A DNA stretch of 64,000 nucleotides, taken from the NCBI RefSeq assembly GCF_009363655.1, contig NZ_CP045393.1:1860001-1924000 (forward strand), read 5' to 3'. Below the pieces are notes generated by a model, which had not been told where the DNA came from, did no database searches, and worked only from the letters and a program-made list of their open reading frames with translations. Numbering within the stretch: position 1 is the first letter of the stretch; each line of letters starts with the position of its first letter. The translations under genes and the position numbers were made by a program. This DNA is from Roseovarius sp. THAF27 (GTDB lineage: Bacteria; Pseudomonadota; Alphaproteobacteria; Rhodobacterales; Rhodobacteraceae). This document shows positions 1 through 64,000 of this stretch, piece by piece.

Positions 1-804
1 TGCCCACCGATCAAGCGAGAGTGTTTCAACAGAATAAGTCCTAAGCGACATGCTCGTTTGGAAAGCTTGATGAAAGTTACGGGTGTACCAGACGGCACTG
101 TACCGAGTATCCTGCTTTTGGACGCACAGGAACGCGGAGAACGGTCGATGCTGGTCCCGTTCCCTCCGCCACTTGCCACATCTGCCGATAACCCGCCTTA
201 CCCTGACAAATCGACGTCCGCGCGCCGACGATCTCGCGCATTTACCATCCCAGGCTTGTTCGGCAACCGATAGGCAGATAGCGGGTCGGACCCGGATTGC
301 GTCGGGCGACGAAGACCCGGAGGGTTTGGAACGGTTCCCAGAACCTTGCTCGAACCACGGTGTGCCGCCGTGCGTAGATTCCCTACCGCCGAGAACCGGG
401 TAGGTTTCTTCGGGTGGGTGACAACGAACGCAATGAACACCGGATACCATGGGAGGTGCGCCGAGTTATTCAACGTCGCGCGGCGCCGGCTCTCAAGCGG
501 CTTGCCGGACCCTTTCACGGTCTGAAGCCATCCATCGCAGGGCAGGGCTCACTGGTCGGCCTGCGCTTGCCGACATGGGTTTCGACGACGGGCACAAGGG
601 CAGGCGGCGCAACCGTGTCAAACCCTGCAAGACTTGACTTGAGCGACCGCACCGCGTCCAGAGCCACTGAAAATGTCCAGAATCCGCCTACGCAGCATTG
701 GCAAACGCTTCAAGCGCGGGGGCAGAACGCCACCGACGATGACATCGCCCACCTCACTTTCGGCATGGGCGGACACGACATGGATCGTCCTGACCGACCG
801 CATG
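1..804. other. no gene recognised
   Basis: I see no convincing coding region here. Reading frames that are open on either strand have no recognisable domain, no good ribosome-binding site and unnatural composition. No tRNA or obvious terminator is visible. The next gene (805-2844, minus strand) ends here, so this stretch is downstream of it; an incomplete gene from beyond the window edge cannot be excluded. Confidence 0.5.
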
Positions 805-2844
805 TCACAGCGCCTTGCACAGCCGCAGCGCGTCGAAGATCGCCGCGTGGGTATTGCGCGAGGCCACGGCGTCTCCGATGCGGAACAAGCGATAGGCGCC
901 GTCGCGGTTTCGCGTCAGATCCTGCGCGCGGCCTTCGATCAGCGCGTCGTAATCGACTTCCCCCAGGTTGGACGATCCGGGACGCAGATCGAAATAGAGA
1001 TCGTCGAGCGGGCGCGTCCCGTGATTGACGACAACCTGATCGACTTTGCGTTCGCGTTGCACGCCTCCGTAGTCACTGCCGATCGTGGCCAGAAGGGCGT
1101 TGCCCTCGCGGCGCACGGCGTCAAGCCTCCACATCACCGTGAAAGTCACGTCGTGTTTCTGAAGGGTCCGCATGGATGGTGTCAGGGACATGCCCATGAC
1201 CTCGGGTGAGAAACTGCGGTCGCGAGTCATGATCTCGACCTTCGCGCCGGTCGCGGCGATTTTTTCGGCTGCCTGGAGTGCGGCGAAATCACCCGCCTCG
1301 TCGTAGATCAGCACGTTGCTGCCCGGCTGCGAGTCACCCGACAGGATGTCCCAGGCGGTGATCACCAGGTCCTCGCCACCGCCTGGCACCTCGCTGTGGG
1401 GCAATCCACCCGTGGCAATGATCGCGATATCGGGCGCGTGGTCTCGCACGGTGTCTGCGTCAGCCAACGAGTTGAAACGAAAGGAAACGCCCAAACGCTG
1501 ACATTCCTCGAAGCGCCACTGGATCAGTTGGATCATTTCCTTGCGACGGTCTGTCTGCGCGGTCAGGCGAACCTGCCCGCCGGGTTCGTTTGCGGCCTCG
1601 TGCACGACAACCTCGTGCCCGCGCGCCGCCGATACACGGGCGGCTTCCAGACCGGCCGGACCAGCGCCGACGACCAACACTCTGCCGCGGGTGTCCGCAG
1701 GCGGGATCTCGTGAGGCTGCTCGGTTTCGCGCCCCGTGGCAGGGTTGTGAAGGCAAAGTGCCATGCCACCTTGATAGATCCGGTCAAGGCAGTAGTTCGC
1801 GCCCACGCAAGGCCGGATACGCTCCTCTTCTCCGCGCATGATCTTGGCGATGATGTGCGGCTCGGCGATATGGGCACGAGTCATCCCGACCATGTCCAGT
1901 TTGCCGGTGGCGATGGCATGGCGGGCGGTCGCCACGTCCTGGATTTTTGACGCGTGAAAGGTCGGAATCTGCGCCTCGGCACGTATCTCGCCGGCAAAGT
2001 CCAGATGCGGGCTGGACCGCATCCCCTGAACAGGGATCACGTCCGTCAGGGCGGCGTCCGTCGCGACATGGCCACGGATGACGTTCAGGAAATCGACCAT
2101 TCCGCAGGACTTGAGGCGCCTGGTGATTTCGATCCCGTCCTCCCGGGTGAGGCCACCCTGCTTGTCCTCGTCAGCGACGTAGCGCATGCCGACGATGAAT
2201 TCATCCCCGACACGTGCCCGGATGGCAGACAGGACGTCCATGGCAAAACGCAGCCGGTTGTCGAAGCTTTCGCCGCCATACGGCCCATCGAGGTGATTCA
2301 ATTGCGAGGACCAGAAGGCATCCATCAGATGTCCGTATGCCTCGAGTTCGATTCCGTCCAGGCCGGCCGCCTGCATCCGCTCGGCCGCATCGGCATAGTC
2401 CTGGATGATGCGCGCGATATCCCAGTCTTCCATCTTCTTTGGGTATGCCCGGTGCGCGGGTTCCCGGGTGTGTCCGGGTGCCAGACTGGGCAACCAATCC
2501 CCCTTGTCCCAGCGCGTGCGCCAGCCAAGGTGGGTCAGCTGGATCATCACCGCGCATCCATGGTCGTGGCACGCGTCGGTCAGCGCCTTCATGTGCGGCA
2601 CGACCTCGTCCCGGTAGGCCAGGATATTGTTGAAAGCGGGCGGGCTGTCGCGGGACACGACGGCGGAACCTGCCGTCATGGTCAATGCAACGCCGCCTCG
2701 CGCACGCTCGACATGATAGGCGCGATAGCGATCGGTGGGCAGACCGTCCTCGGGGTACGCCGGTTCGTGACTGGTGATCATCAGCCGGTTTTTCAGCGTC
2801 AGATGCTTGAGTTGAAACGGCTGGAGAAGGGGATCTTGCGTCAA
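805..2844 (-). CDS. FMN/FAD-dependent NADH:flavin oxidoreductase, N-methylproline/dimethylglycine demethylase type
   Basis: This 679-residue protein has the two-part layout of the trimethylamine dehydrogenase/2,4-dienoyl-CoA reductase family: an Old Yellow Enzyme-like FMN barrel (about residues 5-340), a cysteine cluster, then an FAD/NAD(P)-binding half opening with VVGAGPAG near residue 391. The reading frame is open further upstream, but I choose TTG at 2844 because AAAGGAG sits seven bases before it and the product then begins at the family's normal N-terminus ([10 protein letters not shown]). The cluster reads Cys346-x2-Ala349-x2-Cys352-x11-Cys364: Ala stands where TMADH has its second Cys. 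From memory the stachydrine/dimethylglycine demethylase branch (StcD/DgcA-like) shares this, so oxidative N-demethylation of a betaine-derived compound is the best guess. The exact substrate is not shown. Confidence 0.8.
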
Positions 2845-3265
2845 GGGCAGGCTCCTTTGCTGACAGTGCGACTGTTCGGGAAAATGTGTTGGCGCGTCAA
2901 GCTGGCGTCTGTGGTGGACCTCGTGCCGAGCCAAGAAGAGGCCGGCGAGCGCCCCGGGTCCGACTTGGACGCACGGGATCAGGTGCGGTCGTGCAGCGGG
3001 CCAACCAGGCTTCTTCAAGCATCGCACCGCAGCTTCCAACGTTTCATCCGCTGGCGAGACCAGGCTCGGGCATCGCTGGCGGCGTCAGCATGGACCTGCG
3101 GGATCAAAGCGGGCGGGTCCAAACCAGGTCGGCTGACCCTGTCGGTTTCCGGTGGCGCAGACTTACGAAATTCCGGCGCGTGGCGTCGCGAACATCGTCG
3201 AACTGGCGCTTTGTGAATCGTCGCGTTTCGCCTATCTTCTTGTTCGGGACCGCCAAGGAGGCAGC
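2845..3265. other. intergenic region between divergent genes; no gene
   Basis: The 421 bases between the flavoprotein (minus) and the cupin gene (plus) must hold both promoters. Frames open across it lack recognisable protein features. I could not pick a clear promoter or operator. Confidence 0.5.
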
Positions 3266-3628
3266 ATGAAACCGATTCAGAAAGAAGAACGCCGCGTCGC
3301 CAATATCCGGGACGAGGATGCGTTTCAGCCCTATGACCCTGTCACCGAACCCGGCACATCGATGTTGAAGCTCAACACCGACCTGCCACGGGATGTGGGA
3401 TTTTATATTTACCGCATGGAACCTGGCGCGCGCACCACACCGCATCGTCATGGCGGCGCCGAAGAATTCCTGATGCTGGAAGGCGAGCTTATCGACAATG
3501 ACGGCATGGTCTATCGTCAAGGCGACGTGGTCTGGCTCGCGCCAGGTACGGAACATACCTCCCATACCAAAACGGGCTGTATGATCGCCGTATTTGCCGA
3601 GGACCGCGAAAGCCCACCAGCAGCATAG
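3266..3628 (+). CDS. small cupin-domain protein
   Basis: A 120-residue single-domain cupin. The start at 3266 is set by AAGGAGG six bases upstream; the frame is open for 38 more codons without a better signal. Cupin motif 1 is visible as HRHGGAEEFLMLEGE (two His and a Glu as metal ligands), followed by a second strand set around GDVVWLAPGTEHTSHT that supplies the last His. Such proteins bind a divalent metal and act as small dioxygenases, isomerases or sensors; nothing in the sequence picks a substrate. It is divergent from the demethylase-like gene and convergent with the efflux operon, so there is no operon partner. Confidence 0.75.
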   Translation: MKPIQKEERRVANIRDEDAFQPYDPVTEPGTSMLKLNTDLPRDVGFYIYRMEPGARTTPHRHGGAEEFLMLEGELIDNDGMVYRQGDVVWLAPGTEHTSHTKTGCMIAVFAEDRESPPAA

Positions 3629-3631
3629 AAC

Positions 3632-6600
3632 CTACATCGCCGCCCTGGCTTGCGAGAGATCCCGGTCGAGCCGTTTTTCCAACGCGCCCTGCGGCCGGGT
3701 GAAGCGGGCCAGAAGATCATAGAGCACCGGCGTCACCACCAGCATGAGCACGGCCGAAAAAGACAGGCCCGCCACGATCACCGTGCCGATCGCCTGACGG
3801 CTTTCGGCACCGGCGCCGGTTGCCATGACCAGGGGCAGGGCGCCAAGAATCGTCGAAATCACCGTCATCACGATCGGGCGCAGGCGCAGAGCGGCAGCCC
3901 GGATCACCGCCTCGCGTATGTCCAGCCCTTCGCCGCGCAACTGGTTGGCGAACTCCACGATCAGGATACCGTTCTTGGCCACAAGGCCCACCAGCAGGAT
4001 GATCCCGATCTGGCTGTAGACGTTCAGCGTCAGCCCCCCGAGGGCCATTGCATAGATCGCGCCGGCCAGGCCCGCAGGCACCGTCAGCATGATGGTGACA
4101 GGGTGCACGAAGCTTTCGAACTGGGCAGCCAGTACCAGGAACACGATCAGCAAAGACAGGACCAGAACAAAGCCAACTCCGGCGGAGGTGTCCTTGAAGG
4201 TGCGCGATTGTCCCTCGTAGCCGATCTTTGCCTGGACCGGCAATATGGTGAGCGCCGCGGTTTCGATCGTGTCGAGCACGGTACCGAGTTGCGCTCCGGG
4301 TTCAAGCGCGCCGGACAACTGCACCGAAGGAAGCCGGTCGAAGCGCCGCAAGCTGGGCGCGGCGGCATTCTCGCGCAGGTTTACCAAAGCCCCTAACGGT
4401 ACAAGTGTATCCCCGTCACCGGCCCGCACGAAAATATTGTCGATGTCCGAGGGCGTGTTGCGGTCGGCTTCTTCGGCTTGCAGGATGACCGGGTATTCGC
4501 GTCCCCGGCTGACAAATCCGGTTACCTCGCGCGAGGCGAGAAGTGTCTGCAACGTGTTGGCTATGGTTTCGACCGAAATCCCCAGATCGTCGGCGCGGGC
4601 GCGGTCGATGGAGATGTCCAGTTGTGGCAGGTTCTGATCGAAATCGATCTCGGGATTGACCAGACCCGGTATGGTCTCGGCCTCGGCTTGCAAGAGCTCT
4701 GCCCATTCCTTTACGCTTTCGAAATCCGGTCCTCCGACCACGACTCGGACCGGGGTGGAGTTGCCGCGCAGTCCCAGGCCCGCAGGTGTGACGGGAAAGC
4801 CCCGTGCGATGGTCACGTCCCCCATCTGAGGCGCGATCTGGCCGACCACCTCCGCCACGGTCATGTCGCGTTCTTCCCAGGGTGCCAACCGAAACACCAC
4901 GAACGATCGCCACGGACGGTTGCCCCATCCGGTAAATGTGAAAACCGTCTCGATCACGCCGGACAGACGCAACGGCTCGAGGATCTCCTCGACCTGACGC
5001 GCCGCGATATCCGAATGCTCCACGGTGCTGCCCTGCGGTGCGGTCAAGGGAACGAAGCCCACGCCGCGATCTTCGCGCGGGGCCAGTTCGCGTGGCAGGT
5101 CGTCATAGAAAAGGGCCGCGCCGCCGGTCGCTGCCAGCGAAACCGCAAGAACGACGAGCGGCGCGCCTACGGCCCGCCGCAGCAGGGATTGGTAGACCCG
5201 TTGCGTCCAGCCTAGTCTCTCGCTGTCGTCCGAGGACACACCGTCGCGCTGTCGCAAGACCTTGGACGCCAGTGCCGGGCAGGCGGTCAGCGCCACGAAG
5301 GTCGAAATCGCGACCGTTCCGGCCATCACCCAGCCGAACTCGACGAACAGGCGACCGACCTGGCCCGGCATGAACGAGAGCGGCACGAAAACCGCCATCA
5401 GCGTCAACGAGGTTGCGATGACCGCGAATGTCACCTGGCGAGCGCCGCGATAGCTGGCAGCGAGTGGCGTCTCGCCCATCTCGATCCGCCGCTGTATGTT
5501 TTCCAGAACGACGATGGCATCGTCGACCACCAGGCCGATCGCCAACAACAACGCCAAGAGCGTCAGCGTGTTCAGTGAGAATCCCCAGGCCGCGATCAGG
5601 ATGAAACAGCCGACCAGCGAGACGGGGATCGCCACGAATGGGATCAGCGTGGCGCGCGGGCTGCGCAGGAACACGAGGATCACCAACACAACCAGCCCGA
5701 GCGAAATGCTCAACGCGATCAATACCTCGCGGATCGAGGCACCTACGAACAGAGCGTCGTCCGAGCCCACGATCAGCGTCATCCCTTGGGGCAGGGTAGG
5801 CGTGATGGCCGCGATTTCGGCACGTACGGCCTGGCTGATGGCAAGCGTGTTGGATTTGCTCTGGCGCAGCACGGCGATACCCACCGCATCGGTTCCGTCG
5901 GTGCGCACGATGGTGCTGTCGTCGGCAACGCCGGGCTCGACCCGCGCCACATCGCCCAAGCGTACCGGAAAGCCTGCCACACGGTCCAGCACGACATCGC
6001 GGAAATCCTCGATACTACTCAGGCGCGAGTTCAGTCGGACGGTTAGCTGCCTGTTCTGTGACTTGACCTCTCCGGCGGGCAGTTCCAGGTTGTTGCGCCT
6101 CAAGGCCGTCTCGACATCCGCGACGGTCAGCTTGCGGGCCGCAAGCGCGCGGCGGTCGAGCCAGATGCGCACGGCGAACGGCCGCTCGCCATAGATGTTC
6201 AGGTCGGCCACGCCGTCGACCGTGGCGATCCGATCGGCGATGAAGCGGTCGATATAGTCGGTGATCTCGGCGGTGGTCATCCGGTCCGACGTGACGGCCA
6301 GCCGCATGACCGGATCGGCGTCCGCGTCGGATTTGACCACGCGCGGTTCTTCCGCTTCCTCCGGCAGTTGGCCCGTGACCCTGCCGATTGCATTGCGCAC
6401 GTCGTTGGCCGCGTTGTCCAAATCGCGCGAGGCTTCGAACTCCAGGGTGATCCGACTGCGCCCTTGGCGCGATTCCGAACTGATGGAGCGCAGGCCGGTT
6501 ATCGCGGCGACGGCACCTTCGAGGGTTTCAGTTATGTCGGTGTCGATAACCTCGGGCGCCGCGCCGCGGTAGTCCGTCGTTACGGTCACGACGGCGTTGT

Positions 6601-6721
6601 CCACGTCCGGCAATTCGCGGACCGGAATGCCCTGAACGGACGCCAGGCCGAAGACGAGAATCAGGAGGCTGGCCACGGCAGCCAGAACAGGGCGGCGGAC
6701 CGCAATGTCGGACAACGTCAT
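3632..6721 (-). CDS. RND efflux transporter permease (AcrB/MexF-type inner-membrane pump)
   Basis: At 1029 residues this matches a full-length hydrophobe/amphiphile efflux (HAE-1-like) RND pump with 12 membrane helices and two large periplasmic loops. The N-terminus (SDIAVRRPVLAAVASL) is typical. The proton-relay acidic pair is present in TM4 (GLVVDDAIVVLENI), and the conserved TM10 lysine is in LVGLVAKNGILIVEF. It would form a trimer drawing substrates from the periplasm and outer membrane leaflet. Its start overlaps the end of the adaptor gene by four bases (ATGA), so the two are translationally coupled. No outer-membrane TolC-type channel gene is adjacent, so the pump probably uses one encoded elsewhere. 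Substrates cannot be told from sequence. Confidence 0.93.
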   Translation of the reverse strand: MTLSDIAVRRPVLAAVASLLILVFGLASVQGIPVRELPDVDNAVVTVTTDYRGAAPEVIDTDITETLEGAVAAITGLRSISSESRQGRSRITLEFEASRDLDNAANDVRNAIGRVTGQLPEEAEEPRVVKSDADADPVMRLAVTSDRMTTAEITDYIDRFIADRIATVDGVADLNIYGERPFAVRIWLDRRALAARKLTVADVETALRRNNLELPAGEVKSQNRQLTVRLNSRLSSIEDFRDVVLDRVAGFPVRLGDVARVEPGVADDSTIVRTDGTDAVGIAVLRQSKSNTLAISQAVRAEIAAITPTLPQGMTLIVGSDDALFVGASIREVLIALSISLGLVVLVILVFLRSPRATLIPFVAIPVSLVGCFILIAAWGFSLNTLTLLALLLAIGLVVDDAIVVLENIQRRIEMGETPLAASYRGARQVTFAVIATSLTLMAVFVPLSFMPGQVGRLFVEFGWVMAGTVAISTFVALTACPALASKVLRQRDGVSSDDSERLGWTQRVYQSLLRRAVGAPLVVLAVSLAATGGAALFYDDLPRELAPREDRGVGFVPLTAPQGSTVEHSDIAARQVEEILEPLRLSGVIETVFTFTGWGNRPWRSFVVFRLAPWEERDMTVAEVVGQIAPQMGDVTIARGFPVTPAGLGLRGNSTPVRVVVGGPDFESVKEWAELLQAEAETIPGLVNPEIDFDQNLPQLDISIDRARADDLGISVETIANTLQTLLASREVTGFVSRGREYPVILQAEEADRNTPSDIDNIFVRAGDGDTLVPLGALVNLRENAAAPSLRRFDRLPSVQLSGALEPGAQLGTVLDTIETAALTILPVQAKIGYEGQSRTFKDTSAGVGFVLVLSLLIVFLVLAAQFESFVHPVTIMLTVPAGLAGAIYAMALGGLTLNVYSQIGIILLVGLVAKNGILIVEFANQLRGEGLDIREAVIRAAALRLRPIVMTVISTILGALPLVMATGAGAESRQAIGTVIVAGLSFSAVLMLVVTPVLYDLLARFTRPQGALEKRLDRDLSQARAAM

Positions 6722-7809
6722 GTGTCGCCCTCGGACGCGTCCGGGGACAGCTCCGCAGCCTTGACCTTCACTGCCGCACCGTCACGCAGACGGCCCAGGC
6801 CGCGTATCGCGACCTCCTGGCCCGGCTGCAATCCCGACAAGATGGCAACCTGGCCATCCTGCCGTTGACCTGTGCGCACCGGGGTGCGTATCGCGACACC
6901 GTCGGACACGCCGAATACATAGGTCTCGGCGGCCTGAAACACGATGGCTTCTTCCGGGACCATCAACGCGTCGCTTTCGGACAGGGTCAGGGTCAGCGAC
7001 ATGAACATGCCGGCAGGCAGCAGCCCTTCGGGGTTGGGAATTACGGCGCGGGTGCGAAACGCCCGCGAGACCGGGTCGATGCGGCTGTCGACGGTATCGA
7101 TTTGCCCTTCAAAGATGTGGTCGTCGAAGGCCACGCTGCGCGCTTCGACCGTCATGCCGCGCCGCACCTGTGCAAAAAGTGTCTCCGGCAGGGAAAATTC
7201 CAGCTCAACCTCGCTGAGGTCATCAAGGCGCGTGATCACGTCGTCGCTTGTCACCCGCGCGCCGCGATCCACTTCGGCCAGGCCCAGCACACCGGCAAAC
7301 GGTGCAAGGATGGTCCGGTCGTCGAGACGCTGCCTGGCTCGGTCAAGCTGGGCTTCGGCTTCGGCTAGACGAGCCACCGCCTCTTCAAGTGACGCCTGAC
7401 TGACAGCATTGGTGCTGCGCAACTGCTCTATCCGTTCCAGCACCTGGCGCCGTTCGGTCAGTCGCGCTTCGGCTTCCGCGAGGTCGGCGCGTTCGATCGC
7501 ATCATCCAGCCTGACAAGAAGCGCGCCCTGCTCGACCTGGGCGCCCGGCGTTATCGCAAGCTCGACGATGCGTCCGTCCGACTCCGGTACAATCTCGATC
7601 GAGATGGCGGCCCGGGTCGTGCCGACCGCTTCCACGGTCTGATAGACACGTTGCGTTTCTGCCGCCGCAACTTCGATGGTCACCGGGCCGGAGTCGCGTG
7701 CTTCGGCAGCCTCTGCCGGAGGTGCCAGATAGGTTTCGTAACCCCAGTAGCAGCCATATCCGATCCCCCCAAGGAGGCAGATCAGCAAAAGCTGTTTGAA
7801 AACGGACAT
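6718..7809 (-). CDS. RND efflux periplasmic adaptor (membrane fusion protein)
   Basis: This 363-residue protein opens with an uncleaved membrane anchor (FKQLLLICLLGGIGYGCYWG), followed by a lipoyl/barrel half (PESDGRIVELAITPGAQV), a coiled-coil hairpin around residues 110-170 rich in Glu/Arg/Ala, the second lipoyl half (APFAGVLGLAEVDRGARV) and a beta-barrel/membrane-proximal region. The start at 7809 has GGAG seven bases upstream and puts the hydrophobic anchor at the N-terminus; longer in-frame starts would add about 42 basic residues with no family match. It bridges the permease to an outer-membrane channel. First gene of a two-gene operon with the pump at 3632-6721. Confidence 0.9.
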   Translation of the reverse strand: MSVFKQLLLICLLGGIGYGCYWGYETYLAPPAEAAEARDSGPVTIEVAAAETQRVYQTVEAVGTTRAAISIEIVPESDGRIVELAITPGAQVEQGALLVRLDDAIERADLAEAEARLTERRQVLERIEQLRSTNAVSQASLEEAVARLAEAEAQLDRARQRLDDRTILAPFAGVLGLAEVDRGARVTSDDVITRLDDLSEVELEFSLPETLFAQVRRGMTVEARSVAFDDHIFEGQIDTVDSRIDPVSRAFRTRAVIPNPEGLLPAGMFMSLTLTLSESDALMVPEEAIVFQAAETYVFGVSDGVAIRTPVRTGQRQDGQVAILSGLQPGQEVAIRGLGRLRDGAAVKVKAAELSPDASEGDT

Positions 7810-8349
7810 CCGGCGGCTCCATGGCTCCTTTCCGCCGCGAAAAAAGAACGAGGCAGAAAGGTTGCAGCAGGTTAATCCAACGGGACTGAATAGCAAGCGC
7901 TGCGCAGGGTCGGACCCCATTAACCGAGAACGCAAAATTGCCCCCGGTCTGGTGTGGGTCGCACGTGGGCAAAGCTAGAATTGCAGATCCACAATCGTGG
8001 AAGTTCCTTGTCAGCTTAGCTTTTGGGGATTGATAAGGGTCAATTACGTATCAATCGGCGATATACGCCAACTCGCGGTCCTGCGGTGAGGCTGTTGCAA
8101 TCATCGTCGGCGCGCGTGTGATCAAATAACCGTTACTGAAGATCTTCATGCCGCGGGCTTTGCGTCTGTAAGGATCGACATCCTGGAGCCCGTTTGACAA
8201 GCAGCTTGAAAGCCGGCTCAGCCTCTGCTTGCGATAGGATTGGTGCCGGCGATAGTGCGATGATATGAGCTGTAAGAGTGCCCGTCCCGGTTGAAGCCTG
8301 TCCGGCGCGGAAGCACGGCGCAAAACGATAATGTAAACAGAGCACGGTC
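7810..8349. other. intergenic region between divergent genes; no gene, one inverted repeat
   Basis: This 540-base stretch separates the efflux operon (minus) from the LuxR-type regulator (plus). I find no credible gene. An inverted repeat with eight-base arms GATTGATA/TATCAATC lies at 8028-8056. The regulator gene has only a weak ribosome-binding site. Confidence 0.5.
8028..8056. repeat. inverted repeat, possible operator
   Basis: Perfect eight-base arms GATTGATA (8028-8035) and TATCAATC (8049-8056) are separated by 13 bases. The position between the efflux operon and a LuxR-type regulator gene makes a protein-binding site plausible, but no known consensus is matched. Confidence 0.35.
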
Positions 8350-8955
8350 ATGAACAAGATACTGCTGGCCGATGACCATGCCCTCGTCCGGGACACGATT
8401 GCGTTTTATTTGACGTCCAATGCCGGTTTTCGCGTCGAGCAGGCGGGCTCGCTTGACGAGGCGCTCAAGATCAACGCCGAACGAGGCCCATTCAACCTGA
8501 TCCTGCTTGATTACACAATGCCGGGTATGGGGGCGCTGTCCGGTCTTACCCGGATGTGTGCCCTGTCGGGTTGCCCGGTTGCGATCCTGTCGGGCACAGC
8601 CCCACCGGATATCGCGCGGCGCGCCTTGCGTGCAGGCGCCGCGGGTTTTCTTCCCATGACGCTCGATCCCCAGGCTCTGTTAACAGCGATCCGGAAAATG
8701 CTCATTGGAGAAACCTTTCTGCCGGAAAATTTTCTTGCAGACGCACCGACCGCGACCAACGCCGCGTCGTTGACGCCGCGCGAGCAGGAAGTCCTGAGAC
8801 GGCTGGCCGAGGGCAAGCTGAACAAGGAAATCGCCCGGGATCTGGAGATCCAGGAAGTAACGGTGAAGCTTCACGTCAAGACGTTGTCGCGCAAACTGCG
8901 CGCTAGGAATCGCACCCATGCGGCGATGCTCGGGCGAGACATGGGGCTGGTCTAG
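8350..8955 (+). CDS. NarL/LuxR-family response regulator with atypical receiver
   Basis: A 201-residue two-domain regulator. The receiver (residues 1-115) has the acidic pair Asp8-Asp9 and a phosphoacceptor-like Asp54 in LILLDYTMPGMG. The C-terminal LuxR-type helix-turn-helix (about 138-198) contains LTPREQEVLRRLAEGKLNKE and a recognition helix in QEVTVKLHVKTLSRKL. The lysine that normally follows beta-5 (as in LPKT) is replaced by Met103 (FLPMT), which often goes with altered or absent phosphorylation switching. There is no adjacent histidine kinase, so it is an orphan. It is divergent from the RND pump operon, but control of that operon is only a guess. Confidence 0.85.
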   Translation: MNKILLADDHALVRDTIAFYLTSNAGFRVEQAGSLDEALKINAERGPFNLILLDYTMPGMGALSGLTRMCALSGCPVAILSGTAPPDIARRALRAGAAGFLPMTLDPQALLTAIRKMLIGETFLPENFLADAPTATNAASLTPREQEVLRRLAEGKLNKEIARDLEIQEVTVKLHVKTLSRKLRARNRTHAAMLGRDMGLV

Positions 8956-9023
8956 CGAAGGCCACGAAACGTTGCGCAAACCCGAGAAATGTCTGCGTCA
9001 TTATCTCACTTTGGCAGATAAAA

Positions 9024-9113
9024 TGGCGGAGAGACAGGGATTCGAACCCTGGGACCCCGTGAAGGGTCAACGGTTTTCGAGACCGCCCCGTTCGACCACT
9101 CCGGCACCTCTCC
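9024..9113 (-). tRNA. tRNA-Ser(CGA)
   Basis: Read on the minus strand, a 90-base class II tRNA starts GGAGAGGTGCCGGAGTGG and ends with an encoded CCA. The seven-base acceptor pairs GGAGAGG with TCTCTCC, the T-arm loop is GGTTCGAATCC, a long variable arm is present, and the anticodon loop CTCGAAA gives anticodon CGA. I saw no duplicated 3' end nearby, so no element appears integrated here. Confidence 0.95.
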
Positions 9114-9228
9114 GCGGGGGTCTGGAGGGTGCGTTTAATCGCCTTTGAACGGAGTGACAAGGGGATTGCCTTGTTTCGTTTCGGATTTTGCCTAGGTTGA
9201 GGGGAACCGTGAGACCCCAGGAGGTATC

Positions 9229-10071
9229 GTGACCCTATCACGCACAATTCGTCCCCTTGTTTTCATTGCCGCTCTGGCTGTTGCGCTGCTTGCCGCAATG
9301 CAGGCCCGTGCCGCCGACCGCGACAGGCTTGAGGCTTTCCTCGAGGTGACGGGTTTCGGGGTCGCCCTCGATAGTATCGCACTCGCGGCCGGCGACGCGC
9401 CGGCGATGCTGGGGATGCAGACCGGCGACTTCGGATCGGACTGGAGCCGTGTCTCACAGCAGGTTTTCGACACCGAAAAGATGCAGGAAATGGCTTTGGA
9501 CATCCTGTCCGAAACCCTGAGCGACGAGCACCTGTCCCATGCCGCGGAGTTCTATGCGTCGCCTTTGGGTCAGCGGCTGGTCGAAGCCGAGAACACCTCG
9601 CACATGGTCGAAGATGATGAGGCCAAGCAGCAGGAGGGCCGTGCGCTCGTGGCCGATGCGGTGGAACAGGGCGATGAACGGGTCGAGACCCTTCAGAATC
9701 TGAACGAAGCGGTGGATTCCGACGGCAATTCGGTACGAGCCGTTCAAGAGATCCAGGTTCGGTTTCTGATGGCCGCATCCAATGCCGGCATTCTCGAGCA
9801 GGACCTTGATGAACGGGCGCTTCGTGCCGCCATGAAGGCGGGCGAGGACGAAATGCGCCAGGCGATGCGGGTCTCGGCCCTCGCAGGTGCAGCCTATACG
9901 TACCAGAATTTCTCGAACGACGAGTTGCAGGCCTATCTCAAGGCGCTGGAGCATCCCGACATGCAGACCGTCTATCAGCTGATGAACGCGGTGCAGTACG
10001 AGATCATGGCGAACCGCTTTGAGGTCCTTGCTGCCCGCATGGCCGAAATGCACCCTGGACAGGAGCTCTGA
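9229..10071 (+). CDS. DUF2059-domain secreted protein (first of tandem pair)
   Basis: The 280-residue product starts at GTG (9229), four bases after AGGAGG, and has a classical signal peptide ending near MQARA-AD, so it is probably periplasmic. It matches DUF2059-like helical proteins in having the pattern 'falls in fraction of the protein around a loop of Tyr/Phe and Leu' with segments such as HAAEFYASPLGQRLVEAE, typical of that family. Function is unknown. The next gene, six bases on, encodes a protein of the same build (275 residues), so the two form a duplicated pair in one operon. Confidence 0.7.
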   Translation: MTLSRTIRPLVFIAALAVALLAAMQARAADRDRLEAFLEVTGFGVALDSIALAAGDAPAMLGMQTGDFGSDWSRVSQQVFDTEKMQEMALDILSETLSDEHLSHAAEFYASPLGQRLVEAENTSHMVEDDEAKQQEGRALVADAVEQGDERVETLQNLNEAVDSDGNSVRAVQEIQVRFLMAASNAGILEQDLDERALRAAMKAGEDEMRQAMRVSALAGAAYTYQNFSNDELQAYLKALEHPDMQTVYQLMNAVQYEIMANRFEVLAARMAEMHPGQEL

Positions 10072-10077
10072 ACCGCA

Positions 10078-10905
10078 ATGACTGGCGCAGGATCTTTTGT
10101 GATCGGCACGCTTTCGGCGGCGCTGATCTTTTGCAGTTCGGTGCGGGCGCAGGACAGTGACAGCGATCGACTTATCGCCCTCATGCGCATTGGCGATACA
10201 GTTGAAATCATGCGCGAGGAAGGCTTGCGCTATGGGGCCGAGATCGGCGCCGAGATGCTTCCCGATGTGTCACCCGACGACTGGAATCGGACCGTGTCGC
10301 GTATCTATGACGCCGAGAAGATGGAAGCGGTCATCACGCAAGGATTCGAGTCCGCGCTGGACGGCGAGGATGTCGCCCCTCTGGTCTCATTCTTCGAAAG
10401 CGACCTGGGCAAGGAAATCATTGGTCTCGAAATCGACGCCCGCGAAGCGTTCCTGAGCGAAGAAACCGAACTTGCCGCGATCGACGCCTACCAGGACGCG
10501 CAGGATCAGCAAACCGAGCTTTTCAAACAGGTCGAGACCATCATCGCCGACAGCGACCTTGTTGAATACAACGTCATGGGCGCGATGAACGCCAACCTGA
10601 TGTTCTATCGCGGTCTTGCCGACGGCGGCGCCATCGACCTGGGAGAATCCGACATGCTGGCCGATGTCTGGGCGCAGGAGTCGTCCATACGCGCGGAATC
10701 CGAGGCATGGCTGGGCTCATTCCTGATGACCGCCTACCGACCGTTGCAAGCTCAGGAACTGGCCTCTTACGCCGAGCTTTACCGCACCGACGAGGGCCGA
10801 GTTCTGAACACGGCCGTATTCAACGCCTACGACCGGATGTACGATGAAATTTCGTATCTGCTGGGGCAGGCGGTGGCTGAACACATGCGGAGCGAAGAAC
10901 TTTGA
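10078..10905 (+). CDS. DUF2059-domain secreted protein (second of tandem pair)
   Basis: This 275-residue protein has a signal peptide (FVIGTLSAALIFCSSVRAQD) and mirrors its upstream neighbour segment by segment: for example MEAVITQGFESALDGEDV with a following SFFESDLGKEIIGLEID matches the DILSETLSDEHLSHAAEF and YASPLGQRLVEAE region. It begins six bases after the first gene ends, so the pair is co-transcribed. The two have diverged strongly, which points to an old duplication. The role is unknown; the location should be periplasmic. Confidence 0.65.
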   Translation: MTGAGSFVIGTLSAALIFCSSVRAQDSDSDRLIALMRIGDTVEIMREEGLRYGAEIGAEMLPDVSPDDWNRTVSRIYDAEKMEAVITQGFESALDGEDVAPLVSFFESDLGKEIIGLEIDAREAFLSEETELAAIDAYQDAQDQQTELFKQVETIIADSDLVEYNVMGAMNANLMFYRGLADGGAIDLGESDMLADVWAQESSIRAESEAWLGSFLMTAYRPLQAQELASYAELYRTDEGRVLNTAVFNAYDRMYDEISYLLGQAVAEHMRSEEL

Positions 10906-10971
10906 CGCCATCCGGCAGTCGGCCAATGCCGGCAGGGTCCTGAAAATCCGCTTTTGCGGCGGGTGCAAGGC

Positions 10972-10999
10972 TTGACTTTGGAGCGCACCCCTAGGATAA
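10972..10999 (+). promoter_or_regulatory. candidate sigma-70 type promoter for rplU-rpmA
   Basis: TTGACT at 10972-10977 and GGATAA at 10994-10999 are 16 bases apart, about 130 bases upstream of rplU. The -35 is good, the -10 is weak. No other candidate of this quality lies in the 223-base gap. Confidence 0.4.
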
Positions 11000-11128
11000 G
11001 CGGCCATCCCGGCGGGGTGACTCGTGCGGGATTTAATCTTTTACGCCCCTCGGGGGCGCGCCGTTCGAGGCACCTAACGCCGGTTGATCCCGGGGCCACA
11101 GAACGCGGAAGACAAAGGGAAGCGAAAG

Positions 11129-11866
11129 ATGTTTGCGGTTTTGAAAACCGGCGGCAAGCAGTACAAGGTCCAGTCGGGCGATATGCTGCGCGTCGAGAAG
11201 CTGGCAGCGGATGCCGGCGAGAAAGTCCAGTTCAACGAGATCCTGATGCTGGGCGGCGATAGCCCGGTCGTCGGCGTTCCGCTGATCGAAGGCGCGGCCG
11301 TTCAGGCCGAGGTCGTCGATCAGATCAAGGGCGACAAGGTCATCAACTTCGTCAAGCGCCGCCGGAAGCACGGCTCGCAGCGGACGCGCGGCCATCGCCA
11401 GCAGCTGACGCTCCTGCGCGTGACCGAGATCCTTGAAAAAGGCGCGGACAAGTCGGGCGTGAAGGCTGCGGTCGGCGCCAGCGCACTGGCCGTCGGCATG
11501 GGCAAGACCCGCTATGCCGACAACAAGGCCGAGCAGGCCGAGATGGCCAAGCGTGTGAAGAACGACGAAGCCAAGGAAAAGAGCGTCGCCAAGAAAGCCG
11601 AACCCAAAGCCGAGAAGAAGGCCGAGGAAAAGAAGGCTGCCCCCAAGAAAGCCGCCAAGGCCGAGGGTGGTGACGACCTGAAGAAGCTGTCCGGCGTGGG
11701 TCCGGCGCTGGAAAAGAAACTGCATGAGGCAGGCGTGACCACGTTTGCCCAGATCGCGGCATGGACCGCCGATGACATCGCCGAGATGGACGAGAAACTG
11801 TCCTTCAAAGGCCGCATCGAGCGTGAAGGCTGGGTCGAACAGGCCAAAGAACTGGCTAAAGGCTAA
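11129..11866 (+). CDS. rplU: 50S ribosomal protein L21 with C-terminal helix-hairpin-helix extension
   Basis: Residues 1-103 are ordinary L21 ([18 protein letters not shown] at the start, [17 protein letters not shown] near the RNA-binding end). L21 normally stops there, but this protein runs to 245 residues: an Ala/Lys/Glu-rich charged linker (about 120-180) leads to a compact domain with [19 protein letters not shown], a helix-hairpin-helix fold also seen in other alphaproteobacterial proteins. The start at 11129 is the conserved family start. It is followed after 11 bases by rpmA, the usual partner. Confidence 0.95.
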
Positions 11867-11877
11867 GGAGAGACGAT

Positions 11878-12147
11878 ATGGCACATAAGAAAGCAGGCGG
11901 TTCATCCAGAAACGGTCGCGACTCGATCGGCCGTCGTCTTGGCGTCAAGAAATACGGCGGCGAAGCCGTGATCCCCGGCAACATCCTGGTGCGTCAGCGC
12001 GGCAACAAGTTCTGGCCGGGCGACGGCGTGGGGCAGGGCAAGGACCACACCCTTTTCGCGACTGTCGAAGGCGCCGTGCATTTCCGCAAGGGCCTGAAGG
12101 GCCGTACCTTTATTTCGGTTCTCCCGGTGGCGGAGGCCGCCGAGTAA
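11878..12147 (+). CDS. rpmA: 50S ribosomal protein L27
   Basis: An 89-residue L27 beginning [16 protein letters not shown], with [21 protein letters not shown] in its beta-barrel. There is no N-terminal cleaved extension of the Firmicutes type. The N-terminal tail reaches the peptidyl-transferase centre. GGAGA lies just before the start. Second gene of the rplU-rpmA operon, closed by the terminator at 12175-12204. Confidence 0.97.
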
Positions 12148-12174
12148 GCCGAACCTTCAAGGCAAGATATTCAG

Positions 12175-12204
12175 GGGGATCGGCACATCGCCGGTCCCCT
12201 TTTT
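12175..12204 (+). terminator. rho-independent terminator of rplU-rpmA
   Basis: A ten-base-pair stem, GGGGATCGGC (12175-12184) with GCCGGTCCCC (12190-12199) including one G-T pair, is closed by a five-base loop and followed by five T residues. It lies 28 bases after the rpmA stop. Confidence 0.85.
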
Positions 12205-12362
12205 CAATGTGCCAGGCCGTGACCGCATCCGTTCCGGACAAACGGAGTAGACCGGACGATGCCGATCCGCATGGCAAGGCAGGCTGCACTTGGGATGGTG
12301 CGCGGCTTTGTCGACGCAACCTTGGCCTGGGACGTGATGGTGCTTTTCGGAGGAGACAGCAC

Positions 12363-12899
12363 ATGAAAATCGAAGAGCTTGTTCCCGAGACGCTGATCGC
12401 AACGGAACGCTTTGACCTTCGTCCGATCCGTGCATCGGATTCGGGTCTTGTGGGACTTTATGCCGGGGACGAGCGCGTGGCGCGGTTCACGTCCTCCATT
12501 CCGCATCCGATGCCCCCCGGTACAGCCGAGGCGTTCATCGCCCGCGTGATGGACCTGGAGCATCCCGAGGATGTCTGGGTTCTGGATGGCACGCGCATCG
12601 GCGGGGGCGAAGTCATGGGCCTTATCGGCCTCACTCGCATGGACCGCAGCCAGTCCGAGATCGGGTACTGGATCGCTCCCGCCTACTGGAACAGCGGCCT
12701 CGCAAGCGCGGCAGTGATGGCACTGCTCGACGCCAATCCCCAGGAGTCCAGCACGATCTTCGCGAGTGTCTTTCAGGACAACGCGTCCTCGGCCCGTGTC
12801 CTGACGAATTGTGGGTTCCGCTATCTGGGCGATGCCGAAAGCTTTTCGGTTGCGCGCAAGGCGACGGTGCCCACCTGGACCTACAGTCGGACCGTATGA
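12363..12899 (+). CDS. GNAT-family N-acetyltransferase (RimJ/RimL-like)
   Basis: A 178-residue acetyltransferase of the Acetyltransf_3 type: N-terminal strand ETLIATERFDLRPIRASD, then the region IGYWIAPAYWNSGLASAA, which includes the pantetheine-binding segment, and FQDNASSARVLTNCGFRYLG, the usual 'N-x-x-S-x-x-V-x-x-x-x-G-F' ending. GGAGGAG lies before the start at 12363. This class acetylates N-termini of ribosomal proteins or small molecules; the substrate cannot be told. It sits alone between rpmA and obgE. Confidence 0.82.
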   Translation: MKIEELVPETLIATERFDLRPIRASDSGLVGLYAGDERVARFTSSIPHPMPPGTAEAFIARVMDLEHPEDVWVLDGTRIGGGEVMGLIGLTRMDRSQSEIGYWIAPAYWNSGLASAAVMALLDANPQESSTIFASVFQDNASSARVLTNCGFRYLGDAESFSVARKATVPTWTYSRTV

Positions 12900-13043
12900 A
12901 TGGTTGGCATGGTCCTTGTTCACGTCGGGCGTGCGGGTCGGTTCACAGGGCCGAGCGACAAGCTTTGGCGCAAGCTCAAGCCGCACGTTCCTGCGTCCGC
13001 AGTCTTGAGCCGGATCGAATTTCGCACTACGCACGGGTCCTGA

Positions 13044-15193
<2,150 letters not shown>

Positions 15194-15235
15194 CAGGCGT
15201 GCTGATAGTTTCGGTACGAACGAACAGGTGAAGCG

Positions 15236-16501
15236 ATGAAAGACCTCGAGAACATTCCGGCTGTGATGGAAGAGATCGGCCAGCGCGCCAAGGCGGCGGC
15301 GGTGGTGCTGGCAACGGCGTCGCCAGAGGCGAAAGCGCTTGGGCTGACCTCGGCGGCGCAAGCGGTCTGGGACAATCGCGCAGATATCCTCGAGGCAAAT
15401 GCCAAGGACCTCGCCTTCGGCGCGGAGAAAGGTCTTTCGGATGCCATGATGGATCGGCTCATGCTCGACGAAACCCGCATCGGGGCGATTTGCGATGGGC
15501 TGAGGGCCGTCGCGGCGCAACAAGACCCCGTGGGCGAGGTGATCGAAGAATGGGATCGTCCCAACGGCCTCCATATTCGCCGTGTCCGCACGCCTTTGGG
15601 CGTGATCGGCGTGATCTACGAAAGCCGTCCCAATGTGACGGCGGACGCGGGCGCCTTATGTCTCAAATCCGGCAATGCGGTGATCTTGCGTGGCGGCTCG
15701 GAGAGTTTTCATTCCTCGGGCGCGCTGCACCGTTGCCTCGTCGAAGGGCTCAAAGAGGCCAACCTGCCCGAGGACGCCATCCAGCTTGTGCCCACCCGTG
15801 ACCGGGCTGCCGTCCAGGCCATGCTGACGATGACCGGCACGATCGACGTGATCGTACCGCGCGGCGGCAAGGGACTGGTCGGCCTCGTGCAGCGCGAGGC
15901 ACGGGTTCCCGTCTTTGCCCATCTCGAGGGCATCGTGCATATCTACATCGACAAGGACGCCGACCCGGAAAAGGCGCTGCGCGTCGTGATGAACGCCAAG
16001 ACCCGCCGCACGGGGATCTGCGGCGCGGCAGAGTGTCTGCTGGTCCACGAAGAGGCCGCCAACACGATCGGACAGGGTGTCATCCGGGCACTTCTCGAAA
16101 AGGGGGTGGAAGTGCGTGCAGATCCCGCGCTGCAATCGGTTTCGGGCACCGTTCCGGCCAACGATACGGATTGGGGATTCGAGTTTCTGGCGATGGTCAT
16201 GGCCGCAAAACAGGTGAAAGACTTGTCGGAAGCCATTGAACACATAAGGAAATACGGGTCCCAGCATACGGATTGCATCATCACAGAAGAAGATGCCGCG
16301 GCGGAGCGCTTCTTTGCCGAACTGGACAGCGCGATTCTCATGCGCAATGCGTCGACGCAGTTCGCCGACGGTGGAGAATTCGGCATGGGCGCGGAGATCG
16401 GCATCGCAACCGGAAAGATGCACGCCCGCGGTCCCGTTGGCGCCACGCAACTGACCAGCTTCAAATATCTGGTTGAAGGCGACGGGGTTACGCGCGCCTG
16501 A
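15236..16501 (+). CDS. proA: gamma-glutamyl phosphate reductase
   Basis: 421 residues, aldehyde-dehydrogenase superfamily. It carries [14 protein letters not shown] with the catalytic Cys, and the coenzyme region [22 protein letters not shown]. It reduces gamma-glutamyl phosphate, made by ProB, to glutamate semialdehyde with NADPH. AGGTGAAGCG precedes the start. Its last 14 bases overlap the end of chpT on the other strand (tail-to-tail). Confidence 0.96.
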
Positions 16502-17096
16502 GCCGGACCTCGGCCGCCTCGTCGGTCAGGTTGGCAGAGCAGTCGAGCCGCGCATCCCAGGCCGCCGCCGGAAGGATCAGGAACTGGACATGAGCGGGCG
16601 CCGGCAATGCCGTGCCCTGCGTGCCGTTCAACAGGTCCCACAACTCCGGATCGGAGTTCATCCGGTCCGCCGTCGCCCGCACGAGCCAGCCTTCGTCCGA
16701 AAGCGTCATCGTGATCCGACCGCCGTAGGGCACCGCCTGTTCGGCACAGAGCAGGGCAAGCAATACCGCCCTGACTTCGCGCCGCGGATAATGACCGGGT
16801 GGAAACGCGTCGATCACCGTCCGCTCATCCGCGTGGAGGTCGTGAAGAATCGAATTGACCTCCTCGGCGCCGGTGTCCTGATCCGGACTGGCGACACCGA
16901 AGGCCAGGCGGAAAAACCGGATGCGGGCATTGGCATGGGCCACGCTGTCAACAACCAGCGCCAATTCGGGCGATGCGGCGGCCCCGGAAAGTTCAAGCAG
17001 TTCGATGCCGTTGCTGACAGCGCCGATCGGACTGATGAGGTCGTGGCAGATCCGAGAGCCTATCAATGCGGCGATGGCGTTGGTATCACTGACCAA
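16488..17096 (-). CDS. chpT: ChpT-like histidine phosphotransferase of the CtrA phosphorelay
   Basis: The 202-residue product contains the DHp-like signature [20 protein letters not shown] with the phosphorylated His18, and a degenerate ATPase-like C-terminal half lacking the N and G boxes, as in ChpT. ChpT passes phosphate from CckA to CtrA and CpdR; a CckA gene begins at 62258 in this window. I chose TTG at 17096: AAAGGA lies six bases upstream, it is the last start before the conserved region, and the longer frame would run into the divergent DUF3553 gene. Only 28 bases separate the two start codons. Confidence 0.85.
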
Positions 17097-17124
17097 GTCG
17101 TATCCTTTCCCGCGGAGTCCACCG

Positions 17125-17307
17125 ATGTCCGATCTGAACAGCATCCTCGAACCCGGTATGCTTGTCGTCCACCCCGATCAGCCGGATTGGGGAACCGGAC
17201 AAGTCCAATCGAATATCGGTGGCAAGATCACCGTGAACTTCCAGGATGTAGGTAAGGTTGTTATTGACGGCTCCCGCATTGAGTTGCTGCCCATCACTGA
17301 ACCATGA
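17125..17307 (+). CDS. DUF3553 small protein
   Basis: A 60-residue protein with the DUF3553 look: PGMLVVHPDQPDWGTGQVQS, then GGKITVNFQDVGKVVIDG. The pattern recalls the small SH3-like barrel near the C-terminus of UvrD/CarD-type proteins, but no function is known. GGAG sits eight bases before the start. It is divergent from chpT with only 28 bases between start codons, so its promoter must lie inside the chpT coding sequence or the transcript has a very short leader. Confidence 0.8.
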   Translation: MSDLNSILEPGMLVVHPDQPDWGTGQVQSNIGGKITVNFQDVGKVVIDGSRIELLPITEP

Positions 17308-17452
17308 TCTTGGTTACTGGAACGTTAACACGTCTTGGGAACATCGCAAGTCCGCGTGGCTCGGCAGGCAAGAGCCGCCAACGGTCTGTTGTGGTTGCAG
17401 CCCGGGGCGGAAACACCTTAAAACCCGCGCAGCCATTCTGAGCAGGACCCTG

Positions 17453-18220
17453 ATGTATACTCGCGATGTGCACTTCACCGTTAGGCTGGCCCGGGACGAG
17501 GCCGATCTGCAGGCGGCACAACGCCTGAGATACGATGTTTTCGTCTCCGAACTTGGCGGTGACGGTCCTCTCGTGGATCACGAAGCGAAGCTGGAGCGCG
17601 ATCGTTTTGACCCGCATTTCGACCACCTTCTGTTGTCCGACGATTCCCGTGGCGGCGCGATCGTGGGGGTCTATCGCGTCCTGCGCGATGACCAGGCAGA
17701 CAAGGCCGGTCAATTCTACTCCGAGGATGAATACGACCTTTCGGTTCTCAAGCGATCAGGGCGGCGTATAATGGAGCTTGGCCGCTCCTGCTTGGCGGAA
17801 GGGTATCGCGGCGGCGCCGCGATGTACCATCTGTGGAACGGGCTCGCGCGGTACGTGGCCGAGCATGACATCGAGATCCTGTTCGGCGTCGCCAGCTTTC
17901 ACGGCACCGATCCGGCAAAACTCGCACAGCCGCTTTCGCTTCTGCATCACAGGCATCTCGCGCCCGAGGCCCTGCGGGTCCGCACCGTGGCGGAACACTA
18001 CCAACCGCTGGACCTCGTGCCCGCAGACCAGATCGACCGGCGCGCGGCGATGCTGCAGGTGCCCGCGCTGATCAAGGCCTATCTCAGACTGGGCGGTTTC
18101 GTGGGTGACGGCGCTTTCATCGACGAAACCTTCAATACAACCGACGTGTGCCTCGTGATGGATACCGGGCGGCTCAACGCACGGCAGAAGGCGATCTATT
18201 CGAAAGGAGCCGACCTGTGA
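17453..18220 (+). CDS. olsB: L-ornithine N(alpha)-acyltransferase
   Basis: 255 residues of the OlsB/hemolysin-like GNAT acyltransferase family: QAAQRLRYDVFVSELGGDG near the N-terminus, GVYRVLRDDQA, and ELGRSCLAEGYRGGAAMYHL. It joins a 3-hydroxyacyl group from acyl-ACP to ornithine, giving lyso-ornithine lipid. Its stop overlaps the GTG start of olsA by four bases. Ornithine lipids replace phospholipids in phosphate-poor seawater bacteria. Confidence 0.88.
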   Translation: MYTRDVHFTVRLARDEADLQAAQRLRYDVFVSELGGDGPLVDHEAKLERDRFDPHFDHLLLSDDSRGGAIVGVYRVLRDDQADKAGQFYSEDEYDLSVLKRSGRRIMELGRSCLAEGYRGGAAMYHLWNGLARYVAEHDIEILFGVASFHGTDPAKLAQPLSLLHHRHLAPEALRVRTVAEHYQPLDLVPADQIDRRAAMLQVPALIKAYLRLGGFVGDGAFIDETFNTTDVCLVMDTGRLNARQKAIYSKGADL

Positions 18221-19050
18221 GCCCGACCTGGGAATCGCGACAGCCTGCGAAGATGGCGAAGGTCCACCCGATTGGCTGGCTGATCCTCGCGCTCCGTCTG
18301 ATCGTTTTGGCCGCGATCATTGTGCCTGGCGTCTTTGTAGTGCTGATCCTGCGCTTGATTGAGCCCTATTTCTTCGACCGGCGCCGTCCCTTGACTGCCT
18401 GGTTGCAACGCTGGGCGATCTGGGCCGGGTTGCGGATCATAGGCCTGCGCTACCTTCGCGAAGGCCAGCCGATGCGCGATCACGGGGCGGTCGTGGCCAA
18501 CCACGCGTCCTGGATGGATATCTTCGCGCTCGGGGCGGGTCAGGCGATCACTTTTGTGTCCAAGGCGGAAGTGGCAGGCTGGCCCGGTATCGGCTTTTTG
18601 GCCCGACTGGTCGGCACCGTGTTCATCAATCGCAACCCGCGGCAGGCCGATGCCCAACGTAACCAATTGAAGGCCGAGTTGGACGCGGGGCGTAAACTGT
18701 TGTTCTTCCCGGAAGGCACCTCGACTGACGGAATGCGCGTGCTGCCTTTCAAATCCAGCCTGTTTGCGGCGTTTGCGGATCTGGAAACCGGGATGCGCAT
18801 TCAACCTGTCACCGTCGTCTATATCGCTCCCGATGGCGTCGAGGAGCCGCGCTTCTACGGCTGGTGGGGCGACATGGATCTCGGTCCGCATATGGTGCAG
18901 GTCCTGTCGCGCTTTCCCCAAGGCGGCGTGCGGGTGATCTATCACGAGCCGCTCAGGATCAGCGATTTTCCCGACCGCAAGAAACTGGCCCAAGCCCTGG
19001 AGACTCGGGTCAGAAGTGCCATGCCCCCGGAAAGCGCTTTGCCCGGATGA
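18217..19050 (+). CDS. olsA: lyso-ornithine lipid O-acyltransferase
   Basis: 277 residues in the PlsC acyltransferase family. The N-terminal membrane helix (WLILALRLIVLAAIIVPGVF) is followed by the catalytic HX4D motif in NHASWMD and the glycerophosphate-type motif FPEGTS. Starts at GTG 18217 after AAAGGAG, overlapping the olsB stop (GTGA). OlsA adds the second acyl chain, completing ornithine lipid at the inner membrane. Confidence 0.88.
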   Translation: MSPTWESRQPAKMAKVHPIGWLILALRLIVLAAIIVPGVFVVLILRLIEPYFFDRRRPLTAWLQRWAIWAGLRIIGLRYLREGQPMRDHGAVVANHASWMDIFALGAGQAITFVSKAEVAGWPGIGFLARLVGTVFINRNPRQADAQRNQLKAELDAGRKLLFFPEGTSTDGMRVLPFKSSLFAAFADLETGMRIQPVTVVYIAPDGVEEPRFYGWWGDMDLGPHMVQVLSRFPQGGVRVIYHEPLRISDFPDRKKLAQALETRVRSAMPPESALPG

Positions 19051-19070
19051 CTGCAGCCCCCTGATCCGGG

Positions 19071-19691
19071 TCAGGCCCCGGCTGCGATCAGATTGGCCAG
19101 CGCGGCACTGGGATCATCTTCGCGCCAGATTTCCTCGCCAATACCGAAAAAGTCCGTCATGCTGGCAAGATGCGCCATGGTGGCCTTGTCCAACGCGCCC
19201 TCCGCGACGACAGGCACCTCGATCATCTGCGACCACCATTCGTAAAGCTCCGGCTCCGCCTGCGACCCGTCGCCCAGGGCGGACACACCCGCCGGCCCGA
19301 AACTGACATAGTCGGCGCCGGCCTCGGCCGCGCTCATGCCCTCGTGCCGTGACGCGGCGCAAAAAGCGCCCACAATCGCGTCCGTCCCCAGTTCCTTGCG
19401 GGCCTTGCGCACGGTGCGCGCACCGTCTGTCAGGTGAACACCATCCAGTCCCAGACGATCAGCCAGAACGAAATGCGTGTCGATCACGATGGCCACGTCG
19501 CGGGCGTGGGCCACCTCGCGGCAGGCATCGGCCGCACGGCACAGCGCCGTCTCGTCATGCGTTGAAAGTGCAAGGCGGACACAGGCGATCTCGTGGTCGT
19601 CCAGAACCCGGCTCAGGGCCTGCGGAAATCGCGCCAGTTCGATTTCTGGCGGGGTGATCAGGTAAATCTGGGGCTGCTCGGGCTCGGCCAT
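19071..19691 (-). CDS. thiamine phosphate synthase-like (ThiE/TenI) protein
   Basis: 206 residues with a ThiE-type TIM barrel: IYLITPP at the start, DGVHLTDGARTVRKARKELG in the middle and ADYVSFGPAG further on. Several ThiE active-site positions look altered: the usual G-x-S-x-H reads GAFCAASRHEG, and the usual GPVFPT-x-TK segment is GPAGVSALGDG. So this may be a divergent or regulatory paralogue and not the pathway enzyme. Convergent with olsA (20 bases apart) and divergent from the RNA methyltransferase gene. Confidence 0.7.
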   Translation of the reverse strand: MAEPEQPQIYLITPPEIELARFPQALSRVLDDHEIACVRLALSTHDETALCRAADACREVAHARDVAIVIDTHFVLADRLGLDGVHLTDGARTVRKARKELGTDAIVGAFCAASRHEGMSAAEAGADYVSFGPAGVSALGDGSQAEPELYEWWSQMIEVPVVAEGALDKATMAHLASMTDFFGIGEEIWREDDPSAALANLIAAGA

Positions 19692-19818
19692 GGTCTTGTC
19701 GTCCTGTTTTTGCCCCTATAACCGGGATTCGAACAAGCGTCTACGGGTCGCGATTGCGCCGGTTTACGCTTTTCCGTGGTCACCGCGTCGACTATGGCAG
19801 GGCCTGTGGAGGGTCTGG

Positions 19819-20562
19819 ATGAGGGACGACAAGATGCAGCCGCGTTTCGTGTTGGTGCGCCCGCAGATGGGCGAGAATATCGGGGCCGCGGCCCGTGCAA
19901 TGTGGAATTTCGGTCTTGACCGGATGGTGGTCGTCGCCCCGCGCGATGGCTGGCCCAACCAGAAAGCCGTGGCAATGGCCAGCGGCGCGGGACGTTTGCT
20001 GGACGAGGCGCGGCTGGTCCCCGACCTCGCGGCCGCGGTCGAGGAAGACACCTTCGTGATGGCCACGACGGCGCGCGTACGCGGCCTGACGAAACCCGTC
20101 CTCAGCCCGGAAGGCGCGATGCAAGAGGCCGCCCGCCGCCTGTCGCGCGGCGAGCGTGTGTCGGTCCTCTTCGGGCCAGAGCGCGCGGGGCTGGAAAACG
20201 AGGACGTGGCGCGGGCAAATGCGATCATCAGCGTGCCGGTGAATCCGGACTTTCCCAGCTTGAACCTGGCGCAATGCGTTTTGCTGTGCGGGTACGAGTG
20301 GCGTCGCGCCTCGGAGGCGGTCGAGGCTACGCGCGTGGACATGGCCGGCACCGAATGGGCCAACCAGCAGGAGATCGAGGCCCTCTCGTCGCATTATGAA
20401 GAACGCCTCGAGGACGCAGGCTTTTTCTTTCCCGAGGCCAAGGCCCGCGGTATGAAGATCAATCTGCGCAACATGTGGAGCCGTATGGCCCTGACGCGCG
20501 CGGATGTGCAGATGCTTCACGGGGTGCTGCGGCAAATGGTGCGATGGAAGGAGCGCGGTTGA
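19819..20562 (+). CDS. TrmJ/TrmH-type SPOUT RNA methyltransferase
   Basis: 247 residues: FVLVRPQMGENIGAAARAMWN at the N-terminus, then VSVLFGPERAGLENEDVARANA and SLNLAQCVLLCGYEW, the knot motifs that bind S-adenosylmethionine in the TrmJ branch (tRNA Cm32/Um32 2'-O-methylation). Start choice: ATG 19819 has GGAGG six bases before it; a second ATG at 19834 is possible. The C-terminal 80 residues form a helical tail typical of TrmJ. Single-gene unit between the thiE-like gene and ctaA. Confidence 0.85.
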   Translation: MRDDKMQPRFVLVRPQMGENIGAAARAMWNFGLDRMVVVAPRDGWPNQKAVAMASGAGRLLDEARLVPDLAAAVEEDTFVMATTARVRGLTKPVLSPEGAMQEAARRLSRGERVSVLFGPERAGLENEDVARANAIISVPVNPDFPSLNLAQCVLLCGYEWRRASEAVEATRVDMAGTEWANQQEIEALSSHYEERLEDAGFFFPEAKARGMKINLRNMWSRMALTRADVQMLHGVLRQMVRWKERG

Positions 20563-20611
20563 AGCGCGGCGCGGCGCGGATTACTTTCGCGCCATCTGAA
20601 GGGGGCGGAGC

Positions 20612-21751
20612 ATGAGCGAAAAACGCAGCATTTTCCAAGAGGTGTCCGACGCCGATGTCCCGCGGGAGACGCCGCGAGGCGGCATGATAGACGCAGGTCG
20701 CCGCGGGGCGCGGGGCGCGGTGCGGCTGTGGCTGATGCTGCTCTTCGCACTGGTCGTGGTGATGATCGCCGTGGGCGGGCTGACACGCCTGACCGACAGC
20801 GGTCTGTCGATCACCGAATGGAAACCCGTCACCGGCGCGTTGCCCCCCATGGACGCCGCCACATGGGAGGCCGAGTTCGAAAAGTACCGCGCGATCCCCG
20901 AATATCAGCTTCAGAACAAGGGCATGAGCCTGTCCGAGTTCAAGACGATCTATTGGTGGGAATGGGGGCACCGGCAACTGGGCCGCGTGATCGGACTCGT
21001 CTGGGCGTTGGGTTTCCTGGTGTTCCTGGTCACGCGAAAAATCCCGCCCGGCTGGGCGGGCCGCTTGCTGCTATTGGGAGGGCTTGGCGGGCTTCAGGGT
21101 GCGATCGGCTGGTGGATGGTCAGTTCGGGCCTGACGGGCCAGATGCTAGACGTGGCCAGCTATCGGTTGGCCGTGCATCTTGGGCTGGCCTTTGTGATCC
21201 TGGGCTTCATTGCATGGTACGTGATGTGCCTTGGCCGCGAAGAGCGTGAACTGATGCAGGCCCGGCGCAGCCGGGAAGGCAAGCTGTTCGGCCTATCCAC
21301 CGGCTGGCTGCATTTCGCCTTCCTGCAGATCCTGATCGGTGCCCTTGTGGCGGGAATTGACGCGGGCCGCACCTTTACCGACTGGCCGCTTATGGCGGGC
21401 GGCTTCCTGCCGGTCGATTTCTGGATGCCCGAGCTTGGGATCAGGAACTTCTTCGAGAACCCCGGCCTGGTCCAGTTCATGCATCGCATGACCGGCTACC
21501 TGCTGCTGGCCTTCGGTCTCGTGGTCTGGTTACGAGGGCGCCGCTCTGCCCATGCCCTGACGCGCGGGGCGTTCAATTTCGCGTTTCTCGCGCTGGTCCT
21601 GCAGGTCGTTCTGGGGATCATGACCGTCCTCTACATCGCGCCTTGGCAACTGGCGATCACGCACCAGGTTCTCGCCGTGATTTTGTGGGTTCTTATCCTC
21701 AGAGCACGCTTCCTCAGCCAGTACCCCGTCGTGCGATCGGTGCGCGGATGA
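20612..21751 (+). CDS. ctaA: heme A synthase (COX15 type)
   Basis: 379 residues with eight predicted membrane helices. The COX15 signature is clear: GGLTRLTDSGLSITEWKPV after helix 1, WWEWGHRQLGRVIGL, and the second-half LVQFMHRMTGYLLL, which supply heme-ligand His residues. It converts heme O to heme A for aa3 oxidases. It ends in a four-base ATGA overlap with the M32 carboxypeptidase gene. Confidence 0.94.
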   Translation: MSEKRSIFQEVSDADVPRETPRGGMIDAGRRGARGAVRLWLMLLFALVVVMIAVGGLTRLTDSGLSITEWKPVTGALPPMDAATWEAEFEKYRAIPEYQLQNKGMSLSEFKTIYWWEWGHRQLGRVIGLVWALGFLVFLVTRKIPPGWAGRLLLLGGLGGLQGAIGWWMVSSGLTGQMLDVASYRLAVHLGLAFVILGFIAWYVMCLGREERELMQARRSREGKLFGLSTGWLHFAFLQILIGALVAGIDAGRTFTDWPLMAGGFLPVDFWMPELGIRNFFENPGLVQFMHRMTGYLLLAFGLVVWLRGRRSAHALTRGAFNFAFLALVLQVVLGIMTVLYIAPWQLAITHQVLAVILWVLILRARFLSQYPVVRSVRG

Positions 21752-23226
21752 GCTTGCCGACCGCATACGACTCGCTCATGGCCTATGAGCGTGAAACCCA
21801 GGCGCTAGCCCGCATCGCCGGGCGGCTGGGCTGGGACCAGGAAACCGTCATGCCGCGCGGGGCCGCAGGACAGCGGGCCGAGGAAAGCGGTGCGATGGAA
21901 AGCGTCCTGCACGCGCGGCGCACAAACCCGCAGGTTGGCGAGTGGCTGGAACAGGCCGTCGCGCCTGACGAGGACGGCGCCGCGCAGCTGCGCTTGATCC
22001 GACGCAGCTACGATCGCGCGGTCAAGGTGCCGTCCGAACTCGCCACGGCCCTCGCGCGACTGACCAGCCGATCCCAGGGCATCTGGGCCGAGGCGCGCGC
22101 CAATGACGACGTGGCCGCATTCCTGCCCACGCTGGCCGAGGTGGTCAAACTGCGGCGCGAAGAGGCTTCTGCACTGGCAGAGGGCGGCGATCTCTATGAC
22201 GCGCTGGTCGATGATTTCGAGCCTAACGGCAAGGCGGCCGAATTCGCGCGAATCTTCGACGAGATGCGGCCCGGGCTGGTCGCGCTACGGGAACGTGCCT
22301 TGACCGCACCCCCCGTGGCGCCCCTGTCGGCCAGGTTCGACATGGATAAACAGATGGTTCTCGGTCAGGAATTGGCCCGCACGTTCGGCTACGACCTGAC
22401 GCGCGGGCGTATCGACCGCGCGGTGCATCCATTTTCCAGCGGCTCGGGCGACGACGTCCGCATCACCACCCGCACCGTAGAGGACGATCCGTTCAACTGC
22501 ATTTATTCCACGATCCACGAGGTCGGTCACGCCTGTTACGAACAGGGCATCGACGAGACCTTCCTGCTGACCCCGGCGGGGCAGGGCGTGTCGATGGGCG
22601 TGCATGAAAGCCAAAGCCGGATTTACGAGAACCAGCTGGGCCGTAGCCGTGCCTTCTGCGGGTATCTTTACGGACAGATGCGCGACGTCTTCGGAGACTT
22701 CGGCGTGGCGGACGAGGACGCGTTCTATGCGCTCGTGAACCGCGTCCATCGCGGCTATATCCGGACCGAGGCCGACGAGGTTCAATACAACCTTCATATC
22801 ATGCTGAGGTTTGATCTCGAGCGGGCACTGTTTTCAGATGACCTTCAGGTCGAGGACCTAGAGGCGGCCTGGAACGACCGTTTCAAAAGCGATTTCGGGT
22901 ATGACGTGGACCGGCCCTCACATGGCGTGTTGCAGGATGTCCATTGGTCCGTGGGCCTCTTCGGATATTTCCCGACTTACAGCCTGGGCAATGTCTATGC
23001 CGGTTGCCTGCACGAGGCGCTGCGCCGGGATGTCCCCGATCTGGACGATCAACTGTCCGTGGGGGACCTCTCTGCGGCGACGGGTTGGCTGAAAGAGCGG
23101 GTTCAACGGAATGGGGGCCGATTCGAGCCGAAGGACGTCATCACGCGCGCCTGTGGTGCCGCCCCGTCTGCCGCGCCCCTGATGAGCTATCTGGAAACCA
23201 AGTTCGGTGCGCTTGCAGGCGGCTGA
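21748..23226 (+). CDS. M32-family metallocarboxypeptidase
   Basis: 492 residues; starts at 21748 overlapping the ctaA stop. The zinc site HEVGHACYEQG carries the HExxH motif, and GVHESQSRIYENQLGR supplies the downstream Glu and the family signature. The mostly helical protein (IRRSYDRAVKVPSELATALAR near the N-terminus) is the size of Taq carboxypeptidase. It cuts single residues from peptide C-termini in the cytoplasm. The link to heme A synthesis is positional only. Confidence 0.92.
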   Translation: MSLPTAYDSLMAYERETQALARIAGRLGWDQETVMPRGAAGQRAEESGAMESVLHARRTNPQVGEWLEQAVAPDEDGAAQLRLIRRSYDRAVKVPSELATALARLTSRSQGIWAEARANDDVAAFLPTLAEVVKLRREEASALAEGGDLYDALVDDFEPNGKAAEFARIFDEMRPGLVALRERALTAPPVAPLSARFDMDKQMVLGQELARTFGYDLTRGRIDRAVHPFSSGSGDDVRITTRTVEDDPFNCIYSTIHEVGHACYEQGIDETFLLTPAGQGVSMGVHESQSRIYENQLGRSRAFCGYLYGQMRDVFGDFGVADEDAFYALVNRVHRGYIRTEADEVQYNLHIMLRFDLERALFSDDLQVEDLEAAWNDRFKSDFGYDVDRPSHGVLQDVHWSVGLFGYFPTYSLGNVYAGCLHEALRRDVPDLDDQLSVGDLSAATGWLKERVQRNGGRFEPKDVITRACGAAPSAAPLMSYLETKFGALAGG

Positions 23227-23231
23227 TACCC

Positions 23232-23987
23232 TCACTGCATCCGCAACGCGCCGTCCAGCCGGATGACCTCGCCGTTGAGATAATCGCATTCGACGATGAA
23301 GCGCGCCAGCGACGCGTATTCGTCCGGGTCGCCCAGCCGCTTGGGAAAGGTGACATCCTGCGCCAGCCCGTCCTGCACGTCCTGCGGCAGTCCCTTCAGC
23401 ATGGGCGTGGCGAATATGCCCGGGGCAATTGCCATCACCCGGATACCGGCGCGGCTCAGGTCCCGCGCCATGGGGACCGACAATCCCACGATGCCGCCTT
23501 TCGAGGCGGCATAGGCGGTCTGGCCCTTCTGGCCTTCGTAGGCGGCGATCGACGCGGTGTTGATGATCACGCCGCGCGTGCCGTCCGGGGCCGCAGCGTT
23601 CTGCGCGATTTCCTCGGCGGCCAACCGGGCCACGTTGAAGGTTCCGATCAGGTTGATGTCGATCGTCCGGCGGAATCCGTCCAGGCTGTGCGGACCCTCG
23701 CGGCCCAGCGTCTTTTCCCCGGTGGCGATGCCGGCGCAATTGACGGCGGCGGTGATGCGCCCCATCTCGCGCTTGGCGGTGGAAATGGCAGCCTTGACCG
23801 AGGCCTCATCCGTCACGTCCGTCTCTGCGAAAGCCGCGCCGATTTCGGCTGCCACCGCCGCTCCGCGATCAGCGTCGCGATCCAGCAGCGTCACCTGGGC
23901 GCCATGAGCGCGAAAATGCCGTGCCGTCGCTTCGCCCAGGCCCGAGGCGCCTCCGGTGATGATCGCGGCGGTTTCAGTGATCTGCAT
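23232..23987 (-). CDS. SDR, 3-hydroxyacyl-CoA dehydrogenase type (HSD17B10-like)
   Basis: 251 residues: nucleotide site TGGASGLGEATARHFRAHG, NCAGIA, catalytic Ser in IINTASIAAYEGQKGQTAYA with Tyr and the following Lys (ASKGG). The tail IAPGIFATPMLKGLPQDVQDGL resembles type II 3-hydroxyacyl-CoA dehydrogenases used in fatty acid or isoleucine breakdown. Convergent with the carboxypeptidase (five bases between stop codons). Confidence 0.85.
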   Translation of the reverse strand: MQITETAAIITGGASGLGEATARHFRAHGAQVTLLDRDADRGAAVAAEIGAAFAETDVTDEASVKAAISTAKREMGRITAAVNCAGIATGEKTLGREGPHSLDGFRRTIDINLIGTFNVARLAAEEIAQNAAAPDGTRGVIINTASIAAYEGQKGQTAYAASKGGIVGLSVPMARDLSRAGIRVMAIAPGIFATPMLKGLPQDVQDGLAQDVTFPKRLGDPDEYASLARFIVECDYLNGEVIRLDGALRMQ

Positions 23988-24045
23988 GGGGCCTCCGGAA
24001 CTTTGAAATGAACAGCCGTTCAGATAATCCAGAACACCCGCGCTG

Positions 24046-25098
24046 TCAAAGCTTGCGGCGCAGGAAGCTGGCGCTCAGTCCCAGGCTCACGACGGTGATC
24101 AGAATACGAAAGATGTGGTGCAGCGTCACGAAAGCCGGATTGGCCGACAGGCTGAGCGCCACGAGGGACATCTCGGTGACACCTCCCGGGGCAAAGCTGA
24201 TCAGCAAGACATCGAAAGGCTGGTCAAGCGCTTGCATCAGGGCCAGAGCGAAGATGATCGCAAGCCCCATCATCCCGCCGACGCACAATATCGTCAGCCC
24301 AATCCCGCGCAGGACCAGCCCGCCGGACAATCCCGAAAATCGCATGCCAAGGGCTGTTCCGACAACGATCTGCGCCACGTTCACCAGCCATTGCGGCACA
24401 TCGACATGGTACAGCCCGGTCAGCGACAAGAGCGCCGCCACCGCAAGAGGCCCGGTCAATTGCTTGGCCGGCAATCGAAGCAACTGGCCAAGGGCAAGAC
24501 CCGTCCCGCCGGCGACGGCAATACAGGGAAACGCTTGCCACGGCACGTCGCCCCGGGCCAGCGTGACGCCCGAAGAACTGCCCACCGGGTGCCCGACCCA
24601 GAGCGACAGGCCGATCGGTAACAGCGTGACCACGGAGATGATTCGCAGAAACTGTTGCAAGGTCAGGCGGGCGGGGTCGGCGCCAGCTTCCTCGCCCAGG
24701 GCGATCGACTCGAACAGACCTCCGGGGGCCGAGCCGTAAAAGGCGGTGGGGCGATCATATCCTCCGATGAACCGCAGGATGGCATATCCGTAGGCATGAG
24801 CCACGACCACGAACAGCGTCAGTGCCAGAAAGCTAATCGCCAGGCGCGACGCCTCGCCGAAAAGGTCCGGCGTCACCTGCGCCCCGATCATCAGACCGAT
24901 GATCGAGATGAACACCAGCCGGAGCTGCGGTGGAAACCGATAACCCGTTGGCAAGCGCGTGGAAAAAATGGTCGCGACAGCCCCGGACAGCGCCAGTGGG
25001 CCGATCATGAAGGGCAGCGGAAACCCCATGGCCTGTGCCGCGAATGCCGCGACACAGGCCAGCGCAAGCAGGATGAACGTGGTCAGCAGGGAGTGCAT
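24046..25098 (-). CDS. AbrB-family integral membrane protein
   Basis: 350 residues with about ten hydrophobic helices. Repeated halves (LPFMIGPLALSGAVATIF early, LRLPAKQLTGPLAVAALLSL later) match the AbrB duplication family, once called ammonia monooxygenase-like. Segment FAPGGVTEMSLVALSLSANP is characteristic. The family is sometimes annotated as a transcriptional regulator, which the membrane topology does not support; function is unknown, a transporter is likely. Its role beside the SDR and iorBA genes is not clear. Confidence 0.8.
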   Translation of the reverse strand: MHSLLTTFILLALACVAAFAAQAMGFPLPFMIGPLALSGAVATIFSTRLPTGYRFPPQLRLVFISIIGLMIGAQVTPDLFGEASRLAISFLALTLFVVVAHAYGYAILRFIGGYDRPTAFYGSAPGGLFESIALGEEAGADPARLTLQQFLRIISVVTLLPIGLSLWVGHPVGSSSGVTLARGDVPWQAFPCIAVAGGTGLALGQLLRLPAKQLTGPLAVAALLSLTGLYHVDVPQWLVNVAQIVVGTALGMRFSGLSGGLVLRGIGLTILCVGGMMGLAIIFALALMQALDQPFDVLLISFAPGGVTEMSLVALSLSANPAFVTLHHIFRILITVVSLGLSASFLRRKL

Positions 25099-25160
25099 GA
25101 GCCCCTTGAACCACCCTCTGCGGGGAACGGCAAGGCGTCGTCACATTCGCCGCTTATGCG

Positions 25161-27410
25161 TCACGCGAAATCGACGAACTTGCTGAACGGCATTTCCCGC
25201 AGGCGCGTGCCGGTGGCGGCGAAAATGGCCGCCGCCAGGGCCGGGGCGGCGGGTGGTACCGGCGGTTCGCCGACGCCGCGCACTCTGTCGCCGTTTTCCA
25301 GGCCGCGCACCTCGATCCGGGGCGTCTGGTACAGGCGCATCGCCTGGAAGCTGTCGAAATTCTGCTGTTCGGCGCGGCCGTCGGCATAGGTGATTTCACA
25401 ATTCATCGCGTGGCCCAGTCCGAATATGACACCGCCGGCGACCTGGTTCTCGAAATTCAGCGGATCGACCACCGTGCCCACTTCGGCAGCGACCCAGGCG
25501 CGGCGGATTCGCAGGCCGGATTGCGTCGTTTCGACCTCGACCACCTCGGCGCAAGGCACGCCGAAGGACTTGGTGAAGGCCACGCCCCGGCCCACGCCAT
25601 CGCCGAGATTGGGGCCTGTCCAGTCGCTCATCTCTCCCACGGCCTCCAGCACTGCGCGGGCCAGCGGATCGTTACAAAGCCGAAGCCGTTCTTCCAGCGG
25701 GTCGGCGCCTGCGGCATGGATCAGCTCGTCCAGCCCCGCATTGTAGAAAAACCCGTTCGTGGAGGCACCGACCGACCGCCAGGAACTGATCGGTGCCAAG
25801 AGCGGAGCACGGTAGCCCGTCACGCGTTGATGGGGCAGGGCGAAAGGCTGCTCGAACGCCCCGGCCACGATCTGGCTGTCGGGGCCGGGCACGCTTTGGC
25901 CCTGCCGTGCCATCTGGGACAGGATGACCGAGGGCATGGCGATGCCAAGTTCGAACGCCTCGACGCGGCCGTCGCGCACGGTGCCGCGCATTCTGCCCAT
26001 CGCGATCTGGCGCGGGAAGTCATGGGTCATGTCTTCCTCTCGCGAATAGGTCAGCTTGACCGGGGTGCCCCTCATCTCCATCGCGATCTCGGTGGCGTGC
26101 CTGACCACTGTATCTTCGAGCCGGTGGCCGAAACTTCCGCCGATCATCTGCACGTTGAGAGTTATGTTCTCTTCCGCAACGCCAGTGATCCGCGCCACAT
26201 TGGCCAGAACGAAGCGCGGTATCTGCGTCCCTGTCCATATCTCGACCGAATCCTCGTCGACGCGGACGGTCGCATTGACGGGCTCCAGCGGCGCGTGGGC
26301 AAGGTAGGGCGCACGGTACTCGGCCTCGATCACGTTGCCAGCGCGCGCGGCAATCGCTGCTTCGACGTCTCCGTCATCGCGTTTGCGGCTGTCCAGGGCG
26401 TCGTCGTCGAAACTGTCCGACAAGGCTTGCCAGTGATCGTCCATGTTCGGCGGCACCGGGCCGTCTGGCCAGCTTACGGCCAGAGCACGTGCGCCCTTGA
26501 AGGCGGTCCATGTGGTGTCGGCGACAACGCCCAGCCCGCCGGTGATCTCGACCACGGACTGAACGCCGGGAATCTTGAAGGTTTCGCCGGTGTCGTAACT
26601 GCCCAGGGCCCCGTTCTGCGCGGGGTTCAGAACGACCGTGGCATGAACCATGCCCGGCAGTTCGACATCTATCCCGTAACCCTGCGTTCCCGTCGATTTC
26701 GCCACCATGTCCAGCCGCGGCGTCGCATGACCGATCAGCCGCCATTCGGAGGGCTGTCGCAACGCGACATCCGTGACGGGCTCGATTTCGGCCAGCTGCG
26801 CGGCAAGATCCGTATAGGCCAGCTTCGATCCGTCCGGCAGCAGCACCGCACCATCCCTTGTCGAGAGCGTATCGACCGCATGGCCCGTCGCGCGGGCGGC
26901 GGCAGCCTTGAGCGTCTCACGCGCGGAGGCGCCTGCGGCCCGCAGCTTGTCGAACCCGTCGGGGGTGGTGGTGGAGCCGCCGGTGATCTGCAAACCCAGG
27001 AACTTGGATGCGGCGGAGACGACCGTCTCGGCCGCGTCTTGTGCAAGGCCGTCCCCTGGAACGAGGAAGGCCGCGGTTTCCTCGGCCAGCGCCCGGTTCC
27101 AATAGGCCACGTCAGGCGGGCCGGGATCGACCGAGACCTGATCCGGCCTGACGTCCAGTTCCTCGGCCAGCAGCATGGCCTGCACCTGGTAGGCGCCCTG
27201 GCCCTTGTCGGCGCGGGGTGTGATCAGGGTGATCCCGTCAGGACGGATCAGCACGTATGGCGTCAGTGCCGCCTCGCCATCGTTGAGACCAGCCAGAAGC
27301 GGATTGGCGTAGGGCGTCCTGTAGCGCCAGACGCCAAAGGCCACGCCCCCCGCGGCTGCCACGGCCCCGACAAGGAAGCTTCGGCGCGCTATTTTTCCGG
27401 CCCGGCTCAT
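25161..27410 (-). CDS. molybdopterin-binding subunit of isoquinoline 1-oxidoreductase-type dehydrogenase
   Basis: 749 residues of the xanthine-dehydrogenase-like large subunit, starting with a twin-arginine leader (KIARRSFLVGAVAAAGGVAF), so it is exported folded. Recognisable segments are YRAPYLAHAPLEPVNATVRV, GTQIPRFVLANVARITGV, GGSFGHRLEDTVVRHATEIA and RSVGASTNGFFYNAGLDELI. The IorB branch has no separate FAD subunit and passes electrons through the 2Fe-2S partner encoded just upstream (one base between genes). The compound hydroxylated (an N-heterocycle or aldehyde) is not evident. Alternative: aldehyde dehydrogenase of the same class. Confidence 0.87.
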   Translation of the reverse strand: MSRAGKIARRSFLVGAVAAAGGVAFGVWRYRTPYANPLLAGLNDGEAALTPYVLIRPDGITLITPRADKGQGAYQVQAMLLAEELDVRPDQVSVDPGPPDVAYWNRALAEETAAFLVPGDGLAQDAAETVVSAASKFLGLQITGGSTTTPDGFDKLRAAGASARETLKAAAARATGHAVDTLSTRDGAVLLPDGSKLAYTDLAAQLAEIEPVTDVALRQPSEWRLIGHATPRLDMVAKSTGTQGYGIDVELPGMVHATVVLNPAQNGALGSYDTGETFKIPGVQSVVEITGGLGVVADTTWTAFKGARALAVSWPDGPVPPNMDDHWQALSDSFDDDALDSRKRDDGDVEAAIAARAGNVIEAEYRAPYLAHAPLEPVNATVRVDEDSVEIWTGTQIPRFVLANVARITGVAEENITLNVQMIGGSFGHRLEDTVVRHATEIAMEMRGTPVKLTYSREEDMTHDFPRQIAMGRMRGTVRDGRVEAFELGIAMPSVILSQMARQGQSVPGPDSQIVAGAFEQPFALPHQRVTGYRAPLLAPISSWRSVGASTNGFFYNAGLDELIHAAGADPLEERLRLCNDPLARAVLEAVGEMSDWTGPNLGDGVGRGVAFTKSFGVPCAEVVEVETTQSGLRIRRAWVAAEVGTVVDPLNFENQVAGGVIFGLGHAMNCEITYADGRAEQQNFDSFQAMRLYQTPRIEVRGLENGDRVRGVGEPPVPPAAPALAAAIFAATGTRLREMPFSKFVDFA

Positions 27411-27411
27411 C

Positions 27412-27870
27412 CTAGGCGTTCTTCAGCTTTGCAGCCGCGACCCTGACGGCGGCGCGAATGCGCGGATAGGTGCCGCAGCGGCAAAGATTGCCGGACAGGG
27501 CGTCGTCGATCTCCTCATCGCTCGGGTCGGGCATTTCCGACAGCAGTGCCGCGGCCTGCATGATTTGGCCGGATTGACAGTATCCGCATTGCGCCACCTG
27601 CGTCTCGATCCAGGCTTGCTGGACCGGGTGGGGCGACTCGGGAGTGCCAAGCCCATGGATCGTGGTGACAGCACCCCAGACATCCTGCGCCGGAACCTGG
27701 CAGGATCGCACGGCCTCGCCATCAATATGAACGGTGCACGCACCGCATTGGGCGATCCCGCAGCCATATTTAACGCCGGTCTTGCCCAGTAGGTCGCGCA
27801 GCACCCAGAGCAGCGGCATATCCTCGGCGACGTCGATATCGTGCACCGTGCCGTCTACGGTCAATTTCAT
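27412..27870 (-). CDS. 2Fe-2S subunit of the isoquinoline oxidoreductase-type enzyme
   Basis: 152 residues with two 2Fe-2S clusters: a plant-type cluster [17 protein letters not shown] followed by a further Cys, and a helical cluster CGYCQSGQ...NLCRCGTYP. The start at 27870 (AAGAGG nearby, MKLTVDG) gives the family N-terminus. It transfers electrons from the molybdenum cofactor subunit. First gene of the iorA-iorB operon; upstream lies the left boundary of the tRNA-Arg element. Confidence 0.9.
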
Positions 27871-28339
27871 GGCGACCTCTTTGCCGAACACATCATGGCA
27901 AGGGTATACTCATGCGGTCGGATGTCGAGGGCGACGCCACGTGACATGGGCGCTGAAAGGCGTGCATCGCAGGGTGTCTTAGAGGGGTGTCGAATGCCGG
28001 GCGAAAGCGACTCGAAGCTACGGTTTTCTGGGTTATGACAGCGGGCCGTGGCAAGCAGGCCGGACCCAACCGCCGAGAATTTCCGACCCAGACCAGACCT
28101 TGGGCGTGGAGCTGGCGAGGGTCCACTATACAGGTCGAAGCGGACGTTGTTTTCTGACGGCGATGTGCGGCGGGCTTTGCCCTTGTTCCGCGCAGGTGCT
28201 TTGTAACTATGGCAATAATGGGCTCCTCCCGTCAGTCTCTGCACTGTCCACGAAGGTCCGTCTTCGTGTGCAGTTCGCAAGCCGGGTCAGCGACATGACG
28301 CAAAAGTCAATTTCGCCTGACGTCCAACAAGGGGGGAAG
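27871..28339. other. gene-free left flank of the integrated element
   Basis: This 469-base stretch between iorA and the left attachment repeat has only poor reading frames. It must contain the iorA promoter (minus). Before integration this DNA lay directly downstream of the tRNA-Arg gene now found at 39318-39394. Confidence 0.5.
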
Positions 28340-28354
28340 TGGCGGACCGAGGAG
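28340..28354 (+). repeat. attL: displaced tRNA-Arg 3' end
   Basis: TGGCGGACCGAGGAG is identical to the last 15 bases of the tRNA-Arg gene at 39318-39332 (CCA, discriminator, acceptor strand). Similarity extends with mismatches a few bases to the left (GGGGAAG against GGTGAAA), and stops right after. Confidence 0.85.
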
Positions 28355-28406
28355 CGCCGGAATTTGCGTTGCGGTAAGTCTCAAATTGTCCTAAAATATT
28401 CAATAT

Positions 28407-28427
28407 TGTCAACCAATTGGGAGACAT
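28407..28427. promoter_or_regulatory. operator-like repeat upstream of the integrase gene
   Basis: TGTCAACCAATTGG followed by three other bases and ACAT. The same 14 bases and ACAT occur at 29686-29706 before alpA. The core CCAATTGG is palindromic. It lies upstream of the integrase start. A shared regulator (AlpA or another HTH protein) may bind both sites. Confidence 0.5.
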
Positions 28428-28483
28428 TCCTAGAGTGGGTAGTCTCATGCTGTCCCACCCTGTCTTATCACTTCTCCCGGCTG

Positions 28484-28506
28484 TTGGGGGAAAATTTGGG
28501 GGAACG
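28484..28506 (+). repeat. left copy of a 23-bp direct repeat near the element's ends
   Basis: A G-rich 23-base stretch with two runs of GGGGGAA matches 39241-39263, close to the other end of the element, at 20 of 23 positions. Both copies are in the same orientation and just inside their boundary. Possible integrase arm-binding sites. Confidence 0.4.
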
Positions 28507-28512
28507 AAAAAG

Positions 28513-29673
28513 GTGGGAAACCTAACTGCCAAAAAAGTGAATGCTGCCACGGAAGGTGTACTGTTCGATGGCGAGGGTCTGTACCTGCGGGTGAAGAACG
28601 GCGGGTCTCAAAAATCGTGGGTGCTGCGCACTACGTTCCAGCGACGGCGGATAGACGTGGGGCTTGGGTCTGCCCGTCTGTTCTCCCTTGCCGAGGCACG
28701 CGAGGAAGCGAGGCGGTTGCGCAAAGAGGCGCGGCTGGGCACCGATCCGCGCCGGGCACGGCGCTGCGATCAACTGACGTTCCGGCAAGCTGCGCACCGG
28801 GTGCACAAGAAGATTGGTGAGACGCTATCCAATGACAAGGCGCGGGCGCAGTGGTTCACCACCATTGAGACGTACGCACTGCCGATCTTGGGCAGGCTGC
28901 CCATCAAGGACGTCACGCGGGCGGACGTGCTGCGGGTGTTGGAGCCGATCTGGACCACCAAGCACGTGACGGCAAAACGGCTGAGCCAGCGGTTGGCCCG
29001 GATATTCGACTGGGCCAAGGGCGCAGGGCACTACCACGACGAAAACCCGCTGACCGGCATCAAGGCATCGCTGCCCACGGTCAAGCGCAAGGCCAAGCAC
29101 CACGCTGCCATGCCGTGGCAAAACGTGCCTGCCTTCTTTGGAGAGTTGGGCACGCGCGAGGGCGTATCGGCCCGCTGCTTGGAACTGATCATCCTGACCG
29201 GCGTGAGGTCTGGCGAGGCGCGGGGCGCACGGTGGGAGGAGTTCGACATGGAGGAGGGCGTGTGGACCATCCCGGCGGAACGCATGAAGGCACGGGAAAC
29301 GCACCGGGTGCCTTTGACGGAGGAAGCCAAGGCGGTGGTAGAGCAACTGCGCGGCCTGCATGGCGACGTGGTGTTCCCAAACCGGCAAGGCAGGGTTGCC
29401 AGCGACATGGTGTTCAAGGCGTTGCTCAAGCGCATGAAGTGCGAGGGCTTCACGGTGCACGGGTTCCGTAGTTCGTTCCGTGACTGGGCCGGGGAGAGTG
29501 CCCACGCCGACCGCGTTGTGGCGGAAAAAGTGCTGGCGCACGCGGTGGGTGACGACACCGAACGGGCCTACGCGCGGTCCGACCTTTTTGACCGCCGCCG
29601 CGAACTGCTTGAAATCTGGTCACAATACGTCACGGGCAAGTCTGGCGACGTGATCAAACTGGCCAGACGCTAG
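28513..29673 (+). CDS. tyrosine recombinase, P4-type integrase
   Basis: 386 residues from GTG 28513. The N-terminal DUF4102 arm-binding region (GVLFDGEGLYLRVKNGGSQK) leads to a SAM-like core-binding domain and the catalytic domain with the tyrosine-recombinase residues: Arg in LTGVRSGEARGARW, H-x-x-R in VHGFRSSFRDWA, His in LAHAVGD, and Tyr in the ERAYARSD segment. It would insert the element at the tRNA-Arg 3' end. Starts at 28417 and 28447 are possible in frame but add residues not seen in the family, and they overlap the G-rich repeat. Confidence 0.93.
   Translation: MGNLTAKKVNAATEGVLFDGEGLYLRVKNGGSQKSWVLRTTFQRRRIDVGLGSARLFSLAEAREEARRLRKEARLGTDPRRARRCDQLTFRQAAHRVHKKIGETLSNDKARAQWFTTIETYALPILGRLPIKDVTRADVLRVLEPIWTTKHVTAKRLSQRLARIFDWAKGAGHYHDENPLTGIKASLPTVKRKAKHHAAMPWQNVPAFFGELGTREGVSARCLELIILTGVRSGEARGARWEEFDMEEGVWTIPAERMKARETHRVPLTEEAKAVVEQLRGLHGDVVFPNRQGRVASDMVFKALLKRMKCEGFTVHGFRSSFRDWAGESAHADRVVAEKVLAHAVGDDTERAYARSDLFDRRRELLEIWSQYVTGKSGDVIKLARR
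28794..28804. repeat. GCACCSGGTGC motif, copy 1
   Basis: GCACCGGGTGC within the integrase gene. One of seven copies in the element. Confidence 0.6.
29301..29311. repeat. GCACCSGGTGC motif, copy 2
   Basis: GCACCGGGTGC within the integrase gene. Confidence 0.6.
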
Positions 29674-29685
29674 CACCCAAGGCAG

Positions 29686-29706
29686 TGTCAACCAATTGGT
29701 TTACAT
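29686..29706. promoter_or_regulatory. operator-like repeat upstream of alpA
   Basis: TGTCAACCAATTGG plus three bases and ACAT, identical in 18 of 21 positions to 28407-28427. Here the centre is part of a longer palindrome, AACCAATTGGTT at 29690-29701, extending to 18 bases with one mismatched pair. It lies 22 bases upstream of a good -35 for alpA. Confidence 0.55.
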
Positions 29707-29727
29707 AGCAAAAACAGTGCCTTACGA

Positions 29728-29756
29728 TTGACTTTTCATCTCGTTCCGTCTAAAAC
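29728..29756 (+). promoter_or_regulatory. sigma-70 type promoter for alpA and following genes
   Basis: TTGACT (29728-29733) and TAAAAC (29751-29756) are 17 bases apart, with transcription expected near 29763 and the alpA start at 29787. The operator-like repeat is just upstream. Confidence 0.55.
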
Positions 29757-29786
29757 AGTCCGGCTTTAACGGAACGGGGTGAAACG

Positions 29787-30011
29787 ATGCAGACCCAGCT
29801 TATCAACGACAAGGACGCGGCGGCCATGCTGGGCTGCGCCCGGTCCACTTTCTGGCGGTGGGTGTCTAGCGGCGTCATGCCCCAGCCGATCAAACTGGGC
29901 GGCATGGCCCGGTGGTATCAATCCGAAATCGAGCAAACGATTGCGGCGGCGGCTGAAAAAAGCCGTGGCCCAAAACCCGCACCCAACGTGCGCCGTAGGA
30001 GGACTGCATGA
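29787..30011 (+). CDS. alpA: AlpA-family regulator/excisionase-like HTH protein
   Basis: 74 residues with the AlpA/MerR-like winged helix: LINDKDAAAMLGCARSTFWR then WVSSGVMPQPIKLGG and ARWYQSEIEQ. Such proteins switch on integrase/excision and satellite genes; AlpA is a hallmark of Gram-negative PICIs. GGGGTGA precedes the start. Its stop overlaps the next gene's start by four bases. Confidence 0.88.
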   Translation: MQTQLINDKDAAAMLGCARSTFWRWVSSGVMPQPIKLGGMARWYQSEIEQTIAAAAEKSRGPKPAPNVRRRRTA

Positions 30012-30484
30012 TGAACTCTATTCGTGAGCGCATTGTGCGCGAACTGATCCGCCGTGTCGAAGCCAGCGAATTTGAGAACGTCGCTTTTGACCGCGTTGTT
30101 CGGACAGATATCCCGGAAGATTACGACGCGACCCGGGGCAGCCTGCTGGCGGTGCTGGAAGGTGACGAGGTCTACACGCCGACCACGGGCAGCGTACAGG
30201 AGATGACATTTGAACTGTTTCTGTCGTTTGCGGTGCCGCTGGCGGCGGGCGAGGAGGCGCAGGCCGTGGCCAACAACGTGGCTGCCGAGGTTATCAAGGC
30301 GTTCACAGGCGACCACACGATAGAGGAGGGCGGCAAGGGCACGGGCGGCAAGAAGCTGGCCAACGGCTTCACCCCGATACGCACCAGACCCGACCTGACC
30401 GACGACATGGACAATTGCGCGGCTGCAACCGTGGAATTTCAGGTCCGCTACCGGACGCGCACCAACGACCTGTTCGCGGCGTAG
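30008..30484 (+). CDS. putative phage connector or tail-terminator-type protein
   Basis: 158 residues beginning MMNSIRERIVRELIRRVEA. The alpha-then-beta pattern with VEFQVRYRTRTNDLF at the end resembles small neck or tail-terminator proteins (gpU-like) of HK97-type phages, in which a strand-rich core follows an N-terminal helix. I do not recognise a family with certainty. It begins inside alpA (four-base overlap) and is nine bases from the next gene, so the three are one operon. Confidence 0.45.
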   Translation: MMNSIRERIVRELIRRVEASEFENVAFDRVVRTDIPEDYDATRGSLLAVLEGDEVYTPTTGSVQEMTFELFLSFAVPLAAGEEAQAVANNVAAEVIKAFTGDHTIEEGGKGTGGKKLANGFTPIRTRPDLTDDMDNCAAATVEFQVRYRTRTNDLFAA

Positions 30485-30493
30485 GGGGCTGCC

Positions 30494-31045
30494 ATGCTGG
30501 AAATTGAACGCAAAGGCGGCAAGACCGCGCCGCGCTTCGACCGCATCAATGACGCCGCCCTGCTACGTGCTGGCGAACGCGCCATGGACAAGTATCTGGC
30601 AAGCGTCACCGACACCGTGGCCAAGCGCACCCGCAAGGGCAGCGACGGCGAAAGGCGGTTGCGCGATTACGACGTGACCAGCGCACCCGGTGCGGTGGAA
30701 GGCAAGGTAACACTCACGCCCGGGCTGGGCCTACAGGAGACCGGGGGGGTGATCCGCGCTCGGAATGTCACTTACATGACAATTCCCTTGAAGGCGGCCC
30801 GCAAGCCCGACGGCACACCGCGCAAGGTCCGGGCGAGGGAATGGCGGAATACGCGGGTGATCCGTTCTCCGCGCGGCGTGCTGTTGATCGTGCAGAAGCG
30901 TGGACGGCGCGACGTGCCCCTGTACGCCCTCAAGAAGCAGGTGAGGGTTCGCGCCCGGCTGGGCCTGCGCAAAGAGATGGGCAAGCAACAGGGCGTGTTC
31001 TGGAAAGAGGTCGGGAAGGAAATCAGCAGGTTAGTTGCCGGATAG
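30494..31045 (+). CDS. putative phage morphogenesis (neck) protein
   Basis: 183 residues, strongly basic (RGRRDVPLYALKKQVRVRAR near the C-terminus). It may belong to the DUF6441-like set found in head-tail joining clusters; the assignment is tentative. GGGGGCTGCC precedes the start and it follows the 158-residue gene after nine bases. A terminator-like hairpin comes straight after the stop. One copy of the GCACCSGGTGC motif lies in it. Confidence 0.4.
   Translation: MLEIERKGGKTAPRFDRINDAALLRAGERAMDKYLASVTDTVAKRTRKGSDGERRLRDYDVTSAPGAVEGKVTLTPGLGLQETGGVIRARNVTYMTIPLKAARKPDGTPRKVRAREWRNTRVIRSPRGVLLIVQKRGRRDVPLYALKKQVRVRARLGLRKEMGKQQGVFWKEVGKEISRLVAG
30683..30693. repeat. GCACCSGGTGC motif, copy 3
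   Basis: GCACCCGGTGC inside the neck-type gene; here the frame reads Ala-Pro-Gly-Ala, unlike the other copies. Confidence 0.6.
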
Positions 31046-31046
31046 T

Positions 31047-31070
31047 GTGGAGTTGCCACTCTCCACTTTT
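31047..31070 (+). terminator. weak rho-independent terminator
   Basis: GTGGAG (31047-31052) pairs with CTCCAC (31061-31066) over an eight-base loop, followed by four T. It begins one base after the stop of the preceding gene. Confidence 0.5.
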
Positions 31071-31605
31071 GGTGTTGCGGGTCGGTCCGCCCTGCTACTA
31101 AGCTATGGATGTGAGACCACGCTGTAACAGGGCGGACCTTGCCCCTGCCAGTGAAACTCGGGGGCCACTATATCTAGTGGTTCCCGAACCTCACAGCTAG
31201 ATCATCCCCCATTATAAAGGCTGAAGAAAAGGCTAAAATTACTCGCCGAGTGATCTTCTTAAAAGAAACCCTTGAAAATTCATATATTTCAATGACTTGC
31301 GGGTGGTGCAAAGTGTGCACCGCATGTGACACTTACTTGGATTAGTTTAGCAATGTTGCAAATCCCATTAGGTCCCACTGGGTGGCAATGAGTGCGTATC
31401 GGTCCCTAAGGGTAGCTTTGGATACTTCGGCAGTGCTCGGAAGCTCTAATAGCAAAATGAAGTAAACTCCGGCGAATCACTCTGACCTCTTGCGTCCTGA
31501 TGGTGGTAATATGATACCCCATTAAGGGAACCCTGTTGGCCCGCTCATGATCCAGACACCGGAGCGGGGATGACGGGAACTCTTTAATCTCTCGCGAGGG
31601 TGAGG
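31071..31605. other. long AT-richer non-coding region before the terminase gene
   Basis: Five hundred and thirty-five bases with no credible gene in a tightly packed element. It holds a perfect 11-bp inverted repeat GGTCCGCCCTG/CAGGGCGGACC at 31084-31094 and 31128-31138, and a hairpin at 31165-31180 (CCACTA/TAGTGG). The sequence turns AT-rich around 31200-31340. Phage packaging sites lie near terminase genes, so a cos/pac site is a candidate, with promoter elements for the head operon. Confidence 0.5.
31084..31138. repeat. perfect 11-bp inverted repeat
   Basis: GGTCCGCCCTG (31084-31094) and CAGGGCGGACC (31128-31138) are separated by 33 bases, in the non-coding region before the terminase gene. 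They could form a stem in RNA or be a protein site. Confidence 0.5.
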
Positions 31606-33165
31606 ATGAACGCAACGACCGCTATAGCGCACCCGGTGCGCATGGCCCCTAGGGTCAGGAAACGTGCCCCCATGGAGGTGCGTGTTGCCCGGTGGCTGGC
31701 TAAAACGTTCGTGATCCCGTCCGGTATCAGCCAAGGCCAGCCGTTTGAGTTGCAGCCCTTCCAGATGGAACTGCTGCGCGAGTTTTTCGCCAAGGACGGG
31801 CAATCCCCCAAATGGCGGGCCATTGCTTACAGCATCGCCCGGAAGCAGGGTAAGACCATGCTCATGGCCGCGCTGTTTCTGGCGCTCATGTGCCCTGACA
31901 GCCCGGCGCACCAGCCGAACTTTCGGGGCAGTATCGCGGCCCCGTCCGAACGCCATGCCTTGTTCGTGCCCAACGCCATGCGCGACCTTATGGAAGCCGC
32001 CGGGCGGGCGGAGGAATTGAAGCGCAGGGCGGACCCTAAGCCGGGCATCATCTACATCGGAAACGCCACGCTGTTGCTATCCACCGGCACACGTTCGCAG
32101 GGGCACGGTCAGGACTGTGACCTGATCTGCATAGACGAGTGTGGGCTTCTATCGCAGAACCAGACCGAAATGGTTGACGGTATGACAGACGCAATCGCTA
32201 CGCGTGACGGCCAAATCCTGTATGTTGGGACGCGAGGCGACGGCGCGTTTTTCAACGACATTCTGGACAACCCGGACCCGCGCACCTGCGTCATACTCTA
32301 CGCCGCCGACAAGGGCGACGACATGTCGGACCCCGCCGTGTGGCGGAAGGCGAACCCCGGCCTTGGGACCATCAAGCCTGTCCGTTTCATGAAGGATGCG
32401 CACGACAAGGCGGAGCAATCGGGCAGCATGACTGCCTTTGGCGCGTGGAACCTCAACATGCCTTTGACGCCCGGCAGGGAATTGCTGATCGACTACGAAA
32501 CACTTGCCAAGGCGTATCGTAAAGACGCTGAACCGATCCCCGGTGAGCCGGTGCATATCGGCATCGACCTTGGCGGGTCTGCCAGCATGACAGCGGCCAC
32601 GGTGGCCTACGAAACCTCTGGCATCATCAAGGTGCTGGGGGCGTTTCCCGGCGCGGCGTTGTCCCTTGAAGAACGCGGCAAGCGCGATCTGGTGGGGGAC
32701 CTATGGGCGAGGTGCGCCGCCGCCGGGGAACTCATTGAGACGAGCGGTTCCGTCTCCGATCTGGCGGAGTTTCTGCCGGAGTTGATTGAGCGCGTCGGCC
32801 CGCACCCGGTGCGTTCGGTGTCCTGCGACCGATACCGGCAGGCGGAGTTTGAAACGGCCCTCGCGCGGTCGCGCATTGCATGGCCAATCATCTATCGCGG
32901 CACCGGCCCCAAAGACGGCGACGCCGACATTCGCGCGACGCGCCGTCTTTTCATCGCCGGGGCGGTCACGCTCAAGCGTTCATTGCTTTTGGAGGGCAGT
33001 CTTGCGGAGGCGGACGTGAAGGTTTCGACCACCGGAGCGTGCCAGCTGCAACGTGCCCACCAGACGGCGCGGATAGACGTGGTTTCCAGTCTTGTACTGG
33101 CGTGCAGCGCGATGCTGCGGGCGCGGGATGCGGTCAAACCGGAATACACCGTGGAGGTGCTTTAG
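31606..33165 (+). CDS. phage terminase large subunit
   Basis: 519 residues. The ATPase half has a Walker A-like ARKQGKTML and Walker B CDLICIDECG with the catalytic Glu; the RNase H-like nuclease half shows GIDLGGSASM and, near the end, RIDVVSSLVLACSAM with acidic residues. It packages DNA into proheads and cuts it. I start at ATG 31606 after GAGGGTGAGG; GTG 31600 is also possible. No small terminase gene lies beside it, which is unusual. It leads the head gene cluster. Confidence 0.88.
   Translation: MNATTAIAHPVRMAPRVRKRAPMEVRVARWLAKTFVIPSGISQGQPFELQPFQMELLREFFAKDGQSPKWRAIAYSIARKQGKTMLMAALFLALMCPDSPAHQPNFRGSIAAPSERHALFVPNAMRDLMEAAGRAEELKRRADPKPGIIYIGNATLLLSTGTRSQGHGQDCDLICIDECGLLSQNQTEMVDGMTDAIATRDGQILYVGTRGDGAFFNDILDNPDPRTCVILYAADKGDDMSDPAVWRKANPGLGTIKPVRFMKDAHDKAEQSGSMTAFGAWNLNMPLTPGRELLIDYETLAKAYRKDAEPIPGEPVHIGIDLGGSASMTAATVAYETSGIIKVLGAFPGAALSLEERGKRDLVGDLWARCAAAGELIETSGSVSDLAEFLPELIERVGPHPVRSVSCDRYRQAEFETALARSRIAWPIIYRGTGPKDGDADIRATRRLFIAGAVTLKRSLLLEGSLAEADVKVSTTGACQLQRAHQTARIDVVSSLVLACSAMLRARDAVKPEYTVEVL
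31629..31639. repeat. GCACCSGGTGC motif, copy 4
   Basis: GCACCCGGTGC, within GCGCACCCGGTGCGC, in the terminase gene start region. Confidence 0.6.
32802..32812. repeat. GCACCSGGTGC motif, copy 5
   Basis: GCACCCGGTGC inside the terminase gene. Confidence 0.6.
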
Positions 33166-33167
33166 CC

Positions 33168-33527
33168 ATGGCCCGGACAAGTACCGCCCCTCTTAAGACT
33201 GCCCGCTGGGCCGCCGTCCGGGCGTTCGTGGCGCATCGGGCTTCGTTCCGTTGTGAGCATTGCAACGTCTTTCTGGGCATGGCTGGCGACGTGGACCACG
33301 TGGTGCCCCGGTCCGCAATCAACGCTTGCGGCATCGGGGTGTTTGACCCCTCCAACTGCCAGTACCTTTGCCAGTCCTGCCACAGCACCAAGACCAATGC
33401 GGAACGCAACGCGGGCCGCGAGAAGCGGGCGCGTGTGCCCCGCCGAACCGCCTTAAAGGGACGAGGTGCATTCCTCGACGCTGCGGGCATCACACCTCAA
33501 ATCGAGCAAGAGGAAACACCATGTTGA
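33168..33527 (+). CDS. HNH endonuclease
   Basis: 119 residues with the HNH fold: CEHCNVF, DVDHVVPRSAIN with the general-base His, and NCQYLCQSCHSTKTNAE with the zinc Cys pairs and last His. HNH proteins beside terminase are needed for cutting at cos in HK97-type phages and are also found in capsid-forming islands. It starts two bases after the terminase stop and overlaps the capsid gene by seven bases. Confidence 0.88.
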   Translation: MARTSTAPLKTARWAAVRAFVAHRASFRCEHCNVFLGMAGDVDHVVPRSAINACGIGVFDPSNCQYLCQSCHSTKTNAERNAGREKRARVPRRTALKGRGAFLDAAGITPQIEQEETPC

Positions 33528-34783
33528 AAAGCCAATCTATCCAACTCGAACAGTCCAAGCGTCGGGAACGCCTTGCCGAACTGTCCAACACCGAAGAACT
33601 GTCGGAAGAAGGCCGCTCCGAAATGCGTTCGTTGACCCAAGCGTATCAGGATGGGGAAGTCGAACTGCGCGCAGCGCTGGTTCTGGAAGAAGCCGAGCGC
33701 GAAAAAATCGCCGAACCCGACAAGCAACAGACAGACTTCGACCGCGAGTGTCGCAGCTTCGACCTGACCGCCGTTATCGGTTCGCTGGTGGACGGCAAGC
33801 CGTTGAGCGGGCGCGAGGCCGAGGTGAACGAGGAACTGGAAAGCCGCCACGGTGTTGGCCAGAAGGGCGTGCGCTTCCCGTGGGAAAGCCTGCTGGAAAC
33901 CCGCGCCGACGCCGTGACGGACAGCAGCGCGGGCACGTCTGGGGAACTGGCCAGCCGCCCGACCATGAACGCCTTGGAGCGGTTCTTTGAAACCTCTGCC
34001 GCTGGCCGGTTCGGCGTGAACGTCATGCAGGTGACGGGTGCTCCCAGCTTCCCGGAAATCACCGGCGGCGCTGGCCTGTCGTGGGTCGCGGAGGGCGAGG
34101 GTGCCGACGCGGACGCTATCAGCACCACGGCGAAGCAGCCTGCCATTCATACGGCGACGGGCCGCTACCTGCTTTCGCGGCAGGCAATCCGCCAAAACAG
34201 TGCCCTGCAATCCATCCTGCGCCGCGATTTGGCGGAGGTGCTGCGCGAGGGCATCGACCTTGCCATTTTCCAAGGCACCGGGGCGGATGAACAACCGGCA
34301 GGTTTTGAGACTGTCCTGACAGGCGGGCGCACGGCTGCTCTGGACGACGTGGCCAGCTTTTCGGACTTCCTGCTGCGGGCCACGGAAATTCAGGAAACCG
34401 CCAAGCTGAGCACCCCGTCGCAGGTGCGCATTGCCGGTGCGCCGATTGTCCACCAAACGCTGGCGGATACTCTGATCAGCGGCACTGCTGTGTCCGAACT
34501 GGACCGGCTGAAAGGGGCAGGCTTTGCCACTTTGTGGTCCAGCCAGGTATCTGCCCGTGGGGCACGCGATGAAACCGACAAGGGCGCGTCCACCGTCTAC
34601 TTCGGGGCCGGTTCCAACAATGCCTATGTGCCCACGTGGGGCAGCCCGGAATTGATCGTGGACCCGTATTCGGAGAGCAAGACGGGCAAGGTGGCGTTGA
34701 CGATGTTCGCCTTCCTCGACGTGCTCATTCAGCGCACGGCCACGCACTACTTCAAGCTGACCGGCGTGCAGGACCGCGCGTAA
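33521..34783 (+). CDS. HK97-family major capsid protein
   Basis: 420 residues. A charged helical delta/scaffold part (about 1-110, RRERLAELSNTEELSEEGRS) is followed by the HK97 fold: RPTMNALERFFETSAAGRFG, SWVAEGEGADADAIS, ATGRYLLSRQAIRQNSALQS, and the C-terminal IVDPYSESKTGKVALTMFAF. The prohead protease encoded next would remove the first part. It overlaps the HNH gene. Unusually, capsid comes before protease and portal. Confidence 0.88.
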   Translation: MLKSQSIQLEQSKRRERLAELSNTEELSEEGRSEMRSLTQAYQDGEVELRAALVLEEAEREKIAEPDKQQTDFDRECRSFDLTAVIGSLVDGKPLSGREAEVNEELESRHGVGQKGVRFPWESLLETRADAVTDSSAGTSGELASRPTMNALERFFETSAAGRFGVNVMQVTGAPSFPEITGGAGLSWVAEGEGADADAISTTAKQPAIHTATGRYLLSRQAIRQNSALQSILRRDLAEVLREGIDLAIFQGTGADEQPAGFETVLTGGRTAALDDVASFSDFLLRATEIQETAKLSTPSQVRIAGAPIVHQTLADTLISGTAVSELDRLKGAGFATLWSSQVSARGARDETDKGASTVYFGAGSNNAYVPTWGSPELIVDPYSESKTGKVALTMFAFLDVLIQRTATHYFKLTGVQDRA

Positions 34784-34785
34784 CC

Positions 34786-35373
34786 ATGGAAAATCGGGCA
34801 ACATGGGCGGCGGGGCTTGAACTCCGCCGCCAAGGGAAACGGCCCGTGATTGCGGGGCGTTTTAATTTCAATGAGTTAGCCACGCTGGCGGACCGTGGGC
34901 GGGTGAGAAAAGAGCGGATTGCGCCCGGTGCTTTCGACTTCACGTTGCGGAATGAGGACCGCGAAGTGAACCTTCTCTTTGGGCACTCTTTCGACATGCC
35001 TCTAGCGTCCCGCCGCAACGGGTCGCTGGTGCTGCGGGCAGACGATGAAGCTTTGACCTTTGACGCCACGATTGATCCTGCGTTGGAGGACGTGACGCAC
35101 ATCCGTGATGCGCTGGCGATGCTGGGGGCTGGGCTTGTAACCGGAATTTCGCCGGGCTTTCGGGTACCACCGAAAGAAGCAGTGCCGGATAACGAACGGC
35201 TGGACCCGGAACCCGGCAATCCAAAAGTTCTTATTAGGACCATTCTGGCACTGGTTCTTTACGAGTTATCGCTGGTCACGCGGCCTGCATACGAGGCCAG
35301 TCAGGCCGAACTGCGGGCACTGCAGCAAGCCGCGCACCCGGTGCGCAACAAGCCGGGGGTGTGGTTGCCATGA
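34786..35373 (+). CDS. HK97-family prohead protease
   Basis: 195 residues of the herpesvirus-like assemblin fold: VIAGRFNFNELATLADRGRVR, RIAPGAFD, then the catalytic His in LLFGHSFDMPL and Ser in TGISPGF. It processes the capsid protein during maturation. It starts two bases after the capsid stop and overlaps the following connector gene (ATGA). Confidence 0.85.
   Translation: MENRATWAAGLELRRQGKRPVIAGRFNFNELATLADRGRVRKERIAPGAFDFTLRNEDREVNLLFGHSFDMPLASRRNGSLVLRADDEALTFDATIDPALEDVTHIRDALAMLGAGLVTGISPGFRVPPKEAVPDNERLDPEPGNPKVLIRTILALVLYELSLVTRPAYEASQAELRALQQAAHPVRNKPGVWLP
35334..35344. repeat. GCACCSGGTGC motif, copy 6
   Basis: GCACCCGGTGC within GCGCACCCGGTGCGC at the end of the protease gene. 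Confidence 0.6.
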
Positions 35374-35723
35374 GTTACCCAGAGATTGACCATACCGAAA
35401 TCGCTCTGGAAGCAGGCGTGTCTGCCGAGCGCGCCGAGGCGGTGCTTGCGGCAAGCTGGAAGCTGGCAGAGGCTTTCACCGGGCAGGTGTACGATGATGC
35501 AACGCCGGGCGCTCACGTGCTGGAGGCGGTGCGTTGCCTCGCCTTGTACCAGTTGATCCACAGCCCGGCGCGGCGCGAGTTTCGCGTGATCCAAGCCGGG
35601 GACAGCATTTTGACGCGGCAAGCCTTGGGGCCGCTTTTCCAGCAGTCGGGCGCGGGCATTTTGCTGGCCGGTGACGTAATTTGGGGAGTGGGAACCGATG
35701 TGGCCCTTCAAGACGAAAACTAA
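35370..35723 (+). CDS. head-tail adaptor (gp6-like connector)
   Basis: 117 residues, all-helical at the start (DHTEIALEAGVSAERAEAVL, LEAVRCLALYQLIHSPA), as in HK97 gp6/SPP1 gp15 adaptor rings, which sit under the portal. The start at 35370 overlaps the protease stop. It overlaps the portal gene by 26 bases. The family call rests on position and pattern. Confidence 0.6.
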   Translation: MSYPEIDHTEIALEAGVSAERAEAVLAASWKLAEAFTGQVYDDATPGAHVLEAVRCLALYQLIHSPARREFRVIQAGDSILTRQALGPLFQQSGAGILLAGDVIWGVGTDVALQDEN

Positions 35724-36723
35724 GCCCGACATGGAACAGCGTGCGGCCTTTCCGGCGGTAACAGAAGCCTATCTGTCGCATAGACAGACCACCCTGCAAA
35801 GCGATGGCAGGGCGGCCCTGTCTGCGACCGTGGCCACGTGCGCGGGCTTCTGGTCGCGAGGCTTTGCCATGCTAGACCCCAGCCCCGATGCTGGGCCGCT
35901 GACGGCTGACGTGCTGGCCGCCATTGGCCTTGACCTGTGCTTGCGCGGGCAAAGCTGCTGGCACGTCAGGGTGGAGGGCAACAGCCTGACCCTGCACCGG
36001 GTCGCGTATTGGGACCACGTTGGACGGAACAGGTACCACCTTCACCTTGCCCGGCCTAACGAAACCGAAACGGTGAAGGCGCTGGCTGACGAGGTGCTGC
36101 TGCTGACGATCAACAGCGCCGCTGAAACCCCGTGGGTTGGCCGCAGTCCGCTGGTCATGGCCGGTGGTTCGCCGTCGCTGGTGGCGGAAATCGAGGCGGC
36201 TATCAGTCGGTCTACGGAATGGATGGGACGGGGCTTGCTTCCCTTTCCCGACAGTGTGCCGGAAGATCAATCTTCGGCGGCATTACGCGGTCTCAAAGCT
36301 GGCGGAACGCTGGCGGCGATCCGGTCCAAGGCGGATTTTGCGACCAACGTGGGGCAGCCCAACAGGCAAGACTGGTCACGCACGGAACTTGGCCCCGATC
36401 TTCGCAAGGCTGATATCAACCCCTTTACCGACGCGCTGCACCAACGCGTGCTTTCGGCGGCGGGGGTGCCCCCTGCGCTTGTCACTGGGCAGGGTAACGC
36501 CGGGGCCATGCGCGAGGCGTACCGGCTCTTTGTCTTGCAGACCCTTGAACCTATCGCACGCCAGCTTGCCAGCGAATTTGCCAAGGTTGGCGTCACGGGC
36601 ATGTCGTCTGCTTCGATGATGGCCAGCGACACGGCAGGCCGGGCGCGGTCTGTGGGGGCACTGGTCAAGGCGGGCGTGGACTTGGAGCGGGCCATGCGCT
36701 TGGTGGGCTGGTCCGATGACTGA
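35698..36723 (+). CDS. HK97-type portal protein
   Basis: 341 residues, somewhat short for the family. MWPFKTKTKP at the start, GLDLCLRGQSCWHVRVEGNS and LTINSAAETPWVGRSPLVMA in the body, and HQRVLSAAGVPPALVTGQGNAGAMREAYRLF, the typical portal segment near the wing/stem. It forms the dodecameric DNA-entry ring. It overlaps the adaptor before it and the closure protein after it (eight bases). Confidence 0.82.
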   Translation: MWPFKTKTKPDMEQRAAFPAVTEAYLSHRQTTLQSDGRAALSATVATCAGFWSRGFAMLDPSPDAGPLTADVLAAIGLDLCLRGQSCWHVRVEGNSLTLHRVAYWDHVGRNRYHLHLARPNETETVKALADEVLLLTINSAAETPWVGRSPLVMAGGSPSLVAEIEAAISRSTEWMGRGLLPFPDSVPEDQSSAALRGLKAGGTLAAIRSKADFATNVGQPNRQDWSRTELGPDLRKADINPFTDALHQRVLSAAGVPPALVTGQGNAGAMREAYRLFVLQTLEPIARQLASEFAKVGVTGMSSASMMASDTAGRARSVGALVKAGVDLERAMRLVGWSDD

Positions 36724-37102
36724 CCATATCCGCCAAGCGTTCATCCGGGCCGCCGAGCACAGCCCCTCTTACCATCTGTTCACGCTCTACACGCAGGCCA
36801 CTGACGCGACCCACGGGCGGCCCGTCGCGGGGCGCTTCGTGGCCGTGGAGGGGCAGGTGCACGGACGGGTTAAGTTCGCAGATACCGACCAACTCAATCG
36901 CACCCTTGGCGGTGAGGTTGGCGAGGGGCAGGTGACCTTGCTGACCGAGTGGGCGTTCACGCCTGCCGCGCTTCGCGACGAAACCGGGCAGTGGTACAGC
37001 GTGACCGGAGCGCTGGGGCAGGACAGTTTGGGCGTGGGCACGCGGCTGGCGGTCAAACGCTGGGCAGGCGATGCGCCCGTGGTGGAAGATGAAGTACCCT
37101 AA
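36716..37102 (+). CDS. putative head-closure (stopper) protein
   Basis: 128 residues; strand-rich (GQVHGRVKFADTDQLNRTLG, EGQVTLLTEWAFTPAALRDE). The position after the portal and the size match phage head-closure proteins of the gp16/FII type, but I cannot name a family. It overlaps the portal gene (eight bases) and the next regulator gene (14 bases). Confidence 0.5.
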   Translation: MTDHIRQAFIRAAEHSPSYHLFTLYTQATDATHGRPVAGRFVAVEGQVHGRVKFADTDQLNRTLGGEVGEGQVTLLTEWAFTPAALRDETGQWYSVTGALGQDSLGVGTRLAVKRWAGDAPVVEDEVP

Positions 37103-37451
37103 TCCCGCGCAGGAAATGCTTTTGGCGCTGGCCGAGGAGCACGGGATAGGTGAGCAAGTGGCCGGGCTTCTAGTAGGCAGGCGGCAGAGCCTACTTTGCA
37201 ACGTCCCGCTGTCCGCGCTTTTGACGGCCCGCCGGTCGCAAATTGGTATCAGTCGTTCCAGCATGGCGCGACGTGTCGGTATCGCTAAGTCCGTATTAGA
37301 CGATCTCGAAAAGGGCGCTCCCGGTGTCGGGAAAAATCCACGGCTGCCGACGCTGCGCAAGCTGGCGGTGGGGTACCAGCTTTCGTTGCCGCAAGTGCTT
37401 GTCGCGGCCATACACTCCATGGAGGCAGCGCACCGGGTGCGCAAAAACTAG
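37089..37451 (+). CDS. XRE-like helix-turn-helix regulator
   Basis: 120 residues. The central segment SQIGISRSSMARRVGIAKSVLDDLEKG (split here by a helix turn; SRSSMARRVGIAKSVLDDLE is the HTH part) and the following PRLPTLRKLAVGYQLSLPQV resemble Cro/CI-type regulators. I start at ATG 37089 after GGTGGAAG; ATG 37071 is in frame too. Translation would be coupled to the preceding gene. It may repress from the palindrome at 37465-37482. Confidence 0.65.
   Translation: MKYPNPAQEMLLALAEEHGIGEQVAGLLVGRRQSLLCNVPLSALLTARRSQIGISRSSMARRVGIAKSVLDDLEKGAPGVGKNPRLPTLRKLAVGYQLSLPQVLVAAIHSMEAAHRVRKN
37430..37440. repeat. GCACCSGGTGC motif, copy 7
   Basis: GCACCGGGTGC at the 3' end of the regulator gene, within GCGCACCGGGTGCGC. 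Confidence 0.6.
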
Positions 37452-37464
37452 CACCACATATAGG

Positions 37465-37482
37465 TTGTAAATTTATTTACAA
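37465..37482. promoter_or_regulatory. 18-bp perfect palindromic operator
   Basis: TTGTAAAT-TT-ATTTACAA, eight-base perfect arms with two central T. It lies between two HTH genes, 120 bases upstream of the second, in a AT-rich promoter-like gap. A dimeric repressor is the likely binder. Confidence 0.6.
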
Positions 37483-37601
37483 CACAACATGTGCTACACG
37501 ATAAGCCGGTTTGTAGTATAACCCGGACATGCGATGTTTAGCACTGATTACGTGCGCCTCTTATCCTACACTGCCCTCTCTCGCATTGCTTGGAGGCTGA
37601 T

Positions 37602-37958
37602 ATGGACGAGGAAAAAGCACTGGAATTTACGCAGGCATCGGCTGCGGTCATGGAACTGGTTTTCCGCAGCAAGGGGCGGTTCCGCAACTCTGAGATTGAG
37701 TGCCTGACGGTGGTGCACGATCACACGCTGGGCGAGTTGCGGTACTTCGCGCCCATCTCACGCACGGACTTTCTCAGGGAGACCGGGTTATCCCAGCCGT
37801 CTGTCACAACGGCTCTGGGCCGCCTGTTGGCTGCGGGCGTGGTGATCCGGTTCAGGACGGACGGCAGGGGAAAGCGGGTCAACGCGGGTCCGCCGCCGTT
37901 CGTCTACAAGATCGACTTGGCGGCGGTGCGTCGGCTGCTGCACAGGGACGCCGCATGA
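37602..37958 (+). CDS. winged-helix regulator (MarR-like)
   Basis: 118 residues. RTDFLRETGLSQPSVTTALG and RLLAAGVVIRFRTDGRGKR give a helix-turn-helix followed by a beta wing, as in MarR/ArsR-type or phage regulators. The start at 37602 has GGAGG five bases before. Its function in the element is unknown; it could control the following unknown gene. A GC-rich hairpin comes five bases after the stop. Confidence 0.6.
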   Translation: MDEEKALEFTQASAAVMELVFRSKGRFRNSEIECLTVVHDHTLGELRYFAPISRTDFLRETGLSQPSVTTALGRLLAAGVVIRFRTDGRGKRVNAGPPPFVYKIDLAAVRRLLHRDAA

Positions 37959-37962
37959 AAAA

Positions 37963-37987
37963 GGCCCGCTCGGGACATGAGCGGGCC
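37963..37987. terminator. GC-rich hairpin, possible bidirectional terminator
   Basis: GGCCCGCTC (37963-37971) pairs with GAGCGGGCC (37979-37987), seven-base loop. Five A precede it, which gives a T-run in minus-strand RNA; on the plus strand only two T follow, so read-through or attenuation is possible. Confidence 0.5.
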
Positions 37988-38031
37988 TTCACCAACAAAG
38001 AGGTCATTCCAGTTACAGCAAGGAAAATGAC

Positions 38032-38772
38032 GTGACGACACTATCCGAAAGCATAGGTCAGCGCAAGCCGAACATTCGCCGCCGAGTGAAGGAAACTCCG
38101 GCATTCCGCGCTGACGCGCAGGCGAAGTTTGACCATCTGTGTGACCTGATCCGCGAATTGTGCGCGGCGCAGCCCTACAGCTTCGAGGGGTACACGTGGG
38201 CACCGCCGCTGTCGCAGCAGGAATGGGCGGACAGGGTAGGGGTGCACCCCCGGACCCTGCGGCGCTACATCAAGACCGCCCCGGTGGTGGCGACGACGCG
38301 CGGCATGTCACGCGAAAAGGTGACGTTACTGCGGATAGGACAGCCCGCCACGGGGCAGAACCTGCGCAAGGTGGCCAACACGTTGTCGAAGCAGTGGCGC
38401 ACCCACATGGAGCGCGAAATGACGACGCACCGCGAGTACGGTCTGCTGTTCGGGCTAGCCGAGGTGTGGCCGGAGGGCTGGCAACCGCGCATCCTGACAC
38501 ACACGCTGGTGCGGTGGGGCGACTTCGTGGGGGCGGCCAAGCTGGAAATGACAGTGGCCAACGCCAGTCTGGACGAGGACGTGTTTTCGCCGGAGGCCAT
38601 GGCCGACCCGCTGCTGGCTACAGCACGCATGTTTCCGGGTGAGCAATTCGACGTGGGCCGCCGCCTGCGTCACCCCAACCTAGGTTTCCTGCGGAAATTC
38701 CATCACGTGGCGTTGGACGTATTCATGGCGCACCGGCAGGAAACCGGGCAAAAATGCCCGCCGTGGCAATAA
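38032..38772 (+). CDS. unknown satellite protein with HTH; possible replication initiator
   Basis: 246 residues from GTG 38032 (AAGGAAA upstream; the ATG four bases earlier runs into a stop). A helix-turn-helix is seen near residues 60-85: LSQQEWADRVGVHPRTLRRY. The rest (WPEGWQPRILTHTLVRWGDF, RLRHPNLGFLRKFHHVALDV) is not familiar. Its place at the element's end, next to AT-rich inverted repeats, fits a replication initiator, but this is only a positional guess. No primase/helicase gene exists in the element. Confidence 0.45.
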   Translation: MTTLSESIGQRKPNIRRRVKETPAFRADAQAKFDHLCDLIRELCAAQPYSFEGYTWAPPLSQQEWADRVGVHPRTLRRYIKTAPVVATTRGMSREKVTLLRIGQPATGQNLRKVANTLSKQWRTHMEREMTTHREYGLLFGLAEVWPEGWQPRILTHTLVRWGDFVGAAKLEMTVANASLDEDVFSPEAMADPLLATARMFPGEQFDVGRRLRHPNLGFLRKFHHVALDVFMAHRQETGQKCPPWQ

Positions 38773-38812
38773 CTGTCCGAATTGTCTTCTCTGTATATCT
38801 CAACCACGTTTG

Positions 38813-38877
38813 AATGGTTCTTTCTATCTTTTATGGCAGGGACAAGATAATTAGGACAGAAGATAGAGAGAACCATT
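38813..38877. repeat. 18-bp inverted repeat, origin-like
   Basis: AATGGTTCTTTCTATCTT (38813-38830) is matched by AAGATAGAGAGAACCATT (38860-38877) with one mismatch, around a 29-base centre. An outer set TGTCC-AATT-TCTT also recurs in inverted order. It begins 40 bases after the 246-residue unknown gene. Confidence 0.6.
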
Positions 38878-39177
38878 GCTGCACCCGGCGCGGTGCGCCG
38901 TTCGCAGCTACGGCAGGTATCCTCAATTCCATGGCATCGGCTTCGCCATGGGGCAGCGCCCACGCCACACGCGCGAAGCGCAGCAACGCCACCCCCGCCG
39001 CGCAGCGGCCTTGCCATAGGAGCCGGGCACCCCGCGCCGCAGGGGAGGCGCTGGCAGCGCCAGCAGGGGGCCTTCTCGCCATTCCCGGCTAGGGCAGCCT
39101 ACCAGCACCCCCGAGACCGCCCTGTGCGGGCCGTACAGCGCCTCTGGCGCATTTGGGTCTGACACACGGAATCACGG

Positions 39178-39215
39178 GGCAAATCACCCACGGGCACGCG
39201 TAGGCAAATCACCTA
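39178..39215 (+). repeat. direct repeats near attR
   Basis: GGCAAATCACCCA (39178-39190) and GGCAAATCACCTA (39203-39215), 12 of 13 bases the same, 25 bases apart. Spacing and place near the boundary suggest integrase arm sites. Confidence 0.45.
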
Positions 39216-39240
39216 ATTTGTCCCATTTAGTCTCAGAAGT

Positions 39241-39263
39241 TTGGGGGAAATGGTGGGGGAACG
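39241..39263 (+). repeat. right copy of the 23-bp G-rich direct repeat
   Basis: Matches 28484-28506 at 20 of 23 positions. It lies 55 bases inside attR. With the left copy it may be a pair of binding sites for recombination or regulation. Confidence 0.4.
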
Positions 39264-39317
39264 CCCACCCCGAAAATCGCGTAAGCTTCTGTATTTATTA
39301 GCTTATTCGGGGTGAAA

Positions 39318-39332
39318 TGGCGGACCGAGGAG
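39318..39332 (-). repeat. attR within the tRNA-Arg 3' end
   Basis: The 15-bp sequence TGGCGGACCGAGGAG, identical to attL. The identity ends at 39333. Confidence 0.85.
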
Positions 39333-39394
39333 GATTCGAACCCCCGACCCCCTGATTCGTAGTCAGGTACTCTATCCAGCTGAGCTATCGGTCC
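39318..39394 (-). tRNA. tRNA-Arg(ACG), integration site of the element
   Basis: Read on the minus strand: GGACCGATAGCTCAGCTGG at the start, anticodon loop CTACGAA (anticodon ACG), T-arm GGGTTCGAATCC, encoded CCA at the end. The 77-base gene is intact; its last 15 bases also occur at 28340-28354. Integration at its 3' end therefore kept the tRNA whole. Confidence 0.96.
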
Positions 39395-39467
39395 GTGAGG
39401 ACGAGCATCTAGACCCAAGCGCCGAGCAATGCAAGGGGGCCGGCGCGGAAAATCCGAGGAAAATCCG

Positions 39468-40862
39468 TCAGTCCAGTTTCAGGCCGCCGCGGGGCAACGA
39501 AATTCGAAACACCGTGCCGCTGTCGTCGGTCCGTTCAAGGTCCAGCGTGCCGCCGTGACCGCGGATCAACTCGGCGGCGATCGACAGACCCAGCCCGGTG
39601 CCGCCCTTGGTTGCGCCGCCATGGAAGGGCTGAAACAGATGTTCCCGCGCCTTTGCCGGCAGGCCCGGGCCGGTGTCGGAGACATGGATCAGCCATGCGT
39701 CGCCGGTTTCCTGTCCTGAAATGGCGATCTCTCCGGGCTTGCCGCTGTTGACGATGGCCTGCCGGGCATTGCGTACGAGGTTGGCGATCACGCGGTAGAG
39801 CTGTTCGTGGTCCGCGCGCACGACAAGCGCCGTCGGCACGTCCTCGGCAAAGCTGATATCGGCGTCGCCCACGGCCAGACGCTCGCTTTCGATGACGTCC
39901 GACACCACGTCGATCAGCGCGAACCGGCCCAGGGTGGGCGGCTGTTCCTCGGCCTTGCCATAGGCCAGCGTGGATTCGCACAGGTGCACGGCGCGCGCGA
40001 TGGAGTTGACCAGCTTGGGCGCCATGCGCTTGACCGCCGGGTCCTCGCTCATTTCGATCCGGTCGGTGAAAAGTTGTGCCGAGGTCAGGATGTTGCGCAG
40101 GTCGTGGCTGACCTTGGCCACCGCGCCGCCCAACTGGGCGAGGCGTTCGCGCTGGCGCAGGGACGATGTCAGCTGGGTCTGAAGCTTGTGCAGCGCCTCT
40201 TCGGCCTGGCGAATCTCGGTGGTGGTGGACCGGGGCGTGATCACCCGGTTCGCGTCCTCGGGGGCTTCGGCATAGCGGGTCATGTGCCGCGCGACGCTGG
40301 CGATGGGCCGCACCAGGAAGCCGCGCACGGCAAAATAAAGCAGGGCGGCGGTCACGACCGAGATCATCGCCGACAGGAACAGGATACGCAGGCCGTAATC
40401 CAGCATTGCGGCGCGCAACTCGTCCGTCAGCAGGGTGATTTCGATCAGAAGACCGCCCATCTGCGACGGATCACCGATCACCCGGATCATCTCGGGTTCA
40501 GGCGTGGCCAGCCGGGTCACGGCGTCCCCGATCAGTTCCAGAGGCGTGGCATCGCGCAGATCGTACGTCTCCACGATGGGCGAGGGCATGGGCGCCGACA
40601 GCATCAGCTGACGCGCCTCGTCACGACGCAGCACCACGTTGAAGACGCCGGCATTCTGCAGCAGTTCTTCCTGCAGCTCGTTCGAGATCTCGTCGCTGGC
40701 CAACAGTGCCAGGGAGGCGATCTGGGCACGTTCCAGCCGGTCCATCAGAAAATCTTCGCGGAATCGGGCGATGGACGGAAAAAAGATCAGGACCTCGGCC
40801 AGCATGACGAATACCACGGTCAGGATCAGGAACCGTCCCGAGAGTGATTTCAGAAACCCCAT
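39468..40862 (-). CDS. orphan sensor histidine kinase
   Basis: 464 residues from ATG 40862. An N-terminal membrane helix (FLILTVVFVMLAEVLIFFPS), a periplasmic loop of about 150 residues, a second helix (ILFLSAMISVVTAALLYFAV), a HAMP-like linker, a dimerisation domain with VSHDLRNILTSAQLF (the phosphorylated His), and an ATPase domain with NLVRNARQAIVN, GDAWLIHVSDTGPGLP and GGTGLGLSIAAELI. There is no adjacent response regulator. The gene follows the flavoprotein gene after 25 bases in the same direction, so it is probably the last gene of that operon. The signal it senses is unknown. Confidence 0.88.
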   Translation of the reverse strand: MGFLKSLSGRFLILTVVFVMLAEVLIFFPSIARFREDFLMDRLERAQIASLALLASDEISNELQEELLQNAGVFNVVLRRDEARQLMLSAPMPSPIVETYDLRDATPLELIGDAVTRLATPEPEMIRVIGDPSQMGGLLIEITLLTDELRAAMLDYGLRILFLSAMISVVTAALLYFAVRGFLVRPIASVARHMTRYAEAPEDANRVITPRSTTTEIRQAEEALHKLQTQLTSSLRQRERLAQLGGAVAKVSHDLRNILTSAQLFTDRIEMSEDPAVKRMAPKLVNSIARAVHLCESTLAYGKAEEQPPTLGRFALIDVVSDVIESERLAVGDADISFAEDVPTALVVRADHEQLYRVIANLVRNARQAIVNSGKPGEIAISGQETGDAWLIHVSDTGPGLPAKAREHLFQPFHGGATKGGTGLGLSIAAELIRGHGGTLDLERTDDSGTVFRISLPRGGLKLD

Positions 40863-40887
40863 CTTTGCCGTTCCGTCGCCTTGTCCC

Positions 40888-42306
40888 TCAGGGCAGCCAG
40901 CGCTGCACCAGCCGCACGATCCGCTTGACCCCGTCGCTTTCGAACAGCCGTGGCGTAAAGTACGCCCCCGCGGCCCGTTTGTTGAGTTCCCCCAACGTGG
41001 GGTAAGGCGCAACCATGGCGCTGATATGCTTCATTTTCAAGTTGTTGGCGAGGGCCAAGGCCCAAGTGTGTATAAGCTCGCCCGCTTGGGCGCCGACGAT
41101 GGTGGCGCCGACAGGACGGCCACCGACCACCATGACCTTGACGAAGCCCGTGGTCTTGCGCGTGGCGATGGCGCGGTCGTTCCCGTCATACTCGGCCCGC
41201 ACGACTTCCAGCTTCTGTCCGTGTTCCTTGCGCGCCTGCGCTTCGGTCAGGCCGACCTGGGCGAGTTCGGGGTCTGTGTAGGTGGTCCAGGGCAGGTGCG
41301 CGGTGCTGGTCTTGGCGGGCAGGCCCAGCACGGCGGAACGGATGACGATGCCCGCGTGATAACCCGCCACATGGGTGAATTGCAGGCCGCCCGCGACGTC
41401 GCCGATGGCGTAGACCTTTGAATTGCTGGTCTTCAGGCTGGCGTCGACCTTGATGCCGGACCTGGTGGATTTGATGCCTGCCGCCTCGACGTTCAGCCGG
41501 TCGATATTGGGCTTGCGGCCCACGGCCACCAAAAGGTGCGAGCCCTTGAAAACCTGCCCGTCCTTGGTTTCCACCTCGATCGCCCCGGCGGTGCCGCGCA
41601 CCTGCGCCGCGGTGGCGCCCTCGACGATCTCAAGGCCTTCCTCACGCAACTGATCCAGCATCAATGCCGCTGCCTCGGGGTCGTCCTTGCCAAGGGCCTT
41701 GTCGCCTTCGATCACGGTGACCTTGCAACCCAGGCGCAGATGCGCCTGCGCCATTTCCATGCCGATAGGGCCGCCGCCGATGACCAGCAGGTGATCGGGC
41801 TTGTCGCGCAGATCGAACAGGGTTTCGTTGGTCTCGTAAGGGACGTCCTCCAGTCCCGGGATAGGGGGAACGAAGGGCGAAGAACCGGTGGCGATGACGA
41901 TGCGCCGGGCGCGGATGGTGGTGTCGCCGACCTTGACCTCGGTTGGCGAGATGAACTGGCCGTAGTCGCGGATGACCTTAACGCCAAGGCCCTCGAACCG
42001 TTCCTGGCTGTCATGCGGGGCGATGGTGGCGATCACGTCCCGAACGTGATCCTTGGCGGCGGCGTAGTCCACCTTGGGCGCGACATCGGCGACGCCGTAA
42101 GGGGCGGCATGTGCCTGGCCATGGGCGGCCTTGGCCGAGGCGATGAGGGCCTTGGAGGGCACGCAGCCGAAGTTGAGGCAGTCACCGCCCATTTCGCGGC
42201 CTTCCAGAAGGACCACGTCGGCGCCCATCTGTGCCGCGCCCGAGGCGACGGAGAGGCCGCCGGACCCGGCCCCGATGACGAGGATGTCAGTCTTGATATC
42301 GGCCAT
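40888..42306 (-). CDS. MerA/dihydrolipoamide dehydrogenase-like flavoprotein
   Basis: 472 residues. Starts with an FAD-binding motif (ILVIGAGSGGLSVASGAAQ), then the redox-active disulfide GGDCLNFGCVPSKALI, an NAD(P) motif (LLVIGGGPIGMEMA) and the dimer domain. Mercuric reductase would show a C-terminal Cys pair; this protein lacks it, and the C-terminal HxxxxE of lipoamide dehydrogenase is also changed. So it belongs to the loosely defined group usually labelled 'FAD-dependent oxidoreductase'. It is usually next to a TVP38 protein, as here (three bases apart). Confidence 0.85.
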   Translation of the reverse strand: MADIKTDILVIGAGSGGLSVASGAAQMGADVVLLEGREMGGDCLNFGCVPSKALIASAKAAHGQAHAAPYGVADVAPKVDYAAAKDHVRDVIATIAPHDSQERFEGLGVKVIRDYGQFISPTEVKVGDTTIRARRIVIATGSSPFVPPIPGLEDVPYETNETLFDLRDKPDHLLVIGGGPIGMEMAQAHLRLGCKVTVIEGDKALGKDDPEAAALMLDQLREEGLEIVEGATAAQVRGTAGAIEVETKDGQVFKGSHLLVAVGRKPNIDRLNVEAAGIKSTRSGIKVDASLKTSNSKVYAIGDVAGGLQFTHVAGYHAGIVIRSAVLGLPAKTSTAHLPWTTYTDPELAQVGLTEAQARKEHGQKLEVVRAEYDGNDRAIATRKTTGFVKVMVVGGRPVGATIVGAQAGELIHTWALALANNLKMKHISAMVAPYPTLGELNKRAAGAYFTPRLFESDGVKRIVRLVQRWLP

Positions 42307-42309
42307 GGC

Positions 42310-43041
42310 CTAGATGTCCTTCTTGCCGCGCACGGTCTTGATCACGATAGGTAGTGCTGCCAGCACGCAAAGCCCGAGAATGGGGCCGATCACCTGCGGC
42401 TCCCACAGCAGAGACAGGTCAGGACGCTCGCCGCGGTCGAAGACCTCGCCGAGGCCAACGCCGATCCAGGTGAAGACGATGGCGCCGGGGATGATGCCGA
42501 TTGCGGTCGTCCAGAGGAAATTGACGAAGCGCACCCCGACCAGCGCGGGCAGCAGGTTGGCCACGAAGAACGGCACCACGGGCACGAGACGCATCAGCAA
42601 AAGGACACTGATTTCATGTTCATGCAGGCCGGTCTTGATCTTCTTCAGCGTGCCTTCGGAGGCGTCCATCTTGGCGGCGAGCGTGCGGCCAAGGCCCCAC
42701 CGTGCGGCCATGAAGATGGCCGAGGCGCCGATCACGGCGGCTGTGACGTTGAAGACGGTGCCAAGCGCGAGGCCGAAGAGAAATCCGCCGGTCACCGATG
42801 CGACCGCTGCACCCGGCAGCGAGAAGGCCACGATGCTCACGTAGACGGCGATGAATATCCCTGCGAGAAGGATGTGGTTTTCGTCGCGAAAGGCCAGCAA
42901 TGCCTCGCGATTTTCGGCCAGCGTGTCGAATGTCAGGTAGTCGCCCAGCGTGAAATACCCCACGACGGCGGCGATCAGGATCACGACCAGGGGCGCGTGG
43001 CGGATATAGGCGGGGCGCCTGGTGTCGTCGGCAGTGGCCAT
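42310..43041 (-). CDS. TVP38/TMEM64 (DedA-like) membrane protein
   Basis: 243 residues, five to six membrane helices, with the SNARE-associated/VTT core: FSLPGAAVASVTGGFLFGLA and LLLMRLVPVVPFFVANLLPA. These proteins are lipid scramblase-like or transporters. It is the first gene of the operon with the flavoprotein and the sensor kinase. Confidence 0.88.
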   Translation of the reverse strand: MATADDTRRPAYIRHAPLVVILIAAVVGYFTLGDYLTFDTLAENREALLAFRDENHILLAGIFIAVYVSIVAFSLPGAAVASVTGGFLFGLALGTVFNVTAAVIGASAIFMAARWGLGRTLAAKMDASEGTLKKIKTGLHEHEISVLLLMRLVPVVPFFVANLLPALVGVRFVNFLWTTAIGIIPGAIVFTWIGVGLGEVFDRGERPDLSLLWEPQVIGPILGLCVLAALPIVIKTVRGKKDI

Positions 43042-43164
43042 GTCGGGGTCCGGTACGATTGACTGTCCTTCCCTAGATGCGCGATCCTCGGGCGCCGCGC
43101 CAGACGCTTCACGCGGGGGTGATGCGGGGTGATTGGTTCGGGGCGTTTATGTCGGGATTCGGGG

Positions 43165-43214
43165 GGCTTTGTAACAAAGCCGGCCATCGGGGCAGGGTTT
43201 TTGTTGCAAAAGCC
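43165..43214. repeat. two tandem hairpin repeats upstream of the rpmH promoter
   Basis: GGCTTTG-TAA-CAAAGCC (43165-43181) and GGTTTTTG-TTG-CAAAAGCC (43196-43214), similar in form and 15 bases apart. They end 10 bases before the -35 of rpmH. They could be protein-binding sites or hairpins. Confidence 0.5.
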
Positions 43215-43224
43215 AATCGGATGT

Positions 43225-43253
43225 TTGACTTGGGTCCCGCAGGCCCCTATAGA
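43225..43253 (+). promoter_or_regulatory. sigma-70 promoter of rpmH-rnpA
   Basis: TTGACT (43225-43230), 17-base spacer, TATAGA (43248-43253). Transcription is expected near 43260, some 63 bases before rpmH. The match is among the best in the window, as expected for a ribosomal protein gene. Confidence 0.75.
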
Positions 43254-43322
43254 CCGGGCTTCAATACGAATTCCGGCTTTCGCGATTCCTGAGCGAGGCC
43301 AAGAACACCGGAGAGCCGAGCG

Positions 43323-43457
43323 ATGAAACGCACGTATCAACCCTCGAACCTGGTCCGCAAGCGGCGCCACGGTTTCCGCGCGCGCATGGCCACCAAGGCC
43401 GGCCGCAAGATCCTGAACGCGCGTCGTGCGCGTGGCCGCAAGTCGCTGAGCGCGTAA
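43323..43457 (+). CDS. rpmH: 50S ribosomal protein L34
   Basis: 44 residues, [20 protein letters not shown] then [19 protein letters not shown], the full L34 sequence pattern. Small basic protein of the 50S subunit near the exit tunnel. First gene of rpmH-rnpA-yidD, the usual order. Confidence 0.97.
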
Positions 43458-43481
43458 GCGCCAGCCAGGACCTGTACGGAC

Positions 43482-43874
43482 ATGACACCGCCGGAGGCCC
43501 TCGTGGATGACACGGGGAAAACGCCCCCGGCGGTTTCCGTTTGTCTGGAGGTCCTGAAGAAACGCCCCGATTTCCTGGCCGCCGCCAAGGGGCGCAGGCA
43601 GGCGATGAAGGGCCTGGTGCTGCAAATGCGGGACCGGCGGGACGACAGCGACAAGATCCGGGTGGGGTACACCTGTTCCAAGAAGGTGGGCAATGCCGTC
43701 ACCCGTAACCGGGCCAAGCGGCGCTTGCGCGAAGTGGCGCGCAAGGTGCTGACGGCAAATGGAAAACCCGGGCATGACTATGTGCTGATCGGGCGCGCCG
43801 GGACCACGGTGGACCGCGATTTCCAAGGCCTGTGCGAGGATCTGCGGCGGGCGCTGGCCACGGTGCACGGATGA
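43482..43874 (+). CDS. rnpA: ribonuclease P protein component
   Basis: 130 residues with the RNR motif in GNAVTRNRAKRRLRE and VGYTCSKKVGNAV before it. A 25-residue N-terminal extension (MTPPEALVDDTGKTPP) precedes the core, so the true start may be further in. It binds the RNase P RNA and helps tRNA 5' processing. Its last bases overlap yidD (ATGA). Confidence 0.94.
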   Translation: MTPPEALVDDTGKTPPAVSVCLEVLKKRPDFLAAAKGRRQAMKGLVLQMRDRRDDSDKIRVGYTCSKKVGNAVTRNRAKRRLREVARKVLTANGKPGHDYVLIGRAGTTVDRDFQGLCEDLRRALATVHG

Positions 43875-44119
43875 GTCCGCTGGCGCATATCCTGGCCCTG
43901 CCGGTCAAGGGATACCGGCTGATTTTCAGCCCCTGGGTGGGGTTCAACTGCCGCTATCAACCGACATGCAGCCAGTACGCGCTCGACGCCCTGCGCACCC
44001 ACGGGGGCCTGAAGGGTGGGTGGCTGGCCGCGCGCCGGATCGCGCGGTGCAATCCCTGGGGCGGCTGCGGCTACGACCCGGTGCCGGGCAAAAGGGAGGC
44101 GCGCGATGAAGCGCCCTGA
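43871..44119 (+). CDS. yidD: membrane protein insertion efficiency factor YidD
   Basis: 82 residues; signature CRYQPTCSQYALDAL with GLKGGWLAARRIARCNPWGG. An amphipathic helix at the N-terminus attaches it to the inner membrane. It aids YidC. The start overlaps the rnpA stop and its end overlaps the sulfotransferase gene by 14 bases. Confidence 0.95.
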   Translation: MSPLAHILALPVKGYRLIFSPWVGFNCRYQPTCSQYALDALRTHGGLKGGWLAARRIARCNPWGGCGYDPVPGKREARDEAP

Positions 44120-44984
44120 GACACTGGCGCAGATGAACGCGGCGCTGGCGCGCTTCGCCACGGAGCATGGCGTGGAGACGGGGCTGGCCTATCGCCCGGG
44201 TCCTTCGGACATCTTCATTTCGCCCTACAGCAAGTGCGGCACCACCTGGGTCAGCCAGATCGCCCACGGCCTGCGGTCCGGCGGCGACATGGCGTTTGAC
44301 GAGATAACCGAAATTGTGCCGTGGTTGGAGCTGGCCCACGATATGGGGCGGAACGTTAACGACCCGCAACCCTACCGTCCGCGGCTCTTCAAGAGCCATC
44401 TGCCCTGGGGGGTGATTCCCGAAGGCGGGCGCTATATCGTCGTGCTGCGCGACCCGGTGGATGCGATGGTGTCGCTTTACCGCTTTTTCGACGGCTGGAC
44501 CTTCGAGCGCGGGGCGATTTCGCTGGAGGATTTCGCGGAGTACTACCTGGATCGCATGGGCCGCGAGGATTACTGGAGCCATGCGGTGTCCTGGTGGGGC
44601 GTGCGCGACCACGACGACGTGCTGCTGCTGGCCTATGAGCACATGAAGCAAGATCTGGTGAAGAGTGTCGCGCAAGTGGCGGATTTCATGGGAATATCCG
44701 ATGAGCGGACACGCGCCGTGGCGCAGGCGCAGGCGACGCTGGATTTCATGACGGCGCATGGGCGGCAGTTCGACGATCACCTTGTGCGTCAGGCGCGCGA
44801 CGCGGCCTGTGGCCTGCCGCCGGGCGGTGAGGCCAGCAAGGTGGTGAGCGGGCGCGCCGGCGCCGGGCGGGCGCAGGTCAGCCCGGCGATGCATGAGGCC
44901 TATGCCGCCAAATGGCGCGAGACCATGGGCACGGCGCATGGGCTGGAGAGCTATGAGGACGTGCTGACGGCGTTGGAAGATTAA
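44106..44984 (+). CDS. sulfotransferase-domain protein
   Basis: 292 residues. The PAPS 5'-phosphosulfate loop is YSKCGTTWVSQI, and the 3'-phosphate site is RDPVDAMVSLYRFF; the C-terminal GRAGAGRAQVSPAMHEAY resembles the RxGxxGxWK motif with the Lys/Trp lost (RAGAGRAQV). It would transfer sulfate to a small molecule or carbohydrate. Its 14-base overlap with yidD places it in the rpmH-rnpA-yidD operon, where it has no obvious job. Confidence 0.82.
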   Translation: MKRPETLAQMNAALARFATEHGVETGLAYRPGPSDIFISPYSKCGTTWVSQIAHGLRSGGDMAFDEITEIVPWLELAHDMGRNVNDPQPYRPRLFKSHLPWGVIPEGGRYIVVLRDPVDAMVSLYRFFDGWTFERGAISLEDFAEYYLDRMGREDYWSHAVSWWGVRDHDDVLLLAYEHMKQDLVKSVAQVADFMGISDERTRAVAQAQATLDFMTAHGRQFDDHLVRQARDAACGLPPGGEASKVVSGRAGAGRAQVSPAMHEAYAAKWRETMGTAHGLESYEDVLTALED

Positions 44985-45156
44985 CGGGGCCTTGAGGCAC
45001 CGGGCGCGGAAACGGGTGGGTTAACCGCTTCGATTCGGCCCGAAACGGCATGTCGGCATCGCGTCGGTATTCCAGTGGTATCGCGACGGTGCGGATTTTC
45101 GCGTTTCGACGGTTTGACGCGGCGGCCGGTCGTGACGGATTGTTAACCGATGCGCA

Positions 45157-45202
45157 GGTGGGTTTTCACCCACCCTACGAGGTCCCGGGTCGGGCCCGGG
45201 AC
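45157..45202. repeat. REP-like double hairpin between convergent genes
   Basis: GGTGGGT-TTTC-ACCCACC (45157-45174) and GTCCCGGG-TCGGG-CCCGGGAC (45182-45202). It lies between the sulfotransferase gene and the convergent amt gene, so it may end both transcripts. I recall the GTGGGTTTTCACCCAC form as a frequent intergenic repeat in roseobacters, but could not check it. Confidence 0.5.
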
Positions 45203-45271
45203 GGGAGCCGGAAACGCATCGCGGCGACGGAAAGGACCCCGCCGCCGCGACACCGTGAGTGTGGTTCCGGG

Positions 45272-46642
45272 TCAGCCCTTGACGATGGGCGTGTCCTCGC
45301 GCGTCGGCACGTCGGGCTCCAGCCCCCAGCGCAGGCCGTCGAGACCGGCGGCCATTTCATCGTCGGTGTTGCGCAACCCGATCGTCACCTTGAGGATCAG
45401 CGCGGTGACGAGGCCGGTCACCAGGCCCGCGCCAAGGCAGACCACGATGCCGATCAGCTGCATGGTCAGGCCGATCTGGCCGTGCTGGAAGGCGTATTCG
45501 CCTTCGGTGATGCCGAAATAGCCGCCGCGCGGCGTGCCGGCCTCGAGGATGCCGACCATGATAAGGCCATAGCTGCCCGCGCCGAGGAAGAGCGGCAGCA
45601 GCTTGTGCTCGTCGAACTCGCGCTTCAGCGTGAATTCATAGACGATGTAGGAGATGACCGGCGCACCAAGCGCCACCAGGAACATCTCGCCCGGCTGGTA
45701 GACGTCGAAGCCGCAGGCGCCGGCCACGTAGCCCGCCAGTGGCCCCAGCAGCAGGTAAGCGTATTTGCGCGTGGCATAGGCGAGGATCCCGCCCGTCACC
45801 GCGCCGCCGGCCCAGGCCATGGCGTAGTTGTTCACGGCGAGGCCCACGCTGGTGTCGGCCATGGTGACGCTGACCGCCAGCGCCTCGGGGTCGAAGAAGA
45901 AGAGACAGGAGACGATGACCATCGGCAGGCCCGCGAAGATGGTCAGCAGGCCCACCGCCGCCAGTCCGATGCTGGGCGCGTGGTAGCCTGACACCATCGG
46001 GTGCGGGTTGAACATGCCAGGGCGCTGGCCCAGCATGGGCACCAGAGCCAGCGCCATGCCGGTGGGGAAGAGATAGACGAAGCCCACACCGAAGAAGTCG
46101 TGAAAGCCCGCATTGGTGAGCGGGCCGACAGACCCCCAAGTGTAGAAGCTGAGGATCGACGAGGCCACGGCGGCCACGACGCAGAGCACGTAATAGGCCG
46201 AGGCCTTGATGCGTTCGGACACCGCGAAGTGGAAGAGGATGTTCACGATCCCGGCAAAGACCGCGAGGAAGAAGACGAAGATCTGGAAGGTGTTCAGCCC
46301 CGGGAAGGTCGCCGGATCGGTGGTGGAGGCGTTGGCGTTCAGCATCCCGCCGAAGAGCCACCAGTCGCGCAAGCTGTCGCCCATGGTGGCGCCTTCCATG
46401 ATGTAATACTGCGCCGCCCAGAAACCGAAGCCGATGGCGAAATAGGTGGCGAAGCCCAGAAAGAAGCCCATGACCTTTTCGATGGTCGAGTTGAACAGGC
46501 TTTTGCGCCGGGTGGTGCCGGCGTCGATCATCAGAAGGCCGACGACGACGGTGATCGCGCCGACGGTGCCGGAGAGATAGACGAGGTTCTGGACAAGGGA
46601 ATTCAGGGTGACCTGGTCGGCCTGAATGGCTGCGAGATCCAT
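45272..46642 (-). CDS. divergent Amt-family transporter lacking the twin histidines
   Basis: 456 residues with about eleven membrane helices and an overall Amt/Rh pattern: NTFQIFVFFLAVFAGIVNIL, LAVNNYAMAWAGGAVTGGIL, GPLAGYVAGACGF. The pore His pair of AmtB appears missing: by eye DFFGVGFVYLFPTG has Tyr190 at the place of His168, and LFLGAGSYG has Ala355 at the place of His318. I start at ATG 46642 (GGAGG 11 bases upstream), giving the family N-terminus; a GTG at 46660 is possible. A sigma-54-like promoter precedes it. Substrate may be ammonium or something else. Convergent with the sulfotransferase gene. Confidence 0.8.
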   Translation of the reverse strand: MDLAAIQADQVTLNSLVQNLVYLSGTVGAITVVVGLLMIDAGTTRRKSLFNSTIEKVMGFFLGFATYFAIGFGFWAAQYYIMEGATMGDSLRDWWLFGGMLNANASTTDPATFPGLNTFQIFVFFLAVFAGIVNILFHFAVSERIKASAYYVLCVVAAVASSILSFYTWGSVGPLTNAGFHDFFGVGFVYLFPTGMALALVPMLGQRPGMFNPHPMVSGYHAPSIGLAAVGLLTIFAGLPMVIVSCLFFFDPEALAVSVTMADTSVGLAVNNYAMAWAGGAVTGGILAYATRKYAYLLLGPLAGYVAGACGFDVYQPGEMFLVALGAPVISYIVYEFTLKREFDEHKLLPLFLGAGSYGLIMVGILEAGTPRGGYFGITEGEYAFQHGQIGLTMQLIGIVVCLGAGLVTGLVTALILKVTIGLRNTDDEMAAGLDGLRWGLEPDVPTREDTPIVKG

Positions 46643-46702
46643 TTTGGGTGTGTCCTCCACTGTTGGGTTTCGGGTCCGTCCGTCGCCGGTCGGGATTGGC
46701 GC

Positions 46703-46717
46703 GCAAGTGGCGAACCA
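46703..46717 (-). promoter_or_regulatory. sigma-54-like promoter for the amt-family gene
   Basis: On the minus strand TGGTTCGCCACTTGC has GG and GC ten bases apart and the TTGC end of the -12 box; the -24 box shows TGG then TT where CA is usual. It lies about 60 bases before the start, and nitrogen genes often use RpoN. Confidence 0.4.
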
Positions 46718-46888
46718 AAAGTGAACCGGAGTAAGGCGCGGGTCCCGCTTTGTTTTTAGTTTTGATTAAATGTTGCGCAGAAAATGGCGTATGTGAAGGA
46801 AAAAATGGCTGGAGGTGGAAAACAGGCGCGAGTTTGCGTCGCGCCAAGGTTGGAGGGTGATCCAAAACTGTACCGAAAGGGCGAGTCG

Positions 46889-47842
46889 TCAGCCGCGGGC
46901 GTGAAAGATGAAGCCCAAGAGGTTCAGAAGCACCTGCGCGGCGAGGGTCGAGGTGGAGCCGGTGGGGTCGTAATCCGGGGCCACTTCGACGAGATCGATG
47001 CCGACGATCTCGTGGTTTCGGGCCACCTGTTGCAGGATCTCGAGCACGTCGTAATAGAGGAACCCGCCATGGCTGGGCGTGCCGGTGCCGGGCGCGATGG
47101 AGGGGCAGAAGGCGTCGATGTCGATGGTGACATAGACGCGTGCGCCCGCGGGGATGCGGTCGGCGGTGGCCTCCGGTCCCAGCGCACGCACCTGGCGGAC
47201 CGAGAGGATATCCGAGCCGCGCGCCCGGGCGTCGTCATAGCCTTCCTTGGCGGTCGAGCTGACATTGCGGATGCCCAATTGGGTAAGGCCGGTCACGTAG
47301 GGCTTTTCGGCGGCGCGGCGCATGGGGTTGCCGTGGCCGAAGCGGACGCCGTGGCGCTCGTCGACGAAATCGAGATGGGCGTCGATCTGCAGGACGTGGA
47401 TGTCGCCCTGGTCGTCAAAGGCGTTAATGCAGGGGATGTTGATGGAATGGTCACCGCCGATGGTGACGGGCAGGGCGCCCGCGGCGAGGATGGCGCGCAC
47501 GCCGGTCTCGATATTGGCGTGGGATTTCACCGTGTCGGTGTGGACGATGTCGGCGTCGCCGATATCGACGATGCTGACCTCGCCGGGCAGATAGGTGGCA
47601 TCGTCCTCGTGGTCATAGGCGCCGGCGTGGCCGAAAGAGAACAGCGTGGAGGCCTCGCGCACGCCGCGGGGGCCGAAGCGGGCGCCTGAGCGCCATTGGG
47701 TGCCGGCATCGAACGGCGCGCCGAGGATGGCCACGTCGGCGTCGATCCGGGCCCAGTCCGAGACATAGGGGCGTTTTCCGAAGGTGGAGATGCCGACGAA
47801 GGGCAGGTCGAGCCGGCCGCTTTCGTATCCGTGTGTGCTCAT
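46889..47842 (-). CDS. agmatinase/ureohydrolase-family protein
   Basis: 317 residues with all binuclear Mn ligands of the arginase fold: GGDHS, DAHLD (with the following H), and DIDAFCPSIAPGTGTPSHGG. The last is typical of agmatinase and guanidinobutyrase-type enzymes. It hydrolyses a guanidino compound to urea. No partner gene is adjacent. The start at 47842 has no strong ribosome-binding signal (AAAGGACACCGC). Confidence 0.88.
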   Translation of the reverse strand: MSTHGYESGRLDLPFVGISTFGKRPYVSDWARIDADVAILGAPFDAGTQWRSGARFGPRGVREASTLFSFGHAGAYDHEDDATYLPGEVSIVDIGDADIVHTDTVKSHANIETGVRAILAAGALPVTIGGDHSINIPCINAFDDQGDIHVLQIDAHLDFVDERHGVRFGHGNPMRRAAEKPYVTGLTQLGIRNVSSTAKEGYDDARARGSDILSVRQVRALGPEATADRIPAGARVYVTIDIDAFCPSIAPGTGTPSHGGFLYYDVLEILQQVARNHEIVGIDLVEVAPDYDPTGSTSTLAAQVLLNLLGFIFHARG

Positions 47843-49711
<1,869 letters not shown>

Positions 49712-49993
49712 AGGCCTGTTTCACGGGGCGTTTTCGGCACCGGGGCCATGACATCGCCCCGGTCGGAAACGGTCGAAGGAATGGCGATGGTTCACGGCGT
49801 GCCAAGGGTTCGTCTAGGCCGGGAGACGTATGAGATCGAAGTTCAGAGCGCTGCGGGGTCCGTTCGCGCGGCAGGCTCGGTCGGCAAGCGCCGTGCGCCA
49901 AGCGCCTGGCAGGGTCGCGTGGCATCGACCACGACAGGTTCGGCAATCCGTACCGTTCAGACAGTGGCAAAAGCCGAATTGCCCGCTCTCGTG

Positions 49994-50488
49994 TCAGACC
50001 CAATAATAGATCGCCACGGGCAAAATCGGCAGCAGGCCCAGCGAAACAAGAGCCAGCACGCCGTCGCGGGTCAACAGGCTGGCGGCGAAGAGCGCGATCA
50101 CGGCCGAAGCGATGGAGCCGGACGTGGGCACGATCTCCATGAACGGCATGAACAGCGTGAGCGCCATCACGAGGGTCAGCGGCAGCCACATCCAGGGACG
50201 GTGAAACAACCAGGTCAGTCGCGGCTTCACGAAACGCTCGACAAGGCGGACGGGTCGCCGCAGCCAGCGGATGCCCTTGCAGAGCTTCCCGGTCGACAGC
50301 CTCCGACGGGTGACTAAACCCGGAAGCCAGACGCTCTTTCGCCTCACCATCATCTGCGCCACGAGGATGAAGACCAGCGCCGCCACCACGGCGGTGATCA
50401 CGGGGATGGCGCTGGCCGGCGAGGTGGGGACCAGCGAGAAGGCCAGCATCAGCGCGGCGAAGGAAGAGTGACCAAGCGTATCGACCAC
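49994..50488 (-). CDS. ExoD-family exopolysaccharide synthesis protein, probably 5'-truncated
   Basis: 164 residues, about four membrane helices: SFAALMLAFSLVPTSPASAI, VITAVVAALVFILVAQMMV, LTLFMPFMEIVPTSGSIASA, LLTRDGVLALVSLGLLPILP. The ExoD pattern is clear. In frame, similarity-like sequence (GREISVEDVVDTLG) continues upstream of GTG 50488 for 10-20 residues and the frame stays open, but no start codon is found before a stop. So the natural N-terminal part (20-40 residues) is missing or shifted. It may be non-functional. Confidence 0.6.
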   Translation of the reverse strand: MVDTLGHSSFAALMLAFSLVPTSPASAIPVITAVVAALVFILVAQMMVRRKSVWLPGLVTRRRLSTGKLCKGIRWLRRPVRLVERFVKPRLTWLFHRPWMWLPLTLVMALTLFMPFMEIVPTSGSIASAVIALFAASLLTRDGVLALVSLGLLPILPVAIYYWV

Positions 50489-50647
50489 ATCCTCGACCGA
50501 AATCTCCCTACCCGAAAACGGAGCGCACGAGTTTGCCTCACCTTGAAAGACGGAAACCGTATTGGCCCCAACGGCGGCCTCGCCCTAGCCGGAGACCGGA
50601 TGGATTGAGCGGAAAGACGCCGCATCGGGGCAGGGCGCGCGCTGCCG

Positions 50648-50672
50648 GGAACCGCCGCGATCACAGGGGGTT
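50648..50672 (+). promoter_or_regulatory. EcfG-like general stress promoter of the APC permease operon
   Basis: GGAAC (50648-50652), 16 bases, GGTT (50669-50672). The alphaproteobacterial EcfG consensus is GGAAC-N16/17-CGTT. The expected RNA start near 50680 leaves a 16-base leader with AGGAGG before the first gene at 50696. Confidence 0.6.
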
Positions 50673-50695
50673 ACCCTTTCAGGAGGATCCGGGTG

Positions 50696-50965
50696 ATGAC
50701 GCAGGAAAACAGCCGTCAATTGCGAACGCGGCATGGAGATTGGATTTCCCCGCAGGAGTTGCAGGAGGTTCTCGCCGAAGAGGGATATTCCTGTAGCGAA
50801 AGAGTGAACTTCCTGAACTCGGTCCTGACCGACCTGGCGGCAGAGAGCGCCGAGCCTGGCGCACCCGACCGCAAGGCCGCGGCATTGCTCGCAGAGGTTC
50901 GGCGCATTCTGGAAGATGAGCAGGACAAGTATGGGCGGCGCCCGATGGCGGAGGACTTGCCGTGA
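50696..50965 (+). CDS. small soluble hypothetical protein upstream of permease
   Basis: 89 residues, acidic, helical (SPQELQEVLAEEGYSCSERV, FLNSVLTDLAAESAEPGAPD). I do not recognise the family. AGGAGG precedes the start by nine bases. Its stop overlaps the GTG start of the APC permease by four bases, so they are a translational unit and its product may act with the permease. It is behind an EcfG-like promoter. Confidence 0.65.
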   Translation: MTQENSRQLRTRHGDWISPQELQEVLAEEGYSCSERVNFLNSVLTDLAAESAEPGAPDRKAAALLAEVRRILEDEQDKYGRRPMAEDLP

Positions 50966-52323
50966 GCGATGGCGCGGCCAAGGGCGCCGCGCAAGGGTCG
51001 GGTGACGAAAAGGGCAAGCTCAAGCGTGCGATCGGCCCCGGCCTGCTTTTATTGTTCATCGTGGGCGACGTTCTTGGCACGGGTATCTACGCCCTGACCG
51101 GCAAAGTCGCCGAAGAGGTGGGTGGCATCGTCTGGCTGCCCTTCCTTGTCGCCTTCGTCGTCGCGACGCTGACGGCCTGCAGTTACCTGGAACTCGTCAC
51201 GAAATATCCCAAGGCCGCCGGGGCGGCGCTTTACACGGAAAAGGCCTTTGGAATCCATTTTGTCACGTTCCTCGTTGCCTTCGCCGTCATGTCCTCGGGG
51301 CTGACATCCTCGTCCACCGCCGCCCGTGCCTTTGCCGAGAACTTTTCGACCGGGTTCGGTCTGGAGCTTGGAGCTTGGGCGGTGACCCTGATCGGCCTGG
51401 CATTTGTCGCCGCGATTGCCCTGATCAACATGCGCGGCGTCGGAGAAAGCGTGATGGTCAACGCGGTCTTCACCTGCATCGAATTGACCGGGCTGATCAT
51501 CATCGTCGTCATCGGCATGATGGTGTTCGGCAACGGCGAGGCCGACATCGGCAAGGCCTTCGAATTTGGAGAAAACGAGGACGGCGTCTTCTGGCCGGTG
51601 ATCGCCGGTACCACGCTGGCCTTCTTTGCCATGGTCGGTTTCGAGGATTCCGTGAACATGGCCGAGGAGACCAAGGAGCCGAGCCGGATCTTTCCACGGA
51701 TGCTGTTTGCCGGGCTGGCCATCGCGGCGATTCTCTACCTCGTGGTGTCGATTGTCGCGATCTCGATCGTTCCGATCGACGACCTGGCCGAGGGTGACAC
51801 GCCGCTGCTGAAGGTCGTGGAAGCGGGCGCTCCGGGCTTTCCGCCGTGGATCTTCGGCCTGATCACTATGATCGCGGTGGGGAATTCCGCGTTGATCAAC
51901 CTGCTCATGGCCAGTCGGCTTGTTTACGGCATGAGCGAGGAGGGGGTGCTTCCTGCCGTTCTGGGCAAGGTGAACCAGGCGCGGCAAACGCCGGTGACGG
52001 CGATCATCTTCACGACGCTTCTGGCGGCGGGGCTGATCACCTTCGTCGGCGCTGTGCCGGAACTGGGCGGCACGACGGCGCTTTTGTTGCTGGGTGTCTT
52101 TACCATCGTCAACATCGCGGTGCTGGTGCTCAAGCGCGACAAGGTCGATCACGAGCATTTCCGCACGCCGGTCTGGGTGGCCGTGGCCGGCGCGGCGACA
52201 TGCGCCTTTCTTGTCGGCCCGTGGACGGGCCGCGACCCGGCGCAGTACCTCATCGCTGCGGTGCTGATCGGTATCGGCGTGGTGCTTTGGGTGGTGACGC
52301 GGTTGTGGATGCGCAAGGAATAG
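50962..52323 (+). CDS. APC-superfamily amino acid permease
   Basis: 453 residues, 12 predicted helices. The first helix carries the unwound-motif GDVLGTGIYALTGKVAEEVG; helix 6 includes FFAMVGFEDSVNMAEETKEP (the usual F-G-F/E-x-x-x-x-x-A-E-E-T-x-x-P), typical of cationic amino acid or polyamine transporters. GTG start inside the previous gene's stop. Substrate not evident. Probably a stress-induced operon. Confidence 0.85.
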   Translation: MSDGAAKGAAQGSGDEKGKLKRAIGPGLLLLFIVGDVLGTGIYALTGKVAEEVGGIVWLPFLVAFVVATLTACSYLELVTKYPKAAGAALYTEKAFGIHFVTFLVAFAVMSSGLTSSSTAARAFAENFSTGFGLELGAWAVTLIGLAFVAAIALINMRGVGESVMVNAVFTCIELTGLIIIVVIGMMVFGNGEADIGKAFEFGENEDGVFWPVIAGTTLAFFAMVGFEDSVNMAEETKEPSRIFPRMLFAGLAIAAILYLVVSIVAISIVPIDDLAEGDTPLLKVVEAGAPGFPPWIFGLITMIAVGNSALINLLMASRLVYGMSEEGVLPAVLGKVNQARQTPVTAIIFTTLLAAGLITFVGAVPELGGTTALLLLGVFTIVNIAVLVLKRDKVDHEHFRTPVWVAVAGAATCAFLVGPWTGRDPAQYLIAAVLIGIGVVLWVVTRLWMRKE

Positions 52324-52353
52324 GCCCTGCGCATCCAGTCGGGCGGCTGCAGG

Positions 52354-53286
52354 TCACTCGACCTTGGCGTCCGCGTCCCCGCGCAGGTCGGCGATATCGT
52401 CCGCACTGACTGGCGCGGCGTCGTTTGACCAGCCCTGCCGGACGAAACTGGCCAGTTCCGCCGCCTCTTCGTCCGTCAGCCGGTCTGCAAATCCGGGCAT
52501 CCGCAGGCTGTGGGGACGCTTGGGTGTCGAGGGCAGTTCCGACCCGTTCAGGATCATCGAGATCAGCCCCGTCGGGCTTTCCGCCGTGACCAGCGCATTG
52601 CCGTCGAGCTCGGGAAAGACCTCGTCGGCGCCGCGCCCGTCGGCGAAATGGCAGGCGTTGCAGTTGTCGATGTAGAGCCGGGCCCCCAGGGGCATGTCCG
52701 GGTCGGCCGAGGCGATCAGGGCCTCGGTCCCGGTCCTGTCGCCGGGGCGGTCCGGCGCCGCGCCGCCGTCGTTCAGCCCCACGAGGAAGGCCGACATGGC
52801 GGCAAGGTCCTCTTCGCTCATGAACTGGGTGGAATCCCGTATGACCAACTGCATCTCGCCGTTGACCGCCGCATGGGCGTTGCGCCCGGTCGAGAAGATG
52901 GCGACCAGGTCCTCCGGGCTCCACCCGGCTATGGCGCTGCCGGGGCCGCGCAGGGCGGGGGCCGTCCAGCCCGCGATCTCGCCCCCGGTGAGGAAGGCCT
53001 CGTCCGAGGCATCGACGGCCGCCTCGGCCATGATGGCGTTGCGCGGTGTGTGGCAGGCGCCGCAATGGCCCGGGCCTTCGACGATGTATTCGCCGCGCGC
53101 CAGAACCGGATCGTCGGCATCCGCCCGGAAGCCCGGCCCGTCGAGGGCCAGCCATTTCCAGCCCCTGAGCGTCCAGCGCTGATCGAAGGGGAAGGGAAGG
53201 TCCGCTTCCCGCGTGTCGTTGCGGATGACAAAGACGATGTCGCCCCAGTCGAGCAGGCCGAGACGGGGGTGCGCAGGCTCAGCCAT
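52354..53286 (-). pseudogene. cytochrome c fragment fused to a cyoB-like N-terminus
   Basis: An open frame of 310 residues. Residues 1-17 (AEPAHPRLGLLDWGD) look like the N-terminus of an oxidase subunit I; from about residue 20 the sequence becomes the interior of a multiheme cytochrome c (DLPFPFDQRWTLRGWKWLAL), with heme sites Cys75-x2-Cys78-His (GACHT) and Cys209-x2-Cys212-His (CNACHF). The first heme domain and any signal peptide are absent. Without export, c-type hemes cannot be attached, so this is a deletion product. It overlaps the cyoA fragment by eight bases, just as a cyoA-cyoB pair would. Confidence 0.7.
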
Positions 53287-53785
53287 CGTCAGACGGCGCC
53301 TTACCCGCCTTCAGCCGCTTCACAGTCTCGTCGAACGGATCGCCCTCGACGCGCCCGAAGGCCACTGGCGCATCCAGCACGCCGGGTTCGGCCAGCCTGG
53401 CGAGCGTTCCCGCATCGAGCGGCGGCGCTGCCTGGGCGGTGGCGATCCAGGCGTCGAAGGCGGCGGGCGCCACCGCTTCGGCCACGAAATGCTGACGCGC
53501 GAACTGCGCCCCGTTGTATTGCGTGTTCAACCCCGCGAACTGCCCCTCGGCATCGGCCCGCAGGTTGAACCGCGAAGCCATGCCCGGCATCGCGTAGATC
53601 TGCCCGCCGAGCCGGGGCACCGAAAAGGCCTGCAGCGCCGTCCCGCTGGTCAGCCGCAGCTCGACGGGCCGCCCCACGGGCAGCGCCAGCCGATCGGCGG
53701 AAGCGACACCGGCGTCGCGGTAAACGAACAGCCATTTCCAGTCATAGGCGATGGCGTCGATCCGAAGCACCTCTCCCGGCCCGGC
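53279..53785 (-). pseudogene. cyoA remnant: C-terminal half of quinol/cytochrome oxidase subunit II
   Basis: The frame reads GEVLRIDAIAYDWKWLFVYR, then LGGQIYAMPGMASRFNLRAD and HFVAEAVAPAAFDAWIA, like the periplasmic cupredoxin domain of CyoA-type subunits. The signal peptide and both membrane helices are absent: the sequence begins at about 53785 directly after a different gene fragment in another frame. It has no own start. The Cu-A ligands are not present, as in quinol oxidases. Confidence 0.65.
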
Positions 53786-54090
53786 TTCTCGGCGACCTTC
53801 ACCAGAACGTGGCCGATCCAGGCGTGGACGGCGACAAGGAGCGCAACCAAAGCAAGCTTGGCATAAAGCCACGGCACGAAAACCTCGCACAGGAAGATCA
53901 GCCAGGTTCCCGCGATGACGGTCAGCACGGCGGAGGGAGTGACGATCATGGTGTAGGTCATACGGGTGGCGTGCCGGATGATGCGATAATCGTCGGCGAC
54001 GACGGCAAGGTCGTGGCGGGCCAGCATGAGGGGCAGAACCAGCAGTCCGCCGCACCACAGCGTCAGCCCGGCGACATGCAGCCGGCGCGG
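53775..54090 (-). pseudogene. CopD/HemJ-like membrane protein remnant
   Basis: On the minus strand, in a frame different from both neighbours: HVAGLTLWCGGLLVLPLMLA, then RMTYTMIVTPSAVLTVIAGT and FVPWLYAKLALVALLVAVHA. It reads like a CopD/HemJ-type four-helix protein missing its N-terminus (fused to a ctaG piece at about 54087) and its C-terminus (ends VKVAEKPG at the cyoA junction). Confidence 0.6.
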
Positions 54091-54612
54091 GGGCGAATGT
54101 CAGGATCGCGCCAAGCATGCCCATCTGCGCAAACCCCGCCACCACGAAGACCAGCCGGTCGACCGGCGCATCCTGGGTGGCGAAGAGGTCCCGCCAGAAC
54201 CAGACGGCGCTGCCCAGCAGCGTCAGCTGCATAAGCCAGTAGACCGCCACGTTGGACAACGCCAAGTCATAGCTTGCCGGGACGTGCCATATCCACAGGA
54301 CCGCCGTCGAAACCGAAAAGGGCAGGGCCAGGCCGGGCCCGCCGCGCCCGCGCCAGGCCACTGCCAGAAGCGGCGCCGCCACCGCCACCAGAAGAACGTG
54401 ATGCAGCACCCGTGCCGAAAACAGGGCAGAGGAAAGCGCACACAAGGGCGAAACGAACGCGACGAACATCACCGCGACAGCCGCCAGCCCGGCAGGCTCG
54501 CGGCGCAGCAGCGCCGTCAGCCCCAGAGCGCTGCGAGAACCGCCGGATCGAGGTTCCAGCTTGCCCAAAGCTCCGCGGGCGGCGGCGGTTGTCCGCAGTA
54601 GATCCTGCCCAT
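54085..54612 (-). pseudogene. ctaG (caa3 type) remnant with frameshift
   Basis: From ATG 54612: MGRIYCGQPPPPAELWASWN is a typical CtaG start, but the frame ends at a stop near 54519. Removing two bases near 54524-54530 restores ALGLTALLRREPAGLAAVAV, VLHHVLLVAVAAPLLAVAW and SVSTAVLWIWHVPASYDLAL. The protein breaks off at ILTFAPAP, where the hemJ-like piece follows in another frame. Caa3-type assembly factor, not functional as it stands. The Ku gene starts 223 bases away in the opposite direction. Confidence 0.65.
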
Positions 54613-54834
54613 GATCAGACCCCCCCGGGTCTGTCCGTCGCTTCGTTGCGCGTGGCGGCAAGGTGGGCCTGCCGCACGACGTCCTTCCTATCGAACCCAA
54701 ACCCGCATTCCCACCGGATGTTTCCACGGGTGCCGCCCGCGCCGCGCCCTGGAAAGGCCCGCGTTGAACTCCTGCGCCGGTTCGGGCGTTGTCCCCCCGA
54801 CGTTGCACCCCGCGCGGCAGGAAAGGCAAGGATC

Positions 54835-55662
54835 ATGGCATCACGCGCTCTCTGGACAGGACAGCTTCGCCTGTCGCTGGTGTCCATTCCGGTGGAAATC
54901 CATTCCGCCCGCAATTCCTCTTCGCGCGTGTCGTTCCGCCAGATCCACAAGCCCTCGGGCAAGCCCGTGCGCTATCAGAAGACGGTTCAGGGGGTCGGCC
55001 CCGTCGAGAACGATGACATCATGAAGGGCTATGAGACCGACGATGGGGACTATATCCTGCTCGAGCCGGACGAGATCGACGCGATCAAGCTGGAAACGAA
55101 GAAGACGCTGGAGCTGGTGCAGTTCGTCGAGACCTCGGAAATCGCGCCCATCTGGTTCGACCGGCCCTATTACGTCGTTCCCTCCGACGAGCTTGCGGAG
55201 GATGCCTATCGCGTGGTTCGCGATGCCTTGCGGCAGACAAAGAAGGCGGGTCTCGGTCAGCTGACCATGCGCGGCAAGGAATACCTGTGCGCCATCCGCC
55301 CCTGCGGCGACGGGCTGTTGATGGAGACGCTGCATTACGAGGCGGACATCCGCGACGCCGACCCGCTGTTTTCCGGGATCGAGGACGACGCCTCGGACGA
55401 GGAACTGCTCGAGGTCGCCACCCAGCTGATCGACAAGAAAACCGCGCCCTTCGATGCCTCGGCCTTCGAGGATCACTACGCGGCGGCCCTGAAGGACCTG
55501 ATCGCTGCCAAGATGAAATCGAAGAAGACGCCCCGCGCCAAGGCCGCCGATGACGGTGGCGTTGCCGAGGCGGAAAACGTGGTCGACCTGATGGATGCGC
55601 TGAAGAAGAGCCTGAAGCAGAGCAAGGGCGGCAAGTCCACCCGCCGCAAGAAGGCCTCGTGA
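54835..55662 (+). CDS. ku: Ku DNA-end-binding protein (non-homologous end joining)
   Basis: 275 residues with the bacterial Ku core: WTGQLRLSLVSIPVEIHSAR, FRQIHKPSGKPVRYQKTVQG, and YYVVPSDELAEDAYRVVRDA; a Lys-rich tail (KKSLKQSKGGKSTRRKK) is DNA-binding. Homodimer; threads on broken ends and recruits LigD, whose gene begins in the Ku stop (GTGA). Start at ATG 54835 after AAAGGCAAGG. Confidence 0.95.
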   Translation: MASRALWTGQLRLSLVSIPVEIHSARNSSSRVSFRQIHKPSGKPVRYQKTVQGVGPVENDDIMKGYETDDGDYILLEPDEIDAIKLETKKTLELVQFVETSEIAPIWFDRPYYVVPSDELAEDAYRVVRDALRQTKKAGLGQLTMRGKEYLCAIRPCGDGLLMETLHYEADIRDADPLFSGIEDDASDEELLEVATQLIDKKTAPFDASAFEDHYAAALKDLIAAKMKSKKTPRAKAADDGGVAEAENVVDLMDALKKSLKQSKGGKSTRRKKAS

Positions 55663-58103
55663 GGTCCCTGGACGCATATCGCGAGAAGCGGGATTTCGAC
55701 GTCACGCCGGAGCCCCGCGCCGAGCTTGTCGACGCCGGCGGCGAGCGCCTGTCCTTCGTTGTCCAGAAACATGATGCCAGCCGCCTGCACTATGACTTTC
55801 GCCTGGAACTGGGCGGTGTGCTGCTGTCCTGGGCCGTCACCAAGGGCCCCTCGACCGATCCGTCGCAGAAGCGCCTCGCTGTGCGCACCGAGGATCACCC
55901 GGTGTCCTATGGCGGTTTCGAGGGCACCATCCCGAAAGAGGAATACGGCGGCGGCACCGTCATGCTGTGGGACAACGGCTGGTGGGAGCCGCTGCACGAT
56001 CCCGAGGAGGGTCTGAAGGAGGGCAAGCTGCATTTCAGGCTGCACGGCGCGCGGATGAAAGGCGGCTGGGCGCTGGTGCGGATGCGCGCCAAGAAGGGCG
56101 AGAAACGCGAGAACTGGCTTCTGATCAAGGAACGCGACGATTTTGCCGGGCGCACCGCCGAGGCGCTGACCAACAAGCACCGAACGTCCGTGACCACCGG
56201 CCGTGCGATGCGCGCGATTGCCGGGGACAAACCCGCCGCCACGCCTGCGAAACACGACAAGCCGCTGCCCCGGTTTCACAAGGTGCAGCTGGCCACCCTG
56301 CGCGATGCCCCGCCCGAGGGCGAGGGCTGGCAGCACGAGGCCAAGTTCGACGGCTATCGCTGCGTGATCGCCCTGGGCAAGGGTGGGGTGCGGCTCTACT
56401 CGCGCAACGGCAAGGACTGGTCCGACCGTTTCGGGGCGCTCTGCGAACCGGCGGCGGCGTTGGCCTGTGGCTCGGCCCTGATCGACGGGGAAGTGATCAC
56501 CGGCGCCGGGGGAGGGGACTTCTCGACGCTCCAGAAAGCACTGAAGGCGGGTGACCCGCTCACCTGCTACCTTTTCGACATCCTTGTCCTCGATGGCGAG
56601 GATCTGACCGGCAAGCCGCTCTCGCAGCGGCGCGAGGCGCTGGAAGGGCTCATGGACGGGCAGCCGCCCCGCGGGCCGCTCCGCCTCAGCCCGGTGATCG
56701 AGGGCGATGGCGCCGCCGCCCTTGCCGCCATCTGCGAGGCCGGCGGGGAGGGCCTCGTCTCCAAGCGCATCGATGCCGCCTATCGCGCCGGTCGGAGCAA
56801 AAGCTGGATCAAGTCCAAGTGCATCCGCCGGGCCGAGTTCGTGGTCGCCGGATGGTCGCCCTCGGACAAGAAGGGCAGGCCGTTTTCCTCGCTGATCCTG
56901 GGGAGCTTTGAGGCGGGCACGCTGATCTACCGGGGTCGCGTCGGCACGGGGTTCGACGGAGACGACATGGCGGAACTGATGGCCGCGCTGAAGCCCCTTG
57001 CCCGCAAGACCCCCCCGTTTGACGAAGACCTGCCCGACGAGACAACCGGCGCTCGCTGGGTCACGCCAAGGCTGGTCGTCGAGGCGGACTATGCCGAGTT
57101 CACCAGCGAAGGCCGGATACGCCACGGCGTCTACAAGGGCCTGCGCGAAGACAAGGAGGCCAGGGACGTGAGTGCCAGCGCCGAAGCGAAGAACGACAGC
57201 GGCGACGACGAGAAAACCATCGGCGGCGTCCGAATCTCCAGCACCTCGCGCCGGGTCTATCCCGATGCGGGTCTGACCAAGGGCGAGGTTGCGGAACACT
57301 ACGCGCAGGTCGCCGAACGGATGCTCGATGACGCCGCCGACCGCCCCCTGGCACTGTTGCGCTGCCCCGATGGGATCGCGGGCGATTGCTTCTTTCAGAA
57401 ACACGCCGGCAAGGGCTTTCCCGAGGGCGTCAAATCCATTCCCATCGAGGAAAAGGACGGCGACAGGGCCGATTACATGTATGTCTCCGGCCCCGAGGGC
57501 CTGCTTGGCGCGGCGCAGATGGGCACGCTGGAATTCCACATCTGGGGCGCGCGGCGCGACCGGATCGAACGGCCCGACCGGATGGTGTTCGATCTGGATC
57601 CCGATGAGGGCCTCGGCTTTGCCAGGGTGAAGGCGGCGGCGCAGGAGGTCCGCGAGGGCCTGAGCGCCTGCGGGCTGGACAGCGCGCCCATGGTCACGGG
57701 CGGCAAGGGTGTGCACGTGATCGTGCCGCTGCGCCGCATCAGCGAGTGGGAGACGGTGAAAACCTTCGCCAAGACCTTTGCTACAGTCCTCGCGGAGCGC
57801 CACCCGAAGCGGTACACCGCCACCATGTCCAAGTCCAAACGCAAGGGGCGCGTGTTCATCGACTGGCTGCGCAACGAGCGCGGCGCCACCGCCATTGCGC
57901 CCTATTCCCTCCGCGCGCGCCCCGGCGCCGCGGTCGCGGTGCCTGTGACCTGGGCCGAGTTGCAGGACCTGAGCTGTCCCGACGGCTTTCATGTGGGCGA
58001 TATGGCGGCACGTCTGAAACGCCCATGCCCGCTGCGGACGGCCAAGGCGCGCGGCATCGGAGCCGAGGTCGTGGAAGCGCTGGAAGACTGGTCTCGCGAC
58101 TGA
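55659..58103 (+). CDS. ligD: ATP-dependent DNA ligase D (three-domain NHEJ enzyme)
   Basis: 814 residues in the order phosphoesterase-ligase-polymerase. The PE domain (about 1-170) has QKHDASRLHYDFRLELGGV and WAVTKGPS. The ligase domain (about 205-500) has the adenylated Lys229 in AKFDGYRC. The polymerase domain (about 525-814) has FDLDPDEG (metal Asp pair), GKGVHVIVPLR and FIDWLRNERGATAIAPYSLR. It seals double-strand breaks with Ku. GTG start overlaps the ku stop. The operon lies in the accessory block. Confidence 0.96.
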   Translation: MRSLDAYREKRDFDVTPEPRAELVDAGGERLSFVVQKHDASRLHYDFRLELGGVLLSWAVTKGPSTDPSQKRLAVRTEDHPVSYGGFEGTIPKEEYGGGTVMLWDNGWWEPLHDPEEGLKEGKLHFRLHGARMKGGWALVRMRAKKGEKRENWLLIKERDDFAGRTAEALTNKHRTSVTTGRAMRAIAGDKPAATPAKHDKPLPRFHKVQLATLRDAPPEGEGWQHEAKFDGYRCVIALGKGGVRLYSRNGKDWSDRFGALCEPAAALACGSALIDGEVITGAGGGDFSTLQKALKAGDPLTCYLFDILVLDGEDLTGKPLSQRREALEGLMDGQPPRGPLRLSPVIEGDGAAALAAICEAGGEGLVSKRIDAAYRAGRSKSWIKSKCIRRAEFVVAGWSPSDKKGRPFSSLILGSFEAGTLIYRGRVGTGFDGDDMAELMAALKPLARKTPPFDEDLPDETTGARWVTPRLVVEADYAEFTSEGRIRHGVYKGLREDKEARDVSASAEAKNDSGDDEKTIGGVRISSTSRRVYPDAGLTKGEVAEHYAQVAERMLDDAADRPLALLRCPDGIAGDCFFQKHAGKGFPEGVKSIPIEEKDGDRADYMYVSGPEGLLGAAQMGTLEFHIWGARRDRIERPDRMVFDLDPDEGLGFARVKAAAQEVREGLSACGLDSAPMVTGGKGVHVIVPLRRISEWETVKTFAKTFATVLAERHPKRYTATMSKSKRKGRVFIDWLRNERGATAIAPYSLRARPGAAVAVPVTWAELQDLSCPDGFHVGDMAARLKRPCPLRTAKARGIGAEVVEALEDWSRD

Positions 58104-58626
58104 AAGCCCTCTGGCGGCACTTGCGAGTCGCGCGATCATGGCCGCTCCGAGGAGCCGCGTCGTGCACGCCCTGAGTTAAAGCCCGTCCCGATCGAACCTT
58201 GTCGAGCGGTCACGTGTCGACCGCTCGGTGCCCTTGCTTCGCCCTGATATCCTGAACTCGACAGGGGATCCGTTGCCGACAGCTGTCGGCCCTGTGGGAG
58301 AGACCTGTCGTTGTCAGGTACCTTGTTGGGACTTTCAGTCCAACACTCCGTTCAAGAATGACCGCATTCCGAATGCCTGGGTAATCCTTCCTCGCCAAAC
58401 CGCCAACAATCCTGGCGGTCAGTCGCCGATGTCTCGGGAAAGAGGAAATGTTGAACCGCCTCGCATTGAGTCACTCACGTCGAGTGGACAGGGCGGACGC
58501 GTGCAGTGGAGAAGATATCATGGAAATGATACCGGCACTGCGGTCCTAGCGTGGTGCACTCGTCCCGATGGCGGTCACCCCGCGCGCCCCGTATGTTACC
58601 GGGCCGGTGCCGGGGTGGCCGAAGAG
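58104..58626. other. gene-free spacer after ligD
   Basis: 523 bases between the convergent ligD and sodC genes. I see no reading frame with a known domain, no tRNA and no obvious terminator. Frames here look random. It may be a remnant of a gene lost from the block. Confidence 0.5.
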
Positions 58627-59163
58627 TCACTCGATGACGGCGCAGGCGATGCGCTCGCCGGCATCGCCCGATGGCTGACTCTCGTAGTCGTCGGGACCGC
58701 TGTGCAGCATCAGCGCCCGGCCTGACAGATTGTCCTGTTCGCCGCCCAGCACCGCCTGATGATTGAGCACCTGGGCCTTCAGCGTGCCATCGCTGGCCAC
58801 ATACTGGTTGGGCATGTCACCGACATGAGGACCGCCATCCGTTAAGAAGCCGTGATCGTTGCCCGAACTCGCGAGATGCCCGCCCGCGGACTTGAAGCCG
58901 CCCTCGGCATCGCATTCCCCGGTCTCGTGGATGTGGAAGCCATGCCAGGTTTCCGGCGGCAGCTCGGCCAGGTCGAGCTCGATCAGCACCCCCGCAGGCG
59001 TGTCGGTGAGGGTAGCCGTCCCGATCTCCGTGCCTTCGGCGTTGATGAAACTCGCTTTCGCATCGGCGTCCTGCGCCTGTGCCACGTTGGCGAGGCCGAG
59101 CGACATCGCCGAGGCAAGCAGCAGCAGCCGGGCAGGGCGCAAGTGTTGGTATGGATTGGTCAT
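58627..59163 (-). CDS. sodC: periplasmic Cu-Zn superoxide dismutase
   Basis: 178 residues with a signal peptide (LRPARLLLLASAMSLGLANV, cut near AQA-QD). Metal ligands are visible: HGFHIHETGEC, GGHLASSGNDHGF and the late His in LMLHSGPDDY; the structural Cys are in TGEC and IACAVIE. Active-site Arg is in GERIACA. It protects the periplasm from superoxide. It may be transcribed together with the SDR gene 97 bases upstream. Convergent with ligD. Confidence 0.94.
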   Translation of the reverse strand: MTNPYQHLRPARLLLLASAMSLGLANVAQAQDADAKASFINAEGTEIGTATLTDTPAGVLIELDLAELPPETWHGFHIHETGECDAEGGFKSAGGHLASSGNDHGFLTDGGPHVGDMPNQYVASDGTLKAQVLNHQAVLGGEQDNLSGRALMLHSGPDDYESQPSGDAGERIACAVIE

Positions 59164-59260
59164 GGGAACCTCCTTGGTGTTGTCAGGGCGGCGGCCGTGG
59201 GGCCACCGGCAACCGTCGGCCTCATTTGGCCTGACTCGCCGGGGCCACGACAGCCATCGG

Positions 59261-60115
59261 TCAGATCATGGGAATGCCGCCGGTGACCTCCACGGTCGCG
59301 CCGTTGGTGTAGCTTGAAAGCGGGTCGGCCAGCATGACGTAGGCGGTGGCGAGTTCGGCGGGTTGTGCGGGGCGGCCGATCGGCTTGTCCTCGCCGAAAT
59401 GGGCCACCGACTCCTTCGGCAGCGTCGCCGGGATCAGCGGCGTCCAGACCGGGCCGGGCGCCACGCAGTTTGCGCGGATGCCGCGCGGGGCCAGCATCTG
59501 CGCCAGGCCCACGGTGAAGTTCTGGATCGCGCCCTTGGTCGCGGCATAGGCCAGCAGGCCGGGGTTGGGCTTGTCGGAGTTGATCGAGGCGGTATTGATG
59601 ATCGCGCCGCCCTTTTCCATCACCGGGACGGCCGCCTTGCAGAGATAGAACATCGAATGGATGTTGGTGCGGAAGGTCATCTCCCACTCCTCGTCCGGGA
59701 TGTCCTCCAGCGTGTCGAAATGCATCTGGTGGGCGGCGTTGTTCACCAGGATGTCGAGCCGTCCGAAGGCCTCGTGCGTGTCGCGCACCAGCGCCCGGCA
59801 GTGATCGCCGCTCTGGATGTCGCCGGGCATGACATAGGCCCGCCGCCCGGCGTCTTCCACCAAGGCGCGTGTCGTATGCGCCTCGTCGTGCTCTTCCAGG
59901 TAGGAGATCATCACATCGGCGCCTTCGCGCGCGTAGGCCAGCGCCACCGCGCGGCCGATGCCGCTGTCGCCGCCGGTCACGAGGGCGGCCATGCCTTCAA
60001 GCTTGCCGGACCCCCTGTAGCTGTCTTCGCCGTGATCGGGGCACGGCTCCATCTGATCGGTACGGCCGGGCGTGCCCTGAGGCTGCTCGGGAAAGGGGGG
60101 CTTCGGATAATTCAT
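59261..60115 (-). CDS. SDR oxidoreductase, YghA type
   Basis: 284 residues from ATG 60115 (GGAG eight bases upstream; family N-terminus NYPKPPFPEQPQGTPG). NAD(P) site TGGDSGIGRAVALAYAREGA, NNAA, catalytic Ser-Tyr-Lys in INTASINSDKPNPGLLAYAATKGA. The proline-rich N-terminal arm with TDQMEPCPDHGEDSYRGSGK is characteristic of the YghA/YhxC group, often found in stress regulons. It is behind an EcfG-like promoter. Confidence 0.9.
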   Translation of the reverse strand: MNYPKPPFPEQPQGTPGRTDQMEPCPDHGEDSYRGSGKLEGMAALVTGGDSGIGRAVALAYAREGADVMISYLEEHDEAHTTRALVEDAGRRAYVMPGDIQSGDHCRALVRDTHEAFGRLDILVNNAAHQMHFDTLEDIPDEEWEMTFRTNIHSMFYLCKAAVPVMEKGGAIINTASINSDKPNPGLLAYAATKGAIQNFTVGLAQMLAPRGIRANCVAPGPVWTPLIPATLPKESVAHFGEDKPIGRPAQPAELATAYVMLADPLSSYTNGATVEVTGGIPMI

Positions 60116-60145
60116 CAGGCTTCTCCGGGTTGGTGCTGGGGAGTC

Positions 60146-60170
60146 AACGGCCGCGATGTTCCAATGTTCC
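60146..60170 (-). promoter_or_regulatory. EcfG-like general stress promoter of the SDR-sodC operon
   Basis: On the minus strand: GGAAC at 60170-60166, 16 bases, CGTT at 60149-60146, an exact match to the GGAAC-N16-CGTT consensus. The start codon at 60115 is 30 bases after it, giving a leader of about 20 bases. Confidence 0.75.
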
Positions 60171-60264
60171 CGCGCCTTCCGGGGCTGCGTCCAAAAGGAA
60201 AACTGTCCCGGCGAGGAACGGGGGTTAGGTAGACAGCACAAATGCGTCACGAATGGAGAACGTC

Positions 60265-60801
60265 ATGGATTGGTCGGAAATGTTGTTTCAGGGGTGGAGC
60301 GGGATCCTGCGCACCGCGATCGTCGGCACCCTTGCCTATGTGGCGCTGGTCGTCGCGTTGCGGACGTCCGGCAAACGGACCCTCGCGAAACTCAACGCGT
60401 TCGACCTAGTGGTTACCGTGGCTCTCGGGTCGACCCTCGCCACCATCCTTCTCAGCAAGAACGTCGCACTGGCAGAGGGCGTGACGGCGCTGGTGCTGCT
60501 GATCGCATTGCAATACGGCGTGACGGTCCTGTCGGTGCGTTCGACCTCGTTCGCGCGCATCGTCCGTTCGGAGCCGACCTTGCTGCTGCGCGACGGCGAG
60601 ACCCTGCCGCGCGCGATGAAGCGCGCCCGGGTCACCGAAGCGGAACTCGAGACGATTGTGCGCACGGAAGGGCAGCGCGACCCGGAGACGGTTGCTGCCG
60701 TCATCCTGGAATCCGACGGCTCCTTTTCCGTCATCGCAGGGCCGGAGGCGGTTCGCGGCAACGGATCTGGCGGCCTTCCCTCCAGCCGTTCACGCGTGTA
60801 G
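60265..60801 (+). CDS. DUF421 (YetF-like) membrane protein
   Basis: 178 residues, three N-terminal helices (GILRTAIVGTLAYVALVVAL and after), then a soluble domain: RIVRSEPTLLLRDGETLPRA and ETIVRTEGQRDPETVAAVIL with ESDGSFSVI. It has the family's typical plan. Role unknown, often near stress genes. It is divergent from the SDR gene. Shortly after its end begins the second guaB copy. Confidence 0.88.
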   Translation: MDWSEMLFQGWSGILRTAIVGTLAYVALVVALRTSGKRTLAKLNAFDLVVTVALGSTLATILLSKNVALAEGVTALVLLIALQYGVTVLSVRSTSFARIVRSEPTLLLRDGETLPRAMKRARVTEAELETIVRTEGQRDPETVAAVILESDGSFSVIAGPEAVRGNGSGGLPSSRSRV

Positions 60802-60894
60802 ACCTGCGAAATGAGCATGATCGACCGATGTTCGCCGATGCGGCGGAGTGAAGATCGGTTAACAAAACAAGGGCAGATCAGTGGAATGATACGG

Positions 60895-60947
60895 ACGTGC
60901 ACGACGTGCAGATCACCCGCGACAGCCCTGATTTCCGCATTGACTGA
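60895..60947 (+). pseudogene. guaB 3' end remnant
   Basis: Reads [16 protein letters not shown] and a stop, against [16 protein letters not shown] at the end of the full guaB (48263-49711). The first 28 bases match with one mismatch, the rest is homologous but diverged. It lies 45 bases before rsmB, as a guaB end would in an undisturbed guaB-rsmB pair. Confidence 0.85.
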
Positions 60948-60992
60948 TGCGGCGGTCATCATCGGGCCGCGCGACAGGGCCCGGGGCATGAC

Positions 60993-62159
60993 ATGACCCC
61001 GGCGGCCCGGGTCCAGGCCGCGATCGAGGTGCTCGATTCCGTGGCCAGCGGGATGGCCGCCGAACAGGCGCTGACCCGCTGGGCGCGCGGTGCGCGCTAT
61101 GCCGGATCGAAAGACCGCGCGGCGGTGCGCGATCACGTCTTCTCGGTGCTGCGCCGCAGGCGATCCTGCGCGGCCCTGGGCGGCGGCGACAGCGGGCGGG
61201 CGCTGATGCTGGGCCTGCTGCGCGGGGCGGGTGAGGACACCGATGCGATCTTCTCCGGCGAGGGACATGCCCCCGCGCCGCTCGACCCTGTCGAGCGCCA
61301 CGCGGGCCGGACGCCGACGCCGCAGGAGACGCGCGATCTGCCGGACTGGCTGTGGGAGCGGTTCGCGACGAGCCTTGGCGGTGAGGCGACGCGAGCGGCG
61401 GAGGCGCTGCGGCATCGCGCGCCGGTTTGCCTGCGGCTCAATCCGGGCTTGAAGACCGACGCCGATGTCATTGATATGCTTGAGCAAGACGGCATCGCGC
61501 TGCATCCGGTGCCGGATATCAAGGGCGCGGTCCTGGTGACCGCGGAGGCGCGGCGGGTGACGCAGTCGCGGGCCTATCGCGACGGGCTTGTGGAAGTGCA
61601 GGACACCAGCAGCCAGGCGGCCATGGCCGCGCTGGAGGTGCCCCCGGGCGCACGGGGGCTGGATTACTGCGCCGGCGGCGGCGGCAAGGTGCTGGCGCTG
61701 GCGTCCCGGATCGAAGGCGCGTGGTTTGCCCATGACGCCGCGCCGCGGCGGATGCGCGACCTGCCACAGCGCGCTGCGCGCGCCGGTGTGACGGTCACCC
61801 TGCTCGATGCGGGCGCGGTGAGCGGGACGGCGCCCTTCGACCTCGTGCTGTGCGACGTGCCCTGTTCGGGCAGCGGCACATGGCGGCGCACGCCCGAGGC
61901 GAAGTGGACCCTGACGCCCGAGCGTCTGGCCGACCTGTGCCGGACCCAGCGGAGCATCCTGCAGGAGGCGCAGGCGCTGGTGCGGCCGGGCGGGATGCTG
62001 GCCTACACCACCTGTTCGGTGCTGGACGAGGAGAACGCGGGCCAGGTGGCCGCCTTTCTCGCCGCGTCTTCGGGATGGGTGCAGGAGATCACCCGGCACT
62101 GGCCGGTGTCGGAGGTGGGAGACGGTTTTTTCCTGTCGGTCCTGCGCAAGCCGCAATAG
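60993..62159 (+). CDS. RsmB/NOP-family RNA cytosine methyltransferase
   Basis: 388 residues. An N-terminal NusB-like helical domain (VLDSVASGMAAEQALTRWAR) and a SAM domain with GLDYCAGGGGKVLALASRI, LVLCDVPCSGSGTWRR (catalytic-type Cys) and GGMLAYTTCSVLDEENAGQV (second Cys). It makes m5C in rRNA. It has only a guaB remnant upstream and the accessory block before it. Confidence 0.9.
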   Translation: MTPAARVQAAIEVLDSVASGMAAEQALTRWARGARYAGSKDRAAVRDHVFSVLRRRRSCAALGGGDSGRALMLGLLRGAGEDTDAIFSGEGHAPAPLDPVERHAGRTPTPQETRDLPDWLWERFATSLGGEATRAAEALRHRAPVCLRLNPGLKTDADVIDMLEQDGIALHPVPDIKGAVLVTAEARRVTQSRAYRDGLVEVQDTSSQAAMAALEVPPGARGLDYCAGGGGKVLALASRIEGAWFAHDAAPRRMRDLPQRAARAGVTVTLLDAGAVSGTAPFDLVLCDVPCSGSGTWRRTPEAKWTLTPERLADLCRTQRSILQEAQALVRPGGMLAYTTCSVLDEENAGQVAAFLAASSGWVQEITRHWPVSEVGDGFFLSVLRKPQ

Positions 62160-62257
62160 CAGAGCCGACACTGGCAATCGCAACCTAGACGTGTTCGCCG
62201 TTTCAGCGTTAATCTAACGTTAAATCCTGCCGCCTAAGACAGGCGACAGGAGATGGA

Positions 62258-64000
62258 TTGCTGGAGACTTGCCGGTTGGCTTCGATTACCGGAACCGTAC
62301 TGCCCTTGCGCGATGCCGCGTCGCGGATCAGGCCGCGCTCCAGGACCGTTCTGGCGACGGGGCTGGGGTTTGGCGCGGGCGCGTTCGTGATGCCCGATCC
62401 GCGGTTGCAGGTCGCATGCCTTTTTCTCGGCGCGATCCTGCTGATGTCGGCGCTCTGGATCGCCATCGTCCACGCGGCGGAAACGCGGTTTCGCAAGGGC
62501 CTGGTGGAGGCCGCGGCGGATTTCATGGGGGAAGACGCGACGCCGGCCATCCTGACCGGGCGCGAGGGCGACATCCAATACGCCAACCGCGCGGCGCAGA
62601 CCGCGTTTTCGGCCGACGAGGCCAGCACGCTGGCCGGGGCACTGAAGCACACCGTCGCCAACCCCGGCCCGATCCTCTACCGCCTGGAAAGCCGGGCCGA
62701 CCTGCGCGGCTCGGCGCATGAGGATGTGGTCACGCGGGCGGGACATCTGCGGCTGAGCGTGCACCGCGCGGCGGCGGACCGATATATCTGGCGGATCGAG
62801 AAATCCGCCGACCGCCCCTCGCGCGAGGCCGATCCGGTGCCGCTGCCGATGCTGACGGTGGGCCGGGGCGGGGCGGTTCTGTTCATGAATTCCGCGGCGC
62901 GCGAACTGGTGGGTGAACGGGCGCGCACGCTCGACCGCATTTTTCCCAAGATGCCCCTGCGCTCGGGCCAGATCAACGACATCACCACCGCGCAGGGGCT
63001 GACGGCCTGCCTCGTCGTCGAGCTGGAGGGCGTGGCCGGCCGGCGCGAGGTGTTCCTGCTGCCGGGCGTGGCGCCGACCGAGCGGCAGCCGGACGGATGG
63101 GCATTCTTCGACGAATTGCCGGTGCCGCTGCTGAAACTGGCGCGCAACGGCGAGGTTCAGATCTCGAACCGCCCGGCGCGGGACCTTCTGGGCGCCGAGG
63201 CGTGCTGCGGCAAGACGCTGTCGGACCTGATGGAGGGGCTCGGCCGGTCGATCCCGGACTGGCTCGATGACGCGGCCGCCGGTCGGGGCGGGGTGCATTC
63301 GGAATTCCTGCGGGTCAGGCGCGACGACCGCGAAACCTTCGTGCAGGTCACGCTCAACCGCGCGATGGAGGCGGGCGAGACGGTTCTGATCGCGGTGCTG
63401 AACGACGCGACCAAGCTGAAGACCCTGGAAGAGCAGTTCGTGCAAAGCCAGAAGATGCAGGCGATCGGGCAACTGGCCGGCGGCGTGGCGCATGATTTCA
63501 ACAACCTGCTGACCGCCATCGCGGGGCATTGCGACCTGCTGTTGCTGCGCCACGATCAGGGCGACCCGGATTACGGCGACCTTGTGCAGATCAACCAGAA
63601 CGCCAACCGGGCCGCCGCCCTGGTCAGCCAGCTGCTGGCCTATTCGCGCAAGCAGACGCTGCGCCCCGAGGTCATGGACCTGCGTGACATGCTGTCGGAA
63701 CTGACGCATCTTCTGAACCGGCTGGTGGGCGAGAGGGTGATCCTGTCGCTCAGTCACGACCCGACTCTGTGGTCGATCCGCGCCGACAAGCGGCAGCTGG
63801 AACAGGTGCTGATGAACCTCGTGGTGAACGCCCGCGACGCCATGCCGGAGGGCGGCGACATCCGCATCGCCACAGAGAACGTCACCCTGGACGAACCGCT
63901 GCGCCGCGACCGCGCGGTGGTGGCGCCGGGCCGCTATGTGCGTGTCAGCGTCACGGACGAGGGGCAGGGGATATCCCAGGACAAGATCCAGAAGGTGTTC
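62258..64000 (+). CDS. cckA: CckA-like hybrid histidine kinase (3' end beyond window)
   Basis: 581 residues visible. TTG 62258 has AGGAG five bases upstream; TTG 62276 is another option. Two membrane helices (TVLATGLGFGAGAFVMPD, CLFLGAILLMSALWIAIVHA), two PAS-like domains (about 90-370), a dimerisation domain with GQLAGGVAHDFNNLLTAIAG (His412), and the start of the ATPase domain with QVLMNLVVNARDAMPEGG. The receiver domain would lie outside. CckA phosphorylates ChpT, which acts on CtrA; its partner chpT is at 16488-17096. Only partial here. Confidence 0.92.
   Translation, partial: MLETCRLASITGTVLPLRDAASRIRPRSRTVLATGLGFGAGAFVMPDPRLQVACLFLGAILLMSALWIAIVHAAETRFRKGLVEAAADFMGEDATPAILTGREGDIQYANRAAQTAFSADEASTLAGALKHTVANPGPILYRLESRADLRGSAHEDVVTRAGHLRLSVHRAAADRYIWRIEKSADRPSREADPVPLPMLTVGRGGAVLFMNSAARELVGERARTLDRIFPKMPLRSGQINDITTAQGLTACLVVELEGVAGRREVFLLPGVAPTERQPDGWAFFDELPVPLLKLARNGEVQISNRPARDLLGAEACCGKTLSDLMEGLGRSIPDWLDDAAAGRGGVHSEFLRVRRDDRETFVQVTLNRAMEAGETVLIAVLNDATKLKTLEEQFVQSQKMQAIGQLAGGVAHDFNNLLTAIAGHCDLLLLRHDQGDPDYGDLVQINQNANRAAALVSQLLAYSRKQTLRPEVMDLRDMLSELTHLLNRLVGERVILSLSHDPTLWSIRADKRQLEQVLMNLVVNARDAMPEGGDIRIATENVTLDEPLRRDRAVVAPGRYVRVSVTDEGQGISQDKIQKVF

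Follow-up and report, generated by a model that had tools for sequence, protein, structure and literature searches.

Within the window, the 64,000-nucleotide stretch of Roseovarius sp. THAF27 DNA analyzed here, positions 28340-39332 hold an island of ~11 kb that is apparently an integrated, intact phage satellite (Table 1). An earlier note on this DNA had placed both ends at these positions, exact to the base, and had described a fully bounded element in tRNA-Arg with intact genes. That description is borne out. Specifically, 15-bp direct repeats mark the two ends, three genomes of the same genus possess the empty, unoccupied integration site, and all reading frames of the element are open. 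The left flank of attL resembles the left flank of the tRNA at the empty sites in congeners. In an Rfam scan, the tRNA was the sole match.

Table 1. Features of the island, in window coordinates
Feature	Position	Strand	Evidence or remark
attL core	28340..28354		15 bp TGGCGGACCGAGGAG, same letters as 39318-39332
Tyrosine integrase	28447..29673	+	PF00589/PF13356/PF22022; PHROG 1, E 2e-51
Palindrome GCACCSGGTGC, seven dispersed copies	28794..37440		starts at 28794, 29301, 30683, 31629, 32802, 35334, 37430
AlpA-like excisionase/regulator	29787..30011	+	PF05930; PHROG 66
Tail terminator-like neck protein, 158 aa	30008..30484	+	PHROG 4204 (phrog_4204), E 2e-9
g183, homologue of RcZahn gp22	30494..31045	+	39% over 133 aa, E 5e-18
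Non-coding, A+T-richer region with strong hairpins	31046..31599		folding
Large terminase (HK97-type)	31600..33165	+	PF20441 (TerL_nuclease), E 6e-15; PHROG 9, E 6e-54
HNH endonuclease adjoining terL	33168..33527	+	PF01844; PHROG 333, E 7e-17
HK97-fold major capsid protein, 420 aa	33521..34783	+	PF05065 (Phage_capsid); PHROG 617, E 2e-24
Prohead protease	34786..35373	+	PF04586 (Peptidase_S78), E 3e-22
Head-tail adaptor candidate, 117 aa	35370..35723	+	role by position; family called in 24 loci
Portal protein	35698..36723	+	PF04860, 37.8 bits (just below cut-off 39.1); PHROG 12
Head-closure/stopper neck protein (g128)	36716..37102	+	fold resembles head-closure/stopper protein
XRE-type regulator	37089..37451	+	PF01381, E 5e-7
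MarR/RepO-like winged-helix protein	37602..37958	+	PF12802, E 1e-6; PHROG 678 weak, E 0.005
Rep-like protein, 246 aa	38032..38772	+	homologues in loci L027, L028, L040, L048; HTH matches weak
attR core	39318..39332		15 bp TGGCGGACCGAGGAG, within 3′ end of tRNA-Arg(acg)
tRNA-Arg(acg)	39318-39394	-	right 15-mer copy is its 3′ end

Head genes, missing tail genes and the search for a helper

The 15 ORFs of the element were scanned with Pfam and PHROG HMMs. The integrase, AlpA-like regulator, large terminase, HNH nuclease, HK97-type capsid, protease and portal named in the earlier note each matched a profile, the portal falling slightly under the Pfam cut-off. The integrase start is ambiguous, as the frame is open from a TTG at 28417 and an in-frame ATG lies at 28447. 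TerL compares with the HK97 TerL at 26%, and the HNH endonuclease probably functions in packaging. The capsid profile has a sole match in the PDB, 8gta, a major capsid protein. No small terminase was recognized in the element: the only TerS matches are weak, namely that of the AlpA-like ORF to phrog_57 (E 1e-3) and that of the rep-like ORF (E 0.03). The adaptor candidate drew no HMM match and none against PDB sequences; by alignment, the window copy is missing ~65 aa relative to most relatives.

The earlier note was also right that a primase gene is not to be found, although replication initiation may still be encoded: the XRE, RepO/MarR-like and rep-like genes of the right arm make this possible.

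Profiles of tail tubes, tape measures, fibres and lysis proteins matched none of the 15 ORFs, in agreement with the earlier note. Head and neck genes of the tailed-phage type accompanied by no tail genes could also be what is left of a prophage whose tail and lysis genes have disappeared in this strain. That the host genome gave no other capsid, portal or PF10145 match favors such decay. Intact att sites and uniformly open frames speak against this explanation, as do the relatives described below.

The same genomic survey answers the earlier note's call to look for a helper prophage elsewhere in the genome. Using PF05065, PF04860 and PF10145, we detected no resident tailed prophage; thus, a helper would be external or would lack these three families. 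Among isolate phages, tblastn returned no match for the portal and none for the terminator, and the capsid reached 24-26% among the matches listed. A single plasmid record matches, at 30%. Could a gene transfer agent (GTA) of the host be the source of the tails instead? We consider this exceedingly improbable. The GTA cluster is seen in this genome only as a fused remnant, an 835-aa ORF that combines the N-terminus of a terminase with GTA_TIM and Phage-tail_3 domains, and PF10145 is unmatched. GTAs are fixed chromosomal clusters without integrase or att sites. The element was itself considered as a GTA and rejected, given its integrase, its att sites and the empty sites.

A family of small islands without recognizable tails

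Related-capsid loci of at least 8 kb number 80, a set that includes some near-copies. In 79, terL, protease and portal are also present, and 61 of those 79 additionally carry the HNH gene. Fifteen distinct elements, including that of the window, are bounded at tRNA genes of nine amino acids and span only 9.7-11.1 kb (4 of the 14 bounded relatives are delimited by repeats of just 15-19 nt). Pfam tail and lysis families are absent from the 146 non-core ORFs of these 14 relatives (21 families matched, all shown), and the PHROG scan of the relatives covers 25 of the 69 PHROGs, those listed. PF00589 is present in 14 of the 146 ORFs, and in 13 of the 14 elements by phmmer. Chance does not account for the recurrence of this gene set.

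The cassette runs terL-HNH-MCP-protease-adaptor-portal. The tailed phages compared have another order, and to that extent the different gene order claimed in the earlier note holds. In the capsid tree, a 100/99 branch separates 25 satellite capsids from 10 other phage-type capsids.

These relatives weigh on the truncated-prophage explanation from both sides. One of them, L083, consists of a capsid fragment beside host genes and is a true remnant. Another, L098, belongs to the distant group B and has a tape-measure-like ORF, making it a partial exception to the finding that none of the 40 loci whose individual genes were mapped is a full-tailed relative with the same order. Nonetheless, no complete phage bearing this cassette is present among those 40 loci, the satellite capsids are separate from those of sampled phages, and one cassette recurs in a narrow size range at many tRNA genes. 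We judge decay of a prophage in this strain to be very improbable.

Viral contigs offer a further glimpse of the integrated satellite's relatives. Among those listed by capsid, 78 of 80 are shorter than 20 kb, and such short contigs may be mere fragments. The longest contigs of the portal relatives peak at 10.3-11.15 kb (13 of the 120 listed), which is suggestive only. Terminal repeats were found on none of the 20 viral contigs L030-L049, so these contigs supply no proof of free circular forms. Portal relatives number 143 at E 1e-3. At E 1e-5, a portal match occurs in 40 of the 292 genomes of the order, a figure that pools close and distant groups and counts portals rather than verified satellites.

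Neck genes and the RcZahn joint

What the earlier note called connectors are indeed neck proteins, although their identities required revision: one is tail terminator-like (phrog_4204), and the ORF at 36716-37102 has a stopper-like fold. A search for tail genes among these connectors, one of two routes by which the note had allowed its reading to fail, turned up neck or tail-completion proteins instead: the adaptor candidate, the stopper, the terminator and a gp22-like protein. Neither this route nor the other, full-tailed relatives of the same order, overturned the reading of a capsid-encoding, tailless satellite, which is supported.

Two adjacent neck genes of the island have homologues in the Rhodobacter capsulatus phage RcZahn (101.6 kb; MW677529), namely gp22 and gp23. 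RcZahn gp22 is annotated as a minor tail protein and neighbors the terminator. In phages, the pair is placed between the adaptor, or the adaptor's position, and the tail genes. The window terminator is linked to the phage gp23 family by profile only (pairwise hhalign prob 96.9, E 1.9e-10). Additional matches of g183 are to RHph_I4 (44.5%) and L338C (50% over 95 aa); its fold has no PDB match.

Thirteen RcZahn proteins, spanning the portal through a portion of the tape measure, were compared with the satellites. gp22 matches 16 of the 25 group-A loci and gp23 matches 5 of the 25. The other 11 proteins (portal, protease, capsid, adaptor, tape measure and others) have no match in the satellites, and none of the 13 matches any of the 19 group-B loci. 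Two of those 19 have a stopper in common with Shpa/Rivra, phages of 38-44 kb. From these sequence relationships, we infer a head-forming satellite whose neck would be fitted to its helper's tail, with RcZahn-type phages as the putative helper class of the window's subgroup. Identity between the satellite gp22 homologues and RcZahn gp22 is just 31-39%, so the guess at a helper extends to the level of phage type only. Moreover, 9 of the 25 group-A loci, some of which are partial contigs, have no gp22 homologue, and the pair cannot therefore be the sole docking solution. Two independent gains of the gp22-like gene were considered and set aside: two satellite clades carry it, yet a single clade is not rejected (p-AU 0.455).

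Homology to the neck pair of RcZahn, a phage regarded as virulent, is also in line with a different role. The pair could cap the tails of infecting phages, making the island a defence device that interferes with tail assembly rather than an element that spreads on tails. In the cited sections of one report, tail-assembly inhibition systems are known from satellites and prophages (PMC11364771). However, the genes for head, protease, portal, packaging and integration have been conserved as a set, which is beyond the needs of interference, and tail capping is compatible with piracy in that it would both block the phage and supply tails. We regard a purely defensive island as very improbable.

A probable head-forming satellite and its counterparts

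Our preferred reading, which we hold to be probable, is that of an integrated satellite possessing its own HK97-type head, a TerL and HNH motor, a neck, an excision function and probably replication initiation, with tail and lysis provided by a helper tailed phage. The notion is that, upon helper infection or induction, the island would leave tRNA-Arg and replicate. TerL and HNH would load ~11 kb of island DNA into a small head, which portal, adaptor, stopper and terminator would close. The terminator and gp22-like neck pair would then dock onto helper tail tubes.

Capsid-forming phage-inducible islands (cf-PICIs) offer the closest parallel. In the published sections cited, they likewise carry an integrase and regulator, their own capsid, protease, portal and connectors, TerL and HNH, and no tail, and they use helper tails, as would the window element (PMC10690885, PMC10803314, PMC13230959). 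Here, the corresponding features are a site-specific island with integrase and regulators (att repeats, empty site, AlpA-like and XRE genes); its own capsid, protease and portal, with connectors assigned as stopper by fold, terminator-like by PHROG and adaptor by position alone; and a large terminase plus HNH endonuclease. Differences exist as well. The cf-PICI average is 14 kb and their hosts are mainly Enterobacteriaceae, Pasteurella, Morganellaceae and Firmicutes, as far as the cited part of that account goes (PMC10803314), whereas the window family measures 9.7-11.1 kb and inhabits Rhodobacteraceae. Possible further differences are the lack of a recognizable TerS in the window element, where a divergent one may nonetheless be present, the cassette order given above, and the presence of a stopper and, in some family members, of a tail terminator. 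By its gene content, the element may be said to work like a cf-PICI, and it may belong to that class.

The Streptomyces satellites MulchRoom and MiniFlayer, according to the cited portion of their description, also have their own packaging and capsid genes; their helpers are virulent, and MulchRoom is considered to rely on the tails of its helper (PMC10690885). Unlike the window element, the two are described there with a scaffold protein, direct terminal repeats and other hosts, and MiniFlayer with a tail-fibre gene and without an integration module (PMC10690885). RcZahn-type alphaproteobacterial phages, of ~94-110 kb (PMC8601537), have the gp22/gp23 pair at the head-tail joint in common with the satellites, and they differ in being complete phages whose 11 other tested proteins are unmatched. 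Charybdis elements, small marine elements of 4.6 kb described in the cited part of the source as being without an HK97 capsid (PMC12324425), are not the window element.

P4-like satellites and classical PICIs are small islands with an integrase and an AlpA-type regulator; they have no capsid gene and use or resize the helper capsid. The window element shares the integrase and the AlpA-type regulator, and it is distinguished from them by its own major capsid protein, portal and protease.

We tentatively propose that Rhodobacteraceae host a large family of head-forming satellites of ~10.5 kb, possibly undescribed, in which the neck could be an exchangeable, helper-matched adaptor, with one subgroup bearing the RcZahn-type pair and some members of another bearing the stoppers of 38-44-kb phages. 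Among the papers listed by a literature search, none dealt with such satellites in Rhodobacteraceae; two key cf-PICI papers lay outside its scope, and "undescribed" is provisional. If the proposal is correct, small heads of the RcZahn-pair subgroup would sit on tails that otherwise bear 100-kb heads, and the satellite's terminator may cap nascent helper tails, reserving them for satellite heads. The family adds a separate capsid lineage, seemingly frequent in Rhodobacteraceae and smaller than the average cf-PICI. Its neck genes indicate a cultured phage type as a possible tail donor, so that the way in which a satellite head comes upon a foreign tail can be tested directly, and they suggest a rule by which helpers could be predicted from neck genes. 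For the capsid of a tailed phage, a DNA length of 9.7-11.1 kb is small, and the family bears on small HK97-type heads.

Two further features may concern control of the integrated satellite. First, the hairpins at 31046-31200 fold with a z of -5.9, none of 200 shuffles being equally stable; a similar hairpin 5′ of terL was not found in most relatives. The region between g183 and terL is a candidate packaging, replication or control region. Second, in the window's subclade, the XRE regulator may silence the island via the seven GCACCSGGTGC palindromes as putative operators. This palindrome, absent from the earlier note, occurs seven times in the element, not once in the remaining 53 kb of the window, and 17 times in the entire 4.46-Mb genome.

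An intact-looking island and its relatives

The element, on contig 1 of the 4.46-Mb genome, measures 10,978 bp from repeat to repeat. A 15-bp core is present at both ends, with the right copy inside the 3' end of tRNA-Arg(acg). Three of four same-genus stretches (L112, L113, L115) are empty sites, in which the left-flank 2Fe-2S gene, tRNA-Arg(acg), histidine kinase, and LpdA occur without the element; the fourth, L114, carries a different tRNA at the corresponding place. All genes lie on the plus strand, with every reading frame open, in the order integrase, AlpA-like, tail terminator-like, g183, large terminase (terL), HNH, capsid, protease, adaptor candidate, portal, stopper, XRE, RepO/MarR-like, and rep-like. 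No small terminase was recognised in the element. The repeats, empty sites, and profile-supported gene calls bear out the earlier note's bounded island with integrase, AlpA-like regulator, terL, HNH, capsid, protease, portal, and connectors, and the open frames its claim of intact genes. Strong hairpins (z -5.9) occupy 155 nt of the interval between the neck genes and terL; the first is terminator-like in appearance.

Coordinates of features in the window and in compared loci
Feature	Locus	Position	Strand
Element	window	28340-39332	
attL core	window	28340-28354	
attR core	window	39318-39332	
Repeated short stretch	window	28158-28242	
Tail terminator-like gene	window	30008-30484	+
g183, RcZahn gp22 homologue	window	30494-31045	+
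Hairpins	window	31046-31200	
Adaptor candidate	window	35370-35723	+
Adaptor candidate	L027	2753-3100	
Tape-measure-like ORF	L098	10553-12193	-
Fused gene transfer agent (GTA) ORF	L111	13394-15901	

At E 1e-3 the portal matches 143 proteins; among the matches listed (120 of 143), the organisms named are, we take it, Rhodobacteraceae or unranked relatives. Capsid matches at E 1e-5 occur in 23 of 198 family genomes, five of the 23 having only weak (24-27%), other-phage-like matches. The portal profile at E 1e-5 matches 40 of 292 order genomes, a count of matches rather than of satellites confirmed one by one, and 3 of 385 class genomes, the window's own among them, have a match at 1e-10. The loci compared were drawn from viral contigs (20 via portal and 80 kept of 499 via capsid), from the family, order, and class genomes just described, and from three genomes or MAGs with names (Tateyamaria, a Rhodobacterales MAG, and Jannaschia pagri). 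Among loci no shorter than 8 kb, 80 of 81 have a capsid match; near-copies included, 79 of the 80 also carry terL, protease, and portal, and 61 of those loci have HNH in addition. Portal identity is 44-70% in the examined loci of group A, the satellites close to the window's element, and about 26-36% in the distant group B. A tRNA is present in 32 of 80 loci. TRNA-anchored direct repeats span the cassette in 15 rows representing 14 distinct relatives (46-58 nt in ten, 15-19 nt in four), and the 15 bounded elements, the window's included, measure 9,707-11,082 bp. The gene set is found in other Rhodobacteraceae, where the earlier note had proposed looking for it.

Judged from sequence, the element is an intact-looking, putatively head-forming satellite, one of a family rather than a wreck. 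By gene content, it would work like a capsid-forming phage-inducible island (cf-PICI), a functional likeness that need not imply kinship by descent. Locus L083 (G053) is an apparent remnant, with a capsid fragment containing stops, protease through stopper kept, and host genes adjoining. Downstream of the group-A element of L034, which comes from a 34-kb viral contig, there is a second integrase ORF, possibly in a neighbouring island.

In a capsid tree, a 100/99 branch separates the satellites (15 capsids of group A and 10 of group B) from 10 other capsids, four of them from isolate phages and six being weak genome matches; the program gave a long-branch warning. In the tailed phages compared, the portal and then protease/capsid follow terL wherever terL falls within the stretch; the satellites differ, and the different gene order claimed earlier holds against these phages.

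Tail and lysis genes, and the host genome

The 14 bounded relatives contain 146 non-core ORFs of at least 60 aa. Among these Pfam detects 21 families, none of them tail or lysis families; they comprise integrase in 14 ORFs, some gp6-like connectors, a head-completion protein found once, HTH, and primase-type domains occurring singly. Nor do tail or lysis families appear among the matches listed for the same ORFs (25 of 69 PHROG families). The earlier note's claim of no tail or lysis gene, made for the window's element, extends to these relatives in the Pfam search. Integrase was located in 13 of the 14 relatives, with L091 negative in this search. Tail genes are within reach of such searches: a 547-aa tape-measure-like ORF (PHROG 973, E 1e-55) came up directly after the portal in group-B locus L098 (G360). 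That ORF could determine a short tail, act as a decoy, or betray a fuller phage.

In the own genome, PF05065 and PF04860 match this element only, and PF10145 has no match. A resident prophage of those families is therefore an unlikely helper, and the helper prophage that the earlier note suggested seeking elsewhere in the genome was not found with these three profiles. The genome's GTA cluster has apparently collapsed to one 835-aa ORF (contig 1, about 1,597,393-1,599,900), in which a terminase N-terminus is joined in frame to GTA_TIM, Phage-tail_3, and Rcc01698_C domains, a pattern that appears as after a large internal deletion.

The neck pair and a possible helper

Just 8 records in a set of 50,697 from phages match the window's g183; all belong to alphaproteobacterial phages of 96.9-109.7 kb, and one phage accounts for two of them; a metagenomic phage homologue as query retrieves 12 phage records of 94-110 kb. 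In the Rhodobacter capsulatus phage RcZahn (101.6 kb), the homologue gp22 is flanked by the head-to-tail adaptor and gp23, and the genes for the tail assembly chaperone and tape measure come downstream. RHph_I4 is arranged similarly, and in the like neck region of RcTiptonus a tail tube gene is directly next. The counterpart of the satellite terminator is gp23: by pairwise hhalign, it matches the common group-A terminator form at a probability of 99.7% (E 3e-27) and the window's terminator family at 96.9% (E 1.9e-10). On long viral contigs (80, 95, 43, and 24 kb), a g183-like gene adjoins a terminator-like gene, and minor-tail and tape-measure genes lie downstream of the pair in all three long contigs scanned.

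Of 13 RcZahn proteins, covering the portal to part of the tape measure, only gp22 (16/25) and gp23 (5/25) have matches in the 25 group-A loci searched, and none has a match in the 19 group-B loci. Proteins of Shpa (38.3 kb) and Rivra (44.3 kb), searched likewise, match in group A only through Shpa HNH (12/25) and TerL (19/25), and in group B through stopper (2/19), HNH (18/19), and TerL (10/19), with single matches to Shpa protease and packaging protein. Placement of the pair varies among satellites (the alpA-terL interval in the window, the HNH-capsid interval in others), and the terminator comes first in satellites where both are called, gp22 first in phages. We infer that the terminator and gp22-like pair may be the part fitting the helper's tail; of the present findings, this neck-based prediction most merits a test. 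The RcZahn tail measures 297 nm, and its authors regard the phage as apparently virulent. Some R. capsulatus strains are lysed by it; D. shibae is too, but solely at high titre and with no further cultivation (PMC8601537).

The adaptor candidates of the window and L027 are without an internal stretch of ~65 residues that is present in the other aligned relatives.

A dispersed palindrome

Of the 17 copies of the palindrome GCACCSGGTGC in the 4.46-Mb genome, 7 fall within the element and 10 outside it; the pattern read backwards occurs 11 times in the whole genome. Close relatives carry it too (L027, 4; L030, 4; L031, 5; L032, 2; L033, 5; L036, 1; L119, 4), often in matching positions, among them terL codon ~10 and the protease gene end, and every other locus examined beyond these and the own genome has at most one. 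An XRE gene follows the stopper in the window, L031, L032, L033, and L036. The palindromes may be operators of this XRE regulator, comparable to the dispersed stoperators of some phages; alternatively, they may serve packaging or replication. Left of attL, a short stretch is repeated elsewhere in the own genome and many times in congeners.
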